DNA of 64,000 bases, taken from Saccharospirillaceae bacterium (GTDB lineage: Bacteria > Pseudomonadota > Gammaproteobacteria > Pseudomonadales > Natronospirillaceae). Within the stretch, counting starts at the first letter, position 1, and each line of letters opens with the position of its first letter. The stretch lies in assembly GCA_007116635.1 (NCBI GenBank), contig SKIB01000027.1, positions 1 through 64,000 on the forward strand, read 5' to 3'. Shown one piece after another: positions 1 to 64,000 of the stretch. The position numbers and the translations under genes are program-made. Under the pieces are notes generated by a model. That model did no database searches. It was not told where the DNA came from and saw only the letters and a list, made by a program, of their open reading frames with translations.

Positions 1-728
1 AGCTGCTACAAGCCATGCTCAGCCTGCGGTTGCAACGCGCACAGCAGCCCAATGAGGCCGAGCTGCAAGCCTGGCAAGAGCGCTATGGCCAAGAGTTGCA
101 AGCTCTGGAAGCCAAGGCCAGACATGACATTGAACAGCTATGGCATTTTGACCAGCTAGAGCGTCAGGAGTTGCCCTTGCTGTTGCAGCCCGAATCCTTA
201 TTCAGTAATGAAAACTGGCAGCTGTTTGGCTTGACCGCCAAGCAGCTCACTCTGGCCTCGGCTTCGGCCGGTGCCATGGGTGGCGCAGCCTTGGATCTGG
301 CCACAGCAGGCCACAGTTTGCTTCTGGGTTCCATTGTTGGTGGTGGCATGGGGGCTTTGGGTGGCTGGTGGTCGGGTAAGAAGCTGGCCAAGTTGCGCTT
401 GGGGCTGGTTTCCTTGGGCAATAGCCAATGGCAAATAGGGCCGATCAAGGACCCTAACTTTGGCTTTGTCGTCCTCGGGCGTGCTCTGGCTCATCTGAGG
501 CTGTTGAGTCAGCGCAGCCATGCGCGTCGTGATGCACTAAGTATAAATGCCAGCTGGCAGCAGCAAAGCATTCGCCAGCAGGGTCAGTGGCTGTATTGGT
601 TTTCGCAATTGCGTAAGGGCAAGCAGCCCGAGGCCATGCTCAGTGCGCTGGAGGCGGAGCTTGTGTCCTGGCAGGCGCTGCAATCTGCGCCGCAGGATTC
701 ACAGGGCAGTGGATCAGCGGACAACTAG
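1..728 (+). CDS. DUF3482 GTPase, C-terminal part (cut by window edge)
   Basis: The reading frame is open to the left edge of the window, so this is the last ~240 residues of a longer protein and the first ATG at position 15 is probably internal. A glycine-rich hydrophobic segment containing GGAALDLATAGHSLLLGS, followed by a second GxxxG-type stretch ending GGWWSGKK, is what I recognise from the C-terminal region of DUF3482-type GTPases; it may insert into or lie on the membrane. The GTP-binding half would lie upstream and is not visible. The coding end overlaps the tail of the convergent peptidase gene by 89 bases. The family assignment is from memory of that motif; the cellular role of these GTPases is not known to me. 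Confidence 0.72.
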   Translation, partial: LLQAMLSLRLQRAQQPNEAELQAWQERYGQELQALEAKARHDIEQLWHFDQLERQELPLLLQPESLFSNENWQLFGLTAKQLTLASASAGAMGGAALDLATAGHSLLLGSIVGGGMGALGGWWSGKKLAKLRLGLVSLGNSQWQIGPIKDPNFGFVVLGRALAHLRLLSQRSHARRDALSINASWQQQSIRQQGQWLYWFSQLRKGKQPEAMLSALEAELVSWQALQSAPQDSQGSGSADN

Positions 729-1638
729 GTGGATCATTCAGGACTGGTAATGACGGCTCAGGAGCTGTGGTTTGTGGGGCGCTTTCGGTCAAGCCTAGGG
801 CTTGGCTGCAGCTCAGGGCTTGCTCTGCCGCCACAGGGCACTGATGCGCTAAACTTTGACCGTAGTTAAACCACAGACTGGCATTCAGGGGCAGCAGCGC
901 CAAGGCTTGCTGATAACGGGCTTGGCTAAGCTCCCATTCTTGCTGCTGATAATGATGATTGCCCAGAGCGATCAGCGCCAGGGGCTGATCTTGCGCCGCC
1001 AAACGCTCGAACAGACGGACGGCTGCTTGGGTTTGGCCGGTGCTGAGTAGATTTTGCCCCTGACGCAGTTGTTCACGCAGGCCAATGCTGGGCGCAGGAT
1101 GCTCGGGTGGCAGTAACACCCTGGCCCAGCTGCCGCCACGCTGCCAGGTGTTGTTAAGGGTATTAAAGCTGACGCGCAGATAGGGATGATTGCCTGAACT
1201 GAGGATGGCTTCTTGGCGCTCTAGGTCATAGCCGCGCAGCAGGCTATAGTGCCACCTGGGGGCCCAACTCAGGCCCAAATTCTCAAACAGTAACACCGGA
1301 ACGCCCTGATCCAGCCAGAAGAACAGTTGTTCAAACTCAGTCAGAGGGTAGGGCACCAAGCCCTGTTGGCGCGCCACCCTGTCCATGTCCAGCTGCAGGG
1401 TGCCGCCCTTGCCGGGAAGGATCAATTGCTCGCTTAGCTGTTCAAAATCCACAGCCAGCTGGTAAAAATCCATTAGCCCAGCCAGGGTAGCAGGGCCGCA
1501 GTGATATGCAGGATTGCTATAATGTTGAAACTGGATCAGCTGTTTGCTTTGGCTGAGGTCTTGCTCCGCTAGCAGCAGTCGATTAGCACAGCCTGTGAGT
1601 AACCACAGGCTGGTAAATACAATAATGCAGATGCGCAA
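640..1638 (-). CDS. PA2778-family C39-like cysteine peptidase, lipoprotein
   Basis: A 332-residue protein with an N-terminal lipoprotein signal (WLLTGC, Cys at about residue 17). The peptidase-like part follows: YHCGPATLAG has the nucleophile Cys of papain-like C39 folds, and RWHYSLLRGYD supplies the likely catalytic His. Residues ~190-280 look like tetratricopeptide repeats (RLFERLAAQDQPLALIALG, YQQALALLPLNASLWFNYG). This layout matches the PA2778 family of Pseudomonas. It is probably attached to a membrane lipid in the envelope; the substrate is unknown. The PA2779-type gene lies 6 bases upstream on the same strand, as in Pseudomonas, so the pair is likely co-transcribed and works together. 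Confidence 0.85.
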   Translation of the reverse strand: MRICIIVFTSLWLLTGCANRLLLAEQDLSQSKQLIQFQHYSNPAYHCGPATLAGLMDFYQLAVDFEQLSEQLILPGKGGTLQLDMDRVARQQGLVPYPLTEFEQLFFWLDQGVPVLLFENLGLSWAPRWHYSLLRGYDLERQEAILSSGNHPYLRVSFNTLNNTWQRGGSWARVLLPPEHPAPSIGLREQLRQGQNLLSTGQTQAAVRLFERLAAQDQPLALIALGNHHYQQQEWELSQARYQQALALLPLNASLWFNYGQSLAHQCPVAAEQALSCSQALGLTESAPQTTAPEPSLPVLNDPPSCPLIHCPVNPAAQIAAPARTQAPPPAH

Positions 1639-1644
1639 ATCAGG

Positions 1645-2034
1645 CTAGTTCAAGGACTGAACGAAAGGAAATACATTGGTGGCACCAATGATGTCGGTGA
1701 TTAAAAAGATGACAAATAAGGCAAATGCTAAACCAATGACTTGGCCAGCATACTCACCTGCGGGTAACTCTTCAATGTGTTGATTCAGTGTTTCCAGCTC
1801 TTCTGCCGTCATCTGACCAATGCGCTCTTTAACCTGCTCAGGGTTCAGGCCATAGGCTTGCAGCTGTTGCTGTACTTCTGTTTGGTCAACCAAGGCTTGT
1901 AGACTTTGGCGATCTTGTTGCACCATAAAGTCGTCCAGCTCAATGATTTGAGCCATGCTGACTCCAATACTGCTCAGCAGAATCATGGAGACGGTCATTA
2001 GGGCAGTCAATTTTTTTACTAGGCTTAACATCAT
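1645..2034 (-). CDS. PA2779-family exported protein
   Basis: A 129-residue protein with a signal peptide (hydrophobic to about residue 28, ending SMAQ), a charged helical middle rich in Gln and Glu, and a C-terminal membrane segment VIGLAFALFVIFLITDIIGAT. The conserved end, TDIIGATNVFPFV, is what I recognise from PA2779-family proteins, which are encoded next to the C39-like peptidase PA2778. It may be a partner or substrate of that peptidase; this is inferred from the constant pairing. Two consecutive ATG codons occur at the start (2034 and 2031). Function unknown. Confidence 0.8.
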   Translation of the reverse strand: MMLSLVKKLTALMTVSMILLSSIGVSMAQIIELDDFMVQQDRQSLQALVDQTEVQQQLQAYGLNPEQVKERIGQMTAEELETLNQHIEELPAGEYAGQVIGLAFALFVIFLITDIIGATNVFPFVQSLN

Positions 2035-2066
2035 CTATCCATCCAAGTTGTAATGATGTGTCAAGG

Positions 2067-2915
2067 TTAAGCCATATCCCGATCCTGCTCAAGTTGCATA
2101 AAGGCAATGATGCGCGCCAGTACCTGAGCATGCAGCTCCGGATTGGTTTTTTCGCCTGCCAAAATGTGGCCATGACCATCTGAGGGTGGTGCCAGCCAGC
2201 ACCATTCCTTGCGCTTGCTGGTCAGCCTGAGCCATAGCTGTGCCGCTCGCTGACTGTTCACTCTTGGGTCCTGGGCATTGGCTATCCACAGGCAGTCGGC
2301 ATCAAAGCCGGGGCCATAGCGCCAACCAAGGCGCACGGCCTTGGCCATGTGGTGTAAGACCCATACTGGGTAGGGGCTGGTCCAGGCACTGTCGCTTTGC
2401 TGAACACTGCCTTCTTCCTTGCCATAGACCCAGGGCAGCCAGTGCTTGGCCAGTGGCCAGGTGAGCAGTGGCCAGAAAGGGTTGCGAGTGCCCATGTTGG
2501 CCGACAGTGCCACCAGACCTTTAATGGCCACTGGGCGACGCGCCAGGCTGGTTAGGCACAGTGGCACGGCAGTGGAGGACGCCAGCAGCCATATCTGTTG
2601 GCTCAGGTGTTGGGCCGCCTTTAAGGCTTGGTCGATGTCGTTCAGCCAATCATGGCAACTGGCCTTGGCCAGTGCCTTGCCATTTAAGCCATGCCCAGTG
2701 AGCCGTACTTTTAATAGTTGCCAGTTGAAGTGATCCGCCAGTTGTTCGGGCAAGGGGTCTAATTCAGGAGGGGAGGCCGCCAGTCCATGGACAAAGAACA
2801 ACAAGGGGCGATCGGCCTTGGCGTAGAGACGCCCACGGCGAAAGCTGGGCACAGAAAAGAGTGACTCCTTGAGGGCCAATACTTGGTCATCGCAGTAATC
2901 TTGCCAGTGCGTCAT
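2067..2915 (-). CDS. Alpha/beta hydrolase with atypical nucleophile elbow
   Basis: The 282-residue protein has alpha/beta hydrolase landmarks: an HG oxyanion motif (FFVHGLAASPPE, ~41-52), RLTGHG after the next strand, a likely catalytic Asp in NAQDP, and a His in SDGHGHI near residue 258. The segment that should carry Gly-x-Ser-x-Gly reads WLLASSTAVPL (~109-119), so the flanking glycines are replaced and the nucleophile would be Ser113 or Ser114. There is no signal peptide, so it is probably cytoplasmic. It lies about 30 bases upstream of the PA2779-type gene on the same strand and may share its transcript. Substrate unknown; a lipase- or esterase-like activity is possible but not shown. Confidence 0.78.
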   Translation of the reverse strand: MTHWQDYCDDQVLALKESLFSVPSFRRGRLYAKADRPLLFFVHGLAASPPELDPLPEQLADHFNWQLLKVRLTGHGLNGKALAKASCHDWLNDIDQALKAAQHLSQQIWLLASSTAVPLCLTSLARRPVAIKGLVALSANMGTRNPFWPLLTWPLAKHWLPWVYGKEEGSVQQSDSAWTSPYPVWVLHHMAKAVRLGWRYGPGFDADCLWIANAQDPRVNSQRAAQLWLRLTSKRKEWCWLAPPSDGHGHILAGEKTNPELHAQVLARIIAFMQLEQDRDMA

Positions 2916-3060
2916 GCAGTCTCCTATGTATGGATCAGTATAGCGCTAAACCAGAGAGCAAAGACCTTGATCTGTGTCAGTCTTTACCGCAGCTCAGTTA
3001 GGCTAGGGCTGAACTGGCCTTTATAATGCTCCTTTTTACCAGCCCTGCGGATCCTTGTTG

Positions 3061-4461
3061 ATGAGTATTAAGCCAGAATTATTAGCCCCTGCCGGTACCC
3101 TGCAAAACATGCGCTATGCCTTTGCCTATGGTGCGGACGCAGTGTACGCTGGATTGCCAAGGTACAGTCTAAGAGTACGCAATAACGATTTCGATTTTGC
3201 TAACCTAGCCACTGGTATTAATGAGGCGCATGCCCAGGGCAAACAATTCTATGTGGTGGTCAACATTGCGCCCCATAATGCCAAATTGAAAAACTTCATT
3301 CGTGACATGGAGCGCGTGGTGGCCATGCAACCAGACGCCTTCATTATGTCGGATCCTGGCTTGATCATGCTGGTGCGACAGCACTTTCCGCAGATGGCCA
3401 TTCATTTGTCGGTGCAGGCCAATGTGGTCAACTACGCCAGCGCGCAATTTTGGCAGCAGCAGGGCATCAGTCGCATCATTTTGTCGCGTGAGCTGTCGCT
3501 GGAGGAAGTCAATGAATGCGTCAGTCAGTGCCCAGATCTGGAATTTGAGGTCTTTGTTCACGGCGCGCTCTGCATGGCCTACTCAGGTCGCTGCTTGTTG
3601 TCGGGTTACATCAATAAGCGTGACCCCAATCAGGGCACCTGCACCAACAGCTGTCGTTGGCCTTATCAGGCCCATCCGGCCCAGCAAAGCCTGAACGGAG
3701 ATCTGATTGTCAGCAGTCAGGCGGCAAAGCAGGAAGCCGGTGTGCCCCAGGCACTCAATAGCTCGGCTGTACAGGTGGTCGAAGTCAGTCCCGCGGCTAC
3801 CCTAGGCCAGGGTCAGCCGACAGCGGAAATGTTTTTACTGCAGGAGCGTTCACGCCCTAATGAGCTGATGCCCGCCTTTGAAGACGAGCACGGCACCTAC
3901 ATCATGAATTCCAAGGACTTGCGCGCCATTCATCATGTGCCAGAACTGATTGACATGGGGGTGCACAGTTTGAAAATTGAGGGGCGCACCAAATCGCATT
4001 ATTACGTCAGCCGAGTGGTTCAGGCTTATCGCCGGGCCATTGACGAGCACCTGGCGGGCCTGCCCTTTGATCCAGGCCTGATGCAAGAGCTGGAGATGCT
4101 GGCCAACCGTGGCTATACCGAGGGCTTTTTACGCCGCCATGTGTTTGACGAGTACCAGAATTATGAGCAGGGCAACAGCCATAGCGACAGCCAGTTCGTG
4201 GCCGAAGTGGAGGGCCAGGCAGGGCAGCGGCTGTATTTGCGGGTCAAAAACCGTTTTGCGCTGGGTGATCAACTGCAGCTGATGACACCTTCTGGCAACT
4301 ACGATTTTTGCCTAAGCCAGTTGTTTTTGACCAAAAACGCCGAGCCATTAGAGGTGGCGCCGGGCAGTGATTGGCAGGTGTATCTTGAACTGCCAGAGGA
4401 TTGGGCCGCCAGAGCCATGCCCTTTGGTTTGTTGGTGCGCAAGGGGCCAAGTCAGTCATGA
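3061..4461 (+). CDS. trhP: Prephenate-dependent tRNA uridine(34) hydroxylase TrhP (YegQ, U32 family)
   Basis: The protein (~466 residues) follows E. coli YegQ/TrhP nearly end to end: KPELLAPAGTLQNMRYAFA at the start, HGALCMAYSGRCLLSGYI and GTCTNSCRW with the conserved cysteines, then EDEHGTYIMNSKDLRAI and KIEGRTKSHYYVSR. TrhP makes 5-hydroxyuridine at the wobble position of several tRNAs, using prephenate-derived chemistry and probably an Fe-S cluster; it acts in the cytoplasm. I chose ATG 3061 over two upstream in-frame TTG codons (3055, 3058) because the homologous N-terminus begins there. Residues ~215-255 are longer and less conserved than in E. coli. It stands alone, 60 bases before the phosphodiesterase gene. 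Confidence 0.93.
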   Translation: MSIKPELLAPAGTLQNMRYAFAYGADAVYAGLPRYSLRVRNNDFDFANLATGINEAHAQGKQFYVVVNIAPHNAKLKNFIRDMERVVAMQPDAFIMSDPGLIMLVRQHFPQMAIHLSVQANVVNYASAQFWQQQGISRIILSRELSLEEVNECVSQCPDLEFEVFVHGALCMAYSGRCLLSGYINKRDPNQGTCTNSCRWPYQAHPAQQSLNGDLIVSSQAAKQEAGVPQALNSSAVQVVEVSPAATLGQGQPTAEMFLLQERSRPNELMPAFEDEHGTYIMNSKDLRAIHHVPELIDMGVHSLKIEGRTKSHYYVSRVVQAYRRAIDEHLAGLPFDPGLMQELEMLANRGYTEGFLRRHVFDEYQNYEQGNSHSDSQFVAEVEGQAGQRLYLRVKNRFALGDQLQLMTPSGNYDFCLSQLFLTKNAEPLEVAPGSDWQVYLELPEDWAARAMPFGLLVRKGPSQS

Positions 4462-4521
4462 GCTTGTCATGGCTCTGAGTGATACTGCTGGGCTTTTTAG
4501 CTCAACCTATTACTGGAGAAA

Positions 4522-5229
4522 ATGATGACCCTGATTGTTGCTCATCGTGGGGTGCGCTCCCTAGCGCCGGAAAACAGCCTTGAGGCCTTTCGTCTGTGTC
4601 AGGTGCATGGCGTGCCCTGGGTGGAATTGGATGTGCAGGCCTTGGGCGATGGCACGCCCGTGGTCTTTCATGACCTTGACTTAGAGCGAATGTTTGCCGA
4701 CCCCCGCACCCTGGCGCAGCTAAGGCTTGCTGACCTCGGCCAGCTGCGCTTTGCCAATGGCGAGTCTTTGCCCACTCTAGAGCAGGTAATGCAGTTGTTG
4801 GCGGCTCAGGGCACTCACTTGAATCTGGAGCTCAAGGCCGATGGCTCCAACCCTCAAGCTCTGGCCGAGTCCTTGCTGCCCTTTATTGACGCCTGGCCTG
4901 CGCACTTGGAGCTGGTGGTCTCTTGCTTTGATTGGCAACTACTGGCGCTGCTGCGTCAGTGGCGACCCAAGCTCAAACTGGGCGGCCTGCTTGCTGAGCC
5001 CATTGGTCATGCGGATTTGCAGCGCGCAGAGGAGCTGAAGCTCTATAGTCTGCACCCGCACTGGTCGCATCTCAGTGCCTACTGGTGCCAGCAGTTGCAG
5101 CAGCAGGGTTTGCGCACCTTTGTTTGGACCATTAATGAGCCAGAGTTAATTGATAGTCTGTGGCGCTGGGGGCTGGATGCAGCCATTTCCGACTGGCCAC
5201 AGCGATTTTTAGCTGGCAAACTTGAGTAA
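4522..5229 (+). CDS. Glycerophosphodiester phosphodiesterase, cytoplasmic type
   Basis: A 235-residue GDPD-family TIM barrel covering the whole protein. Catalytic and metal residues are in place: AHRG (His, Arg), APENSLEAF, the metal pair in VELDVQ, HDLDLER (second catalytic His), and NLELK. It hydrolyses glycerophosphodiesters from phospholipid turnover to glycerol-3-phosphate plus an alcohol. There is no signal peptide, so it resembles cytoplasmic UgpQ more than periplasmic GlpQ. A GGAG ribosome-binding site ends 3 bases before ATG 4522; a second ATG at 4525 is better spaced and would shorten the protein by one residue. No transporter genes are nearby, so the substrate source cannot be told from context. 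Confidence 0.9.
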   Translation: MMTLIVAHRGVRSLAPENSLEAFRLCQVHGVPWVELDVQALGDGTPVVFHDLDLERMFADPRTLAQLRLADLGQLRFANGESLPTLEQVMQLLAAQGTHLNLELKADGSNPQALAESLLPFIDAWPAHLELVVSCFDWQLLALLRQWRPKLKLGGLLAEPIGHADLQRAEELKLYSLHPHWSHLSAYWCQQLQQQGLRTFVWTINEPELIDSLWRWGLDAAISDWPQRFLAGKLE

Positions 5230-5254
5230 TATTGATCACCGACTAGGATTATAA

Positions 5255-5476
5255 ATGAAGATGTTAACCATTGGACAATGCTGTGACCAAGTACGGGAAG
5301 CCTATGCTCAGATCGGTAGTGGCGACCTGGGCTATTTGCCCAAGGCGCTGGCGTCCGTTGTGCGCGTGCTTGATCTGGTCGCGCAAGACGAGCGTGTGCC
5401 TGCCGACCTTCGCCAGCAAGCCGCACAGTCCTGTGCCAACCTGCTAATGAGTGATTACGCCCATGATGAGTCTTAG
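5255..5476 (+). CDS. yaeP: YaeP family protein (UPF0253)
   Basis: A 73-residue protein that lines up along its length with E. coli YaeP: shared blocks are GSGDLGYLPKAL (IASGDLGYVPDAL in E. coli), the VLxxVLD region, and CANLLMSDY (AANLLVSDY). It is a small helical cytoplasmic protein of unknown function. ATG 5255 is used here; ATG 5261 is possible. Its last 14 bases overlap the start of the DUF4250 gene, which suggests coupled translation. In E. coli the neighbour is rof, the Rho inhibitor; here a DUF4250 gene takes that place. Confidence 0.85.
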   Translation: MKMLTIGQCCDQVREAYAQIGSGDLGYLPKALASVVRVLDLVAQDERVPADLRQQAAQSCANLLMSDYAHDES

Positions 5477-5666
5477 TCAGTTTCAAACCATGCAATCCGA
5501 GCTGTTGCTCGGCATTGTGAATCAGCAATTGCGTGATGAATTCAGTCATCTGGAGGATTTGTGCAGCTATCATGGCATTGAGGTCAGCCAGCTGCATCGC
5601 AAGCTGAACGACGCCGGCTTCTACTATCTGGAGCAGGCTAAGCAGTATCGCGCTGGCAGCCAGTAG
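5463..5666 (+). CDS. DUF4250 domain protein
   Basis: A small protein of about 67 residues. The core LLLGIVNQQLRDEFSHLEDL followed by GIEVSQLHRKLNDAGFYY resembles the DUF4250 pattern I remember (a short helix-turn-helix-like fold, function unknown). Its start overlaps the end of yaeP. ATG 5463 and ATG 5466 are both possible, and a GTG at 5451 would add four residues. The pair looks like a two-gene operon closed by the hairpin at 5702-5727. Confidence 0.7.
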   Translation: MMSLSQFQTMQSELLLGIVNQQLRDEFSHLEDLCSYHGIEVSQLHRKLNDAGFYYLEQAKQYRAGSQ

Positions 5667-5701
5667 CTTACCGTTAGGGCAGTTGTCTGCTGCCTTGTTA
5701 T

Positions 5702-5727
5702 CAGCACTTTACTTGTGCTGGCTTTTT
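5702..5727 (+). terminator. Probable intrinsic terminator after the yaeP/DUF4250 pair
   Basis: Inverted repeat CAGCAC (5702-5707) and GTGCTG (5715-5720) with a 7-base loop, followed after two bases by a run of five T. It sits between the end of the plus-strand pair and the convergent end of tamB. Confidence 0.5.
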
Positions 5728-5759
5728 GTTTGCCGCGCGCGCTTTTAAGCAGACTAAGT

Positions 5760-8700
5760 TTAGAAGTCGCGCTGCCAAATCAGCTCAGCACCCGTGCTGC
5801 TGCGCTGGCCGCTGGTGCTGTAGCCCTCAAAGCGCCACTGCGGGTTTAGGTCGAGCCGTAGTCGACCGGAAAAGCCGCTTTGCTCGCCTGTACCTGTGCC
5901 CACTTCCAAAAAGATCTGATCGGTTAGGTATTTGCCCAGCATTAGGCTGATTTGGTCGTCTTCATCGGCATCAAAATCAATGGTGTCAATGCCAAAGAAA
6001 TCACTGGTTGCCCTAAGTGGATCGGTGCCGCCGGTGCGTAAACGGTTGAGCGCCAGCCCCAAGCGCACCGCCTGGAAGGTGGAGATGCCTTCCAATGATC
6101 GGCCGAAGACCAGCTGTGCCAAGAGTTCGTCTTCTGGCATGAAAGGAGTAGAGCTGAGTTCAATGTCAAAGCGCTCGGCTTCACCCTCCAGATTGACAAA
6201 GAACTGGGTGTCATTGCGATCATGGCGAGCTCGGATGTTGTAAAAAATTTCGTTTTGCACCAAACGAATCACGCCTTGCTCAATGCGAAACACCCGAGTC
6301 AGCAGGTCGTATCGGCCTTGAATCAGATTAAACTCGCCCTGAATGTTGGGAGCAGTGACTACTCCATCAATACGAATTTGCCCCTGTAATTCTGCCTCTA
6401 AGCCCATGCCAAGAATGAAGGCTCGGCGGTTAGCCTGCAGATTGAGATTCAGTTGCACCTGATCCAGCCAGCTCGTCCGCTGTTGTTGATCATCATCCAT
6501 TTCGAAACGTAATCTGGGGATGTTTATTCCTGCCAACTGATTAAGGCGAATGGTTAAGGAACCAAACTGTAAATTACCATTTAGGCTTGCTTCTGTTGGC
6601 GAATAATTAAAGTCCAGGTCTCCTTGCAGCATGGCCTCAACATCAAAACGTTGAACCACGCTAAAGTCGCGTAAGCCTAGGCGAACAGTGCTGCGAAGCT
6701 GTTGCCATTCGTCCCAAGTTGCATTGCCCGTAAGGATGATAAGGCCTTGAGCGCCGTCAGAGGCCCTTCCTTGTTCAATTCTAGCTCGGTCTCCCTCTGC
6801 GACCATGGTTAGATTCAGATCATCTATCTTGGTGCCTAACCTTAAATTTTGGTACCTACCCTGAACTAATTGCAGCTCACCCGTCAGTCTTGGTTGTCGC
6901 CAGCCGGCTAAGCTTAGGTCACCAGTAACTCGACCAGAAAAGTTTTGTTCATCAATGCCGATTAGGGAATAAATGGCTGCTAGGTCACTCTCACCTTGCA
7001 GATGAAAATGACCAAGTTCAAGTAGGTCTTCAAGATTGTTAGGTGATCTATGTTGCAGTTGCCACTGTCCTCTTTCGGCCAAATCAAGATTGAGAGTGGA
7101 CCGCCACTGGCTATTATTGGTATTACTGTCGAGCCGGATATGAACAGGCAAGGGCTCGGTAAGGCCAATGTTAAGCAGTGTCATATTCAGTCGTTGCTGT
7201 CCCTCGATTTGTCTGTCGTTTGCTGGGCCGAATAATTCAAACTGACTATGCAGTTCGCCATTAAATGGAAGGTCACCCTGCCAATCAACCAGGCCAAGCT
7301 CTTGACTAAGAAGTAAAATAGGCTCTAGGTTAAAGCGGGCCTGCCAGCTAGCATCAATGTCCTGGTTGGCCTGATAATGGCCAGTGCTTTGTGCGTGCCC
7401 AAGATCAAAAAAATCAATCCTGACCCTGGGCCATTCAACATAGGGCCAGGGTCCTTTGACCTGTAGCTGTACACTGGCTGGTTGTTGATACCAGGTTAAC
7501 TGACTATCAAGATCTATATCCACTCTTGGGTTTAACCAGGTGCCCTCACTACTTATACGGCCATTGATTTGTTGGCTGCTCTGTTGCAACTCTTCTTGCC
7601 ACAAAGGTAGTTCGTTTAATAGGGGGGGCAGCCATTGATGGTCAAGGTCGGTCAGTTCTAGCACCAGATCATGAGTACCCTGAGTAAAGTCAAGTTGACC
7701 CTGCGCCTTAATGGAACCAGGGAGCTGCGATAAATGAATGCCCTTGCTGCTTAATTTTAAGGGTTGGTACAGTAGGTGGCCTGAGCCCTGTATCTCTTGC
7801 TCTTCTATCCAAGTGGTTGCTTGCCATTGCCCTTCGACAACTGGGTGTATGAGCTGCTCTCGTAACTCTAACTCTGCCTCTAGGTTGGGCCATGCAACGC
7901 TCTCTGGCCAAGGTAGGTCAAGGTCAAGATAATAATTCAAAATGCGATGGATCTGCTGGCTGTCATTGAGCCTGACGTTGCCCGTTAACTGAGTCTGTGC
8001 AAATAGGTCAAACCAACCTTTGGCTTGAATGTGGTTTTCTTGACTCCATAGTTCGCCATCATCTAGGTGCCAGCCAAAGTCTGGGAATTGCCAACTTAGG
8101 CCTTTAAAGCGGGCATGCATGCTTTCTCCTGCTGGTGTGCCCTTGGCATTGAGGTCAGCTTCTAGTATGAAATCAGTAAAACTCCCTTGCGCGCTGATTC
8201 TGGGGCTGTTCAGTTGCAGAGCCATGGCATAAAGCCAATCTAGGTCAACATAGGCTGATAACCAAGGTTTGAGTAGTTCAGTGTTGCTAAGGTCAATGAC
8301 GCCCAGGGCATCAAATTGCTGTTCCTGCCAAGAAAGATAACCGGATAACTCGGACTTCAGCGCATCTGGGCTTATCAAGGTTAAATCTTCAATTCGACTA
8401 TGAGTCAGATCGCCCTTTGCTTGAACATTGGCAGCAATGGGCCAGGGGCCTCTTGGATCAATCTCGGCGGTTAAACTGGTTTGCCATTCAGGGTTTGTTA
8501 GTTCACCAGCTAATGCTATTTGCCCCTGAAGTAGCCATTGTTGGAGCGGCGCAGGTAAAAACTGCTTGTTTAGCCAGAATAAGGATTGTTCGGTAAGTTG
8601 CTGGATGTTTATGTTGGCTTTTAGCTGTTGTTCTTTTGATAACTGAGCATCAGCCTGAAGTCGCTGATCCCCTAATCTGAGTGATAGTTGGTCCACCGTT

Positions 8701-9812
8701 AAGCCTTGATCCCATTGACTGCTCTGTTCCAGTCGCCAAGGCCAGTCCTGCCAAAAGCCACTGCCCTCTAGGTTGAAGGACATTCTGAGTCGATCGTCCA
8801 GCCATAGCATGGCGGTAGTGTCGAGATCGCCATCAAACTCAGGTAACCAAAATGACAAGGGATACAGCGGCAGTCTCTTGGCTTGTAACCTCAGCAGAGG
8901 GATGGCACCCAGCTCCGCATGCAGGTCGAGCCATTGTTGATCCTTGTGTTTTAGCTCTAGGCTTAGTTGGTGCTCGGCAAATGGACTGAGATCAAATTGG
9001 CCATGGGCGAAGAGGTCCAGTTGTGGCAGTTTATCCGGCCAATTTTGATGCTCGAGTTGCAGTTGCCATTGCCATTCATAGGGGAGGATGTTTAGCTGTA
9101 GTTCCAGCTCAGAGGTGACAAGGTGCGGGGGTAGGTCCAATCTAAGTTGTTCTGTTTGCCATAACAGTTCTGTGGCGACTGACAGGCGCTGTTGATGGGC
9201 TTTGAGCCTAAGATCCAGCTGTTGCTCTTCTTGCCAGATTAATAATTGTGCGTCAAGGCCAGGTGAGTCAGGCTGCCAGCTCAGCTGAGTGGCTAGGCCT
9301 GCTCCTTGAATGTTATTCCATTGAATATCATGGATTTCAACCTGACCCTTTAGTTTAAGGCTTGGGCTGGGTAAGCTTGGAACTTGTTGCAATTGCTCTG
9401 TAATATCAACAGCTAAAGACTGCCAATAATCAGGCTGAGCTAGAACAAGCCAGTCAAATTCTGAGGGTGGTCTTGGTTCGCGTTCGTCATTAGTGAAACG
9501 CAAGCTGGCAATAGTTAATTGTCTTATCTCTACTAAACTGGGTTGCTGTCTGCGCCAGCTTAAACGGTAGTCAAGTCGAATCTGTTCAAGCTCAAGTTCA
9601 CCGATGCTAAGTCTATCGAGAGTCCAACGGCCAATACCATGACGAACCAATCCCTGGATTTCGATTTGTTGTTGGTTTGCTAGCTGAGTGATCAGCTGGC
9701 TTTGCCAAGCCTGGGGCTGTAACAGTTGCAGAATCAGGTAGACAACCACCAATAAGGTTGCAGAGACTAGTAGGGTCAATGATTGAATAAGGCTGAGCAG
9801 GGTGCGCATCAA
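5760..9812 (-). CDS. tamB: Translocation and assembly module subunit TamB
   Basis: A 1350-residue protein with one N-terminal membrane anchor (~5-30), a very long repetitive beta-rich region (beta-taco groove), and a C-terminal DUF490/TamB domain. Recognisable blocks near the end include GVVTAPNIQGEFNLIQGRYD, MPEDELLAQLVFGRSLEG and LMLGKYLTDQIFLEVGTG. TamB spans the periplasm from the inner membrane and works with TamA in outer membrane protein insertion and probably phospholipid transport. It overlaps tamA by 4 bases (ATGA, 9809-9812), so translation is coupled. Length is usual for the family (E. coli 1259). The middle is rich in Gln, Leu and Trp, typical of fast-diverging TamB. Confidence 0.95.
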   Translation of the reverse strand: MMRTLLSLIQSLTLLVSATLLVVVYLILQLLQPQAWQSQLITQLANQQQIEIQGLVRHGIGRWTLDRLSIGELELEQIRLDYRLSWRRQQPSLVEIRQLTIASLRFTNDEREPRPPSEFDWLVLAQPDYWQSLAVDITEQLQQVPSLPSPSLKLKGQVEIHDIQWNNIQGAGLATQLSWQPDSPGLDAQLLIWQEEQQLDLRLKAHQQRLSVATELLWQTEQLRLDLPPHLVTSELELQLNILPYEWQWQLQLEHQNWPDKLPQLDLFAHGQFDLSPFAEHQLSLELKHKDQQWLDLHAELGAIPLLRLQAKRLPLYPLSFWLPEFDGDLDTTAMLWLDDRLRMSFNLEGSGFWQDWPWRLEQSSQWDQGLTVDQLSLRLGDQRLQADAQLSKEQQLKANINIQQLTEQSLFWLNKQFLPAPLQQWLLQGQIALAGELTNPEWQTSLTAEIDPRGPWPIAANVQAKGDLTHSRIEDLTLISPDALKSELSGYLSWQEQQFDALGVIDLSNTELLKPWLSAYVDLDWLYAMALQLNSPRISAQGSFTDFILEADLNAKGTPAGESMHARFKGLSWQFPDFGWHLDDGELWSQENHIQAKGWFDLFAQTQLTGNVRLNDSQQIHRILNYYLDLDLPWPESVAWPNLEAELELREQLIHPVVEGQWQATTWIEEQEIQGSGHLLYQPLKLSSKGIHLSQLPGSIKAQGQLDFTQGTHDLVLELTDLDHQWLPPLLNELPLWQEELQQSSQQINGRISSEGTWLNPRVDIDLDSQLTWYQQPASVQLQVKGPWPYVEWPRVRIDFFDLGHAQSTGHYQANQDIDASWQARFNLEPILLLSQELGLVDWQGDLPFNGELHSQFELFGPANDRQIEGQQRLNMTLLNIGLTEPLPVHIRLDSNTNNSQWRSTLNLDLAERGQWQLQHRSPNNLEDLLELGHFHLQGESDLAAIYSLIGIDEQNFSGRVTGDLSLAGWRQPRLTGELQLVQGRYQNLRLGTKIDDLNLTMVAEGDRARIEQGRASDGAQGLIILTGNATWDEWQQLRSTVRLGLRDFSVVQRFDVEAMLQGDLDFNYSPTEASLNGNLQFGSLTIRLNQLAGINIPRLRFEMDDDQQQRTSWLDQVQLNLNLQANRRAFILGMGLEAELQGQIRIDGVVTAPNIQGEFNLIQGRYDLLTRVFRIEQGVIRLVQNEIFYNIRARHDRNDTQFFVNLEGEAERFDIELSSTPFMPEDELLAQLVFGRSLEGISTFQAVRLGLALNRLRTGGTDPLRATSDFFGIDTIDFDADEDDQISLMLGKYLTDQIFLEVGTGTGEQSGFSGRLRLDLNPQWRFEGYSTSGQRSSTGAELIWQRDF

Positions 9813-11530
9813 AAAGCCTGACCTACGTGCAAATAGAACTCAAAGCGGCTGTCTTTGCCATCTGGATGCTCAGTTAACGGGAAGGCAAGGTCTGCGCGGA
9901 TTGGAGCAAAGTCAGTATAAAATTGCATACCTAAACCAACGCCATGGTACCAGGGATCATTGCTGAAAATCAGTGGCTGCCTGCGCAGTTGGCTAGCATC
10001 CCAAAACAGGCTGTAGCCCCAAAGATCGGTCAGTTGATGACGCCACTCACTGCTAAAAGAGGTCTTGCTTAGGCCACCGATGTTCTGTACCAATATGCTT
10101 TGATAGGGGTATCCACGCAGGTCTTGAGTACCTCCCAGGTACAGTAGTTCATCAGCGAACAGAGTGTCAGTTAGCCAAGGCTGCACCCAGTCAATACGTA
10201 ACCTGCTGGCAAATACTGCATTTTCTACAGAGCGCACAGAATGAAAGTTGCTGCTGAACAGATGCAGATTGACCAGGCTGGGTTGTAATGCGTCGATGTC
10301 AAACACGGGTTCAATGCCAATGCTTTGGAGTTGGCCGCGAACCGGATTAAATCGATTGTTTCTACTATCGAACGTCATTTCAAGTGGTAATCTTAATTCG
10401 TTTCGAAATGGATCGATTTCATCTTGCAAATCATAGACTAAGCGATAACCGGCACCTAATCGGCCTCTTACCCTGGGGCTGAAGTTTTGAGTGAAACGAG
10501 CACCAAGCCCTAAGAATACGATATCAAAAAACTCTGTCTGATTGTGTTCTAGGTCAACAGATAGACTGAACTCAGAGTTAATAAACTGCAGGTCAGGCAG
10601 GCTAAGCTCATTGTTTAGCCTTTGTTGCTTTCTTGCCAATAGCAGTTCAGAAGTCAGCTTCTCTCCCTGCTGCCACAGGTTCCGATGCTCAAAGCCAAGG
10701 CGTCCGTAGGTGCCTAAATCGGTATTCCAGCCGAGGCCACTTTTGATGGTTCTATGTCTTCGCTCGGTGAATGTAAGGCTAAGGTTGACTCTGTCATCCT
10801 CTAGTTCCAATTCTTGTTGGATAACTGAGAACAAATCCGTATTGTACAGGCTCAGTATTTCACGATTGAGCTTAGACTGATTAAAGCAGGTTCCTGGTTG
10901 AAGGCGAATGCGATTGTTTAGCCAGGATGGATCTACGGAATCTAAGCCCTGCAGTTGAAGCTGGCCAACCCGTACTTGTTGTGAGTTAAGCAAGACAAAT
11001 GTTAGGTCCACCAGTTGGCTATCTGGCCGTTTTCGTGCTCGGTATTCAAGATCGCTCTGCCATAAGCAACTTGATTCTTCCAACTGCCTTTGAAGTAAGT
11101 TAGTACTGTCCAGAACTTTGCTTGCCTGTGCTTTGTCTCCGCTTGAGACCAAAACAATGTCTTTAGCATCATTAAGAATTTCAAGGTTTACAAATTCAAT
11201 TTGTCCTATTCGATAAGCTGGCCCCGGTCTAACAAGGTAAGTCAAACGATTGCCCTGTGGTTCAATTCGTGCATCAAGGTAGCCAAAGGATTCAAGACTA
11301 GCAAGTATCAGCTCTGTTTCTTCGACTTGTTGGCGAAAGCGGGTTTTATCAATGTTGAGCTGTCTTAGGTTGCGACGGTATTGCCTAAGACTATCGACTA
11401 TTTGGCGCTCAATGATAGCTTGGTTTTCGAGTTCGGATTGCCATAGTACCTGAGAAGCATGAAAACGGCTGGTATCTGCTGCTAGAGCTATATTAATGAA
11501 TATCAATATACTGAATAATAACCCTTTCAT
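9809..11530 (-). CDS. tamA: Translocation and assembly module TamA, outer membrane Omp85 protein
   Basis: A 573-residue protein, the length of E. coli TamA (577). A signal peptide (to about residue 17, IALAAD) is followed by three POTRA-like domains (~20-260) and a 16-strand Omp85 barrel. Barrel signatures include LGWNTDLGTYGRLGFEHRN, FDSRNNRFNPVRGQ, the lid-loop-type ELLYLGGTQDLRGYPYQS, and a C-terminal aromatic residue (HVGQAF). It sits in the outer membrane and pairs with TamB, encoded immediately downstream with a 4-base overlap. The gene is divergent from the M48 protease gene, leaving 140 bases for both promoters. Confidence 0.95.
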   Translation of the reverse strand: MKGLLFSILIFINIALAADTSRFHASQVLWQSELENQAIIERQIVDSLRQYRRNLRQLNIDKTRFRQQVEETELILASLESFGYLDARIEPQGNRLTYLVRPGPAYRIGQIEFVNLEILNDAKDIVLVSSGDKAQASKVLDSTNLLQRQLEESSCLWQSDLEYRARKRPDSQLVDLTFVLLNSQQVRVGQLQLQGLDSVDPSWLNNRIRLQPGTCFNQSKLNREILSLYNTDLFSVIQQELELEDDRVNLSLTFTERRHRTIKSGLGWNTDLGTYGRLGFEHRNLWQQGEKLTSELLLARKQQRLNNELSLPDLQFINSEFSLSVDLEHNQTEFFDIVFLGLGARFTQNFSPRVRGRLGAGYRLVYDLQDEIDPFRNELRLPLEMTFDSRNNRFNPVRGQLQSIGIEPVFDIDALQPSLVNLHLFSSNFHSVRSVENAVFASRLRIDWVQPWLTDTLFADELLYLGGTQDLRGYPYQSILVQNIGGLSKTSFSSEWRHQLTDLWGYSLFWDASQLRRQPLIFSNDPWYHGVGLGMQFYTDFAPIRADLAFPLTEHPDGKDSRFEFYLHVGQAF

Positions 11531-11610
11531 TGGTAGTCTAGCTTCATCGGTGTTCTTGGCTTTGAGGTATTTAGTTTAACCGAGGCTGAAACATAAAGCT
11601 TGTAAATTGC

Positions 11611-11638
11611 ATGACAGTTAGAGTTTGCTCATTATAAT
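11611..11638 (+). promoter_or_regulatory. Sigma-70-type promoter for the M48 protease gene
   Basis: A perfect -10 box TATAAT (11633-11638) lies 16 bases after ATGACA (11611-11616), which matches TTGACA at five of six positions. The predicted transcript would begin near 11645 and carry the GAGGTG ribosome-binding site directly before ATG 11671. Confidence 0.6.
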
Positions 11639-11670
11639 ACCCTGAAATTTAACAGCACATGAGGTGCAAA

Positions 11671-12507
11671 ATGAAAGCAACCTGGCTCCGAAGAAGTCAT
11701 TTGTTGTTGGTTAGTGCGCTGTTGACCACTTTCTTATTGGCCTGTGCCAGTAACCAGATAACAGGTCGTCGACAGTTAATTATCATTCCTGAGTCTGTGG
11801 CCATTAATCAATCAGCGCCTGCATTTCTGCAAATGATGGAGCCTGTTGCTGCAGAGGGGCGTTTGGATACGCCTGCAGAAATGGCCGCTCGAGTGAAACG
11901 TATCACAAGTCATTTGGTTGCCCAGGCAGTTGAGTTTCGTCCTGATACCAAAGACTGGCAATGGGAAATGCGTTTAATTGATGATAGACAGATGATTAAT
12001 GCCTTTGCGATGGCCGGTGGGCGAATGGCTGTTTACTCTGGCATCATTGTGCAACTGGAACTATCAGATGATGAATTGGCGCAAATTATCGGCCATGAGA
12101 TTGCTCACGCGTTATTGAATCATACTGCCGAACGTATGTCAGTTGCTTTAGCAACCAATGCCAGTGTTGGGGCATTGGGTATGATCTTTGAAGAACAGCC
12201 TTTGGCTGTCCAAGGAGCTAGCTTGGCGGCGCTGGCGGCAATTACCCTGCCCAATAGTCGTACCAGTGAAGCTGAGGCTGATGTGGTGGGCGTCGAGTTA
12301 GCTGCAAGGGCTGGCTATCATCCTGCTGCTGCCATCAGTCTGTGGCAAAAAATGGAGCAGGCCAGTGATAATCGGATGCCACAGTTTTTGAGTACCCACC
12401 CCTCACCTGCCAATCGACAGCAGGGTTTAGCTCAGTTGCAGCCACAAATGCTTCCGCTTTACGAGCAGGCTGTGACCCAGCCACGTGCTAGTTGGCCGGT
12501 ACGCTAG
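11671..12507 (+). CDS. M48-family zinc metalloprotease, lipoprotein (LoiP/YcaL-like)
   Basis: A 278-residue protein with a lipoprotein signal (TTFLLAC, Cys ~25). The zinc site is complete: GHEIAHALLNH (HExxH at ~142-146) and the third ligand in SEAEADVVGVELAARAGY. AMAGGRMAVYSG and the late FLSTHPSPANR are also typical of M48 envelope proteases. It probably degrades damaged outer membrane or periplasmic proteins while tethered by its lipid. I chose ATG 11671 because GAGGTG (11662-11667) is well placed for it; ATG 11659 would overlap that site. rlmJ follows one base after the stop. Confidence 0.92.
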   Translation: MKATWLRRSHLLLVSALLTTFLLACASNQITGRRQLIIIPESVAINQSAPAFLQMMEPVAAEGRLDTPAEMAARVKRITSHLVAQAVEFRPDTKDWQWEMRLIDDRQMINAFAMAGGRMAVYSGIIVQLELSDDELAQIIGHEIAHALLNHTAERMSVALATNASVGALGMIFEEQPLAVQGASLAALAAITLPNSRTSEAEADVVGVELAARAGYHPAAAISLWQKMEQASDNRMPQFLSTHPSPANRQQGLAQLQPQMLPLYEQAVTQPRASWPVR

Positions 12508-12508
12508 C

Positions 12509-13339
12509 ATGTTTGGTTATCGTCATGCCTTTCATGCTGGCAATCATGCAGATGTCATTAAGCACGGGGTTTATGCCTTTGTGCTTAATTACTTACAACA
12601 AAAGCCTGGAGCACTTGAGATCATTGATACCCACGCTGGTGCTGGTCTTTATGAGTTGGATTCTGCCCAGGCTCAGCAAACCCAAGAGTGGCGCCAAGGC
12701 ATTGGCACTCTGCCTTGGCCGGCGGAGCACTGGCCACAATTATTGCAGCCCTTGGCTGAGCTCTTGACTCATATAAATCCTGAGCAACTACTACGTTATC
12801 CAGGTTCGCCCTGGGTGGCCTTGCACTCCTTGCGGCCTCAGGATTCATTACTGCTGTGTGAGTGGCAACAGGCCGAGAGGCGCTTGTTGCAAGAGCAATG
12901 CGCCCATCCAGGGGTGCGTTCGGTACAGCAAGACGGTCTTGAGTTATTATCGGCTATTCATGCCAAAGATCGCGTACGTCAGTTACTCTTGGTTGACCCA
13001 AGCTATGAGCTAAAAACCGATTATCAACAATTGCCTCAAGCCTTGGCCAAGGCGGTCAAGCGCAGTAATACTGCGTGCATCATCATCTGGTATCCTGTGT
13101 TGAGCAATCGAGATTGTCGGCCCTTTGTAAAGGCTTTGGCTCAGGCAAGTGGTCATAATGCTAAAACCCTGCACTTGCAGCATTTACCTCAGCCCGGTGC
13201 TCAGGGGATGCAGGGATCAGGTTTGTGGGTTGTCAATCCGCCTTGGGTCTTGGCAGAGGCCATAGATCAGGCCATGCCTTGGTTGAATCAATGCATGGGG
13301 GCTGGTATTGGTAAGTGGTCGCTGGAAACAAGTCCCTAA
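12509..13339 (+). CDS. rlmJ: 23S rRNA (adenine(2030)-N6)-methyltransferase RlmJ
   Basis: A 276-residue SAM-dependent methyltransferase. The N-terminus MFGYRHAFHAGNHADVIKH is the RlmJ signature and fixes the start at ATG 12509. TGA-rich motif I appears as DTHAGAGLYEL, and the catalytic DPSYE motif as LLVDPSYELKTDY (NPPF/DPPY type, here Ser at the third position, usual wording in the family being DPPYE). GSGLWVVNPPW near the C-terminus is also typical. It methylates A2030 of 23S rRNA before ribosome assembly. The gene starts one base after the M48 protease stop and is followed by a strong terminator. Confidence 0.93.
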   Translation: MFGYRHAFHAGNHADVIKHGVYAFVLNYLQQKPGALEIIDTHAGAGLYELDSAQAQQTQEWRQGIGTLPWPAEHWPQLLQPLAELLTHINPEQLLRYPGSPWVALHSLRPQDSLLLCEWQQAERRLLQEQCAHPGVRSVQQDGLELLSAIHAKDRVRQLLLVDPSYELKTDYQQLPQALAKAVKRSNTACIIIWYPVLSNRDCRPFVKALAQASGHNAKTLHLQHLPQPGAQGMQGSGLWVVNPPWVLAEAIDQAMPWLNQCMGAGIGKWSLETSP

Positions 13340-13394
13340 CATCCCCGTAGGGCATGGGCTTTAAAGTAAATGCGCGCCAGTAGGCTTATCAGAT

Positions 13395-13425
13395 AAAAAT
13401 GCCAGTCGATTGACTGGCATTTTTT
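13395..13425. terminator. Bidirectional intrinsic terminator between rlmJ and glgP
   Basis: Arms ATGCCAGTC (13399-13407) and its partner ending GACTGGCAT (13412-13420) are flanked by A residues on the left and T residues on the right. The hairpin can therefore end transcription from both converging genes. Confidence 0.85.
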
Positions 13426-13460
13426 AGTAGGGCAGCTAGGATCAATGGCTGCATAGACCC

Positions 13461-15974
13461 TTAGTGCTTGGCAGTAACGGACTCCAGTTGCCAGATGCGC
13501 TCCACATAGTCAGAGATGGAGCGGTCAGAACTGAACTTGCCCATACGTGCCGTGTTGATGATGGCTTTCTTCACCCAGAGTTCTTGATCTTTATACCATT
13601 CATCGGCCTGTTGCTGCGCTTTGTAATAACCATCAAAATCCGCAAGAACCTTGTAAGGATCGCAGTGAATCAGGTTGTTACGCAGGTCATTCAATGCACC
13701 AGGGTTATCTGGCGTAAAGTAGGGGGTGTCGAGCCAATCAATGATGGACTTTAACTTGCTGTTTTGCTCATAGAGATTATAGGGCTGATAGCCATGGTTG
13801 TTGAGCTCTTTCACTTCGTCCACGGTTAGGCCAAAGATTAGGCAGTTTTCTGCACCTACTTCTTCAGCAATCTCGATGTTTGCGCCGTCCATGGTGCCAA
13901 TGGTGATGGCGCCATTGAGTGCTAACTTCATGTTGCCTGTACCCGAAGCTTCTTTACCAGCTGTGGATATTTGCTCAGACAGATCGGCGGCAGGTATCAT
14001 CTTTTCCGCAAGACTGACGCGGTAATTGGGCAGGAACACCACCTTCATTTTGTCACCCACTCGTGGGTCGTTGTTGATGATGTCGCCAACCTTGTTGATG
14101 GCGTAGATGATTTGCTTGGCCAGATGGTAGCCTGGCGCAGCCTTGGCACCAAAGAGATACACGCGCGGCACAAAGTCCTGCTTAGGGTTGGCCAGAATAT
14201 CTTGATAGCGAGCAAGAATGTTGAGCAGACTGAGGTGCTGGCGTTTGTATTCATGCAAGCGTTTGATTTGAATGTCAAACAGGGCGTCAGGGCTTACCTT
14301 AATGCCAGTCAGCTCTTGTATCTCTGTGGCTAACTTGACCTTATTGTTACGTTTGATACTGGCATATTCTTTACGGAACTCAGGGTTGTCGGCCTGCTTT
14401 TCCAGCTCTTTCAGTCGGTCCAGATCCACTTCCCAGCCTTCACCAATGTGCTTGGTAATCAAGGCGGCTAGCTCTGGGTTGCAGGACTTGAGCCAGCGCC
14501 TTGGTGTTACACCATTGGTCACATTGACAAATTTGTCATCTTCTAGAGCGACAAACTCTGGGAATAAGTCTTTGCGCACCAGGTCGGAGTGAACCTGGGC
14601 CACACCATTGACCTTAAAGCTGCCGATGACTGAAAGGTTGCCCATGCGCACGCGTTTGCCATGGCTTTCATCAATAATCGACAGCTTAGCAAGTTTGTCG
14701 GTATCACCTGGCCATTTGACAGCCACCTCGTTGAGCAAGAAGCGATGGTTGATTTCATAGATGATCTCCATGTGTCTTGGTAGTACACGACTCATGAGCT
14801 CGACCGACCAAGTTTCCAGCGCTTCTGGTAGCAGGGTGTGGTTAGTGTAGGCAAAGCAGGCCTTGCTGATACGCCAAGCCTTCTCCCAGCTGAAGCCCTC
14901 GACATCAATTAATATCCGCATTAACTCAGGAATGGCAATGGCCGGGTGTGTGTCATTCAATTGAATGACATTCTTCTTGGGCAACTGGTTTAGGTCGCTG
15001 TTGGTACGCTTGAAGCGGCGGAGAATATCGGCAATGGAACAAGCACAGAAAAAGTACTGCTGGATTAGGCGCAGTTCTTTGCCCTGCGGCGTTTCGTCAC
15101 TGGGATAGAGCACCTTAGAGATGGTCTCTGCTTCTAACTTCTCTTTATGAGAGTCCACATAGCCACCGTGGTTAAACACATCATAGTTGAAGTGATCTGA
15201 GGCACGAGATTCCCACAGTCTTAAGATGTTGGCGTTTTGGCCGCCATAGCCCACGATAGGAATGTCCCAAGGTACTCCCTTGATGATGCGGCCAGGGTGC
15301 CAGACTTTTTTACTATTGCCATGCATGTCATGGGTGGTCTCGACATAGCCAAAGAGTGAAACTTCTTGAATGGACTCTGGGCGGCAAATCTCCCAAGGGT
15401 TGCCAAATTCACGCCAGTCGTCCGGACGTTCTACCTGGGCACCATTGTGAAACTCTTGACGGAACAGGCCGTGCTCGTAATGAATGCCATAACCCACTGC
15501 TGGCATGTGCTTACTGGCGAGTGAGTCCAAAAAACAAGCGGCAAGTCGTCCAAGGCCACCATTACCCAAGGCCATATCGGGCTCTTGCTCAAGTAGGTCC
15601 GTTAGGTTCTGGCCTAATTCAGCCAAGCCTTTTTCAGCAACTGTGAATAAGTTGAGGTTATGTAAGTTATTAGATAGTAGTCTGCCCATCAGAAATTCAA
15701 GCGACAAATAGTTAACTGCTCGAGTATCCTGCATGGCATGTGTTTTGCGAGTGGCTGACACGCCAGCAAATACCATTTCGTTAACTGCGGCGCAGGTTGC
15801 TAGCCACCAAGCATGTTGGCTGGCTTTTTCTTCGTATGTACCCAGAGTTGAACGCAGGTGATGGATCACCATCTCTTTAAACTGCGCTGCGCTAAGTTGA
15901 TGTTGCGCATCTGCTTTATTGGCATTTTTCACCGTACTGGCTTTGCGAGCCTTGGTGCCTGTGGTATTGGTCAT
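13461..15974 (-). CDS. glgP: Glycogen/maltodextrin phosphorylase
   Basis: An 837-residue GT35 phosphorylase. Conserved blocks: NYLSLEFLMGRLLSNNL, the GNGGLGRLAACFLDS stretch, HPAIAIPELMRILID, DIQIKRLHEYKRQHL, and GTGNMKLALNGAITIGT, which carries the pyridoxal-phosphate Lys. It releases glucose-1-phosphate from alpha-1,4-glucans in the cytoplasm. I chose ATG 15974 because AAAGGGG lies 6 bases upstream; an upstream TTG (15995) would place that site inside the gene. The first ~25 residues are a Lys/Ala-rich extension (TGTKARKASTVKNANK). No other glycogen genes are in the window, so glgP and malP cannot be told apart by context. Confidence 0.93.
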   Translation of the reverse strand: MTNTTGTKARKASTVKNANKADAQHQLSAAQFKEMVIHHLRSTLGTYEEKASQHAWWLATCAAVNEMVFAGVSATRKTHAMQDTRAVNYLSLEFLMGRLLSNNLHNLNLFTVAEKGLAELGQNLTDLLEQEPDMALGNGGLGRLAACFLDSLASKHMPAVGYGIHYEHGLFRQEFHNGAQVERPDDWREFGNPWEICRPESIQEVSLFGYVETTHDMHGNSKKVWHPGRIIKGVPWDIPIVGYGGQNANILRLWESRASDHFNYDVFNHGGYVDSHKEKLEAETISKVLYPSDETPQGKELRLIQQYFFCACSIADILRRFKRTNSDLNQLPKKNVIQLNDTHPAIAIPELMRILIDVEGFSWEKAWRISKACFAYTNHTLLPEALETWSVELMSRVLPRHMEIIYEINHRFLLNEVAVKWPGDTDKLAKLSIIDESHGKRVRMGNLSVIGSFKVNGVAQVHSDLVRKDLFPEFVALEDDKFVNVTNGVTPRRWLKSCNPELAALITKHIGEGWEVDLDRLKELEKQADNPEFRKEYASIKRNNKVKLATEIQELTGIKVSPDALFDIQIKRLHEYKRQHLSLLNILARYQDILANPKQDFVPRVYLFGAKAAPGYHLAKQIIYAINKVGDIINNDPRVGDKMKVVFLPNYRVSLAEKMIPAADLSEQISTAGKEASGTGNMKLALNGAITIGTMDGANIEIAEEVGAENCLIFGLTVDEVKELNNHGYQPYNLYEQNSKLKSIIDWLDTPYFTPDNPGALNDLRNNLIHCDPYKVLADFDGYYKAQQQADEWYKDQELWVKKAIINTARMGKFSSDRSISDYVERIWQLESVTAKH

Positions 15975-16095
15975 GAGTATCCCCTTTGGAAGCAAGGTTT
16001 CAATGAGTTATTGTATTGCTACCCTCTATGGGCTGTAGCAAAGAACCCAGCAAGTATAGAATGTAATTGTGACATAATTCAAAAAAAAGCGTGAA

Positions 16096-17496
16096 TCAGT
16101 CGATTGCGCACTGGTAATTTAAATCTTGCTTGATCAGGATCAGACTTTTGCTGGTTAACTTTAGTTCTGTTGTTGCTTGCCACCGGCCGATGGTTTGAAA
16201 GTCCCGATCAACGGCCTGCCACTGACTGCCAGTTGGTAGTACCAATCTTTGTTCCTTAGGCCCAAGGTTAATGGCAAGGCTAAGGCTGTGTGCTCTTGGT
16301 TCAGAGTGGCAATAGCTGAAGAGCCACAGCTGTTGCTCCTGTTGGCCATTAAGCACCCAAGGGCTGGCGACTTGCTGCCACAGCAGTGTGGCGTGCCAGT
16401 CGGCCTTGGGTTGCCAGTCCTGATCCAGTAGTCCGTAGCTCGCCCCCTTTAGGGTTTGGCGATACAGCCGGTGCTGACTTTGGCTGGCCAGTGCCAACTG
16501 AGTTAGCCACCACAGTCCTTGTTCGTAGCTGCCGTCTAACCCAGGATCGCCGCCACATTGGGCTGGGCCGATTTCTGTGAGCCATTGTCTGCTGGTGTCG
16601 GGCAGGCTGCTCTGTTGCCTGTGCCACTGTTGCCAGTTGATGTTCGACAGCAAGTATTGGGCGCTGCTGGCCTGACTGCGTAAGCCGCATCGGAAGGACT
16701 GACTTGGGTAATAGTGCCAGCTAATGTCCTTGGTGGTGCTCTGCTGCTGGAAGCCTGGGGTGCTGCCTGCCCATTGCCAGTTGACCTCGCCAATCCAAGG
16801 CCAAAAGGCCGAACCCTTGGCCAGTAGTTTGCCCTCAATTTGATGCTGGCTTAGGCTATCGGTGGTCTGTTGCCAATGAGCTAGGTATTGGCTGGCATTG
16901 AGTTGATGTTGCGGGCCAAAAAAGAAAAAGTGACCATTGGCTTCGTTGCCCAATTCAAAGTGCAGTTGGTTTTGCGTGAAGTTCGGGCTCCATTGCATCA
17001 ACAAGGCAATTAGATCCTTGGCTAGCCAAGGGCTTTGGCGGTGCATGGGGCCTAGTCCAAGATTAAATAGCAGATCACCCTGGGCGCTTTGGCTAAGTAG
17101 CACCAGTTGTTGCCAGTCTTGCTCGGTTAGCTGACTGTTAAACCCCTCTGGTTTGGCATTGTTCCCAAGATACAGGCGATCAGCCTCTGTACCCCCTAGT
17201 CGGATGTGCACTGGTGCCAAGGCTGCTAAGGCTTGGCGTAAGTTAGCATCATCAAGCCTCAATAAGGCGGGCTGTACGGCCTCGCCCACGGCAGATTCTT
17301 GCCACCAATAGCCGCCCGTCACCAAACTGGTGTCAATGGAAATGCCTAAAAATGGCCAATCCGTTTGATGAATGATCCCCTTGGGTGCCAGCAGTTCGAT
17401 TGCTTTGCCAGATGGCCATATTGTCTGGGCAGAGGCTAACATAAGAGCTAATATAAGCGTCAGGAAGGGCAAGCAATAAAAATGAGTTCTAAGCAT
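16096..17496 (-). CDS. Secreted GH79 heparanase-like glycoside hydrolase
   Basis: A 466-residue protein with a signal peptide (~1-24, LASAQT). It resembles the heparanase branch of family GH79: HIRLGGTEADRLYL early, HFELGNEANGHFF with the likely acid/base Glu185 after Asn, SWHYYPSQS, WLTEIGPAQCGG with the likely nucleophile Glu308, then a TIM-barrel end (LYRQTLKGASYGLLDQDW) and a C-terminal beta-sandwich. The two Glu are 123 residues apart, close to the 118 of human heparanase (Glu225, Glu343). It would cleave uronic-acid-containing polysaccharides outside the cell. It stands alone, head-to-tail with glgP; no transporter or lyase genes are nearby. Substrate unproven. Confidence 0.8.
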   Translation of the reverse strand: MLRTHFYCLPFLTLILALMLASAQTIWPSGKAIELLAPKGIIHQTDWPFLGISIDTSLVTGGYWWQESAVGEAVQPALLRLDDANLRQALAALAPVHIRLGGTEADRLYLGNNAKPEGFNSQLTEQDWQQLVLLSQSAQGDLLFNLGLGPMHRQSPWLAKDLIALLMQWSPNFTQNQLHFELGNEANGHFFFFGPQHQLNASQYLAHWQQTTDSLSQHQIEGKLLAKGSAFWPWIGEVNWQWAGSTPGFQQQSTTKDISWHYYPSQSFRCGLRSQASSAQYLLSNINWQQWHRQQSSLPDTSRQWLTEIGPAQCGGDPGLDGSYEQGLWWLTQLALASQSQHRLYRQTLKGASYGLLDQDWQPKADWHATLLWQQVASPWVLNGQQEQQLWLFSYCHSEPRAHSLSLAINLGPKEQRLVLPTGSQWQAVDRDFQTIGRWQATTELKLTSKSLILIKQDLNYQCAID

Positions 17497-17609
17497 CTAA
17501 ATGTTTTAGTCAGGGTTTGAATTTAGTTACTATAGTCCATACTAGATGACAAATTGATCACAAAGCACCAAGACGGTTTTCTTGGTCGTTGCTGTTAAGG
17601 AGCACCCCT

Positions 17610-18365
17610 ATGTCTGATACTTTGGCGATTATTGGTGGCACTGGCCTGACCCGCCTGCCCGGACTGCGTATCCGCGATGCCCATGATATTCAAACGCCCT
17701 ATGGCTCTCCATCTGGCTCGGTGTTAGAAGGTGTTTTTGGTGACAGTCGAATTTTCTTTTTAGCTCGCCATGGACACCCACATCGAATTCCGCCTCATCA
17801 GGTGAATTATCGCGCCAATATTTGGGCTTTGCGCCACATTGGTGCTCGTGACATCATTTCGGTCAATGCCGTGGGTGGTATCAACCGCTCCATGCCAACC
17901 AGAGCACTGTGCATCCCTGACCAAATTATTGATTATACCCATGGCCGTGAGTCTACCTTCTATGATGGTGTGGACAGCCCTGTTGTGCATGTGGATTTTA
18001 GTTATCCTTACACTGAGGTTCTACGCTCCCAGCTATTGGTTGCGGCCAAAGCCGTTAAAGTACCAGTCGTTAATGGTGGTGTTTACGGTGCCACTCAGGG
18101 CCCAAGGTTGGAGACGGCAGCAGAGATTGCCCGCATGGAGCGTGATGGCTGTGACATCGTGGGCATGACAGGCATGCCAGAGGCGGTGTTGGCTCGTGAA
18201 GCCAAGATGGGCTACGCCTGTTTATCCTTAGTGGTGAATCCTGCGGCGGGCAAGGCAAAGGGTGTCATTACCATTAAAGAAATTGATCGTGCTCTTGAAG
18301 GCGGCATGGAAGACATTCGTAAAATTCTTGTTAGCTATGTTGAGCGATTTGTGGTGGGTCACTAA
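17610..18365 (+). CDS. S-methyl-5'-thioinosine phosphorylase
   Basis: A 251-residue trimeric PNP/MTAP-family enzyme. Phosphate-binding and active-site blocks: IIGGTGL, ARHGHPHRIPPHQVNYRAN, and VYGATQGPRLETAAEI. The base-specificity loop reads LVVNPAAGK, whereas adenosine-type MTAP has an Asp-containing DYD stretch there. Loss of that Asp is the mark of the Pseudomonas-type methylthioinosine phosphorylase, which acts on the deaminated form of methylthioadenosine and feeds hypoxanthine salvage. AAGGAG (17597-17602) fixes ATG 17610. A 7-bp hairpin (17567-17586) lies in the leader. A terminator follows the stop. Confidence 0.88.
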   Translation: MSDTLAIIGGTGLTRLPGLRIRDAHDIQTPYGSPSGSVLEGVFGDSRIFFLARHGHPHRIPPHQVNYRANIWALRHIGARDIISVNAVGGINRSMPTRALCIPDQIIDYTHGRESTFYDGVDSPVVHVDFSYPYTEVLRSQLLVAAKAVKVPVVNGGVYGATQGPRLETAAEIARMERDGCDIVGMTGMPEAVLAREAKMGYACLSLVVNPAAGKAKGVITIKEIDRALEGGMEDIRKILVSYVERFVVGH

Positions 18366-18395
18366 GGCGTTCTAAGCTTCCTGGTTTGAGCATAC

Positions 18396-18419
18396 AACCA
18401 GCCCGAAGGCTGGTTTTTT
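18396..18419 (+). terminator. Intrinsic terminator after the methylthioinosine phosphorylase gene
   Basis: Stem AACCAGCC (18396-18403) and GGCTGGTT (18408-18415) with the stable CGAA tetraloop, then a T run. Its T tract overlaps the last bases of the convergent DHH gene. Confidence 0.85.
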
Positions 18420-19344
18420 AGATGTCTTTAACAAGCTGGATCAAGCGTTCTTGAATGTTATCTGCCTGCTCATTGGCAATCTGGCAAGTGCCTGCAGCAT
18501 CATGGCCACCACCGCCATAGCTTAGACAGATTTCGCCAATTTTGGCCGTACTGCTGCGGTCCAAAATAGACTTGCCAAGGGCAAATACAGTGTTCTGTTT
18601 CTGCAGGCCCCAGAGCCTATGTATGGAGATATTGCACTGTGGGAATAGGGCATAGATCATAAACCTGTTGGTTGGCCAAATCGTCTCTTCTTGTTGCAGG
18701 TTTACCAACACCACATTGTTGAAGGTTTGGCTGCAACGGATGAGTTGCTCAAAGGCCTTGGTTTCATGTTCTCGGTAAAGATTGATCCGCTCTTGGACAT
18801 CTGGTAGCTGTAGAATTTCATCGATATCCAGTTTGCGGCAGGCATCAATGAGTTGCATCATTAACTGGTAGTTTGATATTCGAAAATCTCGGAAGCGGCC
18901 CAGGCCGGTGCGGGCATCCATCAAGAAATTCAATAACACCCAGCCTTCGGGGTTTAGGACTTCTTCACGACTAAACTGGGCTGAGTCGCTCTTGTCGACC
19001 GCCTGCATCAATTCTTGGCTGAAATTACTTAAGCGGCCATTGCTGCCAAAGTAATTATAGACGACTCGGGCAGCAGAAGGAGCATCAGGATCAATAATAT
19101 GATTTGGCTGAGGCCCGGTTCGTACTGTCTCGCTCTGATGGTGATCGAATGCGAGATAAGCTCCTTCGGTGTAAGGTAGATTGGTGGTTATGTCACGTGG
19201 CGTTACTTCAATTTTTCCGTCCTGCATATCTTTGGGATGGACAAATAAAATGTCATCAATGATATCAAGCTCTTTGAGTAAGGCAGCACAGACCAGTCCG
19301 TCGAAGTCACTCCTGGTTACTAAGCGGTATTTTTCAGTCATCAC
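18418..19344 (-). CDS. DHH-family phosphoesterase (exopolyphosphatase-like)
   Basis: A 308-residue cytoplasmic protein. The DHH domain begins VTRSDFDGLVCAALL (metal-binding DFDG) and includes YLAFDHHQSE, the DHH motif itself. The DHHA1 domain ends with SYGGGGHDAAGTCQI. Members of this superfamily cleave phosphodiester or phosphoanhydride bonds in short RNAs, cyclic dinucleotides or polyphosphate. The particular substrate cannot be told from sequence. There is no membrane segment and no PAS or GGDEF domain, so it is not GdpP. It is a single gene, upstream of which 94 bases separate it from the transpeptidase gene on the same strand. Confidence 0.88.
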   Translation of the reverse strand: MMTEKYRLVTRSDFDGLVCAALLKELDIIDDILFVHPKDMQDGKIEVTPRDITTNLPYTEGAYLAFDHHQSETVRTGPQPNHIIDPDAPSAARVVYNYFGSNGRLSNFSQELMQAVDKSDSAQFSREEVLNPEGWVLLNFLMDARTGLGRFRDFRISNYQLMMQLIDACRKLDIDEILQLPDVQERINLYREHETKAFEQLIRCSQTFNNVVLVNLQQEETIWPTNRFMIYALFPQCNISIHRLWGLQKQNTVFALGKSILDRSSTAKIGEICLSYGGGGHDAAGTCQIANEQADNIQERLIQLVKDI

Positions 19345-19438
19345 AACCTCAGTAGTATTTTGAAAGTCCCTTGCAGTATAGACCTGAAAATTGAGCTCAT
19401 GAATTTTTTTACCATCAAATGTGAGATGTTTATTCTAT

Positions 19439-20740
19439 CTAGCTAAAGTGGGCTACCACTCTGCCTTCAAAGAAAATTACCCAGCCTAGATCACGATCAT
19501 AGCGCCAGTACTGACGCCAGTGGCGTCCATCGCGCAAATCGGTGTAATTAACCAATGCAACCTGATAACCAGCATCCTCCCATGCAACCATTAGCTGATT
19601 ACTGATGCGAATTTGTTGTGCATCCTGGACTCTGTGTGTGATATCAGGGTCGATACGGTAAAACTTTTGCCTTTGCTCAGGGCTGCTTGCTAACCATTGA
19701 TCAAAAGCCTGTTCCAGTTGATCGGTGAAATCTGCCTCCAGAGCTGAGCTGGTGTCTTCAAGCATCAGAATTGGCGTCGACCGCGTGTTAAGCAAATAAA
19801 TGATTTCAGCCATGTCTTCGTTGCTAACTGCCAGGCAGCCGTTTGTGGTTTCCCTGAGTCTTAGGCCGGCAATGGGGTCGGTGCCGTGTAACCAGATACC
19901 ATGCCCTGTTCTTTGGAGTTGTTCATCCCATACATTAGGGTAGTTTAGGGGCAGGGCACCATAGCCATAGAGGTCTGGTAAGCTAGAACCTGGAATGGGC
20001 CATTGGGTGAAGTAAAGGCCAACAGGTGTTTTGTTATCGCCTTCAATCCACTTCTCCCAGCCGCTAAGACCGTAGGCAGTAAAATAATGGCGTATCAGTT
20101 GGTGCTCGCCATTGCTGTCACGTTGATACAGTCTAAGCTGAGCGTTTTGTAAGTCAGCAACCATGATCTCTGCATAGTTGCCTTCAACTCGCAAGAAATG
20201 ATCTGGCAATTGTTGTTGATCGTCCGTGGGCTGACGATACAGGGCGCTAAGTTCTCCCATGGCCATCAGCTGGCTAGGATTGAGCTCAGCTGCTAATGAG
20301 CTGCCGCCTAAGCGAAAAAAGTAATCGCTTAAAAACAAACGCCCATGATCAAAGGCTGGCCGTAGATTCAGTACCGCGGCCTTGTCTTGAGCGACCTCGA
20401 GGAGACTGCCACTGCGCTGCATCTGTTGTCGCCAGCGATTAGGGTTGATCTCTGTACTACCTTGGCCGCTGCTGCCCTGGTTGTTGGCTTGACTTCTAAG
20501 CTGCCCTTGGCCCGACTGAAACTGCGCCCGCCATTGGCCTTTGACCACTCTAGGCTCAGTAGTAATGGCTTGCGCGATACTGGCGGCGCTTTCATCTTTG
20601 GCGCTGGGGCGTAGCGGCTGTTCTATTTCAGGTAGTTGACCACTGCCAGACAGGAAGAGGGTCTGAGCGACCAGTGGAGAACTGTACAGCCCAAGGGCGA
20701 GAGGCAAGCAAAGTGCTTGGGCAAATTTTGATCTGATCAT
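19439..20740 (-). CDS. L,D-transpeptidase with C-terminal NTF2-like domain
   Basis: A 433-residue exported protein: signal peptide (~1-25, SPLVAQ), a low-complexity Gln/Ser-rich linker, then a YkuD domain with the catalytic motif HGIWLHGTDP followed by ETTNGCLAVSNEDM (Cys nucleophile). The last ~100 residues form an NTF2/SnoaL-like fold (RISNQLMVAWEDAGYQVALV, then WRQYWRYDRDLGWVIFFEG). YkuD enzymes make 3-3 crosslinks or attach lipoproteins to peptidoglycan in the periplasm. The gene overlaps its upstream neighbour by 4 bases; that neighbour carries the same kind of C-terminal domain. A role in amyloid or murein modification is possible but not shown. Confidence 0.87.
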   Translation of the reverse strand: MIRSKFAQALCLPLALGLYSSPLVAQTLFLSGSGQLPEIEQPLRPSAKDESAASIAQAITTEPRVVKGQWRAQFQSGQGQLRSQANNQGSSGQGSTEINPNRWRQQMQRSGSLLEVAQDKAAVLNLRPAFDHGRLFLSDYFFRLGGSSLAAELNPSQLMAMGELSALYRQPTDDQQQLPDHFLRVEGNYAEIMVADLQNAQLRLYQRDSNGEHQLIRHYFTAYGLSGWEKWIEGDNKTPVGLYFTQWPIPGSSLPDLYGYGALPLNYPNVWDEQLQRTGHGIWLHGTDPIAGLRLRETTNGCLAVSNEDMAEIIYLLNTRSTPILMLEDTSSALEADFTDQLEQAFDQWLASSPEQRQKFYRIDPDITHRVQDAQQIRISNQLMVAWEDAGYQVALVNYTDLRDGRHWRQYWRYDRDLGWVIFFEGRVVAHFS

Positions 20741-21519
20741 CCGCGGCTCAATACTCGTATTTCATCGTCAGCAATAATACACCAGCGGTTGTCTTCTTGT
20801 TGCCACAATAGGCGCTTTTCGGTGTGATCACGATAGTTTATCGAGTCGAATCTCTGGTTAAAGCGGACTTCCATCTGGCTGCCGATCCACTGAGCCTGTA
20901 ATTGGTCTATGCCTAGTTGAATGTTGCGCTCAGGAAAAATACGAGCGCGGCGACCGTCTTCCCAATTGGCTCGATCATGTTGTTCAAAGCTGCGGCAGTA
21001 AAAACTAATGAAACTGTCGGCATCTCCTGCAGTCCAACGTTGAAAGTATTGGTTAAGTTTGCTCATAATTTCCTGAAAATCAGGGTCAATAGCAACCTCA
21101 GTTGACTCTATCTCTGCTTCAATTTCATGAGCATCCACCTCAGTGCCGGATAGCAGTACGTGGCTTTTCATTTCAGCAATGGTGGTTAATGCTGGTCTTG
21201 TGACTAATGAGTCAGACTGTGTTTGAGCATAACTGACGGCTCCCAGAAATTGATACAATTGCTGTAGGTTGCTGAACGTTTGTTGGCTAATGGGGTCAGA
21301 TTGTAAGGCCAGCTCCAGTAATCGTCTGGCCTGTTGGTGGTCGCCTTGGCGAAAAAAGCTAACAGCAAGGTCATTATAAAACTGCATATCGTTGGTAGAC
21401 TGCGACCTAAGTGCGGCCACGTCTACGCCAACAGGAGGCTCGATCAGCTCCAGCTCGTCTGCTTGGGCCAGAATCAATAGCATGGCTACTAACATGGCTA
21501 GGGTTGGTTTTAAGCGCAT
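20737..21519 (-). CDS. Exported TPR plus NTF2-like protein, partner of the L,D-transpeptidase
   Basis: A 260-residue protein with a signal peptide (to about residue 20, LILAQADE). Residues ~45-95 hold one or two tetratricopeptide-like repeats (FYNDLAVSFFRQGDHQQARRLLELALQSDP). Residues ~145-258 are an NTF2/SnoaL-like domain (YFQRWTAGDADSFISFYCRSF, VRFNQRFDSINYRDHTEKRL, WCIIADDEIRVL). No catalytic residues are evident. The ATGA overlap with the transpeptidase gene and the shared domain type suggest that the two proteins act together at the cell wall, perhaps through domain-domain contact. That is inference. Confidence 0.75.
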   Translation of the reverse strand: MRLKPTLAMLVAMLLILAQADELELIEPPVGVDVAALRSQSTNDMQFYNDLAVSFFRQGDHQQARRLLELALQSDPISQQTFSNLQQLYQFLGAVSYAQTQSDSLVTRPALTTIAEMKSHVLLSGTEVDAHEIEAEIESTEVAIDPDFQEIMSKLNQYFQRWTAGDADSFISFYCRSFEQHDRANWEDGRRARIFPERNIQLGIDQLQAQWIGSQMEVRFNQRFDSINYRDHTEKRLLWQQEDNRWCIIADDEIRVLSRG

Positions 21520-21717
21520 AGTTTTATAATCCTTGCGGTTTAAGATTCGTTTTGTGCGATTGCTCTCATCTTAGCGAAAAAACAGATAGCGAGTAAGAGG
21601 TTCAAGCCATAAGCCGAGCATTTTAATTAAAAATGTACCCTATTGGCGAAAGAGGTGCAAAAACAAGCAGAATCATTAGACTTAGGATGCCTAAACCCCA
21701 ACACAGCAGAGATAACT

Positions 21718-23226
21718 ATGGCACTGATTAAACAACAAGACGTCATTGATTCGGTTTTTGATGCCCTGCAGTACATTTCTTACTATCACCCTAAGGACTT
21801 TATTGACGCCATGGCGGCAGCCTATGAGCGCGAGGAAAGTCAGGCCGCCAAGGATTCCATTGCCCAGATTCTGATTAACTCGCGCATGTGCGCCATGGGT
21901 CATCGCCCGATCTGTCAGGACACGGGCATTGTCACCATCATGGTCAAACTGGGTATGAATGTGCAGTGGCAGGCCGACATGAGCTTTGAAGACATGGTTA
22001 ATGAGGGCGTACGCCGCGCCTATCAGCACCCGGATAACTGCTTGCGCGCCTCAATATTGGCCGATCCAGACGGCGCTCGCAAAAATACCGGCGACAACAC
22101 CCCCGCCATCATTCATGTGCAGCTAGTGCCTGGCGATGGCATTGAGTTTGATGTCGCCGCTAAGGGCGGTGGCAGTGAGGCCAAGGCCAAGTTTGCCATG
22201 CTTAATCCCTCGGATTCGGTAGTCGATTGGGTGATGAAGGTGGTGCCTGAGATGGGTGCTGGCTGGTGCCCTCCTGGCATGCTGGGTATTGGTATTGGCG
22301 GCACGGCAGAAAAAGCCATGCTGCTGGCCAAAGAGTCCTTAATGGAGTCGATTGACATCCAACAACTACAAGCCAAGGGGGCCAGCAATCGCGCCGAGCA
22401 GCTACGCTTGGAGCTGTTTGATAAGATCAATGCCCTTGGTATTGGTGCCCAGGGTCTGGGCGGCTTGACCACGGTGTTGGACGTTAAGGTTAAGGACTAC
22501 CCCACACACGCGGCTAACAAGCCGGTGGCCATTATTCCTAACTGCGCCGCCACGCGCCATGTGCATTTTTATCTGGATGGCAGTGGCCCTGCCAAGCTGC
22601 CTGTACCTAGATTAGAAGACTGGCCGGAAATCAGCTGGTCGGCGGGCGACAAGGCAAGACGAGTGAATCTGGATAGCCTAACGGCTGAAGAAGTGGCTAG
22701 CTTCAAGCCGGGTGAAACCCTACTGCTCAACGGCACCCTGATGACGGGTCGGGATGCCGCCCATAAGCGCATGGTTGACATGCTCAATGCTGGCCAGACC
22801 TTGCCGGTCGATTTGCGCAACAAAATGATTTATTACGTTGGCCCGGTTGACCCCATTGCCGGTGAGGCCGTTGGCCCTGCAGGCCCGACCACGGCCACGC
22901 GCATGGACAAGTTTACCGATCAAGTCTTGGCGGCCACGGGCCTGCTGGGCATGGTGGGTAAGGCTGAGCGTGGCCCGGTAGCCATTGAGGCCATTAAAAA
23001 GCACCGAGCATGTTACCTGATGGCGGTGGGTGGTTCGGCCTATTTGGTGGCCAAGGCCATTAAGTCGGCTAAGGTGGTGGCCTTTGAAGATCTGGGGATG
23101 GAAGCCATCTATGAGTTTCAAGTGCAAGACATGCCGGTAACCGTGGCGGTGGATGTCGAAGGTCAATCAGTGCACCAGACAGGGCCGCAGTATTGGCGGC
23201 AGCAGATTGCTGCTAAGCAGCTTTAG
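21718..23226 (+). CDS. fumA: Fumarate hydratase, class I (4Fe-4S)
   Basis: A 502-residue class I fumarase. The three cluster cysteines are in RPICQDTG (Cys66), GAGWCPPGMLGIG and IPNCAATRH, and the first two intervals (119, then ~94) equal those of E. coli FumA. Other blocks: KNTGDNTPAIIH, AAKGGGSEAKAKF, GPAGPTTATRMDKF and GGSAYLVAKAIK. It interconverts fumarate and malate in the TCA cycle. I chose ATG 21718 because homologues begin at the xxIKQQDVIDSVFDALQYISYY stretch; a TTG at 21643 would add 25 unmatched residues. The oxygen-labile cluster ties this enzyme to the Fe-S assembly operon further along. Confidence 0.93.
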   Translation: MALIKQQDVIDSVFDALQYISYYHPKDFIDAMAAAYEREESQAAKDSIAQILINSRMCAMGHRPICQDTGIVTIMVKLGMNVQWQADMSFEDMVNEGVRRAYQHPDNCLRASILADPDGARKNTGDNTPAIIHVQLVPGDGIEFDVAAKGGGSEAKAKFAMLNPSDSVVDWVMKVVPEMGAGWCPPGMLGIGIGGTAEKAMLLAKESLMESIDIQQLQAKGASNRAEQLRLELFDKINALGIGAQGLGGLTTVLDVKVKDYPTHAANKPVAIIPNCAATRHVHFYLDGSGPAKLPVPRLEDWPEISWSAGDKARRVNLDSLTAEEVASFKPGETLLLNGTLMTGRDAAHKRMVDMLNAGQTLPVDLRNKMIYYVGPVDPIAGEAVGPAGPTTATRMDKFTDQVLAATGLLGMVGKAERGPVAIEAIKKHRACYLMAVGGSAYLVAKAIKSAKVVAFEDLGMEAIYEFQVQDMPVTVAVDVEGQSVHQTGPQYWRQQIAAKQL

Positions 23227-23279
23227 AACGTGGTATTATTAAAATGTATCCAATAGTCAGAAACAATCTAAGCTGAATA

Positions 23280-23399
23280 AGGCCTTAATCATGTTTAAGG
23301 CCTATACTGAAATTAGCAGATTGGTCTGCTACTGGTGTAACCAGTTTACAGTTCCCCTGTGAGTCGCATATCTTTGCCCAGCTTCGGCTGGGCTTTTTT
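23280..23399 (+). ncRNA. Candidate structured RNA: five stem-loops ending in an intrinsic terminator
   Basis: Between fumA and the next gene lie five short hairpins in tandem: AGGCCTTAA/TTAAGGCCT (23280-23303), AGCAGA/TCTGCT (23315-23330), ACTGG/CCAGT (23331-23345), ACAG/CTGT (23348-23360), and GCCCAGC-TTCG-GCTGGGC (23376-23393) followed by six T. No credible reading frame runs through it. It could be the processed 3' end of the fumA mRNA, a small RNA made from it, or an RNA with its own promoter; I see no strong promoter. The final hairpin is a convincing terminator. The RNA identity is a guess from structure only. Confidence 0.45.
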
Positions 23400-23438
23400 G
23401 TATCTGCTACACTGCAGATAAAACCTAAGGAATAAAGT

Positions 23439-24374
23439 ATGCATCGTTTGGATCTATGGATACCACTCAACCTAGTAATGCTGGCTTTGGTTGTTTGGCG
23501 CTTTTTCCCTGAACTTCCCAGGCCAGACTGGCTATTAGATGAACAGTCTGCCTATTTAACCTTGCTGAGCTTGGTGGTGCTGCAGTTGGGGCTGGTGCAT
23601 GCCATTTGGCGCCAGCAGTATCATTTGCGTCAGCGCATTGAAGAGGCTAGCTTGGCCAAAGATCAAGCCTTGCTTAGGGTTGAGCGGATGCAGTTTGACC
23701 AGCGCCGCGCCACATGGCTGAGTAAGCAAGCAGAAAAAGACCGCTTAGAACGCCAACAGCTATTATTATGGCATAGCCAAGACCTGAACCGGCTGCTTCA
23801 AGGTTTAGGTTCTTTATTGCCAAGACATCATCAAGCCGCCATGGACTACCTTAACTATTGGCATGACATCTCTGGGCAAATAGCAACCCTTGCTAATTTT
23901 ACTCAGCAAGATGAACCTGCAGAATGGGTGGACCTGGTAAGCCTTTGGCAAGATCATCCAGAAAGCAGCAGGCTTCTTTCTGAAGATCACATTCAGGTAA
24001 GTTTTCTTGAAGATCAGCTTTCTGTTTGTTGGCCTGTCTCATGGGCTCAACTTTTGATCAAGGGAGTGATGGGTTATTTGGCGGCCATGTGTGCAGGTAA
24101 GCCTGCAAAGATGCAGTGCTTAACTTTTATTCACTCGGAGCTTGGCGAGGTGGTGCGCATAGAGTTGCACACTCAGGAACGCCTAAGTGAAAAAGAATTG
24201 CGACAAGCCCTTTGCTACACCTTATTTCGTCATGCAGAGTTGCAGCCGCAGCAAAAAGACATTGGGCTGTCATTGGCGCTGGTGGGGCAATTGTTGTCTA
24301 AATTGGAAGGTCAGATAATCAGCGAGCAGGACTCGCTGGTGATTATGCTTCCAAGGTCAGTCAGAGTTAGTTAA
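23439..24374 (+). CDS. Membrane protein with degenerate histidine-kinase-like core
   Basis: A 311-residue protein: two membrane segments (~5-24 and ~39-57), a long charged coiled coil (~58-110), then a kinase-like region. WHSQDLNRLLQGLG resembles the H box of NtrB-like kinases, and the end DIGLSLALVGQLLSKLEG resembles the G2 box and final helix of an HATPase domain. The N box asparagine and the DxGxG motif are missing, so ATP binding is doubtful. No response regulator is adjacent. It may be a pseudokinase or scaffold; the assignment rests on motif resemblance. Its tail overlaps the convergent M16-like gene by 8 bases. Confidence 0.6.
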   Translation: MHRLDLWIPLNLVMLALVVWRFFPELPRPDWLLDEQSAYLTLLSLVVLQLGLVHAIWRQQYHLRQRIEEASLAKDQALLRVERMQFDQRRATWLSKQAEKDRLERQQLLLWHSQDLNRLLQGLGSLLPRHHQAAMDYLNYWHDISGQIATLANFTQQDEPAEWVDLVSLWQDHPESSRLLSEDHIQVSFLEDQLSVCWPVSWAQLLIKGVMGYLAAMCAGKPAKMQCLTFIHSELGEVVRIELHTQERLSEKELRQALCYTLFRHAELQPQQKDIGLSLALVGQLLSKLEGQIISEQDSLVIMLPRSVRVS

Positions 24375-26610
24375 ATAGGTCTTCAATCCGATCAGGACGA
24401 CTTCTGTTGCCACGATGCTGCTCTAAGTTGGTTGTGCCCTGATGCAGCCAAAGTCCTGTGTTTTCTACTCTTCTAAGGCTGCCAAGATGGCGAACTAAAC
24501 TGTCTTTACTTACCAGTGTCATTTGCTCAGAGCGCTTAATGTGACGCAGGAAGTGGGGGTCATTCAAGAGCAGGCTATGCCAAAACTGTTCTGCTCTTAA
24601 CTCATTTGACCAAGGTTGGTGTAATAAGCGCAAGGCTTGGCCCTGTTGTAAATTATTGTATTGTCTGCTGGGCATGTCCTGTAGCTGTTGCCAATAGTTT
24701 TCTATAAAGCGATTCATTCTTGCCTCAAGCAGGTGAGTGGCGTCTCCCGTTAACACAATGCCTGAACTATTGTCTGTTGCAATGCCCCTTACTTTGATCT
24801 CCAGTCCCTGTTGCCGCCATTGATTTTGCATTTCTTTTTGCATCAGTTGAAACAATAACTGCCTATTGCTTTGCTGTTCGATGCTGTCACTGAATTGCCA
24901 AAAGCTAAGACTATTGGTTGGTTGGCTCTCGCTATAAAACCAAGAGCGTTTAAGGTCTTGGTGAAGGGGGAAGCTATGCTTGGGCTGCTGAACTTGCTGT
25001 TCTTGTAGCCAGATGCTTGCGGCCTGCTTGACCTGCTCTGATTGGAGGTCGGCAAACCAAAGCTGTTTCATCGGGTTAGTGCGCAGAAACGCTTGATAGT
25101 TGTTACGCCATTGAGCTGACTCTGGTTTGTTGCTCTGCCTGGGCTGTTGGCGTTCAAGAGCAAGCCATTGTTCGCTGCTAAGTGGCTGGCTTTGGGTGAG
25201 CTTATTGAGCTCATGGCTGGGCAGGTCACTAAATAAGAAGTCATGCAGTAACTGTTGAGCTAGGAGCAGTGCTTCGCTTGGCCCTTCTAGTAAAATACTC
25301 AGATGTCCATGTACTAGCTCAGATCTCATGCCTAAACCACTTAGGCCAAATTGTTGTCGTAGTTCAATGGCTTGGTGATTGAGTATCTGTACTAGCCACC
25401 ATGCAGTCTGCTGCTCATCAAGGTTATTGATTGGCCAACCAAGATATAGGCTGCCAAAATCATTGGTCGCAAATTCATTTTGACTAAACCACAGTCGATA
25501 ATTGGCTTGTTGATCAGTGAGCTGTGGTTGAACTCGTAGCAGGTTGCTGGATCGTTGGCTGAGGACTGGTGCTTCATCGCTCAGCCCAGCATTGAAAGGG
25601 CTAAAGTCCTGAGCGCTAAGCACAGGTAATTGTTGATCGACCGGCATGAAGCTTTGAATTTGTATTCGTTCTGGCTGCAGTTGAGCTAGTTTGCGCTCTA
25701 AGCTTTGCTTCTGAGGTATTTGGCACAGTTCGGTACGCCAAGGTTGCTGAGTTCCACTGATCAGCATAGCTTGATGTAATGCATGATGTGCCTGCTTATG
25801 TTGCAGGCAAAGACTCTGCTGATGTTGATACTCGGCTAACGCAAGGTCCAAGTGGCTCTCGAGATTGACTAGGGACTGTAATAAGTCCGCAACTGCCTTG
25901 CCGGAGCGTTGCCAACGCCATTGTAGGTGCCATTGTTGTTCAGTTGACCAGTACAGGCTTTGATTATTTATCCAAGAGTTGCTGGGTTGCTCTGGTCGCT
26001 TTAGCCACCACCAGACAAAGGCCTGCTCATGTGCATCTAAATGAATGGGCAGGTGTACAAACAAGTCAAGGTGGTTATTGCTTGCAGCGGACATGGGTTG
26101 AGTTTGGCTTTCCCTTGCTGATAAGCGCATAAGACTGTTCGGCAACATCTCAAGTTGTTGATCAATGTCTAGCTCGCTGACGATTACAAGGTGATTGCGG
26201 CTTGGAAATATATTAGGCTGTTGATCAATTAGGTCACTGATCAATTCTAGAGCTCCTGCGGTTTGCCCTTGGCTGAAGGTTAGGCTTAGAGCCTGATTAT
26301 GATTACCTGGCCATAGCAATAGCTCGCCGCCAAGGGCGATGGCAGCTTGCTTAAATGGTAACCATTCTAGGCTGTCTGACGTATTAAGCTGAGCTTGGTG
26401 CCAATGTATGGCGCCATGGTTAGTGCTGCTGTGATTAAGGGTGACACGCAGGCCGTTGTCCAGTTGTAGGCTATGGCTTTGTACTTGATGGGCAGCCGCC
26501 AACCTTGGTTTATCCGAACTTTCACTGGTCAACCATTTACTAAGGCCATAAATAACAAGGACAAGAGCTATTAGGCTTAGCAGCCAGTAGGACTTAGGTA
26601 ACGAACGCAT
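24367..26610 (-). CDS. M16 (pitrilysin-like) family protein lacking the zinc motif
   Basis: A 747-residue protein with an N-terminal membrane anchor (~8-24). The start of the M16 fold is visible (SLQLDNGLRVTL), then the chain passes to FKQAAIALGGELLLWPG, the part that in pitrilysin follows the zinc helix. The segment that should contain HxxEH is missing or replaced, and no HxxEH occurs elsewhere in the protein. Later blocks resemble the second and third M16 domains (LGWPINNLDEQQTAWWLVQI; RQQFGLSGLGMRSEL). It is probably a catalytically dead, periplasm-facing clamshell. A GGAGG site precedes ATG 26610. Length is short compared with pitrilysin (~960). Confidence 0.72.
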   Translation of the reverse strand: MRSLPKSYWLLSLIALVLVIYGLSKWLTSESSDKPRLAAAHQVQSHSLQLDNGLRVTLNHSSTNHGAIHWHQAQLNTSDSLEWLPFKQAAIALGGELLLWPGNHNQALSLTFSQGQTAGALELISDLIDQQPNIFPSRNHLVIVSELDIDQQLEMLPNSLMRLSARESQTQPMSAASNNHLDLFVHLPIHLDAHEQAFVWWWLKRPEQPSNSWINNQSLYWSTEQQWHLQWRWQRSGKAVADLLQSLVNLESHLDLALAEYQHQQSLCLQHKQAHHALHQAMLISGTQQPWRTELCQIPQKQSLERKLAQLQPERIQIQSFMPVDQQLPVLSAQDFSPFNAGLSDEAPVLSQRSSNLLRVQPQLTDQQANYRLWFSQNEFATNDFGSLYLGWPINNLDEQQTAWWLVQILNHQAIELRQQFGLSGLGMRSELVHGHLSILLEGPSEALLLAQQLLHDFLFSDLPSHELNKLTQSQPLSSEQWLALERQQPRQSNKPESAQWRNNYQAFLRTNPMKQLWFADLQSEQVKQAASIWLQEQQVQQPKHSFPLHQDLKRSWFYSESQPTNSLSFWQFSDSIEQQSNRQLLFQLMQKEMQNQWRQQGLEIKVRGIATDNSSGIVLTGDATHLLEARMNRFIENYWQQLQDMPSRQYNNLQQGQALRLLHQPWSNELRAEQFWHSLLLNDPHFLRHIKRSEQMTLVSKDSLVRHLGSLRRVENTGLWLHQGTTNLEQHRGNRSRPDRIEDLFN

Positions 26611-26718
26611 ACAACCTCCAGAATAGAGCGGCCACTATAGCGATTTTTATTTAATCTTTCATCCGCAGGTTGAAATCAAATCTTTGGTCTATACTGAATT
26701 GCAAAAAATGGGCCTAGC

Positions 26719-27720
26719 ATGGACATCGAGTATCTGTATGCCACAGCCAGACAAAACGAGCAAATCTGGCGACAATTTCAGCAGCTAGAGTTGGATACCC
26801 TTGCTTGCCGCCATTGGCAGGGGCTGTTTGATATGCTGTTTGTCACCCTGCCAAATCGGATGGGCTTTTGTGCTGTGGAGCTTGCATTCTTTGACCCTAA
26901 CAGACGGATACAAAATTCTCTGTTGCGCCAACTAGGAACCCTAGATCGTTATCGTGCCTGTTTGCATTTTCTGCCAAGCCTACCTGCTTCATTACAGTCA
27001 TTGCATGTGCTGGCAGCACATGAGCTGGCGCTTTCTCGTTACGCATCTGGTATGCATCTACCACTACGTAAACAAAAGCAGATCTTTGGATACCTAAGGT
27101 TATTTGCTAGTGCTGATCATCGCTTTGATCAACACAGTGCGACTGATTTTATTGAGCACTACAGTGCGATTTTAGCTGCTGCCGTAGAACTGGTGCTGCA
27201 AACGGAGGAGATCGAGCGTTTAGCCTATGAGGACCCCTTGACTCAGGTTCGCAATCGTCGAGGCATGACTCAGGCCTTTGATGCTCAGTTGGCCCGCTCA
27301 TGCAGGCAGGAAAAACCACTAGGCGTGGTGTTGTTGGACCTTGACCACTTTAAGGCCATCAATGATAGCCACGGACATGCCACTGGTGACAGAACCTTGG
27401 TGCACTTTTGCGCCATAGCGCGCTCTTGTTTACGGCCCTTTGATTATTTGGGTCGTATGGGGGGAGAGGAATTTTTAATAATTTTACCTGATTGTGATAC
27501 GCAGGCGGTGCTTAGGGTCGTAGAACGGTTACGTCAGTTGGTCCAGCAAACCTACTTTTTTAATGACTTGCAGCAGCCCTTTAACATTACTGTGTCGGGA
27601 GGCTGGGGAAGTGTGGCAGCCAAGGAATACAGTCTTGAGGAGGTCATGGCGAAGCTGGACAAAGCTTTGTATAAAGCAAAGCAGCAAGGTCGAAATCGGA
27701 TCAATCCAGTCAAATTTTAA
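26719..27720 (+). CDS. Diguanylate cyclase (GGDEF) with N-terminal GAF-like domain
   Basis: A 333-residue soluble protein. Residues ~1-165 have the look of a DUF484/GAF-type sensor (no membrane segment; LRKQKQIFGYLRLFAS late in the domain). The GGDEF domain follows: DPLTQVRNRRGM, LLDLDHFKAINDSHGHATGD and the active-site loop GRMGGEEFLIILPD. An inhibitory RxxD site (RPFD) lies five residues before GGEEF, so product inhibition is expected. It should make cyclic di-GMP and so favour sessile growth. It is a single gene, with its own promoter region divergent from the M16-like gene. The ligand of the N-terminal domain is unknown. Confidence 0.9.
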   Translation: MDIEYLYATARQNEQIWRQFQQLELDTLACRHWQGLFDMLFVTLPNRMGFCAVELAFFDPNRRIQNSLLRQLGTLDRYRACLHFLPSLPASLQSLHVLAAHELALSRYASGMHLPLRKQKQIFGYLRLFASADHRFDQHSATDFIEHYSAILAAAVELVLQTEEIERLAYEDPLTQVRNRRGMTQAFDAQLARSCRQEKPLGVVLLDLDHFKAINDSHGHATGDRTLVHFCAIARSCLRPFDYLGRMGGEEFLIILPDCDTQAVLRVVERLRQLVQQTYFFNDLQQPFNITVSGGWGSVAAKEYSLEEVMAKLDKALYKAKQQGRNRINPVKF

Positions 27721-27734
27721 CGCTAGCCTTTGGT

Positions 27735-28082
27735 TTAGAGCTGCCCAAATTGTTGCTTTAATTGCACGAAACGCTGTTTCTTTTCTTGCTCGTCAAGGGG
27801 TGGGGCTTGTAAATCATGGCTGGGTTGGCCAAGTTCACCAAGGTCTAGGTTTAATGGTTGGCTATGTTGAGATGCTTGACTGTCACTCGCTATTTTAAGC
27901 TGTCTATCAAGCTGCTCCTGCTCTAACACATCAAGGGCAGCCAGGCTTCCTGCGATTTTTTGTTGTTGATCGGCATGTTGCGCAATGCGCAGCTCAAGTT
28001 TACCGATGGTCTCAGCCAAAAGTTGATCATTGGGTTGAGTATTTTGCAGCCATTGGCGAGCAGATTCGGCACTGGTTGACAT
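27735..28082 (-). CDS. Unknown Gln-rich coiled-coil protein
   Basis: I do not recognise this 115-residue protein. It is rich in Gln, Leu and charged residues, with a predicted helix or coiled coil in the first half (LLAETIGKLELRIAQHADQQQKI) and another at the C-terminus (LDEQEKKQRFVQLKQQFGQL). It has no signal peptide and no cysteine. The start codon lies 3 bases after the stop of the next gene upstream on the minus strand, so the two are probably one operon. It is convergent with the diguanylate cyclase gene. Confidence 0.65.
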   Translation of the reverse strand: MSTSAESARQWLQNTQPNDQLLAETIGKLELRIAQHADQQQKIAGSLAALDVLEQEQLDRQLKIASDSQASQHSQPLNLDLGELGQPSHDLQAPPLDEQEKKQRFVQLKQQFGQL

Positions 28083-28085
28083 AGA

Positions 28086-28676
28086 TTAAACCGTACTTTG
28101 TTTGGCGGTGACACGATTGGCTAATACTCTGAGTTTATCAATGATGGATCTTTGAATATCTTTCTGTTGAAAAATTGACAGTCGAGTTAGCTGTTTAACT
28201 TTTAGGCGGTGAAGGTGGAGGCATGGATGCTCTGCTTTAAACTCTCGTAAGTCGCCCTTCATCAGTAAGGGAAGAAATGGATCATTACTTTCTTGGCTGG
28301 CCAGCATCTTGGCAATGGCTTGACGCAAGGGCAAGGGGTTCACCTTTGCCGAGTTCCTTTGATTTGCAGGCGTGAGATATAGCCCTGGTTTGCCAACCAT
28401 GGCGCCAGGAATAATATAGAGTCCAGTGTCTACAACACAAGAGCTATCAACCGAATTGAAGGTGTCGTGAAAGGCAAAGGGGTTGGGCAGAACTACCATT
28501 TTGGCATTCTCACGCAGAGGGAAGTCCATGCTGTAGTTGCTGTAAATCTGTTCAACAGTAGGGGAGTAAACGCAAAGCAATCCTTCAAATTGCTTAACAA
28601 AGGTCCGAGCGGATTCGCGCTTTTCAAAGCGATCAAGGCTCCACTCTAAATCGATGTTTACTTGAGCTACTGACAC
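28086..28676 (-). CDS. Unknown protein, 196 residues
   Basis: I do not recognise a family. The protein is soluble, without signal peptide or membrane segment. It has a mixed alpha/beta first part (FEGLLCVYSPTVEQIYSNYS, MVVLPNPFAFHDTFNSVD), a central GLYIIPGAMVGKPGLYLTP, and a basic helical C-terminus (DIQRSIIDKLRVLANRVTAK). The start is a GTG with AGGA about 8 bases upstream. The C-terminal charge would allow nucleic acid or membrane-surface binding, but nothing shows it. It forms a tight pair with the coiled-coil gene downstream. About 195 bases separate it from ubiX on the other strand. Confidence 0.65.
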   Translation of the reverse strand: MSVAQVNIDLEWSLDRFEKRESARTFVKQFEGLLCVYSPTVEQIYSNYSMDFPLRENAKMVVLPNPFAFHDTFNSVDSSCVVDTGLYIIPGAMVGKPGLYLTPANQRNSAKVNPLPLRQAIAKMLASQESNDPFLPLLMKGDLREFKAEHPCLHLHRLKVKQLTRLSIFQQKDIQRSIIDKLRVLANRVTAKQSTV

Positions 28677-28871
28677 GTTATGATCCTGTTTGAACTTTTA
28701 GTAGTATAGCAGTGACAGTGGAAGTGCGAACGCCAAGCGCAAGAAATGATAATGTTCGCTGTAAAGACCCAGTTTAGACCTTATCTACTGCCTGTATGTT
28801 TTTTATACGTCCATTAGGCCAACATAGTGCATTGCTATTGCCTAGCAATCAAGTATTTTTTGAGTGAGTTT

Positions 28872-29486
28872 ATGAAGATTTCCTTAGCCATTACCGGCGC
28901 AAGTGGCGCACAGTACGCATGGCGACTGATTGAGCAACTTTTGTTGCAGGGTATCGAGGTTGATTGCTGCATTTCTCAAGCGGCTCTCATGGTATTCAAT
29001 GTTGAAACCGAGCACGCCTTGCCTGGAAAATTATCTGCGCAGCAGGCATTTATGCAGCAATCCTTTGGTCATTTGCCAGGAAAAATAAGACTCTATGCTT
29101 TGCAAGACTGGACAAGTCCGATGGCATCTGGCTCAAGTGCTGCCAAACAAATGGTTATTTGCCCCTGTTCAACTGGGGCGCTTTCAGCTGTGGCTACGGG
29201 GGCTAGCAACAATCTAATTGAGCGTGCTGCTGATGTGGTTCTTAAAGAAAGAGGTCGATTGATTTTAGTTCCTAGAGAGACCCCTTTTAATCAGATTCAC
29301 TTGCAAAATATGTTAAGTTTGACCCAGATGGGTGCCATTATTCTGCCTGCGGCGCCTGGCTTTTATCATCAGCCACAGAGCATGCAAGACCTGGTTGACT
29401 TTGTTGTGGCACGTATTCTGTCTCAGCTTGGATTAGACCAGGAATTAATGTCTCCATGGGGGTATCAAAACAAGGCTAAAGATTAG
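28872..29486 (+). CDS. ubiX: Flavin prenyltransferase UbiX
   Basis: A 204-residue UbiX-family flavoprotein. MKISLAITGASGAQYAWRLI marks the N-terminus and sets the start at ATG 28872. The FMN and prenyl-phosphate region shows VICPCSTGALSAVATGASNNLIERAADV, and LVPRETPFNQIHLQNM holds conserved Arg and Glu. It prenylates FMN with dimethylallyl phosphate to make the cofactor of the decarboxylase UbiD in ubiquinone synthesis; ubiD is not in this window. The gene ends in a 4-base tail-to-tail overlap with cca. Confidence 0.93.
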   Translation: MKISLAITGASGAQYAWRLIEQLLLQGIEVDCCISQAALMVFNVETEHALPGKLSAQQAFMQQSFGHLPGKIRLYALQDWTSPMASGSSAAKQMVICPCSTGALSAVATGASNNLIERAADVVLKERGRLILVPRETPFNQIHLQNMLSLTQMGAIILPAAPGFYHQPQSMQDLVDFVVARILSQLGLDQELMSPWGYQNKAKD

Positions 29487-30565
29487 GCTTGTTTTGATAA
29501 GATGGCTGTTTTACGCCTCGCCATTTCCAGGCCTAGTTGTTTGCCCTTGAACCCCTGTTGGCTAAGCTCTTTGGCTTGCACCTGCTCAAGTTGCTTGAGA
29601 TGCCAATTCAACAGCTCTTGATTCTCGAGGGTTAATTCATTGAGCACCTGTAATTGTTTAAGTCGCTCGGGCTGTCGCTCAATGTCCAAACCACTGAGTA
29701 GCTGCCAACGCTGTAACCCAGAGAGCTGCTGATAATTATTTAAGTCATTGTGGTGGTTGGCTAGGTCCAGCAAAAAGGTTTGGCTGGATTTATCGAAACG
29801 TAGGTTTTTGGCCTGAAGTTGCAGCTCTTTGGCCTGTATATGAGGGTGTAGTTGCCAGAACTGCCAGCAAAGTCTTTGTGCGTGGTTCAGTTGGCTCCAG
29901 CCTTGAGGTAGGCTGGTTAGCCTGCTACTGAACTTTGCCAGCGGCAGAAGCTGAGCAAGTGCTCCGCACTGATGCAGAGCTTGCCAAAACAACCAGGGCT
30001 TTTCACTGTTCATGGCTTTTAAACATTCTTGTAGTATTCGTTCTGCGCTCAGGGTTAATAGCTCACGGCTGTTAACAATCTGCGTCATGGCTTGCCAGGA
30101 CTGGTCGTGAATCTTGAAGTCAAATTGCCAAAGTTGGGCATGCAACCTAGCAAGGCGAATTAGCCGCAGGGGGTCTTCACAAAAAGCATTAGACACAGGC
30201 CTAAGCCAGCGCTGCTGCAAATCCGCTTGTCCATGATAGGGATCAAAAAGCTCGCCATCTTGATTGAGGGCCATGGCATTGATGCTTAGGTCTCTGCGAA
30301 TCAGGTCCTGTTCAAGTGTTACCTCTGGGCCAAAGTCACAGATGAAGCCATGATGACCTTGGTCGAGCTTTTTTTCTTTACGTGCTAGGGCGTATTCTTC
30401 TTGCGTCTCTGGATGGAGGAATACAGGAAAATCGCGGCCAACCTGGCGAAAGCCAGAGGCTAGCATTTGCTCTGGTGTGGCGCCAACCACCAGATAATCA
30501 TGGTCAACCACGGGTCGGCCAAGTAGGCGGTCACGAACCGCCCCCCCTACTAAATATATTTGCAT
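29483..30565 (-). CDS. cca: CCA-adding tRNA nucleotidyltransferase, without HD domain
   Basis: A 360-residue class II CCA enzyme. The catalytic head is intact: YLVGGAVRDRLLGRP, DHDYLVVG (metal-binding Asp pair), GRDFPVFLHPETQEEYALAR, and EQDLIRRDLSINAMAL, followed by EDPLRLIRLARLHAQ. It closely follows the E. coli enzyme (412 residues) to about residue 200. The HD phosphohydrolase motif (HDLGK in E. coli) is not found and the C-terminal region is shorter and divergent. It adds or repairs the tRNA 3' CCA end. Its ATG overlaps the stop of the upstream TraF-like gene by one base (TGATG), so translation is probably coupled. Confidence 0.9.
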   Translation of the reverse strand: MQIYLVGGAVRDRLLGRPVVDHDYLVVGATPEQMLASGFRQVGRDFPVFLHPETQEEYALARKEKKLDQGHHGFICDFGPEVTLEQDLIRRDLSINAMALNQDGELFDPYHGQADLQQRWLRPVSNAFCEDPLRLIRLARLHAQLWQFDFKIHDQSWQAMTQIVNSRELLTLSAERILQECLKAMNSEKPWLFWQALHQCGALAQLLPLAKFSSRLTSLPQGWSQLNHAQRLCWQFWQLHPHIQAKELQLQAKNLRFDKSSQTFLLDLANHHNDLNNYQQLSGLQRWQLLSGLDIERQPERLKQLQVLNELTLENQELLNWHLKQLEQVQAKELSQQGFKGKQLGLEMARRKTAILSKQA

Positions 30566-32331
30566 CAGAATTTACGATTCCAGTTAATTTGACCACCTAG
30601 GTCTCTGCTCCATTGGCTGCTTAGTTGGCCATATAGATTGAGGCTTAGGTCGCTCTGGGTGCCTTGGTTGCCTATGATCAGACCGAGCCTTGCGGGTTGG
30701 TCATCGGCTAGATTGTAGGCAAGGTTGGTGCCAAGGTTAAGTTCGCCATTGGCGTGCTGCCAAAGTAGGCCTGTTTTGATCCATTGTTGGCTGGGTAGCT
30801 CTGAGTGTGGGCGGCGCTGATACAATTCTGATTGCAAATGAGCCTGCCAAGGGCCCCGCTGAGCATATGCTCCGGCCTCGACTCGGGGCAACAGCCAAAA
30901 CTCACTGGCAAAGGCTTTGCTGGGGGCGCTGTTTAGACGCCAAGGAATGGCGTTAATCGCGGTCAAACCAAATCTTAGTTCGGCATCCGATTGTCGATAA
31001 GCTTGCCAAATAACGCCTAGATCAAGATTGGGCCTTAGCAATAGGCGTGACTGTGGGATGAGTTCTTCCGGCAGTTTTTCTAGGCTATAAACGGTATGAT
31101 TGAACATTAGGTGAGCATCTAGTTTGGCCGTGGCGCCAAAATGTAGATTAGGGTTGTTGCCTTGCCAGGCTCTTGAGTAGCCTAGGCTTTGGCTGTGATG
31201 CACTAACAGTGCTAGGCCAGTGATGTGATCAGGACCTCGGCCAGGTAGACTGGATTCTAGGGCGTCAATGTCGAACTGACACTTATCGAGAAAACCGCCC
31301 TGATCCACCGAACTGTAGTCACAGAGTTCGCGCCAAATTTTATCGATGTCGCTGATTAGTCCTAATTGATTTGGATTGTCCAGATCAACCCCGAGCTGCA
31401 CGAACAGCTCCCAAAGGTCAGTGACTGCTTGGTCGGTCAGTTCTTTGCACTGAGCAGAGGAGCAATTGGGGTCCTCTTTGAGTGCTAGATTGGCCTGATG
31501 CACCGATTGCTGGGCATCACTGGTGTGCTTGTCTGCACGGCTGCCTAATTCAGCCAGTTCAAAGATAAAACCGTTGAGCGCATAGTAGTCAGCGAACAGT
31601 GTTTTCACCGAATCGAAGTCACTTTTTTGAAAGCGCATCATGCCATAGCTTTGCGAGCTTTGTTGCCAGGACCATTGCCCCTGTTCTGCGGCCCAGCTAA
31701 TAGAATTATGCTGTTGCAGCTCAAAGGGTATGTCTTGAATCAAGGGTAGTCGCTCTATTGCACCTGCGGTGGCGTAGTTCATGCGTTCAAATTCTTGAAG
31801 TAAGGCCAGTAAGCCCGATTGAGTGTTCACATTAATGTCTGTGATCAGGTCACTAAGCTCTTCTAGGAGTGCATCGAAGTCGTCATCATCCAGAAGTTGT
31901 AATATAGTTTCTAGATTAAGGCCATCAGCGATCTCATATTGATTAATTAGCTCTGTAAGATCTTTAGCAAGGCGATCAATGGTGCCGTCTTGCACGGCAA
32001 AAAGTGCGGAAATACTTTGGGCAAATGGCTCTTGGAGCTCTTCTCCTGTGTAGTTAAGTAGGTATAAGAAGTCATATAAGCCATCCTCGCGGAACTCAGC
32101 AAAGCGTTCGTTCATCAAACCAAAATCTTTATAGCCGAAAGATGCCTGCCAGCTGGAACGGTATGCGAAGTTTGGCGACAGGCCAAGAATGGCTGGGTTG
32201 TATAAATAGGCCTGTTGCCTTGGTGACTGGGTTAAAGAATGCGCTTGCTGTGCCGATTGGCTCGTGAATGCCTGGGTAAGGGCACTGCAGCACAGCAAAA
32301 TAAGGGCAAAAATTGAACGCATCTGGACCAC
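30565..32331 (-). CDS. TraF-like outer membrane beta-barrel protein
   Basis: A 588-residue exported protein: signal peptide (~1-21, ALTQAF), then YLYNPAILGLSP in the position where FadL- and TraF_2-type barrels have their NPA motif. A long acidic helical insert covers ~70-290, and a beta-rich second half ends in an aromatic residue (GGQINWNRKF) as barrel proteins do. It resembles proteins often labelled conjugal transfer TraF, although no conjugation genes are here and that label is likely misleading. It probably sits in the outer membrane. It overlaps cca by one base. Function unknown. Confidence 0.7.
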   Translation of the reverse strand: MVQMRSIFALILLCCSALTQAFTSQSAQQAHSLTQSPRQQAYLYNPAILGLSPNFAYRSSWQASFGYKDFGLMNERFAEFREDGLYDFLYLLNYTGEELQEPFAQSISALFAVQDGTIDRLAKDLTELINQYEIADGLNLETILQLLDDDDFDALLEELSDLITDINVNTQSGLLALLQEFERMNYATAGAIERLPLIQDIPFELQQHNSISWAAEQGQWSWQQSSQSYGMMRFQKSDFDSVKTLFADYYALNGFIFELAELGSRADKHTSDAQQSVHQANLALKEDPNCSSAQCKELTDQAVTDLWELFVQLGVDLDNPNQLGLISDIDKIWRELCDYSSVDQGGFLDKCQFDIDALESSLPGRGPDHITGLALLVHHSQSLGYSRAWQGNNPNLHFGATAKLDAHLMFNHTVYSLEKLPEELIPQSRLLLRPNLDLGVIWQAYRQSDAELRFGLTAINAIPWRLNSAPSKAFASEFWLLPRVEAGAYAQRGPWQAHLQSELYQRRPHSELPSQQWIKTGLLWQHANGELNLGTNLAYNLADDQPARLGLIIGNQGTQSDLSLNLYGQLSSQWSRDLGGQINWNRKF

Positions 32332-32431
32332 TGTTATTAGATTTATAATTATTATTTAGTCCTTTGTCAGTTAGGCCGCAAGTGATATTTTGCTAAGCCA
32401 AGCCTTTGTGGCTGCTTTTGTGAAAAATCTC

Positions 32432-32458
32432 TCAACTTCAATCACGACTGGCCGATAC
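32432..32458 (+). promoter_or_regulatory. Sigma-28 (FliA)-type promoter for flgP-flgT
   Basis: GCCGATAC (32451-32458) matches the sigma-28 -10 consensus GCCGATAA at seven of eight positions. Eleven bases upstream, TCAACTTC (32432-32439) matches TAAAGTTT at five of eight. The predicted start of transcription, near 32465, gives a leader of about 25 bases to ATG 32489, which has GGAG before it. Confidence 0.6.
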
Positions 32459-32488
32459 TCAGTGATAGACAGTATTTGGAGTGTTGTT

Positions 32489-33082
32489 ATGAGACTATGC
32501 TTAAGCCTAGTGGCTATTGTGCTGTTATTGTCGGCCTGTGGTTTGTTCGGTGGCGGAAAAGAGACTCGCCAGCGTCAGGCCATCGAGCAAGAGCTGGCTG
32601 AGCTCAATGCCAAATTGCCGCCCTTAGCACCAAGCGTATTTCGCGCCGTCGGTTATGGTGCTCCAGCACAGGCCAATGCCCATATTTCTGCGGCACAGAG
32701 GGATTTACTAGCCAGAAGAGCATCTACTCTTGATGCTTACAGGGCATTAGCGGAGCGAGTCTATGGAACTCGTTTATCAGGTAATTCCAGTATTCAAAAC
32801 TTAGCGGCCGAAGACGATCGTTTACGAGCTTATTTAGATGCCACCATTATGGGTGCCAGAGTGGTGGCGCAAAATCGAATGGAGCATGGGGTATATGAGA
32901 CCGTGGTTGAGCTAGTGCTGGATGAAGGCTTTCGCAACTGTTTAGCTGTGGGGCTAGATGGTCGGATGAACACCAGTTGCCGTTATGAGGCCATTTATAA
33001 CGCTGAAAACCTAAGCGCACCAAGGACTCGCTCAGGTGCTGGTGTGGCCATTGAGCAATCTGGCCTGTATTTCATTGAATGA
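32489..33082 (+). CDS. flgP: Flagellar outer membrane lipoprotein FlgP (LPP20 family)
   Basis: A 197-residue lipoprotein: signal with lipobox LLLSACG, then an LPP20-type domain (RAVGYGAPAQANAHISAAQRDLLARRASTLDAYRALAERVYG region and a VYETVVELVLDEGF strand). The order, directly upstream of flgT, identifies it as FlgP, which forms part of the basal disk or outer-ring structures around polar flagellar motors in Vibrio and Campylobacter. I chose ATG 32489 from its GGAG site and the sigma-28-like promoter just upstream. No flgO-like gene is seen next to it. The FlgP name rests mostly on the flgT neighbour. Confidence 0.78.
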   Translation: MRLCLSLVAIVLLLSACGLFGGGKETRQRQAIEQELAELNAKLPPLAPSVFRAVGYGAPAQANAHISAAQRDLLARRASTLDAYRALAERVYGTRLSGNSSIQNLAAEDDRLRAYLDATIMGARVVAQNRMEHGVYETVVELVLDEGFRNCLAVGLDGRMNTSCRYEAIYNAENLSAPRTRSGAGVAIEQSGLYFIE

Positions 33083-33092
33083 GAGGTTTGCT

Positions 33093-34289
33093 GTGTCAAA
33101 GTTAATATGTTTGATGATGCTTGTTGTGACCTTGCCCGTGATGGCGCAATGGGTCGAGGCTGAGGGGCAGGCTGATGTTCATTATCAAGACCTTGAATCA
33201 GCTCGAATGCGAGCCATACGTGATGCCATGGGGCAGGCCGCGGTTATGGCTGGCGCCCGTGTCCAGGCAGTGAGTGAGAGTCATAATGGCGTGATTAACA
33301 GTGAGTTTGTCCGTATGTCTGGTCATGCCAATCTATCTCAGGTTGAGCTGTTAAATGAGAGTCATCAACAGGGCCGGTATCAGGTACGTATCCGTGCATG
33401 GGCAGAGGGATTAAGTAGCTGTGCTCTTGGTCAGGGTAACCCCTATCAAAAGAGTTTGGCCGTTACCGGCTTTTATTTACAGGATGCAGCAGGTGCCAAT
33501 CTTGGCCAGCTTGGTCAGATTGGCATTGCGGTGGCTCAAGATTTGGTGCGGCGCTGGCAAGGTTCTTCTAGTATTTATGCACTGGATGCCAGTCACACCC
33601 TTATTTACGACAGCCCTGAGACCGCCCCTGTTCATTTTGATGATCGCCATCGACTCAATAATCGTTTGCAGCATGCAGCGCAGGCCATGCAAAGTCAGTA
33701 CGTACTTAGTGGCGTGGTAGAAGCCCTTGGAGCAGGTAATCAAGTTGGCCCAAGCAGTAGAACCGAGCGTTTTGCCAGTCATTTAGGGCTCTCAGGGGCT
33801 GACCGGGCGAGGCAGTACAATCTTAGGGTAATGCTGCACGACAGTTACAGTGGAGCACTGGTTTTTCAGCATTATTATCAGCTTGAAGCAGATTGGACTT
33901 GGGATCGCTTTCGGCAAACAGGCTTTTTAACACCGGCTTTTTTAACAACACCCTATGGGCGCGAGGTCGACAGTCTGCATGCCCAGATTGCCCAAGATAT
34001 GGAGCAAATTCTGGCTTGTCAGCCCTATATGGCCAGTATCAGTGCGGTTGATGGGTCGATAATCAGAGTCTCTCAGCCCGTAGCCTCAGGCATTCGCCCA
34101 GGAGACTTGCTGGCCGTATACCGCACCAGTCATAGCTTTAGTCGTCAACAGGACACCATGGTCAGTCTAACCGACACCAAGGTTAGTGCTAGGGTGGTTC
34201 AGGTTCAGCCAGGATTTTTGGTGGCCGAACTGCCTGTAGAGGCGGCTCGGTTGAACTTGCAAGCAGATGATCTGGTGGTAGCCTGGTGA
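33093..34289 (+). CDS. flgT: Flagellar H-ring protein FlgT
   Basis: A 398-residue periplasmic protein. A short signal peptide (ending VMAQW) precedes the FlgT N domain (ESARMRAIRDAMGQAAVMAGARV), a middle domain with the cysteine-containing CALGQGNPYQKSLAVTGF, and a C-terminal domain (IRPGDLLAVYRTSHSF, FLVAELPVEAARLNLQADD). In Vibrio, FlgT forms the H ring around the basal body and is needed for sodium-driven stator assembly. The start is GTG 33093, with GAGAGG (33081-33086) upstream; earlier in-frame codons lie inside flgP. The gene ends directly at the stop of the convergent nadC. Confidence 0.88.
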   Translation: MSKLICLMMLVVTLPVMAQWVEAEGQADVHYQDLESARMRAIRDAMGQAAVMAGARVQAVSESHNGVINSEFVRMSGHANLSQVELLNESHQQGRYQVRIRAWAEGLSSCALGQGNPYQKSLAVTGFYLQDAAGANLGQLGQIGIAVAQDLVRRWQGSSSIYALDASHTLIYDSPETAPVHFDDRHRLNNRLQHAAQAMQSQYVLSGVVEALGAGNQVGPSSRTERFASHLGLSGADRARQYNLRVMLHDSYSGALVFQHYYQLEADWTWDRFRQTGFLTPAFLTTPYGREVDSLHAQIAQDMEQILACQPYMASISAVDGSIIRVSQPVASGIRPGDLLAVYRTSHSFSRQQDTMVSLTDTKVSARVVQVQPGFLVAELPVEAARLNLQADDLVVAW

Positions 34290-35153
34290 CTAGCTTGTGC
34301 TGGGTATGATGCGCAATGATAAATCATGGGCCTGCAGATGCTTGGTTAGCGCCCCGATACTAAGTCGAACTAAGTTGTTTGGCTTAGGAAGGGCGGCCAA
34401 GTCTTCTAGGCTATAGCCGCCAGAAATTTCCAATTGGCCTGCCCGAAAGTTGCGTTGCCAAGCGGCTTGCAGCATCTCTGTACTAAAGTTGTCCAACATT
34501 ATGTAGTCACAGTCTAATGCAATGGCTTGATCCAGTTGTTCCAGAGTTTCTACCTCTACCTCAATTTTCAAGTCGGGTTGCTGACTTCTGGCGGTAACAA
34601 CCGCTCGCTCAAGGCTTCCGGCAGCGGCAATGTGGTTTTCTTTGATTAGGAACTGATCGTACAGCGCTAGGCGATGGTTGCTACCGCCCGCCAACCAGAC
34701 GGCATATTTTTGCGCTAAGCGCATGCCGGGAATGGTTTTACGGGTGTCCAGCAATAGATAACCATCTGGTAGTTGCTTTAGGTAGTGACTTACAGTTTTT
34801 GCTGTGCCCATCAGGCTTTGTAAAAAATTCAGTGCAGTACGCTCGGCGCTTAGAACTAGGGGGGCAGGCCCTGAAATTTCAGCCAAGACTTGATCCTCGC
34901 TAACAGCTCCTCCTTCTTCTACTAACCAGTTGATGTTGACCTGCTGGCCTGCCAGTTGCACAAACACCTCATCAACCCAGTCCTTACCACAGAGTAGCCC
35001 AGGCTCTCTGCTGATCAGTAGGGCCTTAATCTTCTGCTTGGTGTCCAGTAATTGTGCCGTGACATCACCAGGGCCAAGGTCTTCTTCGAGAGCAAATTGG
35101 ACCTGTTGTCGACGATGCTGGTTAAGTAATGGCCAGTAGCTAGGTGTTTGCAT
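34290..35153 (-). CDS. nadC: Nicotinate-nucleotide pyrophosphorylase (carboxylating)
   Basis: A 287-residue quinolinate phosphoribosyltransferase. Conserved blocks: ALEEDLGPGDVTAQLL near the N-terminus, RTALNFLQSLMGTAK, the substrate-binding LDTRKTIPGMRLAQKYAV, GGSNHRLALYDQFLIKENHI, KIEVEVETLEQ and MLDNFSTEML. It turns quinolinate and PRPP into nicotinate mononucleotide in de novo NAD synthesis. It is divergent from a membrane protein gene; in many gammaproteobacteria nadC is divergent from ampD-ampE. Confidence 0.95.
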   Translation of the reverse strand: MQTPSYWPLLNQHRRQQVQFALEEDLGPGDVTAQLLDTKQKIKALLISREPGLLCGKDWVDEVFVQLAGQQVNINWLVEEGGAVSEDQVLAEISGPAPLVLSAERTALNFLQSLMGTAKTVSHYLKQLPDGYLLLDTRKTIPGMRLAQKYAVWLAGGSNHRLALYDQFLIKENHIAAAGSLERAVVTARSQQPDLKIEVEVETLEQLDQAIALDCDYIMLDNFSTEMLQAAWQRNFRAGQLEISGGYSLEDLAALPKPNNLVRLSIGALTKHLQAHDLSLRIIPSTS

Positions 35154-35221
35154 GCTGCTATTCCTCAGGATAAGGCGCTATTATAGGCTGCTGCGGATTA
35201 GGAACCAAGGAGTCTAGCCCG

Positions 35222-35878
35222 ATGATGCTGGCCGTATTACTAACTGTGTTGTTCTTGCAAGCCATAGCCAAGCAAAGAGGCTGGCCAGATGTGCCTTGGC
35301 TGGCTCCTTGGTTGTCCCCACTGTCGTACTTGCCTAGTGGGCTGCAACTTGCCTTTGCAATCTCGGCTCTATGGTTAATCTATGCCGTGCTGTATGCCTG
35401 GCTAAGCCCTTGGCCAATTTGGTTATGGTTGATGCACTCTGCCTTGCTCTATTCTGCTATGGGGCCTGTCGGGCGCTTGGTTTTGGTGCTAGAGGGGAAG
35501 TTGTTCAAGGGTGTAATGCTGGACAAGGGCCCCAAAGCACTGCTGCTATTGGATCAATGGTGTTGGTATTTGCTTTTCCCATTGATGTCTTATAGTTTTT
35601 TTTCTGTGCCGGGCTTGTTGTTGATAATGCTGCTGCAGCAAGGTCGGTTGGCTCATGCATGGCGTTTGCGACGTGTTATAATGGCCATGGCTGCTTGGCC
35701 TCTGTATCGGTTTTTACAACTCCCGCAACGGCCCATGCTGCCCATTGTTCAGCATCTTTATTTGCTAGCTTCAGAAGCCGCCTTGCAACCAGGGCGGCTC
35801 TATGCACGGCTGCAACAGGGTCGTTGGTGGCTCTGGGGCCTAGCATGCGGTATTGGTTTGCTAAAAATGTTATTATGA
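35222..35878 (+). CDS. Multi-pass membrane protein, possibly AmpE-like
   Basis: A 218-residue, very Leu/Trp-rich protein with about four or five membrane segments (~2-16, 43-65, 68-85, 113-138, 200-217). I recognise no family with certainty. Its place next to nadC, where ampDE usually lies, and the layout of loops followed by a final membrane helix suggest a shortened relative of AmpE (284 residues in E. coli), but no conserved motif confirms it. ampD itself is absent. Consecutive ATG codons occur at 35222 and 35225. Confidence 0.6.
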   Translation: MMLAVLLTVLFLQAIAKQRGWPDVPWLAPWLSPLSYLPSGLQLAFAISALWLIYAVLYAWLSPWPIWLWLMHSALLYSAMGPVGRLVLVLEGKLFKGVMLDKGPKALLLLDQWCWYLLFPLMSYSFFSVPGLLLIMLLQQGRLAHAWRLRRVIMAMAAWPLYRFLQLPQRPMLPIVQHLYLLASEAALQPGRLYARLQQGRWWLWGLACGIGLLKMLL

Positions 35879-35941
35879 TGCCCTAAACAATCATTGTGAT
35901 TCGATTTTTTGCTCCCAAACTAAATACAGTTTTCACTATAA

Positions 35942-36907
<966 letters not shown>

Positions 36908-36930
36908 TTCAATATCAGCAGAGATGACTA

Positions 36931-36958
36931 AAAGAGCAGGCTTTTATCTGCTCTTTTT
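36931..36958. terminator. Intrinsic terminator between trxB and minE
   Basis: AAAGAGCAG (36931-36939) pairs with CTGCTCTTT (36948-36956), followed by two more T and then G. The A-rich left side also gives a U run on the other strand, so it may serve the convergent minCDE transcript. Confidence 0.75.
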
Positions 36959-36990
36959 GTTGGCTCACTTTTAGTCTTGGTGAGCACTCC

Positions 36991-37245
36991 TTAGTTGGGC
37001 AGGGTGACATTGAGTTCGAGAACTGAGTAATTGCCCTCTGAATCCAATTGCACCTGAACGTTATCCGCTTCTATCTCTACATACTTTTGAATAACCAGCA
37101 TCAGATCACGTTGTAAGTCTTGTAGGTAGTCAGGCTGATTCCGTTGGCGGCGCTCATGGGCGACAATTACCTTTAGTCGCTCTTTGGCAACATTCGCAGG
37201 GTTCTTCTCTTGCTCATTTTTGAAAAAGTTAAACAATTTTTTCAT
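36991..37245 (-). CDS. minE: Cell division topological specificity factor MinE
   Basis: An 84-residue protein of the usual MinE length. The N-terminal anti-MinCD helix (NVAKERLKVIVAHERRQR) and the membrane-targeting start (KLFNFF) are visible, then the dimerisation domain (LQRDLMLVIQKYVEIEAD). It drives MinD off the membrane and sets the oscillation that places the division septum at mid-cell. It lies 12 bases after minD on the same strand. Confidence 0.95.
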   Translation of the reverse strand: MKKLFNFFKNEQEKNPANVAKERLKVIVAHERRQRNQPDYLQDLQRDLMLVIQKYVEIEADNVQVQLDSEGNYSVLELNVTLPN

Positions 37246-37257
37246 GCTCCCACCCAG

Positions 37258-38058
37258 TTAGCTGAAAATGCGCTTCAGTAGCCCTTTGCGCTCAATAAAG
37301 CGTAAAGGCCTAGTTTCACCTAAGAAGCGAGCGATCATGTCATCATAGGCCATGCCTGCATCACTGTTTTTATCCATGATGACAGGATGGCCCTGGTTAG
37401 AAGCCTTAAGTACTGATTCAGACTCAGGAATGACACCGATATTTTTGACGCCCAAAATGTCTTCCACATCTTCAATGCTCATCATTTCGCCCTTAGCCAC
37501 TCGATCTGGGTCATAACGGGTAATGAGGAGGTTCTCTTTTACAGAGTCAAGCCCTTCTTGGGCGCGTTGGCTCTTGCTTTGTAATATGCCCAGCATGCGA
37601 TCCGAGTCACGTACCGATGACACCTCTGGGTTGGTAACAATGATGGCTTCATCGGCATAATACATGGCGGTGAAGGCCCCTTGTTCAATACCAGCAGGAG
37701 AGTCACAGATAATAAAGTCAAAGTCTTGGCTAAGCTCATTTAAAACTGCGCCCACGCCTTCAAGAGTTAAGGCTTCTTTTTCTTTGGTTTGGGACGCAGC
37801 AAGAATAAACAAGTTTTCACAGCGTTTATCCTTAATCAATGCTTGCCTAAGGTTAGCATCACCTTGAATCACATTAACGAAGTCATAGACAACGCGACGC
37901 TCACAATCCATGACGATATCAAGGTTGCGCAAACCTATATCAAAGTCAATAACAACGGTTTTATAGCCACGCATGGCTAGGCCCATGCTGAAGGCTGCAC
38001 TAGTGGTTGTTTTGCCAACGCCACCCTTGCCAGAGGTGACTACAATAATCTTAGCCAA
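37258..38058 (-). CDS. minD: Septum site-determining ATPase MinD
   Basis: A 266-residue MinD with deviant Walker A (GKGGVGKTT), switch region (VVIDFDIGLRNLDIVMDCERRVVYDFVN), CDSPAGIE, NPEVSSVRDSDRMLGIL, and the C-terminal amphipathic membrane-targeting helix (RKGLLKRIFS). The start is a TTG at 38058: homologues begin A-x-I-I-V-V-T-S-G-K, and AGAAGGA sits upstream. An upstream in-frame ATG (38106) lies inside minC. It recruits MinC to the membrane and is cycled by MinE. Confidence 0.94.
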   Translation of the reverse strand: MAKIIVVTSGKGGVGKTTTSAAFSMGLAMRGYKTVVIDFDIGLRNLDIVMDCERRVVYDFVNVIQGDANLRQALIKDKRCENLFILAASQTKEKEALTLEGVGAVLNELSQDFDFIICDSPAGIEQGAFTAMYYADEAIIVTNPEVSSVRDSDRMLGILQSKSQRAQEGLDSVKENLLITRYDPDRVAKGEMMSIEDVEDILGVKNIGVIPESESVLKASNQGHPVIMDKNSDAGMAYDDMIARFLGETRPLRFIERKGLLKRIFS

Positions 38059-38071
38059 GGTTGTCTTCCTT

Positions 38072-38761
38072 CTAAAAAGTTTTAAATACGAGCTGTTCGT
38101 TTTCAAGCTGGATCAACTGTGGACCCTGTAATTCTTGGAATTGTTCGTTCAGCATATAGATCCCATTAATGGCAATCAACTCTGCTTGAGTCAAGCCATG
38201 GCAAATAATTTTTGCCTGCGAATTGCCTTGAACGCCTGCCATGGCTCTGCCTCGCAGTTGGCCGTGAATATGAATGTCACCATCGGCCATGACTTCAGCG
38301 CCATCATTAACATTGCCAAGAATGACTAAACTGCTGTTACGAGCATAATGCTGCTGGCCAGATCTGAGGTTGGTTAACACCTCACTGCTCGGTGACGATG
38401 CTTGGCGTTTGCCCGCTTGCTCAGATTTAACAGCAACTGGAGTCAGTAGGCTTAGGCCAAGGCGATGAGCCACATCCTGTAGTTCGGTTTGTACGCTACG
38501 CCAAGCAAACACATTTAGGTTTTGTTCACGCATTAGGTCAATCAGTTGTTCGAGCTGAATATCAGTCAGCTTGAATTGACTGCTGTCTAAACAAAAAGCG
38601 GCATGCTTGAATAGTTCAGGATTGGATTGATAGAGTTCAGCCAGTTGCTTAGCCCAGTGGTTGGGGTTTAATTCTTTAACCACTAGGCTGGTAAAGGGCA
38701 CTTGAGCAGACTTAATCACTAAGGACTGTGACGAGTTAAGTTTGCTATTTTGCCTGCTCAT
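38072..38761 (-). CDS. minC: Septum site-determining protein MinC
   Basis: A 229-residue MinC. The N-terminal domain is fairly divergent ([22 protein letters not shown] start). The C-terminal beta-helix domain has the conserved [45 protein letters not shown] region, in which RSGQQ and the GNV/GAEV motifs contact FtsZ and MinD. It blocks FtsZ assembly away from mid-cell. ATG 38761 has GGAG 6 bases upstream. About 100 bases separate it from corC, which has the same direction. Confidence 0.93.
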
Positions 38762-38862
38762 GAGCAGCTCCAAACAAGTTTGCAAATGTATTTGATTTAA
38801 TAATGTCGCAATTGAATAGGCTTGTCAGCAAAAATTAATCAGTTGTGAAGAATTCTGGTGTT

Positions 38863-39723
38863 CTAGGCATCAAGGGCACTGACTTTCAGGAGGTGCAACC
38901 GCCTGTTGTCAGCCTGGGCAATTTCGAATTTAAGACCCTTGATCACTACCTGTTCTTGCTTACGTGGCATGCGGCCAAAACTATGTAAGACAATGCCGCC
39001 AACGGTATCAAACTCTTCGTCAGAAAAGTCACTGCCAATTTGGTTGTTAAACTCGTCGATTGGTGTCAGTGCCCGCACTAGCCATTGGCCATTTTCTTGT
39101 TCACGTATGTTTGAAACCTCTTCTTCGTCATGCTCATCTTCGATGTCACCAACGATTTCTTCCAGTACATCTTCAATAGTGGCTAGGCCAGCGATACCGC
39201 CATACTCATCAATGACCACTGCTAGATGGTTGCGGTTATTGCGAAAATCTTTTAACAGCGGGTTAAGTCTTTTGCTCTCAGGAACAAAGTAAGGTTGGCG
39301 CAACAGGCTATGCAATTCTTGATTGGCATGATTAAGGTTGAAACCTGTCGAGTGCAGCAATGCCAGTAAGTCTTTAGCGAGCAATACACCAATCACTTTG
39401 TCCCCAGCGTCGTTGAGCATAGGGTATCGAGAGTGAGCGCTGTCTATGATGATTGGCAACATATCCTCAATGCGTTGTTGTGGTGTTAAGCAAATCATCT
39501 GGTTGCGAGGAATCATGATGTCTCGAACGTGCAAGTCGGTAACTTCTATGGCACCTTCAATGATGGCTAGAGTTTCTACAGAAACTAACTCTTGCTCGGC
39601 TGCGGCTTTAATTAATTCTACCAGTTCGCTTTGGTTGCTAGGTGGTTGCGTGCCAAATAGGTCACCCACCTTACTAAGCCAACTTTTACGGCTGCTTAAT
39701 TGGCCAGACTTGTCGTCGTTCAT
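38863..39723 (-). CDS. corC: CorC/HlyC-family CBS-domain protein
   Basis: A 286-residue soluble protein: two CBS domains (TDLHVRDIMIPRNQMICL ~47-65, then VIDEYGGIAGLATIEDVLEEIVGDIEDEHDEE) and a C-terminal CorC/HlyC domain (FNNQIGSDFSDEEFDTVGGIV, HSFGRMPRKQEQV). It has no transmembrane domain, like E. coli CorC/YbeX, a protein tied to magnesium and cobalt efflux and ribosome maturation. Its GDI/DEDDEE segment could bind Mg. The start overlaps the end of ybeY by 4 bases. In many relatives lnt follows; here minCDE does. Confidence 0.92.
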   Translation of the reverse strand: MNDDKSGQLSSRKSWLSKVGDLFGTQPPSNQSELVELIKAAAEQELVSVETLAIIEGAIEVTDLHVRDIMIPRNQMICLTPQQRIEDMLPIIIDSAHSRYPMLNDAGDKVIGVLLAKDLLALLHSTGFNLNHANQELHSLLRQPYFVPESKRLNPLLKDFRNNRNHLAVVIDEYGGIAGLATIEDVLEEIVGDIEDEHDEEEVSNIREQENGQWLVRALTPIDEFNNQIGSDFSDEEFDTVGGIVLHSFGRMPRKQEQVVIKGLKFEIAQADNRRLHLLKVSALDA

Positions 39724-40181
39724 AATCCTTGGTCTTGGTAGGGGTTAGCGATATGGATTTTAGCAAGCAATTGTTGCTCAAGGGTTTCCATTTCTTCGGC
39801 TTCGTCATCGGTTTGGTGGTCATAGCCTAACAGATGCAGTAAACCATGTACTAGCATATGAGCCCAATGATCGAAATATTTTTTCCCTTGTTGCTCTGCT
39901 TCTTGCCACACCACCTCAGGGCAGATAGCTAGGTCTCCTAGGAGATTTTGTTCTACTTCAGGAAAACCAGGAGGGTATTCAAAAGGGAAGGATAAGACAT
40001 TGGTGGCATAATCTTTGCCACGAAAGTCTTTGTTGAGCTGGCGAATTTCGATGCTGTCAACGATTCGAACACAGCACTCCAGCTGTTGATGGTCACCTGG
40101 GATGAGTTGCGCCCATTGTTGCAGTTGCTGTTTGCTGGGTAAGGGGGTGAAGTCGGTATCGATCAGCAGATCAAGATTCAT
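39720..40181 (-). CDS. ybeY: Endoribonuclease YbeY
   Basis: A 153-residue protein with the UPF0054 zinc site HMLVHGLLHLLGYDH (three His) and the preceding LNKDFRGKDYATNVLSFPFE. YbeY acts in 16S rRNA 3' end maturation and ribosome quality control. The start ATG 40181 overlaps the end of phoH by 11 bases; ATG 40193 (adding four residues, MSPT) is possible. It overlaps corC downstream by 4 bases. This is the standard phoH-ybeY-corC order, so all are likely in one transcript. Confidence 0.94.
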   Translation of the reverse strand: MNLDLLIDTDFTPLPSKQQLQQWAQLIPGDHQQLECCVRIVDSIEIRQLNKDFRGKDYATNVLSFPFEYPPGFPEVEQNLLGDLAICPEVVWQEAEQQGKKYFDHWAHMLVHGLLHLLGYDHQTDDEAEEMETLEQQLLAKIHIANPYQDQGL

Positions 40182-41148
40182 GGTTGGACTCATGCTGTTC
40201 GTAGGCATCCACAATGCGTTGTACTAAGGGGTGGCGAACCACATCCTTGGATTGGAAGAAGCTGAAGCTAAGACCCGGCACAGGCTGAAGGATATCTAGG
40301 GCGTGCTTAAGGCCAGAAGCTTGGCCTCGGGGGAGGTCAATCTGAGTTGGGTCTCCGGTAATCACTGCCGTGGAGCCAAAACCGATGCGAGTGAGGAACA
40401 TTTTCATTTGCTCGCGGGTGGTGTTCTGGCTTTCGTCAAGGATAACAAAAGCATGGCTTAGAGTGCGGCCACGCATGTAAGCCAAAGGAGCGATCTCAAT
40501 GATGTTGCGTTCAATCATCCGGTCGACCTTTTCAAAGCCCAGCATCTCGTATAACGCATCGAAGAGAGGTCGCAAGTAGGGATCGACTTTTTGACTTAGA
40601 TCACCCGGTAGGAAGCCCAGCTTTTCTCCTGCTTCAACCGCAGGCCTGACCAGAATGATGCGTTTGACCTCATCCTTGGTTAAGGCTTGGACAGCACAGG
40701 CCACCGCCAAAAAGGTTTTACCCGTACCAGCAGGGCCAATACCAAAATTGATATCATTGGTCATCACCTGGTGTACATAGGCTTTTTGATTTGGGCTTCT
40801 GGGGCGGATTAGTGCTTTAGGGGTGTTGACCACATAGAGTTTATCTTGGTGTGGTTCGACCTGAGTCATGGCCTGTTGGGCGATGTGGCTGCTAAGAGCA
40901 AGGTGTACGTCATCAGCTAAGATCTCGTGGTCTTTGGTCTGTTGGTACAGCTCCTCAAGTAATAGCTGTGCAGCCTGGCATTGATCCTGCTCGCCTATGA
41001 GTTCAAATTCATTGCCTCGGTTAAATATCCGTACATCCAATCGTTGACCAATAAGTTGTAAATGATCATTGGCCAGACCGCATAGGTTGGCCAGTCTTCT
41101 GGGGTGATTGGGCTGTAATGCAAAGTTAAGGGAAAAATCGGTATTCAA
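40171..41148 (-). CDS. ybeZ: PhoH-like ATPase (YbeZ)
   Basis: A 325-residue protein. The P-loop GIGPAGTGKTFLAVACAVQAL, RPAVEAGEKLGFLPGDLSQKVDPYLRPLFDALYEMLGFEKVD, the Walker B FVILDESQNTT and ITGDPTQIDLP match E. coli YbeZ closely. It is an RNA-helicase-like ATPase that works with YbeY. The apparent start is TTG 41148; the first 80 residues are more divergent, with a KH-like fold before the ATPase. No good ribosome-binding site is seen, so the exact start is uncertain. It is 15 bases from miaB. Confidence 0.93.
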   Translation of the reverse strand: MNTDFSLNFALQPNHPRRLANLCGLANDHLQLIGQRLDVRIFNRGNEFELIGEQDQCQAAQLLLEELYQQTKDHEILADDVHLALSSHIAQQAMTQVEPHQDKLYVVNTPKALIRPRSPNQKAYVHQVMTNDINFGIGPAGTGKTFLAVACAVQALTKDEVKRIILVRPAVEAGEKLGFLPGDLSQKVDPYLRPLFDALYEMLGFEKVDRMIERNIIEIAPLAYMRGRTLSHAFVILDESQNTTREQMKMFLTRIGFGSTAVITGDPTQIDLPRGQASGLKHALDILQPVPGLSFSFFQSKDVVRHPLVQRIVDAYEQHESNHES

Positions 41149-41163
41149 AATACTTACACTCTG

Positions 41164-42510
41164 TTAATAGGCTAGTTCAGGATTGATGAGTTCCCCGCGA
41201 AGAGCGTTAGGAAAGGCCTGAGTTATACGTACTTGGACAAACTTGCCGATCAGGTTGTCATCTAAGCAATGGAAGTAGGTCTCACGATTATTTTCGGTCC
41301 GGCCGGACAGGTCGCCAGGGTCTTTGCTGCTGCGACCACTGACCAGCACAATTTGGATGCTGCCAATCATTTGTTCGCTAATGCGCGCAGCCTGCTGCAG
41401 GATGCGTTGTTGAAGCAGTGCCAAGCGCTGCTTTTTTATTGCTTCTTCGGTTTCGTCAGTCAGTTGTGCTGCAGGGGTGCCTGGTCTTGGGCTATAAATA
41501 AAGCTGAAGGAATGGTCAAAGCCAATCTCGGCAATCAGGTTCATGGTGTCCAAGAAGTCTTGTTCTGTTTCGCCAGGAAAGCCAATGATGAAATCGCTAG
41601 AAAAACTTATGGCTGGTCTGTTTGCTCGGATCCGCTGCATTTTATCAATGTATTCTTGACGATTATGGCCACGTTTCATGGCCTTAAGGATATTGTCTGA
41701 GCCACTTTGCACTGGTAAATGCAAATGGCTAACCAGTTCAGGTACATCTTTATAGACATCCACCAGACTATCGGAAAACTCAACCGGATGAGAGGTGGTG
41801 AAACGAATGCGGTCAATACCTTCTACTTGAGCACAGACGGTAATGAGTTCAGCAAGATCGGCAAAATCACCCTCGGCCTTGAGGCCTTGGTAGGCATTTA
41901 CGTTCTGGCCTAGGAAGTTGATCTCACGCACACCTTGTTTGGCAAGGTGCACAACCTCGGCTAATACGTCCGCATAGGGCCTGCTTACTTCTTCACCCCT
42001 GGTGTAGGGTACTACACAGAAGGTACAGTACTTGGAACAGCCTTCCATAATAGAGACAAAGGCTGACACACCATTACTGCTTGGCGCAGGTAAATGGTCG
42101 AACTTTTCAATTTCAGGGAAGGTTACGTCCACTACGGCAATCTTGCTTTGCTCTGAGCTGGCATCAAGCATGCTGGGAACTCGATGTAGGCTCTGTGGGC
42201 CAAAAATGAGGTCAACAAAGGGGGCGCGTTTACTAATGTTTTCGCCTTCCTGACTGGCGACGCAACCACCTACACCAATTTTGAGATCAGGTTTGGCTTG
42301 CTTTAACTTTTTCCAGCGCCCGAGCTGATGAAATACCTTTTCCTGTGCTTTTTCTCGAATCGAGCAGGTGTTAAGTAGAATGACATCGGCTTCATTTTCG
42401 TTATCCGTCAGTTCCATAGCGTGGCTTTCGTGCAGCAGGTCTTTGATGCGATCAGAGTCATACTCATTCATCTGACAGCCATGGGTTTTGATGAATAATT
42501 TTTTGGTCAT
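41164..42510 (-). CDS. miaB: tRNA-2-methylthio-N6-dimethylallyladenosine synthase MiaB
   Basis: A 448-residue methylthiotransferase. The N-terminal MTTase domain carries cysteines in [24 protein letters not shown] and [10 protein letters not shown]. The radical SAM cluster is in [18 protein letters not shown], and the TRAM domain ends the protein ([24 protein letters not shown]). It adds a methylthio group to i6A37 of tRNAs and needs two 4Fe-4S clusters. It heads the run miaB-ybeZ-ybeY-corC. The 232-base gap upstream shared with the divergent gene at 42743 must hold its promoter; I see no clear operator there. Confidence 0.95.
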
Positions 42511-42742
42511 GGGTTGGGCGTCTATTGTCTGAAAATTTAATCGCTGGATTATATGTCTAAGGCCAGTAAATAACCAGTTTCAAGGCCTTTGCTAGCTTAT
42601 TTTGGTCGATGTGGCGTCATTCGCTTGTCAGTCTATGGCCGGGTGGTGAGTCGGGATTTTGGCGCTATGCACTTTGCTTGTATCTGACACTGGCTAGATC
42701 TGCAATAAGCAGGCTAGACTGTTTTTGAAAGACACAGGAGTA

Positions 42743-43159
42743 ATGATGCGCAACCTGTTGCTATTATTTTCAATTGCCACGGCACTGCTGTTGTTGTGGT
42801 CTGCCTCTCGGCCTATTTTAGCTGTGCAACAACCTGTTGTTGAGCAACAGTTATCTGTTGCTGGAGGGCCGGTAGGGGGCTCTGATGCAAGCACTTTAGC
42901 CATGGCTGCAGATCACTTTCCAGAGCCGGCCTTGGCTTTAAATCAGATGATAGGGCCGCGTCTGAGGGTTCAATCCGAAGCGACTGGTGAGGGCTTCGCG
43001 GAGCAATTAGCGGTGTTTGTGGCTCGCTTTACCGCTAAACCATCTGATGAGCATGTTTTGGAGTTGCCGCAGGGCAAGGTGATTGACTTGCGTGAACTGG
43101 GTCAATCGGTACTGGTTGTACGAGATATAGATGGGGAATGGTATTTTGATGAGTTTTAG
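42743..43159 (+). CDS. Small exported protein coupled to a metalloprotease gene
   Basis: I do not recognise this 138-residue protein. It has a hydrophobic signal or anchor (LLLLFSIATALLLLWSASRPILA) and a predicted periplasmic part whose second half (GEGFAEQLAVFVARF, VIDLRELGQSVLVVRDIDGEWYF) looks alpha then beta. AGGAG (42736-42740) stands before ATG 42743. Its last 11 bases overlap the start of the metalloprotease gene, so the two are translated together. It may be a partner, inhibitor or propeptide-like chaperone of that protease; this is only suggested by the coupling. Confidence 0.68.
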   Translation: MMRNLLLLFSIATALLLLWSASRPILAVQQPVVEQQLSVAGGPVGGSDASTLAMAADHFPEPALALNQMIGPRLRVQSEATGEGFAEQLAVFVARFTAKPSDEHVLELPQGKVIDLRELGQSVLVVRDIDGEWYFDEF

Positions 43160-44588
43160 CAGAGCAGGATTGGTGCTGTTTTCGTTACTTGCTAGCCTGA
43201 CCCAAGCTAATACCCTTGATATTGTTGGTGATGGAGGGCGTATCAAGCTGGTGCTGGCTGAAGGTTTTTTGGCAGCAGATGGCCAGCCTTTGGTGCACGA
43301 TGGCCAGCCCTTGGGGCAACAGCGAATTGACGTAATGTCAGCGGCTGCAAAGTTTTGGGCTGATCATCTTATAATTACTGAGCCTATCGTGATCAATGTT
43401 CGCTTTGCAGATTTACTCTGCTCTTCTGGTGGTGCTGTTCTTGGCAGTGCAGGGCCGGCACAGGTGATTTCAGACTTTGTTGGAGCTCCTCATCAGGGTG
43501 CTTGGTACCCCATTGCCTTGGCTAATCAGTTGGCGGGCAGAGACCTGATGCCGGCGGTTGCCGATATTAATGTCAGATTTAATAGTCGCATTGATTATGG
43601 CTGTATGCCTGGTGCAAGCTGGTACTATGGGGTGGATGCCATGAGCTCTCCTCCTGGCACCTTTGCACTTTACAATACTGCCGTTCATGAAATTGCGCAC
43701 GGTCTTGGATTTACGACCATGATGGACGTAAGCACTGGCCAGGTTGCCCGAGGTTTGGTTGACCATTATATGCTTAATTTGTCTGATGTGAGGGGGCTGT
43801 CATTGTCGCAGATGACGGCGGCACAACGCCAAGCGGCTGCAACATCGGAGCAGGTTTTTTGGGCCGGAGAGCATGCAAGATCGGTATCACAGGACATTAC
43901 TGGCATTGATAGGGTGCGTATGCATGCTCCTAGAGAATTGCGCCGTGGCTCTTCGTTGTCGCACTTTTCCACCAGTATTAATTCGCAAGCACCAGCAGAA
44001 ACCATGGGTCCATATTTCGTTAGTGGCTCATCTCTGTGGTTGTCCATGGCCACACTGGCAGACATGGGCTGGGGTTTGGTTCGTCGCTCAGATTACTTTG
44101 TGATGGCCATGAGTGATGCCATGCCCCAGGTTGGTCGTTGGGTTCAGGTTAGGGCTGCTGTGGATGTAGCTGGGCTAGAGCAGGCGGGTAAAGACCAAAT
44201 ACATTTACAGGTTACAGGTGGTGAGCTGAAAATGGAGGGCGTGCCTCAGGAGGCTTGCTTAAAGCTGGCTGCAAATGCCATGCGTTGTTCTGTTGCCCAG
44301 CTACAACAAATGGATTTTGATAGGCTACAAATTAAGGTTTCTGTACGTTTTGCCGCTCAAGGACCGGCCAGGGTTGTGTTGGCGGCTACTGATGAACAGC
44401 AAATGTTGTCTAGTTCGGTTACTCTTGGTCAAGATTATTATGTTGATACTCGGTTAGATGTACGCGCCGCACTTAAGCACCAGCAGCCGGAAACAGGGTC
44501 AGTGAGCTGGTGGTTTTTTTGTGGGTTGGTTAGCGTTTTGTTGGTCTTTGGCTTGCGTCGACAAGGCTTTTTGCCTAAAAAGCATTAA
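43149..44588 (+). CDS. Leishmanolysin-like metalloprotease with C-terminal membrane anchor
   Basis: A 479-residue exported protein: signal peptide (~1-20, LTQAN), then a catalytic domain with AVHEIAHGLGF (zinc HExxH followed by GxGF). A distant LSHFSTSI about 90 residues on could give the third His, and ETMGPYF followed by ATLADMGWG resembles the end of M8 leishmanolysin-type domains. Residues ~330-440 form a beta-rich domain. The C-terminus is a sorting-signal-like anchor: short linker, hydrophobic WWFFCGLVSVLLVFGL, then RRQGF and basic residues. It probably acts in the envelope or after cleavage outside. The substrate is unknown, and the exact peptidase family is a judgement. Confidence 0.75.
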   Translation: MSFSRAGLVLFSLLASLTQANTLDIVGDGGRIKLVLAEGFLAADGQPLVHDGQPLGQQRIDVMSAAAKFWADHLIITEPIVINVRFADLLCSSGGAVLGSAGPAQVISDFVGAPHQGAWYPIALANQLAGRDLMPAVADINVRFNSRIDYGCMPGASWYYGVDAMSSPPGTFALYNTAVHEIAHGLGFTTMMDVSTGQVARGLVDHYMLNLSDVRGLSLSQMTAAQRQAAATSEQVFWAGEHARSVSQDITGIDRVRMHAPRELRRGSSLSHFSTSINSQAPAETMGPYFVSGSSLWLSMATLADMGWGLVRRSDYFVMAMSDAMPQVGRWVQVRAAVDVAGLEQAGKDQIHLQVTGGELKMEGVPQEACLKLAANAMRCSVAQLQQMDFDRLQIKVSVRFAAQGPARVVLAATDEQQMLSSSVTLGQDYYVDTRLDVRAALKHQQPETGSVSWWFFCGLVSVLLVFGLRRQGFLPKKH

Positions 44589-44601
44589 CAATTACTAATA
44601 G

Positions 44602-45489
44602 ATGCCCAAAATGTCCGAGCCTTTTCGCTTCAGTTTTCTTTTGCTGTGTTGTTATCTTTTAATGGCAGCAATTGCTTATTTATTTTCTTTAGTTGTGGAC
44701 CAGCCTGACCACGCAACCTTGGTTGATCAGTGGGAGTTGGCTAGCCCTGTAAAGCCCCTGGTGGAGGATGTCGATTTGGCTCAAGCCGATGCCAAAAGAG
44801 ACCCTAGGGTTGAGCAGCCTATTCCTGATTTTTCTGAACTAGGTGTTGACGAGCGCAAGCAGGCTTTTGTTGACTTTATGTTGCCAATGATTTTGGCCGA
44901 AAATATAAGATTGCAGCAAAAGCGATTACGAATAATTGAGGTGGCTGACTCTCCTGATGATGAAGATCAAGATTGGTTGTATTTTTTGCGACAGCAGTAC
45001 CGAGTACCTGGTGAGCAATTTGATCTGTCATTGCTGTTGCAACATGTCGACATGATTCCTCCTTCTTTGGCCTTGGCTCAGGCGGCTAATGAGAGTGGCT
45101 GGGGGACATCACGCTTTGCAACACAGGGCAATAATTTATTTGGTCAATGGTGCTTTTCCTCGGGTTGCGGGATTGTTCCCTTGGGTAGACCAAGTGGCGC
45201 AAGCTATGAGGTTAAGGTATTTGCTAGTCCACAAGAGTCGGTTGCGGATTACATGCTGAATTTAAATCGCCATCATGCTTATCGTTCACTGCGTCAGGTG
45301 CGGTATGAGCAGCGAATGGAGGAAGGGCAAATCACTGGGCTGCGCCTAGCTCAAGGCTTATTATCTTATTCTGCTCGTGGGCAGGACTATGTGGATGAGG
45401 TGCAGCAAATGATTAGATCCAACCAATTTGATCTGTTGGACAACTTGATGCCCTTGTTGACTCCTAGTGAACAATCCAGGGTTGACTGA
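44602..45489 (+). CDS. Bax-like glucosaminidase (peptidoglycan hydrolase)
   Basis: A 295-residue protein anchored by an N-terminal membrane helix (~10-31). The GH73/Bax-type glucosaminidase domain covers ~100-285: LALAQAANESGWGTSRFA carries the catalytic Glu, followed by GNNLFGQWCFSSGCGIVP, KVFASPQESVADYMLNLNRH and YVDEVQQMI. It would cleave the glycan strands of peptidoglycan in the periplasm. The gene starts 13 bases after the metalloprotease stop, so it is likely in the same operon. Its tail overlaps the convergent deacetylase gene by 26 bases. Several ATG codons are possible at the start (44602, 44611). Confidence 0.88.
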   Translation: MPKMSEPFRFSFLLLCCYLLMAAIAYLFSLVVDQPDHATLVDQWELASPVKPLVEDVDLAQADAKRDPRVEQPIPDFSELGVDERKQAFVDFMLPMILAENIRLQQKRLRIIEVADSPDDEDQDWLYFLRQQYRVPGEQFDLSLLLQHVDMIPPSLALAQAANESGWGTSRFATQGNNLFGQWCFSSGCGIVPLGRPSGASYEVKVFASPQESVADYMLNLNRHHAYRSLRQVRYEQRMEEGQITGLRLAQGLLSYSARGQDYVDEVQQMIRSNQFDLLDNLMPLLTPSEQSRVD

Positions 45490-46447
45490 ACCAATAAACT
45501 TCGTTGCCATGACTAATGGTGCAGTTATATCTTGATCTGCCAGTGAAGGGCTCGCTGGCTTGGGTGGCAAAAGTTAGTTGATCTAGCCATTCAATTTCCA
45601 TTGCTTGATTACGCCAGAAGCAGTTGAGACTGTTGTTATTGGCTAGGCTTCTGCTTAGCTTTAGTTCTAGTCTGGGTGGGCTTGCCTCCGTTACAGGGTC
45701 GATACGATTTTCTTGTGCTAGAGGCAAGGGTTTGCTGGCCATCTTTATTTTGGCGCTATGTAGATTGGCATAGATGCCATCAAGTGGGTAGCGAGGAATG
45801 CTTTGCCAGTTCATGGGTGGGCCAAAGGCGCCTGAGTGTTGACCTAAAGCCCAATAACCCCTTTCATTTAGTGCATCAGCCAAGGCTAGACTGTAGTCAC
45901 CATAGGGGTAGGCTAGAATTTTTGGTAGCTCTTTGCCAAGTTCAGACTCTAGGTGTTGTTGTGCTAATTCAATATTGGCAATGGCTTCATCAATGCTTAG
46001 CTGGCTCAGAGAGCTGTGGTCATGGCTATGATTTAGGATGCGTACGCCTTGTTGATCAAGTGAGCGCATTTGATCCCAGGTCAAAGAAAGTGGGCGTTCT
46101 TGGTTGCTTGCTTGGGTGGGTACAAAAATACTATAGGGCAAGCCTCGGTCCTGTAAAATGGGATGAGCGTTATGATAAACGCTCTGCCATGCATCATCGA
46201 AGGTCAGGGCTACAGCCCCAGTGGGTAGTTTTTGCTGACGGTCCAATAACTCAAGGGCGTCAACCAGGTCAACTACCTGCAGTTCAAGGTCATCAAGAGC
46301 ATTGAGATGGGCTTCAAACTGTTCAGGTTGAATGCTGGTGGTAGGTGGGGTGCCATTGTCGACATGATGATACATCAAAATCACAAGGTGATTTTGGGCC
46401 AGGGCAGAAACAAAGAATAGGGCCAAGGAAATGATTAATAATTTCAT
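45464..46447 (-). CDS. Polysaccharide deacetylase (NodB-type), exported
   Basis: A 327-residue protein with a signal peptide (~1-18, FVSALAQ). The NodB domain has ILMYHHVD, the metal-binding Asp pair in ALTFDDAW, and NHSHDHSSLSQ (metal His), then LAYPYGDYSL. Residues ~235-325 are a beta-rich tail that I do not recognise. It would remove acetyl groups from an N-acetylated polysaccharide in the envelope. I chose ATG 46447 because anything earlier would be read through a tRNA gene. Its start lies only 21 bases from the 3' end of tRNA-Gln, with no terminator between them. Confidence 0.87.
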   Translation of the reverse strand: MKLLIISLALFFVSALAQNHLVILMYHHVDNGTPPTTSIQPEQFEAHLNALDDLELQVVDLVDALELLDRQQKLPTGAVALTFDDAWQSVYHNAHPILQDRGLPYSIFVPTQASNQERPLSLTWDQMRSLDQQGVRILNHSHDHSSLSQLSIDEAIANIELAQQHLESELGKELPKILAYPYGDYSLALADALNERGYWALGQHSGAFGPPMNWQSIPRYPLDGIYANLHSAKIKMASKPLPLAQENRIDPVTEASPPRLELKLSRSLANNNSLNCFWRNQAMEIEWLDQLTFATQASEPFTGRSRYNCTISHGNEVYWFSQPWIVH

Positions 46448-46467
46448 GACCAAAGTATAGAACAAAT

Positions 46468-46542
46468 TGGCTGGGCTGCCAGGATTCGAACCTGGGAATG
46501 GCGGGATCAAAACCCGCTGCCTTACCGCTTGGCGACAGCCCA
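46468..46542 (-). tRNA. tRNA-Gln (UUG), copy 2
   Basis: A 75-base cloverleaf with encoded CCA. Acceptor stem TGGGCTG/CAGCCCA, anticodon stem GCGGG/CCCGC with loop TTTTGAT (anticodon TTG), and T arm CAGGTTCGAATCCTG. Its body is identical to the neighbouring copy. Confidence 0.97.
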
Positions 46543-46561
46543 AAAAGAAAGTAATAAAGGT

Positions 46562-46636
46562 TGGCTGGGCTGCCAGGATTCGAACCTGGGAATGGCGGGA
46601 TCAAAACCCGCTGCCTTACCGCTTGGCGACAGCCCA
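46562..46636 (-). tRNA. tRNA-Gln (UUG), copy 1
   Basis: Same 75-base sequence as the other copy, including the encoded CCA and anticodon TTG. The two are separated by 19 bases and form a tandem repeat with a 94-base period. Confidence 0.97.
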
Positions 46637-46642
46637 ACTGTG

Positions 46643-46719
46643 TGGTGGCTATGACGGGATTTGAACCTGTGACCCCAGCATTATGAGTGCTGTGCTCTAA
46701 CCAACTGAGCTACATAGCC
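46643..46719 (-). tRNA. tRNA-Met (CAU), elongator
   Basis: A 77-base tRNA with encoded CCA, very close to the E. coli elongator tRNA-Met: GGCTATG acceptor, TAGCTCAGTTGGTTAGAGC D arm, anticodon loop CTCATAA, GGTCACAGGTTCAAATCC variable and T arm. It is the first gene of the Met-Gln-Gln transcript. Confidence 0.97.
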
Positions 46720-46731
46720 TCAACACAAGCG

Positions 46732-46762
46732 CGTATACTAATGATTTAATTGTGGCTGTCAA
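46732..46762 (-). promoter_or_regulatory. Promoter of the tRNA Met-Gln-Gln cluster
   Basis: On the minus strand a perfect -35 TTGACA (46762-46757) is followed by a -10 either as TAGTAT (16-base spacing) or TATACG (19-base spacing). A GC-rich GCGC discriminator follows, as in stringently controlled stable-RNA promoters. Confidence 0.6.
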
Positions 46763-46854
46763 CCTATTTCTTTGGAAAATGATTATAGATCAGTAGCTTA
46801 GCGGATTTTTTAAGCTCATCGGCATTAAAGCACAATGAGCTTAAAATTCGGCTC

Positions 46855-47604
46855 TTAACCCTGTTGTTGTAGGATGACCAGTTGCTTAAAGGTTTTAGGA
46901 TGAGCAGACAGTATGCTCTGTTTGCCTTTTTGGGTCAGTGGGTGGCCGTTGGCCTGCCCAGTGATGGCGCCTGATTCCTGAAGCAGTAGGTTGATGCTGT
47001 CTTGGTTTAAGATTGATATGGCTTGGCTCAGGCTGGCATCGAAAATCCCGGCGGCAACCTGGCAGTGCATCAAAATTGGATTATCGTAACTGCTGTAGTT
47101 GAGCTCTGGCTGACTGGCTAGCCAGTCAGCCAGCTCAGAACTGCTGATTGCAAGGCGGAGTTCGCTAAGTTTTTCTGTAAAGCGGCAACGCAAACGACCA
47201 TCGTTCATTTGAGCGCCACGGCTGCGGCTAGCAGAAAAGTACTGTTCAAGATTAGGGAAGCTGATTAAACAATGTTCCAGTCTGCCTTTTTGATATTGGG
47301 CAATAGTAAAGGAGAGCTGGTGGCCACCACGTAAAAAATCATTGAGGCCACTGAAGCCGCCAATCTGCCAAAAGTTTTCCTGCTCTGCGGGGCAGTCAAG
47401 GTCATCGGTAATAATCTGTTGGTCAGGATAAGCCTTGCTGAGAATTTGACTGGCGCGGTCAAGGCAGTCGTCGATGCTGCGCGTGACTCGCTGTTGCATG
47501 GCGCTTGGGTTATCCTTATCGGCCTGCAGCTCGCGCTGTAAAAAAGTCATGGATTCAGAAATCACTCGCGCAGCGCGCAGTGCTATAGTAATGGTCGGTT
47601 GCAT
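46855..47604 (-). CDS. suhB: SuhB-like protein with degraded phosphatase site
   Basis: A 249-residue member of the inositol monophosphatase family, in the standard suhB place divergent from trmJ. The overall fold aligns (AARVISES start, YPDQQIITDD, RSRGAQMNDGRLR, VAAGIFDAS), but the metal site is lost. The E. coli SuhB ligands Asp84 and Asp87 of IDPLDGTTNF fall on Gly82 and Ser85 in QIGGFSGLNDF, and Glu67 is Asp67. Phosphatase activity is therefore unlikely. In E. coli SuhB has a separate role in the rRNA antitermination complex that does not need catalysis; that role could be what is kept here. Confidence 0.82.
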   Translation of the reverse strand: MQPTITIALRAARVISESMTFLQRELQADKDNPSAMQQRVTRSIDDCLDRASQILSKAYPDQQIITDDLDCPAEQENFWQIGGFSGLNDFLRGGHQLSFTIAQYQKGRLEHCLISFPNLEQYFSASRSRGAQMNDGRLRCRFTEKLSELRLAISSSELADWLASQPELNYSSYDNPILMHCQVAAGIFDASLSQAISILNQDSINLLLQESGAITGQANGHPLTQKGKQSILSAHPKTFKQLVILQQQG

Positions 47605-47684
47605 GGGACCCCAATAATGTTAAACAGCGGTTTATAAACTGTGCAAATTATAGTTTTTTTTTTACTTGAGGGTAAGGGGGGCTT

Positions 47685-48434
47685 GTGCAGCAATTGGCAC
47701 ATATTCGTTTTGTGATGGTGGAAACAACCCATTCTGGTAATGTTGGTGCCTGCGCCAGGGCGATGAAAACCATGGGGTTGACGCGCTTGTCTTTGGTTAA
47801 CCCTCTTTGTCAGCTGGACGAACAAGCCTATGCCATGGCCAGTGGTGCAATTGATATTCTGGATAACATAGAGCGTTTTGACACCCTTGAACAGGCCATT
47901 GCCGATTGTCAGCTGGTGGTGGGTGCCAGTGCCCGTAGCCGTTCTTTGCCCTGGCCCATGCTAGATCCTGACGCTTTCGGAGCTGAGGTGATGAGTCAAG
48001 GTGGCCAGGTGGCGGTGCTTTTAGGGCGTGAGGCTAGTGGTTTAACCAATGAGGAGCTGGCGCTTTGTCATTATCATGTGCACATTCCTGCTAATCCAGA
48101 GTACAGCTCATTAAATGTGGCGGCAGCTGCGCAGTTGCTTGCGTGGGCTTGCCGCAGGCAGGCGCTGTTGAATCAAAGCGGTGTTCAGGCTGAGGCTTCG
48201 GCTGGTGATCTGGTGCCAATAGATGAATTGGCTAGTGCCAAGCAGTTGCAAAGTTTTTTTGATCATTGGCAGCGGCAGTTGGTTGAAATAGGCTTCTTGG
48301 ATCCCAATAACCCTAAACATCTGGTGACCAGGCTAAGGCGGTTCTTGATGCGCGCCAAGCCAGAAGCCAATGAAATCAATATCATGCGTGGTATTTTAAC
48401 CGAAACAGATAAAACCATTAAGGGTCGAAGATGA
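47685..48434 (+). CDS. trmJ: tRNA (cytidine/uridine-2'-O-)-methyltransferase TrmJ
   Basis: A 249-residue SPOUT methyltransferase. [26 protein letters not shown] opens the protein; the knot region shows [20 protein letters not shown] and [21 protein letters not shown]. It methylates the ribose of residue 32 in several tRNAs. The start is GTG 47685 with AAGGGGG (47674-47680) close by. The divergent suhB promoter region (47605-47684) is AT-rich and includes a T run and a short inverted repeat. cysE follows 13 bases downstream. Confidence 0.93.
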
Positions 48435-48447
48435 CCAGGGGCCAAAA

Positions 48448-49266
48448 ATGACTTGGTTGGCGCGAATTAAAGAAGACGTCGAGTCGGTTTTTCACCGTGA
48501 TCCAGCAGCGAGAAACTGGCTTGAGGTGTTGCTGAATTATCCCGGTCTGCATGCTCTGTTATTGCATCGGCTGGCACATCGTCTATGGTGCTGGCGTTTA
48601 AAGTTGTTGGCGCGTTTGATCTCAAGTGTTAGTCGCTTTCTAACCGGTGTCGAAATACACCCTGGTGCGAAAATTGGCCGACGATTTTTTATTGATCATG
48701 GCATGGGCGTGGTGATAGGTGAAACCGCCGAGATTGGCGATGACTGTACTCTTTATCATGGTGTGACTCTGGGTGGTACCAGTTGGCAGAAGGGTAAGCG
48801 CCACCCAACTTTAGAGCGGGGTGTGATCTGTGGTGCTGGTGCTAAGGTGCTGGGGCCTTTCACTGTGGGTGAGGGGGCGCGCATTGGCAGTAATGCGGTG
48901 GTGACCAAGGCCGTTCCTGCAGGCGCTACCGTGGTTGGGGTTCCTGGGAGGATCATCAAGCAGGTAGACAGGACGCAAAATAATGCCAAGGAACATATAG
49001 CCAAGCAATTTGGCTTTGATGCTTATGCAGTGGCAGACATGCCCGATCCAACTGCTCTGGCTATTAAAGCTTTGCTAGAGCACATGCATGCTACGGATGA
49101 GCGCATGGAATTGCTTTGCAAAGCACTGCAGTCTCTGGATGCGGATGTTGAGCTGCCCTGCAGTAAGCTAGATCAGGCTTCTTTTTCGTCCTTGATGGAT
49201 GTCCAGTCCAGCCAGAAATCAGAGCCTAAGAATAAGCCAGAGTCCAAGCAATCTGAATCGGACTAG
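48448..49266 (+). CDS. cysE: Serine O-acetyltransferase CysE
   Basis: A 272-residue SAT. The N-terminal helical part is followed by the left-handed beta-helix with hexapeptide repeats: [65 protein letters not shown] and [16 protein letters not shown]. The conserved His in IDHG and HGVTLGG are catalytic. It makes O-acetylserine for cysteine synthesis, which supplies the sulfur used by the desulfurases of the Fe-S operon nearby. The C-terminal 30 residues are Ser/Lys/Glu-rich and disordered. This is the same suhB/trmJ/cysE order as in Pseudomonas. Confidence 0.95.
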
Positions 49267-49319
49267 CTTTAACCGTTCGAGAAGCCTAGCTAAACTCTAT
49301 GTCTTGCTTGCTGCCATTG

Positions 49320-50105
49320 TTAGTTGTTGCTGGGTAGTAGCTGGACCAAGCGTTTAGACTGGCGTTTTTTGCTGCTTGCCCAGTGCACAATGGCTAGGCT
49401 GCCGTCCATGTGTTCGACTAGGGCATGGCAACCCTCTAGCCAGTCGCCATCATTGGCGTATATGATGCCCTCCACCTCCATTAACTTAGCTTGATGAATA
49501 TGGCCGCATACGATGCCGTCTAGGTTAAGTTCTTTGGCTCGAGCGATGGCAAGTCGTTCAAATTGCTCAATGTACTGATGTGCTTTTTTGCTCCTGCGTT
49601 TCAAAAAGCTAGGCAAAGACCAGTAGCTAAATCCCAGTGCCCGCCCCAGTTGATTGATGTGGCGGTTGAGATTGACCGCAAGGTTGTAACTTAGATCACC
49701 GATGATAAACAGCCATGGGTGCTTGCTGATCTGTTCATCAAAGCAGTCGCCATGTGTTACCAGGAGTTGCTTGCCATTGGCTAGCTGATGAATGTATTCT
49801 TTGTGGATTTTTATGTCGCCTAAGCATTGCTGATCCAATTGACGGAAAAAGGGATCGTGATTGCCAGGGATGTAACGAGTAGTACAGTCCTTGGCCTTGT
49901 CCATGATTAGGCTTAATACCTGCTGATGGCTTTTTGGCCAATGTCCTTTTTTACTCATTTTCCAAAGGTCGAGAATGTCGCCTACTAAATAAAGGGTCTC
50001 GCACTCATGCTGTTGTAAGAAGTCCATCAGGGCTTCGGCTTGGGCGTTTTTGTTGCCAAGATGGGTGTCGGATACCCATAGTGTGCGGATCTGTTGTTGT
50101 TTCAT
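49320..50105 (-). CDS. LpxH-like metallophosphoesterase
   Basis: A 261-residue calcineurin-type phosphoesterase. Metal ligands: VSDTHLGN, LVGDILDLW, PGNHDPFF, LLVTHGD and CGHIHQAK. The central HPWLFIIGDLSYN and FSYWSLPSFLKRRSKKAHQYIEQFE mark the branch related to UDP-2,3-diacylglucosamine diphosphatase but distinct from E. coli LpxH. It could act in lipid A synthesis or on another envelope nucleotide. It is on the minus strand, between cysE and the first hybrid kinase. Confidence 0.85.
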   Translation of the reverse strand: MKQQQIRTLWVSDTHLGNKNAQAEALMDFLQQHECETLYLVGDILDLWKMSKKGHWPKSHQQVLSLIMDKAKDCTTRYIPGNHDPFFRQLDQQCLGDIKIHKEYIHQLANGKQLLVTHGDCFDEQISKHPWLFIIGDLSYNLAVNLNRHINQLGRALGFSYWSLPSFLKRRSKKAHQYIEQFERLAIARAKELNLDGIVCGHIHQAKLMEVEGIIYANDGDWLEGCHALVEHMDGSLAIVHWASSKKRQSKRLVQLLPSNN

Positions 50106-50308
50106 ACTGGTTTCTCAAAAGATGTCTGCTTATTTTGTGGGCACTAAATGACAAGCATGTGTATTTTGTATGAAGCTCAGGTGAACAATGGTTGTTGTTT
50201 CTAATGCTGATAGAATAGGCGTTCGGGCTTTTAACTAAGCAGATGTCAGCTAAAATGAAACATTGGACTGTAACATTTTTTTACTAATTGTTTTCCTTGG
50301 AGGTCAGC

Positions 50309-51850
50309 TTGGGAATTCAGCTGTTTAGTGCCAGCCGTCGTTCGGGCTCTTGGTATCTGGCCGTATTATTGGTATTGGTTTTTTTTGTTTTTCGTGCCCT
50401 GGTGTACTTTTTTGATCTGCCAACATCTTTGTTGTCGCTCTACCCCTGGTTAGTGTTGGTCTTTGTACCAACCCATGGTCGAAGGCTGTTGTATCCCGTG
50501 CTCCTAACTCTGGGTAGTTTTACTTTGTCAAGATTGTTAACACCAGAAGTTTTTGATCGTGAGGCGGTCAATGCTCTAATTGCAGTCACCATGACCTATG
50601 TGATGGTGATTGCAATCTCGGAACTTGTCATTAAAAGCTTGGCACAGTTGCGTGAGTATAACCATTGGCTTGAGCATGCCAAGGCCAAGGCCGAAGAGGC
50701 TGTGGTTGCTAAGAGTCGGTTCCTAGCGGTAATGAGCCACGAAATTCGAACGCCTTTAAGTGGCATAGTAGGGATGAGCGACTGGCTGTTGGATGATTCT
50801 TTGTCTGCAGACCAACGCCAGCAAGCCTTGTTGATTCGCCAATCGGCAGATTCGTTGATGAATATTGTTAATTCGGTGCTGGACTTTTCTCGTATCGAGG
50901 CCGGTAGGCTACAGTTGCACCCTGAGCAATTTGAATTGCGTCCTTTGATTCGTCAGGTCTTTGATAGCTTTGAGTTATTAGCCAAGAATAAGGGGCTTGA
51001 GTTTGAGCTACAGTTGGCGGCAAATTGCCCTGTGTTTCTTAATGAAGATCGGCATCGTCTGCGACAAATATTGGCAAATTTACTTTCTAATGCTATCAAG
51101 TTCACCCCTGAGGGTAAGGTAACACTATGGGTTCAGGCCAACCTCAAGGCAGAACAGGAAATGCTTGAGTTTCGTGTTGTGGATACTGGCATTGGAATTT
51201 CGCCCGAACAGCAGAAGCATTTGTTTGTCCCCTTTGAACAGTTGTCCAATTCAACCGAAAGCTTGTCACAGGGAACAGGGTTGGGCTTGGTTATCTGTAA
51301 GGAAATCTTAAAGCATATGGGCTCGGAGCTTAATCTGAGTTCGGACTATGGCCAGGGGGCTGCCTTCTGGTTTCATCTGCCTGTAAGGGAGAAGTCAGTT
51401 TCTGAGCCTGTTGCCTCCTATGATTTATTTACCTCGAGCTTGGATTTGCGTTTTATCAATCAACAGTCGCAACAGCTTAAAGTGTTGGTTGCTGAGGATA
51501 ATCCGGTCAATATGCTTTATATTTCAAGGCTGTTGAACAAGTGTGGTGCAGAGGTTGTCGGTGCAGATGATGGTTTGCAGGCTTTGAAAATTGCTAAAGA
51601 GCAACAGTTTGACCTGATTGTTCTGGATGTGCAGATGCCTGGCATGTCAGGCTTGGAGGTAGCGCGTAAGCTTAGGGTTGGTTTGAGCTGTCCTCCTTTG
51701 GTTGCTTTGACCGCCTGCGTTACTGAAGATGATCGCCAGAGAGTGTTTGCTGCTGGCTTTGATCAGTTTGTGGCTAAGCCGGTCAATAAGGCGCAGATAC
51801 AGGCATTGCTGTTGCATTATTTTGCCACAGAGGAAGTGGGATCGAATTGA
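50309..51850 (+). CDS. Hybrid sensor histidine kinase, first of a tandem pair
   Basis: A 513-residue protein: membrane domain with four helices (~10-115), coiled coil (~118-140), HisKA with [11 protein letters not shown], HATPase with [17 protein letters not shown] and [12 protein letters not shown], then a receiver domain ([11 protein letters not shown], phospho-acceptor in [10 protein letters not shown], and KPVNK). There is no periplasmic sensor of any size, so it probably senses within the membrane. The start is TTG 50309, with a perfect GGAGG (50299-50303) 5 bases upstream. No DNA-binding regulator is nearby. The adjacent gene is a clear paralogue. Confidence 0.9.
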
Positions 51851-51898
51851 GCGATCAATTTATGATCTAAACTATCAATAAAATTGCTGGAGAGCTTG

Positions 51899-53443
51899 GT
51901 GCTGGATACTTCATTTTTTACCAAGGGATATTTGGCCAAAGGCTGGGTATTGTTTTTGCTGCTGTTGTTTGGGTATTTCGTTTTGCAAGCAACAGTTCTG
52001 GTCTTTGGCTTGCCGCAGTCCTTGATTTCACTTTACCCCTGGATAGTAGTGCCCTTGGCAGGAAGTCGTGGTCGCAAGCTGGTGTATGCCTTGTTGTTAA
52101 CCTTTACCTTGCTGAGCTTTGTGGGGGCTAGTCAATCCGTTCTTGAGGCGGCTGAGAGAGCTAATGCCTATATCACCATTGCCGCCAGTTTGTTTTTTAT
52201 TGCTCTTTGTGTGGAGGTTATTCTGCGCAATGTTCGTCATCTGCGCGTGGTGAATCATGAGTTGTCTTCAGCCTGTGCTCAGGCTGAATCTGCTTCTGTA
52301 GCTAAGGGTAAGTTTTTGGCTGTCATGAGTCATGAGGTTAGGACGCCTTTAAGCGGTATTTTGGGGATGACAGAGTTGTTGGTTCGAGATGAGCAAGAGC
52401 CGAAAAAGAAACAGTCCCTAGCCCTGGTGCATCGCTCTGCTGAAGACCTGATGCAAATGGTTAACTCTATTTTAGACTTTTCTCGATTGGAGTCGGGGAA
52501 GATGGAGTTACACTCTGAGCCCTTTGCCATTAGAGCTATGTTGGCGCAACTAATGACTTCTTTTCGGGCCTTGGCAGAGAAAAAGAATCTCCAGCTTGAG
52601 CTGAAGCTGGATTCCTCATTGCCAGAGCGGCTATGTTTGGATAAGCATCGCCTTCGGCAAGTGTTGGCTAACCTGCTGACTAATTCGATTAAGTTTACTC
52701 AGGTTGGTCGAATTGAACTCAGTGTGGATAAGTTGGCCTCAGAGCAGGGTGATATCATACAGTTCTCAGTCACTGATACAGGTATTGGTATTAGTGAAGA
52801 GCGATTACAGGTATTGTTTGAGCCCTTTGAGCAGGTTAACAGTAGCTATAACCGGGCACAGGAAGGTACGGGTTTGGGCCTAAGCATTGCTCGAGACATA
52901 GTGCGCTTGATGGGGTCAGAGATTAAGGTTCTCAGTACGCCTGGCCTTGGTAGTCGCTTCTCTTTTGCAGTTAGTATCCCTGAGTTGGTTGAATCGACCT
53001 CTTCTACCGTGTTACCTGAGCCGCCAGACCCTTCAAAGTTGTTGCTTTGGCTAAAGCATCCTCGAGTCCTAATTGCAGAGGATAGTGAGGTGAATCGCAC
53101 TTATCTTGAGTTGATGCTGAAGAATCTTGGTTGTCACTTTGTTGCTGCTGAAGATGGTGAGCAGGCTGTAGACATGGCTCTTCAGGACGACTTTGACCTC
53201 TATCTGTTTGATTTGCATATGCCAAAGCTGTCGGGCTTAGAGACCCTGACCATGATTCGTCAGCGTCAGCCTGACAGGCAGGTGCCTGCATTGGCCTTAA
53301 CGGCCTGTAGTCTGGCTGAAGAGCAGCAAGACATTGAAAACGCAGGCTTCATAGGCCTTTATCTTAAGCCTTTGCGTCAGGCGCAGTTGGCAAATATCTT
53401 GGCTGAGCATTGTCGAGACCATCTGCTTTACAGTAATTCTTGA
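51899..53443 (+). CDS. Hybrid sensor histidine kinase, second of a tandem pair
   Basis: A 514-residue paralogue of the preceding gene with the same plan: four membrane helices (FGLPQSLISLYPWIVVP pairs with [17 protein letters not shown] of the first), HisKA MSHEVRTPLSG, HATPase NLLTNSIKFT, DTGIGIS, GTGLGLSIARDI, and a receiver (VLIAEDSEVNRTYLE, LYLFDLHMPKLSG, KPLRQ). The start is GTG 51899 (GGAG at 51889-51892); TTG 51896 is possible. Its stop codon lies within the predicted IscR operator and -35 box of the next operon. A role in sensing iron or redox state can be guessed from place only. Confidence 0.9.
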   Translation: MLDTSFFTKGYLAKGWVLFLLLLFGYFVLQATVLVFGLPQSLISLYPWIVVPLAGSRGRKLVYALLLTFTLLSFVGASQSVLEAAERANAYITIAASLFFIALCVEVILRNVRHLRVVNHELSSACAQAESASVAKGKFLAVMSHEVRTPLSGILGMTELLVRDEQEPKKKQSLALVHRSAEDLMQMVNSILDFSRLESGKMELHSEPFAIRAMLAQLMTSFRALAEKKNLQLELKLDSSLPERLCLDKHRLRQVLANLLTNSIKFTQVGRIELSVDKLASEQGDIIQFSVTDTGIGISEERLQVLFEPFEQVNSSYNRAQEGTGLGLSIARDIVRLMGSEIKVLSTPGLGSRFSFAVSIPELVESTSSTVLPEPPDPSKLLLWLKHPRVLIAEDSEVNRTYLELMLKNLGCHFVAAEDGEQAVDMALQDDFDLYLFDLHMPKLSGLETLTMIRQRQPDRQVPALALTACSLAEEQQDIENAGFIGLYLKPLRQAQLANILAEHCRDHLLYSNS

Positions 53444-53468
53444 CTAAAACACTAGGTTATTGCATACT
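53436..53468 (+). promoter_or_regulatory. iscR promoter overlapped by an IscR type 1-like operator
   Basis: -35 TTGACT (53440-53445) and -10 CATACT (53463-53468) are separated by 17 bases. The 25 bases at 53436-53460 fit the E. coli IscR type 1 consensus, as I remember it, at 21 of 25 positions, including the GACT half-site and its downstream partner region ending TTAT. Binding there would cover the -35 box and repress the operon, as in E. coli autoregulation by 2Fe-2S IscR. Confidence 0.72.
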
Positions 53469-53493
53469 TGCCTCAGGTTTTACATGAGGCAAG
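53467..53493 (+). promoter_or_regulatory. Perfect 9-bp inverted repeat covering the iscR ribosome-binding site
   Basis: CTTGCCTCA (53467-53475) and TGAGGCAAG (53485-53493) with a 9-base loop. The right arm contains the GAGG and AAGG that would serve GTG 53498. If the transcript starts near the left arm, a full or partial hairpin could limit translation; as DNA it is a 27-base palindrome that could be a second operator. Confidence 0.5.
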
Positions 53494-53497
53494 GCGC

Positions 53498-53965
53498 GTG
53501 CGACTGACCACTAAAGGCCGCTATGCGGTGACCGCAATGTTGGATCTGGCTTTGTTTTCCAAGCATGGCCCTATAAGCTTGGCAGATATTTCTGCAAGGC
53601 AAAGTATTTCTCTGTCCTATCTAGAGCAGTTGTTTGCCAAATTGCGTCGTGCTCAATTGGTTTGCTCCAGTCGTGGTCCTGGCGGTGGCTATCGCTTGGG
53701 CCGTGAGCCAGTCTTGATCAGTGTGGCTCAGGTGGTCGAGGCAGTGGATGAGTCCATGGATGCTACTCGCTGCGAAGGCGGGCATAACTGTCAAGATGGT
53801 GAAATTTGTCTCACTCATGCCCTTTGGCAAGATCTCAATAAACACATCTATCAATACTTGTCCTCCGTGAGCTTGCAAGAGTTGATCGGCAGGCAAGAAA
53901 TTCATCGTATAGGCTTGCGTCAGTTGCAGGCTGTCCCTTTGATCATTGCCAGCGAGAGTAAGTGA
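53498..53965 (+). CDS. iscR: Fe-S cluster-dependent regulator IscR
   Basis: A 155-residue Rrf2-family repressor. MRLTTKGRYAVTAMLDLAL fixes the start at GTG 53498. The winged helix has SYLEQLFAKLRRAQLV and SRGPGGGYRLGR. The cluster ligands Cys92, Cys98, Cys104 and His107 (RCEGGHNCQDGEICLTHALW) have exactly the E. coli numbering. It senses 2Fe-2S supply and should repress this operon. Its stop overlaps the iscS ATG by one base (TGATG). Confidence 0.95.
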   Translation: MRLTTKGRYAVTAMLDLALFSKHGPISLADISARQSISLSYLEQLFAKLRRAQLVCSSRGPGGGYRLGREPVLISVAQVVEAVDESMDATRCEGGHNCQDGEICLTHALWQDLNKHIYQYLSSVSLQELIGRQEIHRIGLRQLQAVPLIIASESK

Positions 53966-55122
53966 TGCGTCCGATCTATCTGGATTATGCTGCCACCACT
54001 CCGGTAGAACCTGAGGTTGCTGAGGTTATGGCTGAGTGCCTTACTATGGACGGTGTCTTTGCCAACCCTGCCAGTCGCAGTCATGTTTATGGCTGGCGGG
54101 CAGAGGAGCTGGTAGAGGCCGCCCGTGCTCAGGTGGCGGAAATGGTCAAGCTTGATAGCCGCGCGGTGGTCTGGACCTCTGGCGCCACCGAGGCCAATAA
54201 CCTAGCACTCAAGGGCGTTTTTGAGCGCCGAAATTTTCAAGGGCAGTTTATCTGCGGTCAGGTTGAGCACAAGGCAGTCTTGGACGTTGCCCAGTGGTTG
54301 GCCAATAAGGGTGTGCAGGTGCGCTACCTGCCAGTGGACCAGGGTGGTCGCTATCAGCTGGATCTGTTGGCGGAATGGCTAAAAGAGCCAACGGCCTTGG
54401 TTAGCCTGATGTGGATTAACAATGAAACCGGCGTAGTGCAAGACATCGAGCGGGCCTTGACGCTCTGCCATCATCAGGCAGTGCCGCTGCATGTGGATGC
54501 GGCTCAGGCCGTGGGCAAGTTGGACATCGACTTGGCACATTTGCCCATTGATCTGGTGTCTCTGTCGGCCCACAAGTTCTACGGCCCCAAGGGTGTGGGC
54601 TGTTTGCTGGTGCACCCTAAGGCCTTGGTGCAGCCCTTGGCCCAATTGCATGGTGGTGGTCACGAGCGTGGCATGCGCTCAGGCACTCTGCCGACCCATC
54701 AGTTGGTGGGCATGGGCCTGGCAGCGGCCTTGGTTGATCCAGTGTACGAAGCAGAGCACTTGGCGGCCATGCGCGATCAGCTGTGGCAGGGTTTGCAACA
54801 ACTGCCGGTGCAGATCAATGGCGATCTGCAGTACCTGGCCCCCAGTCATCTTAATCTGGCCTTCGCTGGCCTGGATGGCGAAACCTTGCTGCTGGCTCTT
54901 AATCAAATAGCTGTGTCCACCGGCTCTGCGTGCAATTCGCTCAGCTTGAAGCCCTCTTATGTGCTTAAAGCCATGGGTTTGAGCGATGCCTTGGCCCAGA
55001 GTTCGTTGCGTTTATCTGTTGGTCGCTATACCCAAGCAAGCGATATCAAAAAAGCAATCTTTCATATTCAACAGGTGGTGACTGGCTTATTACAGCAGAA
55101 CCCCACTGGCGTCATGAGGTAA
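53965..55122 (+). CDS. iscS: Cysteine desulfurase IscS, short C-terminus
   Basis: A 385-residue class I desulfurase. [16 protein letters not shown] opens it; PLP-Lys is in [14 protein letters not shown] and the mobile Cys in [21 protein letters not shown]. It is about 20 residues shorter than E. coli IscS (404): the chain stops after IQQVVTGLL and lacks the final tail that binds IscU in E. coli. No iscU is in the operon. It may supply sulfur to tRNA thiolation or to the SUF system. Three bases lie between its stop and the sufB ATG. Confidence 0.93.
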
Positions 55123-55124
55123 CT

Positions 55125-56561
55125 ATGGCTGAGCAAATTGAACAGGCGTTAAAGCGCGAATACGAAGCAGGTTTTGTCACTCAGGTTGAGTCCGAGACTC
55201 TGCCCCCCGGCCTAAACGAAGAGGTAATTCGTGCCATTTCCGCGCGCAAGAATGAGCCTGAGTGGTTGCTGGAATGGCGCTTAAAGGCCTATCGGATCTG
55301 GTTAGAGATGGAAGAGCCCGAGTGGGCGCAGGTCAGCTATCCTAAGATTGATTTTCAATCCATTTCTTATTACTCAGCACCCAAAAGCATGGCTGACGGC
55401 CCTAAGTCTTTAGATGAGGTCGATCCTGAGCTGCTGGAAACCTATAAAAAATTAGGCATTCCCTTGCACGAGCAGCAGATGCTGGCCGGTGTGGCGGTGG
55501 ATGCGGTCTTTGATTCGGTGTCCGTGGTTACTACCTTTCGTGAAAAGTTGCTCGAAGCAGGGGTTATTTTCTGCCCTATCTCCGAAGCAGTACACAAGTA
55601 CCCCGAGTTGGTGCAAAAGTACCTAGGCTCTGTGGTGCCGCAAAAAGACAACTACTATGCAGCCCTCAATTCAGCGGTCTTCACCGATGGCTCCTTTGTT
55701 TACATTCCCAGGGGCACCCGCTGCCCGATGGAGCTGTCGACTTATTTTCGCATTAATGAGCTAAACACAGGGCAATTTGAACGCACATTGATTGTTGCCG
55801 AAGAGGGCAGTTATGTCAGCTACCTTGAGGGCTGCACGGCACCCATGCGAGATGAAAACCAGTTGCATGCTGCCGTGGTTGAATTGGTGGCCATGGACGA
55901 CGCCAGCATCAAATACAGCACAGTGCAAAACTGGTATCCGGGCGATGAAAACGGCAGAGGCGGTATTTATAACTTCGTGACCAAGCGTGGTATCTGTCAT
56001 CAACGGGCCAAGATTTCTTGGACTCAGGTGGAAACGGGTTCGGCCATTACATGGAAATACCCCTCGGTGATCCTCAAGGGTGACGACTCGGTGGGCGAAT
56101 TTTATTCGGTGGCCTTGGCGCGCGGCGCTCAGCAAGCCGATACCGGTACCAAGATGATTCACCTGGGTAAGAATACCAAGTCGACCATCATTGCCAAGGG
56201 TATTTCCGCAGGTAAGGCACAAAACAGCTACCGTGGTCTGGTGCGTATGAATCCAGGTGCTCAGGGGGCGCGCAACTTCACTCAATGCGACAGCCTGCTG
56301 ATTGGTGATCGCTGTGGTGCTCACACCTTTCCTTATATCGAGAGTCGTAACCCTTCTGCCATCATTGAGCATGAAGCCACCACCTCTAAGGTAAGTGAGG
56401 ACCAGTTGTTTTTGTGTCGTCAACGCGGCATAGACACCGAGAAAGCAGTATCCATGATCGTCAATGGTTTTTGTCGTGAAGTATTCAAAGAGCTGCCCAT
56501 GGAGTTTGCCGTGGAAGCAGGAAAATTATTAGAAGTGAGCCTTGAAGGCTCGGTTGGTTGA
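55125..56561 (+). CDS. sufB: Fe-S scaffold subunit SufB
   Basis: A 478-residue SufB. Conserved stretches: [117 protein letters not shown] and [11 protein letters not shown]. It is the cluster-building part of the SufBC2D complex. Length is close to E. coli (495). sufC follows 10 bases downstream. Confidence 0.96.
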
Positions 56562-56571
56562 GGGTTTCAAA

Positions 56572-57324
56572 ATGTTAAAAATAGATCAGTTGTTCGCTCA
56601 GATAGAAGACAAGGGCATTTTGAAAGGCCTGTCATTGGATGTTAAGCCTGGTGAGGTTCACGCCATCATGGGCCCCAATGGTGCCGGTAAAAGTACCCTG
56701 GGTAATGTGCTTTCTGGTCGAGATGGCTATGAAGTGACCTCGGGTAGCGCGAGCCTTGATGGTAAGGATTTGTTAGCTATGGAGATTGAAGAGCGCTCAC
56801 ATGCCGGGCTTTTTTTGGCTTTTCAGTATCCCGTTGAGATTCCTGGCGTCAGTAACCTTGAGTTTTTGAAAACCGCGATCGAGGCTCACTGTCAGGCCAA
56901 GGGTGTTGAGCCGCCTTCCAGTGCAGAGTTTTTGAAGCAAGCTCGTCAGGCCTGCAAGCAGGTTAACCTGCCACAAGAGTTTTTAAAGCGAGGGGTGAAC
57001 GAAGGCTTCTCCGGTGGTGAGAAAAAGCGCAACGAAATGCTGCAAATGATGCTGTTGCAACCCAAACTCTGCATTCTAGACGAAACCGACTCTGGTCTGG
57101 ATATTGATGCTTTGCAAACCGTGGCCAAGGGCGTCAACGATATGCGTTCGCCAGAGCGCAGCTTTGTCATCATTACTCACTATCAGCGGCTATTGGATTA
57201 TATTAAGCCTGATTTTGTTCACGTTCTATCTGATGGCCAGATCGTACGCTCAGGCGATGCCTCGCTGGCCTTGGAGTTGGAAAAATTGGGTTATGGTTGG
57301 CTTAATGCCGAGGAGTCGGCATGA
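56572..57324 (+). CDS. sufC: Fe-S assembly ATPase SufC
   Basis: A 250-residue ABC-type ATPase. Walker A GPNGAGKSTLGNVL, Q-loop FLAFQYPVEIPGVSN, signature GFSGGEKKRNEMLQMMLL, Walker B CILDETDSGLDIDAL and switch His in IITHYQRLLDYI. It powers SufBCD. ATG 56572 has GAGGG (56560-56564) upstream. It overlaps sufD by 4 bases (ATGA). Confidence 0.96.
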   Translation: MLKIDQLFAQIEDKGILKGLSLDVKPGEVHAIMGPNGAGKSTLGNVLSGRDGYEVTSGSASLDGKDLLAMEIEERSHAGLFLAFQYPVEIPGVSNLEFLKTAIEAHCQAKGVEPPSSAEFLKQARQACKQVNLPQEFLKRGVNEGFSGGEKKRNEMLQMMLLQPKLCILDETDSGLDIDALQTVAKGVNDMRSPERSFVIITHYQRLLDYIKPDFVHVLSDGQIVRSGDASLALELEKLGYGWLNAEESA

Positions 57325-58583
57325 GTGAGCTATTAACCAAGGCGATAGCGAAATCAGAGCAGGTTAATAACTACCTGCATCCTGTGCGAGATCAGGCTCG
57401 CAGTCGTTTGGCTGCCAGCAGCTGGCCAAATCGTAAAACCGAGGCCTGGCGCTACACCCCCTTGCGTGCCCTAGAGCAATCTTGGCAGCCCAGTGTACCA
57501 AGCACATTGTCGGACGAGGCTCTGGCGCGACTGGACTTGCCGCAACTGGGCAGTCTGGATTTGATTTGGCTAGATGGTCATTTGCAAGCCGTTGAGGGTC
57601 AGTTGCCAGAAGGGCTTAGCCTGAGCCGTTTCAGTGATCTTAGTTCAGATCATCGGCAGTCGCTTATGCAGCAGCTTGGTCAGACTAAACCAGAGCATCA
57701 TCTGTTTGGTAACATTAATGATGCCATGCTTGAGGACGGTTTATGGATTGATGTAGCTCCAAACGCACAAATCACTCAGCCCATCCGTTTGGTGTTTGCC
57801 GCTACTCAGGCGATGACAGAGGTACAAAGCCGAGTGTTGGTCACCCTCGGGGACAACGCAGTTGCTCACATAGTTGAACATCACTTAGGTGAGGTGCGGC
57901 AATGGCAGAACCAGGTGTTTGAGTTAAGCCTGGGTAACCATGCGCGTTTGGATCATCAGGCCCTGTACGCTCAACAGCAAGAATGTCTGTTTATCGGTGG
58001 TTGGCACTGTGCACTTGGGCAATCAGCTGAGCTCAATAGCTTGGTTTTGGCTCAGGGTAGTCAACTCAAGCGCATCAATTTTGATGTCTTGCATCGTCAC
58101 CAGCACGCTTCAGCTAACTTGGATCAGATGTACCTGCTTGCTGGCAAAGATTTATTTGATTTGCATAGCTGTATTGAACATGAACAGGCCAATGGTCAGA
58201 CCAATCAGCGGGTTCGCGGACTTGTGGCCGATCAAGCGCGTGCCGTATTCAATGGCCGTATTCATATTCATCAGGACGCACAAAAAACCGCTGCGGCCTT
58301 GAATACCCGGACACTGCTGTTGTCCTCTCAGGCCGAAGTGGATGCCAAGCCAGAGTTGGAAATCTATGCCGATGATGTGCGCTGCGCCCATGGTGCAACA
58401 GTCAGTCAACTTGATGATCAGAGCCTTAATTATTTGCGTAGTCGGGGCGTGGCCAAGCACCAGGCTCAGGCCATGCTGAGTTTGGGCTTTATGCAAGAAC
58501 TTGTGGCAGACTTAAAGCATGAGTCCGCGCGAAACTGGCTGCAAAGCTATCTAAAACAGGCCTTTTGGGCCTTGCAGGAGTAA
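57321..58583 (+). CDS. sufD: Fe-S scaffold subunit SufD
   Basis: A 420-residue SufD, the SufB paralogue. Blocks: SWPNRKTEAWRYTPLRAL, IEHEQANGQTNQRVRGLVADQARAVFNGRIHI, AALNTRTLLLSSQAEVDAKPELEIYADDVRCAHGATV and YLRSRGVAKHQAQAMLSLGF. It completes SufBC2D and has a role in iron entry. It overlaps sufC at its start and is followed by sufS after 2 bases. Confidence 0.95.
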   Translation: MSELLTKAIAKSEQVNNYLHPVRDQARSRLAASSWPNRKTEAWRYTPLRALEQSWQPSVPSTLSDEALARLDLPQLGSLDLIWLDGHLQAVEGQLPEGLSLSRFSDLSSDHRQSLMQQLGQTKPEHHLFGNINDAMLEDGLWIDVAPNAQITQPIRLVFAATQAMTEVQSRVLVTLGDNAVAHIVEHHLGEVRQWQNQVFELSLGNHARLDHQALYAQQQECLFIGGWHCALGQSAELNSLVLAQGSQLKRINFDVLHRHQHASANLDQMYLLAGKDLFDLHSCIEHEQANGQTNQRVRGLVADQARAVFNGRIHIHQDAQKTAAALNTRTLLLSSQAEVDAKPELEIYADDVRCAHGATVSQLDDQSLNYLRSRGVAKHQAQAMLSLGFMQELVADLKHESARNWLQSYLKQAFWALQE

Positions 58584-58585
58584 GC

Positions 58586-59806
58586 ATGGCTTTTGACCTA
58601 GTTCAGTTGCGCAGCCAGTTCCCTATATTGTCTCGTCAAGTTCATGGTAAGCCTTTGGTGTACCTGGACAACGCTGCCAGCACACAAAAGCCGCAATGCA
58701 TGCTGGATGCACTGATGCATTATTATCAGCATGAGCACAGCAATGTGCATCGCGGTGCTCATGCCTTGGCTGATGAAGCCACCATCGCCTTCGAAGCCTG
58801 CCGCGATGCCCTGCAGACCTACCTGGGTGCTGCTGATCGTCGCGAAGTGATCTTCACCAAGGGCACGACTGAGGCAATGAATCTGCTGGCTGCTGGCTTG
58901 GGTCAGAGCATTAAGGCTGGCGACACAATTGTCATTACCGCTCTGGAGCATCACGCCAATCTAGTGCCTTGGCAGCAACTTTGTCTGGCCAAGGGCGCGC
59001 AGCTACGGGTGGTGGCACTCAATGAGTTGGGTGAGCTTGATCAGCAGGATTATGCCGATGCCTTGAGTCAAAAGCCAAAAATTGTCAGCTTTGCCCATGT
59101 GTCCAATGCCCTGGGTACGGTCAACCCTATTGCAGACATGGCTAGAGCGGCTAAGGCCGTGGGTGCATGGGTGGTGGTCGACGGCGCTCAGGGTGCAGCC
59201 CATGGTCCTTTGTCCCTCAGCCAAACCGACATTGATTTTTATGCCCTGTCGGCCCATAAGCTCTATGGCCCCACTGGCCTGGGTGTGCTCTGGGGGCGTT
59301 TTAACGCTTTGGATTTATTGCCACCCTATCAGTTAGGTGGTGAAATGATCAAAAGCGTCAGCTTCGAGGCCACTGAATTTAATGATCTGCCTTATCGCCT
59401 GGAGGCAGGCACGCCCAATATTGCTGATGTGGTTGCCTTTGGTGCGGTGGTCAATTGGTTGCTGAGTTTGGATTGGCAGGCCTTGGTTGCCCATGAGCAA
59501 GAGTTGCTAACCTATGCCACGCAGCAGGTTCAGGCCTTGGGTGGCTTTCAAATTCATGGTCAGGCCAAGCATAAGGTCAGTGTGCTCAGTCTGTCCTTGC
59601 CCGGTGTGCATCCAAGTGATATTGGCTTTTTGCTGGATCAGCAAGGCGTGGCCATTCGTACCGGGAGTCACTGTGCTGAGCCTTTGATGCAGCTATTGGG
59701 ACTGCCTGGCACTGCACGGGCGTCCTTTGCCATTTACAATACCCTGGCTGAGGTTGATGCCCTGGTGGCAGCCTTAGCCAAAGCCAAGTCGATGTTATTG
59801 GAGTGA
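58586..59806 (+). CDS. sufS: Cysteine desulfurase SufS
   Basis: A 406-residue class II desulfurase. LVYLDNAASTQKPQCMLDAL, HRGAHALADEAT, the PLP-Lys in YALSAHKLYGPTGLGVLWG, GGEMIKSVSFEATEF, and the persulfide Cys in AIRTGSHCAEPLMQLLG. It works with SufE, encoded three genes on. ATG 58586 has GGAG (58578-58581) and lies 2 bases after sufD; the operon thus encodes two desulfurases, IscS and SufS. Confidence 0.95.
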   Translation: MAFDLVQLRSQFPILSRQVHGKPLVYLDNAASTQKPQCMLDALMHYYQHEHSNVHRGAHALADEATIAFEACRDALQTYLGAADRREVIFTKGTTEAMNLLAAGLGQSIKAGDTIVITALEHHANLVPWQQLCLAKGAQLRVVALNELGELDQQDYADALSQKPKIVSFAHVSNALGTVNPIADMARAAKAVGAWVVVDGAQGAAHGPLSLSQTDIDFYALSAHKLYGPTGLGVLWGRFNALDLLPPYQLGGEMIKSVSFEATEFNDLPYRLEAGTPNIADVVAFGAVVNWLLSLDWQALVAHEQELLTYATQQVQALGGFQIHGQAKHKVSVLSLSLPGVHPSDIGFLLDQQGVAIRTGSHCAEPLMQLLGLPGTARASFAIYNTLAEVDALVAALAKAKSMLLE

Positions 59807-59809
59807 GCC

Positions 59810-60166
59810 ATGCAGGTTGAACAGTTTGAGCCCTTGCCCGTCTTGAGGCTGACCGACAAAGCCAAAAGGCATTTTATTAGCAAGCTTGCCAAAGAAAATA
59901 AGTCGATAGTGCGGCTGTGGTTGCGTGAAAGCGGCTGCACCGGCTATATGCACGAGCTGAGCTTACTGGATCAGGCTGAAGCCGACGATCTACTCTTTGT
60001 CCTAGACGAGCAGCATCAATTAGCCCTGGCTAAGGATGCTGTTCCTTTAATGCAGGGTACTGAGATTGATTATGCTTGGGAAGGGGTTAATCAGGTGTTA
60101 AAATACAACAATCCCAATGTCACTGCCGCCTGTGGTTGTGGCGAAAGCTTTACCGTAGGTTCTTAA
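59810..60166 (+). CDS. sufA: A-type Fe-S carrier, SufA/IscA-like
   Basis: A 118-residue HesB/IscA-type protein. The three cluster cysteines are present: LRESGCTGYMHEL (first) and AACGCGESFTV (last two). It should pass clusters from SufBCD to targets such as fumarase, MiaB, RlmN and IspG. Its stop TAA overlaps the sufT ATG (TAATG). Whether to name it SufA or IscA is arbitrary; the place in a suf operon favours SufA. Confidence 0.9.
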   Translation: MQVEQFEPLPVLRLTDKAKRHFISKLAKENKSIVRLWLRESGCTGYMHELSLLDQAEADDLLFVLDEQHQLALAKDAVPLMQGTEIDYAWEGVNQVLKYNNPNVTAACGCGESFTVGS

Positions 60167-60699
60167 TGCAAAGACAAATGGTAGTCACCCTGAGCGATTG
60201 TCCAGCGCGCATGGTGCCCTCAGGTGATCCTGTCACCATTCCCAAGGACCAATTTGTAACTCTCACTCAAAGCTTGGGTGGCAACTATACCCTAATCTGG
60301 CAAGGCAACATGATGCGTGTTGATGGGGTGGATGCAGCTGCCATCGGTCAGCAGCCTTTAGAGCTTAAATTTGAGGATGCAGGTGATGGTTTAATTGCTG
60401 AGGACCTGGTATGGCAAGCCATTGCCACCGTTTATGACCCTGAAATTCCTGTTAACCTTAAGGAGTTGGGTCTGATCTATGGTCTAGAGATTCAGCAAGA
60501 ACAAGGTTTGGTCAGGGTGAGTATGACTCTGACTGCGCCAGCCTGTGGCATGGGGCCGGTGTTGGTGGCCGATGTTAAGTCGCGGGTTGGACGGGTGCCC
60601 AATGTTCAGCGAGTCGAGGTCGAACTGGTGTTTGACCCGCCCTGGAACCGTGACATGATGAGTGATGAAGCCCAACTGGAAACAGGATTATTTTTTTAA
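60166..60699 (+). CDS. sufT: Fe-S assembly protein SufT
   Basis: A 177-residue protein. An N-terminal extension (LSDCPARMVPSGDPVTIPKDQFVTLTQSLGGNYTL region) is followed by a DUF59/MIP18 domain: YDPEIPVNLKELGLIYGLEI, MTLTAPACGMGPVL and VELVFDPPWNRDMMSDEA, with the conserved Cys in ACGM. SufT has roles in Fe-S maturation under high demand. It is joined to sufA and sufE by one-base TAATG overlaps on each side. Confidence 0.9.
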   Translation: MQRQMVVTLSDCPARMVPSGDPVTIPKDQFVTLTQSLGGNYTLIWQGNMMRVDGVDAAAIGQQPLELKFEDAGDGLIAEDLVWQAIATVYDPEIPVNLKELGLIYGLEIQQEQGLVRVSMTLTAPACGMGPVLVADVKSRVGRVPNVQRVEVELVFDPPWNRDMMSDEAQLETGLFF

Positions 60700-61118
60700 T
60701 GACAGAGCTAAGCTTGCCCAGTATCTCCGAAATCGAAGACGATCTGCAGTTTTTTGATTCTTGGGAAGACAAATACCGTTACATAATTGATCTTGGTAAA
60801 CAATTGCCCGCCATGGCTGAGCACAAGCGAGTACCAGAGGTGTTGGTTAAGGGCTGTCAGAGCCAAGTTTGGCTATATGTACGCCATGATCATGACTCTC
60901 TTGTTTTAGAAGTCGATAGTGATGCTCACATCGTGCGTGGCTTGCTGGCCTTGGTGGTTAGTGCTTATCAGGGTCTTAGTCCAGCGCAAGCAGTTCATCT
61001 CGATATTGAATCTGTGTTTGAGCGGTTGCAGCTATTGCGTCATTTAAGCCCTAGCCGCGGCAATGGCTTACGAGCCATGGTTGAACGAGTGCGGCATTTA
61101 GCTGCGGCTTACCAATAG
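60699..61118 (+). CDS. sufE: Sulfur acceptor protein SufE
   Basis: A 139-residue SufE. WEDKYRYIIDLGKQLPAM, the persulfide Cys in LVKGCQSQVWL, and HLSPSRGNGLRAMVERVRHLA are typical. It takes sulfur from SufS and gives it to SufB. It is the last gene of the suf operon; ndk follows 63 bases downstream with its own ribosome-binding site. Confidence 0.94.
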   Translation: MTELSLPSISEIEDDLQFFDSWEDKYRYIIDLGKQLPAMAEHKRVPEVLVKGCQSQVWLYVRHDHDSLVLEVDSDAHIVRGLLALVVSAYQGLSPAQAVHLDIESVFERLQLLRHLSPSRGNGLRAMVERVRHLAAAYQ

Positions 61119-61181
61119 ACCAGATGGCTGGCTTTTGTAACTTGAGTTGCTATTATGGTTTAAAGCCCAAGGAGAAATAGC

Positions 61182-61586
61182 ATGACTCAAGAACGAACAC
61201 TATCCATTATTAAGCCCGACGCAGTGGCCAAACAGGCCATTGGTCGAATTTTACACCGCTTTGAAGAGGCGGGGTTGCAAATTGAGCAATGTAAAATGCT
61301 CAGCCTTAGCCATGAGCAGGCCCAGAGTTTTTATGCCGAGCACCAAGGCAAATCATTTTACCCAAGACTTATTGAATTTATGGCCAGTGGCCCAGTATTG
61401 GTGTCTGTGCTCAGAGGTGAACAAGCCATCGAACGGCATCGGCAAATATTGGGTGCTACCGATCCGCAGCAGGCAGCAGCAGGAACTGTGCGAGCTTTGT
61501 TTGGCTCTGAGATGCCTGCCAATGCGGTTCATGGCAGTGATTCGCCTACTAGCGCTGAGCGCGAGATTTCTTTCTTCTTCGGCTAG
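61182..61586 (+). CDS. ndk: Nucleoside diphosphate kinase
   Basis: A 134-residue [22 protein letters not shown] opens it; the catalytic His is in [20 protein letters not shown]. Residues [17 protein letters not shown] and [18 protein letters not shown] are typical. It exchanges terminal phosphates between nucleotides. AAGGAG sits before ATG 61182. Some Fe-S loci of gammaproteobacteria have ndk at this end. A terminator follows at 61634. Confidence 0.95.
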
Positions 61587-61633
61587 TGGCTAGCTTCTAG
61601 GCAACTGCTGTTGGTCGATCATGACACAATGTT

Positions 61634-61654
61634 AGGGGGCAATGCTCCCTTTTT
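61634..61654 (+). terminator. Intrinsic terminator after ndk
   Basis: AGGGGGC (61634-61640) pairs with GCTCCCT (61644-61650) through a 3-base loop (one G-T pair), then four T. Confidence 0.65.
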
Positions 61655-61719
61655 GCTTGCTTTATTCACCGAGCATGGTAAATAGCAGGCGCTCAACCAG
61701 TAAATAAAACGACGACACC

Positions 61720-62865
61720 ATGACCACAGCCAGTAAAATTAATCTCCTCGGCCTGCCTCTGGATAAGATGCAAGCCTTTTTCACGACTCTTGGTGAAAAG
61801 CCATTTCGTGCCACCCAGGTCTTGAAGTGGATACACCAGCGCGGTGTACATGATTTCACCGAGATGACCGATATTTCCAAGAAGTTGCAAGCGCGCCTGG
61901 CAGAGGTTAGCGAGATTGTTTTACCGGAAGTAACCTGGCAAAAGGACTCGCAGGACGGCACTCGTAAATGGGTGATGAAGATGCCAGGGGGTAGTGCAGT
62001 TGAAACCGTCTTTATCCCTGAAGATGATCGTGGCACGCTCTGTGTTAGCTCGCAGATTGGTTGTGCATTGGATTGTTCTTTTTGTTCTACTGGTAAGCAA
62101 GGCTTTAATCGTGACCTCAGTGCCGCTGAGATCATCGCTCAGGTCTGGCTGGCGGTGCGTTCTTTTGAGGGTAAGGATGAAGTTCGTCAGCGTCGAGTAA
62201 CCAATGTGGTTTTGATGGGCATGGGCGAGCCCCTGATGAACTTTGAGCCTGTAATGGACGCTATAAGCTTGATGATGGAAGACAATGCCTATGGCATCTC
62301 TAAGCGTCGAGTAACCATTTCGACTTCTGGGGTGGTGCCAGAGATTCGTAAGCTTAAAGCCCGAACCGATGCCGCTCTGGCTCTGTCATTACATGCCCCG
62401 AATGATCAACTGCGTGACCAGTTAGTGCCGGTCAATCGCAAATGGCCGATCGCTGAGGTGTTGGATGCTTGCAATGACTATATGGCCGGCTTGGGCGATA
62501 AAAGAGTGCTGACAGTGGAGTACACCCTACTGTCAGAAGTTAACGATGAACTAGAGCATGCTCATCAATTGGCTGAACTATTGCGTGATACGCCATGCAA
62601 AATCAACTTGATACCCTTTAACCCCTTCCCAAATTCTGGATATTCACGCCCCAGTAATAATCGTATTCACCGTTTTCGTGATATTCTCCAGCAGGCAGGC
62701 TATGTCACCACCGTGCGCAAGACCAGGGGGGATGACATTGATGCCGCCTGCGGGCAGCTTGTGGGTCAGGTAGTTGACCTCACTCGGCGCTCAGAGCGCT
62801 TTATTGAATTGGTTGAATCAGGTGGCACGGCAGCTGCTAGAGCACATTTGCGAGGAGAACAATGA
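61720..62865 (+). CDS. rlmN: 23S rRNA/tRNA (adenine-C2)-methyltransferase RlmN
   Basis: A 381-residue radical SAM enzyme. [16 protein letters not shown] and [14 protein letters not shown] at the N-terminus, the cluster motif in [62 protein letters not shown], and the acceptor Cys in [10 protein letters not shown]. It methylates A2503 of 23S rRNA and A37 of some tRNAs, and needs a 4Fe-4S cluster. It overlaps pilW by 4 bases. Confidence 0.95.
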
Positions 62866-63638
62866 TGAAAATACGCTTGGCCCTATTGTTAACCCTAACT
62901 CTGTTGTGGGGCTGTGCAGCCCGCTTGGGAACCAATGTGAGTCCTGAACGTGAGCGAGCTGAACAAAATTTGGCACAGGTAGGCTATGCGCATCTTGAGA
63001 GAGATCGACTAACCGAGGCGCGAGATGCCTTTCGTCGAGCACTGGAACAAAACCCTAATTCATGGCGCGCATATTGGGGTCTGGCTTTAACCAATGAGCG
63101 AGAGCAGGATTTTAATCGCGCCGAAGAGCAGTATCGTAAAGCTCTGCGCCTAGGTGGTGGCACCCAGGTGCGCCATAGCTACGCGGCCATGCTATACAAT
63201 CAAGGGCGAGATGAAGAGGCCCTGCGTGAAATACGACTGGTTACTGATGACGAGTTTTATCTAGACCGCGCGCAAGCCTTTGAAGACCAGGCATACATCC
63301 TGCTAAGGCTTGAGCAGTCTGAGCAAGCACTACAGTCATTTAGACGAGCGGTTGAGCTCAACCGCTTGATGTTTGCCAGTTTTTACTCCATGACTGAGAT
63401 TCATTATTTAGCAGGTCGATATCAGGAGGCAGTCGCTACTTTTGTTGAGCTGGATCAGCTGCTCAACTCTAAGACTACTGCAACTCACACTCCTTTAACA
63501 TTGTTACTTGGCGCTCAGGTGGCACATGCAGCTGGTCAGCCGTCTTACAGTCGACGCCTGGGGCAGAAGTTGCTTGAAGAGTTCCCACAAAGTGAACAGG
63601 CAGATCAATACCAAATCTGGATGGGTCAGAGGTCTTAA
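62862..63638 (+). CDS. pilW: Type IV pilus biogenesis lipoprotein PilF/PilW
   Basis: A 258-residue lipoprotein (LLWGCAARL) made of about six TPR-type helix pairs ([53 protein letters not shown]). It is the pilotin that brings the PilQ secretin to the outer membrane. The place, between rlmN and ispG, is the standard one. ATG 62862 overlaps rlmN; ATG 62865 is the alternative. ispG begins directly after its stop. Confidence 0.9.
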
Positions 63639-64000
63639 ATGAGTCAGTTTGTCAATCCAATTACTCGCCGTAAGAGTCGCAAGATTTGGGTCGGTTCTGT
63701 GCCTGTGGGGGGAGACGCCCCCATTGCTGTGCAGTCCATGACCAATACCCGCACCGAGGATGTGGCCGCAACTGTGGCCCAGATCGAACGCATTGTCGCA
63801 GCCGGTGCCGACATTGTACGGGTGTCCGTGCCCAGCATGGAAGCTGCCGACGCCTTTGGCCTAATTCGCCAGCAGGTGCAGGTGCCCTTAGTGGCTGATA
63901 TTCACTTTGATCATAAGATTGCTCTACGGGTCGCAGAATTAGGGGTCGATTGCTTACGCATTAACCCTGGGAACATAGGTCGTGAGGATCGAGTGCGAGC
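63639..64000 (+). CDS. ispG: 4-hydroxy-3-methylbut-2-enyl diphosphate synthase IspG (start only)
   Basis: The gene is cut by the right edge after about 120 residues. [67 protein letters not shown] and [10 protein letters not shown] match the N-terminal TIM-barrel of IspG (GcpE). It makes HMBPP in the MEP isoprenoid pathway and carries a 4Fe-4S cluster. Usually rodZ lies between pilW and ispG; here they touch. Confidence 0.93.

Follow-up and report, generated by a model that had tools for sequence, protein, structure and literature searches.

Heparanase is best known in animals, where it cuts heparan sulfate. The residues forming the -1 subsite for glucuronate (GlcA) in the human enzyme, namely D62, T97, N224, E225, E343, G350, and Y391, are listed in excerpts of PMC9500389, and the role of Q383 in the same subsite is described in an excerpt of PMC10785800. 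Contacts with heparan sulfate are made by K159, R272, R303, N64, Q270, G389, and G349 (PMC6892829, in excerpt). The linker excised from heparanase comprises 48 residues, 110-157, and the Burkholderia and Acidobacterium GH79 enzymes carry Glu and Asn at human positions 62 and 97 (both from excerpts of PMC9500389). The phylogeny presented in PMC12406646 covers animal HPSE1 and HPSE2, and the words "bacteria" and "prokaryot" are absent from the excerpted text of that paper. No description of the bacterial heparanase-like clade considered here was found among the titles and abstracts of the matches listed in the open-licence PMC literature, and the clade is apparently uncharacterised.

The gene under study lies in a window of 64,000 nucleotides, which is the whole stretch of DNA that was analysed. 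Its frame on the minus strand starts with ATG, encodes a protein of 466 residues with the N-terminus MLRTHFYC, and contains zero internal stops. The reading favoured here, with fair confidence, is that of a GH79 retaining beta-glucuronidase acting on a substrate other than heparan sulfate. The gene and its flanking genes are as follows:

16096..17496, minus strand: heparanase-type GH79 coding sequence, 466 aa, from open reading frame, homology, and fold match
13461..15995, minus strand: glycogen phosphorylase (PF00343, by Pfam), a neighbour 100 bp downstream, separate from the enzyme
17589..18365, plus strand: divergent S-methyl-5'-thioinosine/thioadenosine phosphorylase, the upstream neighbour, by Pfam and NCBIfam

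Membership of the protein in GH79 is practically certain. Taken alone, the sequence scores 15.5 bits (E 0.0091) against the Pfam GH79 family, below the cut-off of 23.1 bits, and is matched by none of the NCBIfam models at E <= 1; consequently, automatic annotation may miss this gene. A phmmer search of the PDB with the same sequence reaches human heparanase at 1.3e-11, and the Burkholderia heparanase chains are absent from its 20 matches up to E 10. With a profile (A2) built from the window protein and 44 relatives (45 rows), the E-values are 8e-69 for human heparanase, 5.2e-55 for leech hyaluronidase, about 1e-18 for Burkholderia heparanase, and 1.5e-17 for Acidobacterium beta-glucuronidase, and GH79 catalytic chains span 8e-69 to 2.4e-16. 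Pfam PF03662 (GH79) is matched at E <= 0.1 by all 45 of the 45 profile members. Pfam GH39 touches 4/45 relatives (best 7.4e-4), and the window protein is not among them.

The AlphaFold model built with A2 has a mean pLDDT of 83.8 and a pTM of 0.84, with values below 50 only at residues 426-466. Foldseek places proheparanase, leech hyaluronidase, Burkholderia heparanase, and Acidobacterium GH79 at the top ranks. The VIA-align Z scores are 32.6 for leech hyaluronidase (7eyo), 32.3 for proheparanase (5la4), and 31.9 for the best Acidobacterium GH79 row, these three being tied, followed by 30.7 for Burkholderia heparanase and 27.6 for a Fusarium glucuronidase. GH79 whole chains span 29.6-32.6, and the human 50-kDa subunit alone gives 26.3-27.3. 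Assignment to GH30 or GH51 was rejected on the gap in Z, since the first GH30 row scores 24.4 and the first GH51 row 24.3 versus 32.6 for the best GH79 chain. No GH39 chain occurs among the 50 fold rows listed, and GH39 was judged by sequence profile, not by fold. According to the model, the protein is a (beta/alpha)8 barrel with a beta-sandwich, of the heparanase/leech-hyaluronidase type of GH79. The profile match to human heparanase and the best fold scores, which fall on GH79 chains, bear out the heparanase-type GH79 identity proposed in the first-pass annotation.

Residue conservation was read from an alignment of 81 rows, consisting of the window protein and the best 80 of 90 confirmed loci. 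An alignment of the GH79 matches from genomes of the family and order led to these loci, which were sought with the motifs WHYYPTQ and GPANAFWP, so that the conservation of both motifs is biased; the catalytic glutamates lie outside them. Five of the 80 loci were recovered by hand and are counted in the 81-row residue, export, and departure tallies. The following active-site features were placed by alignment:

16933..16956, minus strand: acid/base motif ELGNEANG, residues 181-188, with the E185 codon at 16942-16944
16549..16584, minus strand: nucleophile motif WLTEIGPAQCGG, residues 305-316, with the E308 codon at 16573-16575
16435..16461, minus strand: RQ...Y, residues 346-354, with Q347 equivalent to human Q383 and Y354 to human Y391 (-1 subsite)

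The segments ELGNE185A and WLTE308IGPAQCGG align with human E225 and E343, and both N184-E185 and E308 are kept in 81/81 rows, the window included. The catalytic glutamates thus sit in heparanase-like motifs, as initially claimed, and neither of the two findings named in advance as speaking against that claim, an assignment to another family such as GH30 or GH39 or the loss of a catalytic Glu in an alignment, was obtained. Human D62, N224, E225, E343, G350, Q383, and Y391 correspond to D55, N184, E185, E308, G315, Q347, and Y354 in the window protein; the D62 column is kept in 80/81 rows (one gap) and the other six columns in 81/81. Human T97 corresponds to T103, in a column with Thr in 17 rows and Ser in 64. 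All of the GlcA-binding residues D62, T97, N224, E225, E343, G350, and Y391 are therefore identical in the window protein, and G349 is replaced by Cys. With Asp55 and Thr103 instead of the Glu and Asn of the Burkholderia and Acidobacterium enzymes, the window protein is animal-like at these two positions. The enzyme is likely to be catalytically active.

The part of the groove that grips heparan sulfate in the human enzyme is different. The basic contacts K159, R272, and R303 correspond to E117, N239, and Q275, the hydrogen-bond contacts N64, Q270, and G389 to S57, E237, and A352, and G349 to C314. The Q270 column holds Glu in 81/81 rows and the G389 column Gly in 64/81 (Ala in the window). 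The R303 column, in a gappy loop, holds Arg in 66/81 rows (Gln in the window), which was counted against a non-heparan reading. The loss of basic contacts and the gain of acids in the groove of the window protein argue against sulfated heparan, and heparan sulfate is an unlikely substrate because K159, R272, and Q270 are replaced. The window enzyme is probably not specific for heparan sulfate. The interpretation in the first-pass annotation consequently holds for a secreted, single-gene, heparanase-type GH79 enzyme, while heparan sulfate, listed there among the substrates to be assayed, is disfavoured by the replaced contacts.

Two further features concern loops:

17134..17190, minus strand: short loop at the site of the proheparanase 6-kDa linker, residues 103-121, by alignment
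17251..17325, minus strand: clade-specific insertion with GGxWW, residues 58-82, by alignments

The distance from G102 to S121 is 19 positions in the window protein, and that from G96 to S163 in human heparanase is 67. Subtracting the 48 residues of the excised linker leaves 19, so that the loop is as long as that of the mature human enzyme. With such a short loop, the bacterial enzyme would not depend on a maturation cut, and the loop is compatible with an endo mode of action. From D55 to L86, the window protein has 31 positions versus 18 (D62 to L80) in human heparanase, which amounts to an insertion of 13 positions. Within it lies the GGxWW motif (across the 45 rows, W65 is invariant and W64 almost invariant), and the insertion may shape the groove at its -2 end or close it there. 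Closure of one groove end could suit an exo-acting beta-glucuronidase, one that splits terminal GlcA off oligosaccharides or glucuronides. The Acidobacterium GH79 enzyme, which acts in this way, is similarly close in fold (Z up to 31.9). However, the 40-residue loop that closes the Acidobacterium pocket (PMC9500389, in excerpt) is short in the window protein, and exo action of this kind is considered unlikely.

The relatives are spread more widely than the animals and host-associated bacteria named in the first-pass annotation as the best-known sources of GH79 heparanases, a description that proves too narrow. Marinomonas and Gilvimarinus are marine genera. By record title, the 80 loci belong chiefly to Gammaproteobacteria (Marinomonas, Gilvimarinus) and then to Bdellovibrionota, with further loci from Myxococcota, one Desulfobacterales MAG, two Spirochaetota, and others; the genera of the clade also include Saccharospirillum, Reinekea, Salinibius, Gynuella, Halioglobus, Parahaliea, and Spongiibacter, along with Cellvibrionaceae. 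A GH79 match was obtained in 14 of 57 genomes, namely the window's own, 12/21 other members of its family, and 1/35 others in the order. This patchy presence among the family relatives indicates that the GH79 gene is not essential there, a point counted against the best explanation. In an order-wide sample, the clade profile matched 38/390 genomes, one of them by a fragment only; in a phylum-wide sample, Pfam GH79 at E <= 0.001 matched 6/299 genomes, a threshold at which the window's own gene is missed. Beside its usual copy, one genome of the order (G483) has another that is more divergent (3.1e-84), and in G590 a short GH79 fragment with a stop is the only copy.

Export of the window protein and its cysteines were considered together, based on the following features:

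17428..17496, minus strand: signal peptide, residues 1-23, with predicted cleavage between ASA and Q, from sequence and hydropathy
16687..16689, minus strand: C270, from row counts, possible partner of C314
16555..16557, minus strand: C314, where human heparanase has G349, with Cys in 78/81 rows
16309..16311, minus strand: C396, aligned with human C437, from alignment and row counts
16108..16110, minus strand: C463, the C-terminal Cys, from sequence, putative partner of C396

A hydrophobic run at about residues 6-20 is followed by A21-S22-A23 and cleavage before Q24, with no lipobox cysteine and a hydropathy score of 2.15. By sequence and the hydropathy rule, the n-, h-, and c-regions with AxA typical of a signal peptidase I substrate are present, as the earlier description of a clear signal peptide on a secreted enzyme had stated, and export is very likely. 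Human C437 is presumably disulfide-bonded near the C-terminus, and the window protein probably contains two disulfides, with C270-C314 and C396-C463 as putative pairs.

Rows of the alignment were called exported when the best 17-residue hydropathy mean was at least 1.9, or 1.0 with a lipobox, and borderline at 1.3-1.9. This gives 20 exported rows (window included), 7 borderline, and 54 signal-less, two of the last (L076, L095) having N-termini too short for judging. C270 is present in 19/20 exported, 4/7 borderline, and 0/54 signal-less rows, and C396 in 18/20, 4/7, and 0/54, respectively. All Gilvimarinus and Parahaliea rows are signal-less, as are all Marinomonas rows except L061 (borderline); by the hydropathy rule, the signal-less rows have neither a signal peptide nor a transmembrane segment (for example, L040, L043, L047, L067, and L075). 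The pattern suggests that these 54 of the 81 rows, which are free of C270 and C396, represent cytoplasmic heparanase-like enzymes.

A quick tree was made from 69 rows, with 16 relatives (mostly near-duplicate Marinomonas) and the outgroup candidates L108, L109, and L110 left out. On this tree, with borderline rows also left out, the export label needs one change; the join between Spirochaetota and signal-less Gammaproteobacteria was flagged as a meeting of long branches, and the changes are possibly two. Since one change suffices, the label represents one coherent shift and not repeated evidence, and the link between cysteines and export was rejected as independent evidence. Both the window protein and HPSE form long branches. 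HPSE and the sole outgroup, also a long branch, meet in the tree, and no origin of animal heparanase from this clade is read from it. At two Spirochaetota loci (L088:6937-9425 and L076:2439-4894), the GH79 frame, which is signal-less, shares bases with the end of a glycosyltransferase-like gene. In L088, this gene matches Pfam PF13528 above the cut-off and the NCBIfam MJ1255/VC2487 type at 95 bits, below the cut-off, and the gene in L076 is homologous to it. This overlap was counted against the best explanation. Features that mark the clade are the GGxWW insertion, the sequence AQCGG next to the nucleophile, and a Glu in place of Gln270. A broader proposal, held with somewhat less than even confidence, is that the window enzyme represents the exported branch of an undescribed clade, whose branch in one Gammaproteobacteria lineage and two Spirochaetota, free of signal peptide, C270, and C396, would be cytoplasmic and would act on an unrecognised intracellular GlcA-containing glycan.

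The window copy is fast-evolving. It is 34% identical to its syntenic Salinibius ortholog, versus 73% for the flanking glgP and 68% for the thioinosine phosphorylase; in four other pairs, GH79 identity is 51-85% versus 67-87% for PrlC. It also differs at 20 of 78 nearly invariant positions, the highest count in the 81 rows, which was counted against the best explanation. These two observations, together with a shortened C-terminal part and the low pLDDT at 426-466, could indicate a decaying copy, in which selection in this lineage has relaxed and the protein is poorly active. However, the frame is intact, the catalytic set is untouched, the -1-subsite residues and four cysteines are kept, and other exported members depart nearly as much (18/73, 18/71, and 17/74 positions), and decay is regarded as improbable.

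As proposed earlier, the GH79 gene is a single gene beside glycogen phosphorylase, and by Pfam, no lyase, sulfatase, or transporter was found among the five neighbouring window genes scanned. The arrangement of GH79 and glgP with a divergent thioinosine phosphorylase occurs in the window and in Salinibius; the GH79 and glgP frames overlap in Salinibius and are 100 bp apart on the same strand in the window. A GH79-glgP operon was rejected, because a promoter-like site lies between the two genes in the window (3 such sites in the region versus 1.1 expected) and the glgP cluster has just two members in the compared neighbourhoods, which corresponds to local synteny. The gene at 17589..18365 exceeds both NCBIfam cut-offs, with 371 bits for NF006599 (S-methyl-5'-thioinosine) and 279 bits for TIGR01694 (-thioadenosine). 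Between it and the divergent GH79 gene lies an inverted repeat (ACCAAGA...TCTTGGT, 17567-17586) with arms of 7 bp and a loop of 6 bases, possibly an operator or a product of chance. Farther on, window positions 18418-19344 encode a 308-aa protein with weak DHH/DHHA1 phosphoesterase matches below the cut-off and no NCBIfam match at 1e-5.

In Reinekea and Saccharospirillum, the order is prlC (divergent)-GH79-rph-yicC, the three neighbours being identified from their sequences by eye. Among family members, the GH79 gene stands among housekeeping genes at conserved places, and other genera have it at other places. Among 121 neighbour proteins tallied by Pfam family, after exclusion of 31 of 152 (including all from L032 and L045), the commonest neighbour family is the response regulator (4/121); no carbohydrate-enzyme family is found among the 25 commonest of 160, and no transporter family among the commonest neighbours of the relatives.

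The genome, estimated to be 97.3% complete, and 14 control genomes were scanned with the same single-family searches. The window genome has no match to sulfatase PF00884 (matched in 10/14 controls), heparinase II/III PF07940 (2/14), GH88 PF07470 (3/14), or UxaC PF02614 (7/14), the last being the sole uronate route searched. Dedicated glycosaminoglycan (GAG) catabolism is thus not visible in the genome at the level of these families. This bears on the possibility of a secreted scavenging endo-glucuronidase for external GAG-like polymers (hyaluronan, heparan, or chondroitin-type), like leech hyaluronidase or heparanase. The export signal, the loop equal to that of mature heparanase, and the animal GAG-acting enzymes that are the closest solved structures by sequence (tied by fold with the Acidobacterium enzyme) are in line with it. 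Against it stand the four unmatched families, the replaced K159, R272, and Q270 contacts, and the neighbours of the relatives, whose commonest families include neither transporters nor carbohydrate enzymes; such scavenging is accordingly rated unlikely.

For the favoured reading of a non-heparan substrate, the polysaccharide genes of the cell are relevant. The genome encodes a full-length UDP-glucose dehydrogenase-like protein (723 bits, just under the cut-off of 757) and WcaJ (502.7 versus a cut-off of 410.75) near Wza- and Wzc-like genes, from which it follows that the cell probably makes UDP-GlcA and an exported polysaccharide. This locus and the four unmatched catabolic families tilt the balance towards the cell's own polysaccharide over an external uronate polymer. 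The GH79 gene and the exopolysaccharide locus lie on different contigs, which was counted against the best explanation. Co-occurrence within the family was rejected as evidence, as it does not discriminate: UDP-glucose dehydrogenase at E <= 0.001 is found in 13/13 family genomes with GH79 versus 8/9 without (above the cut-off in 0/22), and WcaJ in 13/13 versus 7/9 (above the cut-off in 5/22). An exopolysaccharide of the cell or of a neighbour is proposed as the substrate tentatively.

In the proposed mechanism, the signal peptide would be cleaved, and the protein would then adopt the barrel and beta-sandwich fold, with two probable disulfides. Beta-linked GlcA would be bound at subsite -1 and cleaved by double displacement, with E308 as the nucleophile and E185 as the acid/base, while the -2/+1 side apparently does not suit sulfated heparan. 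An exopolysaccharide or envelope glycan that contains GlcA, made by the cell itself or by a neighbour, would be the most likely substrate; the enzyme would trim or release it without feeding a dedicated uronate pathway. A clade with the same glucuronate site and much of the heparan grip missing helps to separate GlcA recognition from heparan specificity, and it may supply single-chain models for which the maturation cut is unnecessary. That the gene stands alone and is kept patchily, and that many members have apparently shifted to the cytoplasm, raises the question of which bacterial glycan is cut.

Among the known systems, human heparanase HPSE (5la4, 5e8m) shares with the window protein the fold, both glutamates, the -1 GlcA site including D62 and T97, the loop length of the mature form, and C437, which aligns with C396. 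It differs in its 6-kDa linker for excision, which the window protein does not have, in K159, R272, R303, N64, Q270, and G389, all replaced in the window, in G349, which is Cys there, and in the extra GGxWW loop of the window protein; identity in the structural alignment is about 18-22%. Leech hyaluronidase (hyaluronoglucuronidase, 7eyo) has the top Z (32.6, tied with 5la4 and the best Acidobacterium row) and is the second-best molecule by profile; at 18% identity, it is likened by fold and profile, not by substrate residues. Burkholderia pseudomallei heparanase (5bwi, 7pr9) is likewise a bacterial GH79 enzyme, with a short open-groove loop, but it is matched by the profile at about 1e-18 versus 8e-69 for the human enzyme, and it has Glu and Asn where the window has Asp55 and Thr103 (loop and residues from excerpts of PMC9500389). 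Acidobacterium capsulatum beta-glucuronidase (5g0m, 3vny) shares the GH79 fold and the catalytic pair, whereas it is exo-acting and has a 40-residue pocket loop (PMC9500389, in excerpt) that is absent in the window protein.

Follow-up and report, generated by a model that had tools for sequence, protein, structure and literature searches.

In the present study, we analysed a 64,000-nucleotide stretch of DNA (the window) that encodes a SuhB protein lacking all four acidic metal ligands of the inositol monophosphatase (IMPase) active site. We consider it probable that this protein is a natural pseudoenzyme, which lost its phosphatase function and was retained as a Nus factor. The same ligand loss was found clade-wide, which goes beyond the single gene considered in the original prediction for this DNA. 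The contact element for the transcription factor NusA was conserved in the ligand-less proteins, and this pattern suggests that the transcription role, rather than the enzyme activity, was preserved by evolution.

Identity of the gene and predicted fold of the protein

The suhB reading frame starts with ATG and shows no interruption (Table 1). Its start is separated by 80 bases from the divergent trmJ gene, beyond which lies cysE, and both neighbours were identified by NCBIfam models. The arrangement in E. coli is equal, with suhB divergent from and adjoining trmJ, and the Pseudomonas locus has the same order. The suhB-trmJ adjacency was observed in most relatives and in 37/37 ligand-less orthologues. 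Downstream of suhB, two tandem tRNA-Gln(TTG) genes and one tRNA-Met gene were located at window positions 46468-46719 on the minus strand; the two minus-strand reading frames listed there start at TTG inside tRNA genes, and these starts are spurious.

Table 1. Features of the suhB locus in the window; residues expected at the ligand positions are numbered as in E. coli SuhB.
Feature	Position	Strand	Basis
suhB gene, ligand-less SuhB, 249 aa	46855..47604	-	ORF listing, neighbours, Pfam/NCBIfam, structure-sequence matches
SuhB-type N-terminal signature MQPTITIALRAAR, residues 1-13	47566..47604	-	alignment
Asp67 where metal ligand Glu67 is expected	47404..47406	-	alignment
GGFSGLNDF (residues 82-90) replacing DPLDGTTNF; D84, D87 and T89 gone	47335..47361	-	alignment
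Asn200 where metal ligand Asp212 is expected; WDxAAG reads LNQDSI	47005..47007	-	alignment
PKTFKQLV (residues 236-243), counterpart of the NusA-AR2 contact element R248/K251/L254 (Lys237, Lys240, Val243)	46876..46899	-	alignment; PMC6614801
trmJ, divergent neighbour marking the suhB locus	47685..48434	+	ORF listing, NCBIfam
cysE, serine O-acetyltransferase	48448..49266	+	ORF listing, NCBIfam

Within the N-terminal signature, Pro3 was present in 100% of the ligand-less SuhBs, 99% of the intact SuhBs and 10% of the paralogues. The protein scored 29.1 bits against Pfam Inositol_P, barely above the 27-bit cut-off, and its best NCBIfam model was PRK10757, with 49.9 bits against an equivalog cut-off of 332. 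The latter score indicated a divergent orthologue that would get no automatic name. The top sequence matches among solved structures were Nus factors, namely the SuhB proteins from Pseudomonas and E. coli, and P. aeruginosa SuhB (8wip, 8wdq, 9j90) was the best match by both sequence and Foldseek. The Pseudomonas SuhBs differ from the window protein in that their consensus keeps DPLDGTTNF.

An AlphaFold (AF2) model was built from an input alignment with a single Saccharospirillum SuhB and a further 21 SuhBs, most of them from Pseudomonas; its mean pLDDT was 69.7, with low confidence in the last third and weak support past residue 214. The model aligned with 9j90_A (P. aeruginosa SuhB) at Z 19.6 and rmsd 3.7 over 234 residues, and with 6tqn_T, the SuhB of the rrn antitermination complex, at Z 19.2 and rmsd 3.8 over 227 residues. 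In VIA-align, many IMPases fell between Z 20 and 18. Since other IMPases score about as high as SuhB, the identity of the protein as SuhB is carried by synteny, N-terminus and sequence, and not by fold. The model nevertheless predicts an IMPase fold. By its position, its N-terminal signature and this predicted fold, the window protein is SuhB, and on the sequence comparisons it is an orthologue remote from the known SuhBs. The standard suhB position given in the original prediction was borne out by the identified neighbours.

Loss of the metal site in the window protein and in eight families of the order

To describe the active site, we numbered the ligands as in E. coli SuhB and took the roles of individual residues to be those of established IMPase knowledge. 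All four acidic metal ligands are replaced in the window protein (E67D; D84G, as Gly82; D87S, as Ser85; D212N, as Asn200), and the catalytic Thr89 is Leu87. The replacement of both DPLDG aspartates and the change of Glu67 to Asp had been noted earlier and were confirmed, whereas the losses of the fourth ligand and of Thr89 had been missed. Six further positions in the active-site region, which hardly vary among intact SuhBs, have also been lost (K34, D44, E68, G156, E205 and W211).

We then surveyed SuhB using the best match from 114 of the 115 genomes of the order; the SuhB counts exclude six matches that were partial, fused or not of the SuhB type. The results indicated that ligand loss occurred in all sampled genomes of eight families (37/37), none of which has all four ligands. 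The affected families (genomes) were f1 (22), f6 (2), f19 (3), f26 (2), f36 (2), f37 (2), f38 (2) and f44 (2), where f1 is Saccharospirillaceae as judged by one member genome, G014. One ligand was retained in 23 of these proteins, two in 11 and none in 3, the window protein included. In the other families of the order, all four ligands were present in 71/71 SuhBs. Because the ligands were lost in every sampled genome of eight families and kept in every SuhB elsewhere in the order, the ligand loss is confirmed as real and well beyond chance or sequencing error. The residues kept among the 37 ligand-less SuhBs were E67 (3%), D84 (38%), D87 (19%), T89 as T or S (5%) and D212 (62%), while the same five positions were 100% conserved in intact SuhBs and in 30 IMPase-family paralogues. 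Of the five active-site residues inspected, Glu67 and Thr89 showed the most uniform loss. Given these replacements, the window SuhB has probably lost Mg2+-dependent inositol-phosphate phosphatase activity.

Other genes of the IMPase family were also considered. A search for a second intact IMPase gene had been proposed, and an intact IMPase-like gene was found in the window genome beside carA (contig C73), together with a CysQ-like gene (C18). In this bacterial family, the IMPase-like paralogues, such as the C73 protein, share the Pfam family Inositol_P with the window SuhB but differ from it in carrying all metal ligands and in lacking the MxP start and K248/K251. In at least four relatives (G002, G010, G013 and G018), the IMPase family consisted of the ligand-less SuhB and a CysQ-type protein only, three of the four CysQs scoring slightly below the equivalog cut-off. 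Judged by this gene content, inositol monophosphatase activity seems dispensable in these four genomes. In line with this, the defects of E. coli suhB mutants are independent of IMPase activity (PMC6614801, PMC4807359).

The NusA-contact element and the rRNA leaders

Previous work has reported that E. coli SuhB binds the AR2 domain of NusA and that the KL251/254AA mutation cuts the affinity more than 1000-fold (Huang et al. 2019, PMC6614801). In the window protein, K251 is kept as K240, and L254 is conservatively changed to V243. Across the ligand-less SuhBs, a basic residue was found at 248 in 100% and at 251 in 97%, and a hydrophobic residue at 254 in 100%. The 30 paralogues from the same bacterial family, all with intact ligands (100%), showed the opposite pattern, with K/R248 in 3%, K/R251 in 3% and a hydrophobic residue at 254 in 20%. 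This double dissociation of metal ligands and AR2 contact is the strongest sequence evidence, and it suggests a retained Nus role. One exception at position 251 was G007, the closest sampled relative of the window, which has Met there.

The partners of SuhB were examined in the same lineages. A full AR2 domain was present in 28/28 NusAs sampled from the affected families, the window genome among them. Upstream of 16S in relatives, we observed boxA-like sites together with boxC-like (GTGTGGGC) sites; in f36 and f37 the boxA matched GCTCTTTAACA exactly, and Saccharospirillaceae had variants, e.g. GATCTTTAACA. No 16S gene was found in the 146 contigs of the window genome. Three exact GCTCTTTAACA matches in that genome were rejected as its own boxA, as they stand outside any boxC-like context and with no 16S.

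Taken together, the window SuhB resembles E. coli SuhB in its trmJ adjacency, predicted fold, MxP N-terminus, and basic 248/251 and hydrophobic 254 positions. The two differ in that the E. coli protein retains every ligand and works as an IMPase, although this activity is dispensable, whereas all four acidic ligands and R184 are missing from the window protein. The loss of R184 was found in 37/37 ligand-less SuhBs. Arg184 lies at the dimer core of E. coli SuhB. In a 2007 JBC paper on R184A, the R184I change reportedly eliminated both RNA-polymerase sensitivity and the ability to complement in E. coli, and it reportedly disturbs the interaction with RNA polymerase. With R184 lost, the interface may differ from, or be remodelled relative to, that of E. 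coli.

By analogy with E. coli SuhB, we infer a binding and antitermination function for the window SuhB. The protein would bind NusA AR2 and the boxA/boxC RNA of the nascent rRNA leader, would help to load NusB/NusE, and would in this way protect and chaperone rRNA synthesis.

Selection, history and alternative explanations

To place the loss on the species phylogeny, a tree of 63 taxa was built from NusA, IF2 and TrmJ. Seven of the eight affected families formed one clade (SH-aLRT 93), and f44 was placed elsewhere. A tree constraining all eight families together was not rejected (AU p 0.249), so two independent losses within the order, as the unconstrained tree suggests, are not claimed. The loss is old and occurred at least once within the order. 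The surviving ligand varies by lineage, as would be expected from an early release of the catalytic constraint followed by separate erosion of the site.

Outside the order, two ligand-poor proteins with an MQP start were found in two further gammaproteobacterial families, L396 in G255, which has a 1.1 Mb genome, and L397 in G136. It is probable that ligand loss occurred again in these other orders. The G136 protein is without the whole K251 AR2-contact element; despite this, the NusA of G136, like that of G255, has a C-terminal domain resembling AR2, and the presence of AR2 was therefore rejected as a marker of SuhB status. A class-wide profile of ligand-less SuhBs was likewise rejected as a discriminator because intact SuhBs score high too: 29 of 30 loci from the profile search had an intact motif and the remaining one was the window, after which the low scorers were inspected singly. 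In a separate family, f14, no SuhB-type match (MxP, trmJ-linked) was found in genomes G034, G075 and G107 (98-99% complete), and SuhB may be absent from them. The f14 matches (L227, L224 and L226) were IMPase paralogues only, and NusA there has an AR2-like C-terminus.

The dN/dS of suhB was 0.01-0.16 in nine of ten pairs of genomes, each pair taken from one affected family, and 0.31 in the tenth (G014/G016). Wherever trmJ was also computable for a pair, its dN/dS lay close to that of suhB. In these relatives, suhB is thus not decaying and is under purifying selection. Between families, SuhB identity was 28.6% in the affected families versus 57.5% in the intact ones, while TrmJ (50.1 versus 51.0) and NusA (67.7 versus 69.2) showed little of this difference. 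Fast long-term divergence combined with low dN/dS is the pattern that release of the active site would produce under continued selection. The clade also shares new residues (E. coli numbering) at A225 (78%), G228 (86%) and P234 (92%), which are partly present in f44 too and hint at a remodelled surface. On a broader proposal, catalysis was lost in the ancestor of the seven families and again in other gammaproteobacterial lineages, which would amount to a repeated natural conversion of a metabolic enzyme into a dedicated rRNA-transcription factor with an interface remodelled at 225, 228 and 234; we regard the case for and against it as evenly balanced.

We weighed three other explanations. The first, which we consider unlikely, is that both the phosphatase and the Nus roles were lost and that the protein acquired a new binding function, the C-terminal element being retained on structural grounds. 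The fast divergence, the lost R184 and the new conserved residues would fit this explanation, but the AR2-contact residues persist in 36 or 37 of the 37 proteins and K/R251 in so few ligand-bearing paralogues that the element is not general to the fold; moreover, NusA AR2 and the boxA/boxC-like leaders are retained, and the locus yielded no partner gene that would serve such a function. Very improbable is a phosphatase that is still metal-dependent through a rearranged site: although some relatives have one or two ligands, e.g. D84 and D212, and Asp67/Asp68 of the window protein lie close to the old site, the clade shares no substitute acidic motif, and K34 and the five further residues named above are missing too. 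A decaying pseudogene or assembly artefact, already disfavoured, is the least credible of all, for although the window genome is fragmented and its SuhB diverges more than any other member of the family (27.7 bits, Pfam), the reading frame is uninterrupted, eight families share the loss across 37 genomes, of which several are single-contig, and dN/dS is low in relatives.

The points against a pseudoenzyme retained as a Nus factor are the loss of R184, the fast divergence, the Met of G007, the higher dN/dS of G014/G016 and, outside the order, the missing AR2-contact element of the G136 protein. The original prediction had suggested that the protein may have kept its non-catalytic role alone and that loss of the Nus-contact residues as well would refute this; we found the NusA-AR2 element kept (K240/V243), and, with the ligands gone, purifying selection in relatives and NusA AR2 retained, the sequence evidence supports that reading, in which the Nus role itself is inferred.

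In the open-access papers covered by our search, we found no earlier description of a naturally catalytically dead SuhB. E. coli SuhB is already known not to need catalysis; a clade that has discarded the metal site appears to be new. Why SuhB retains an IMPase site despite its role in rRNA transcription has been a question since catalysis proved dispensable in E. coli, and a clade that dropped the site but kept the partner contact represents a separation of the two roles by evolution. The ligand-less SuhBs provide a ready catalysis-free set with which the surfaces important to the rRNA antitermination complex can be mapped, and the annotation 'inositol monophosphatase' is probably wrong across a whole gammaproteobacterial branch.
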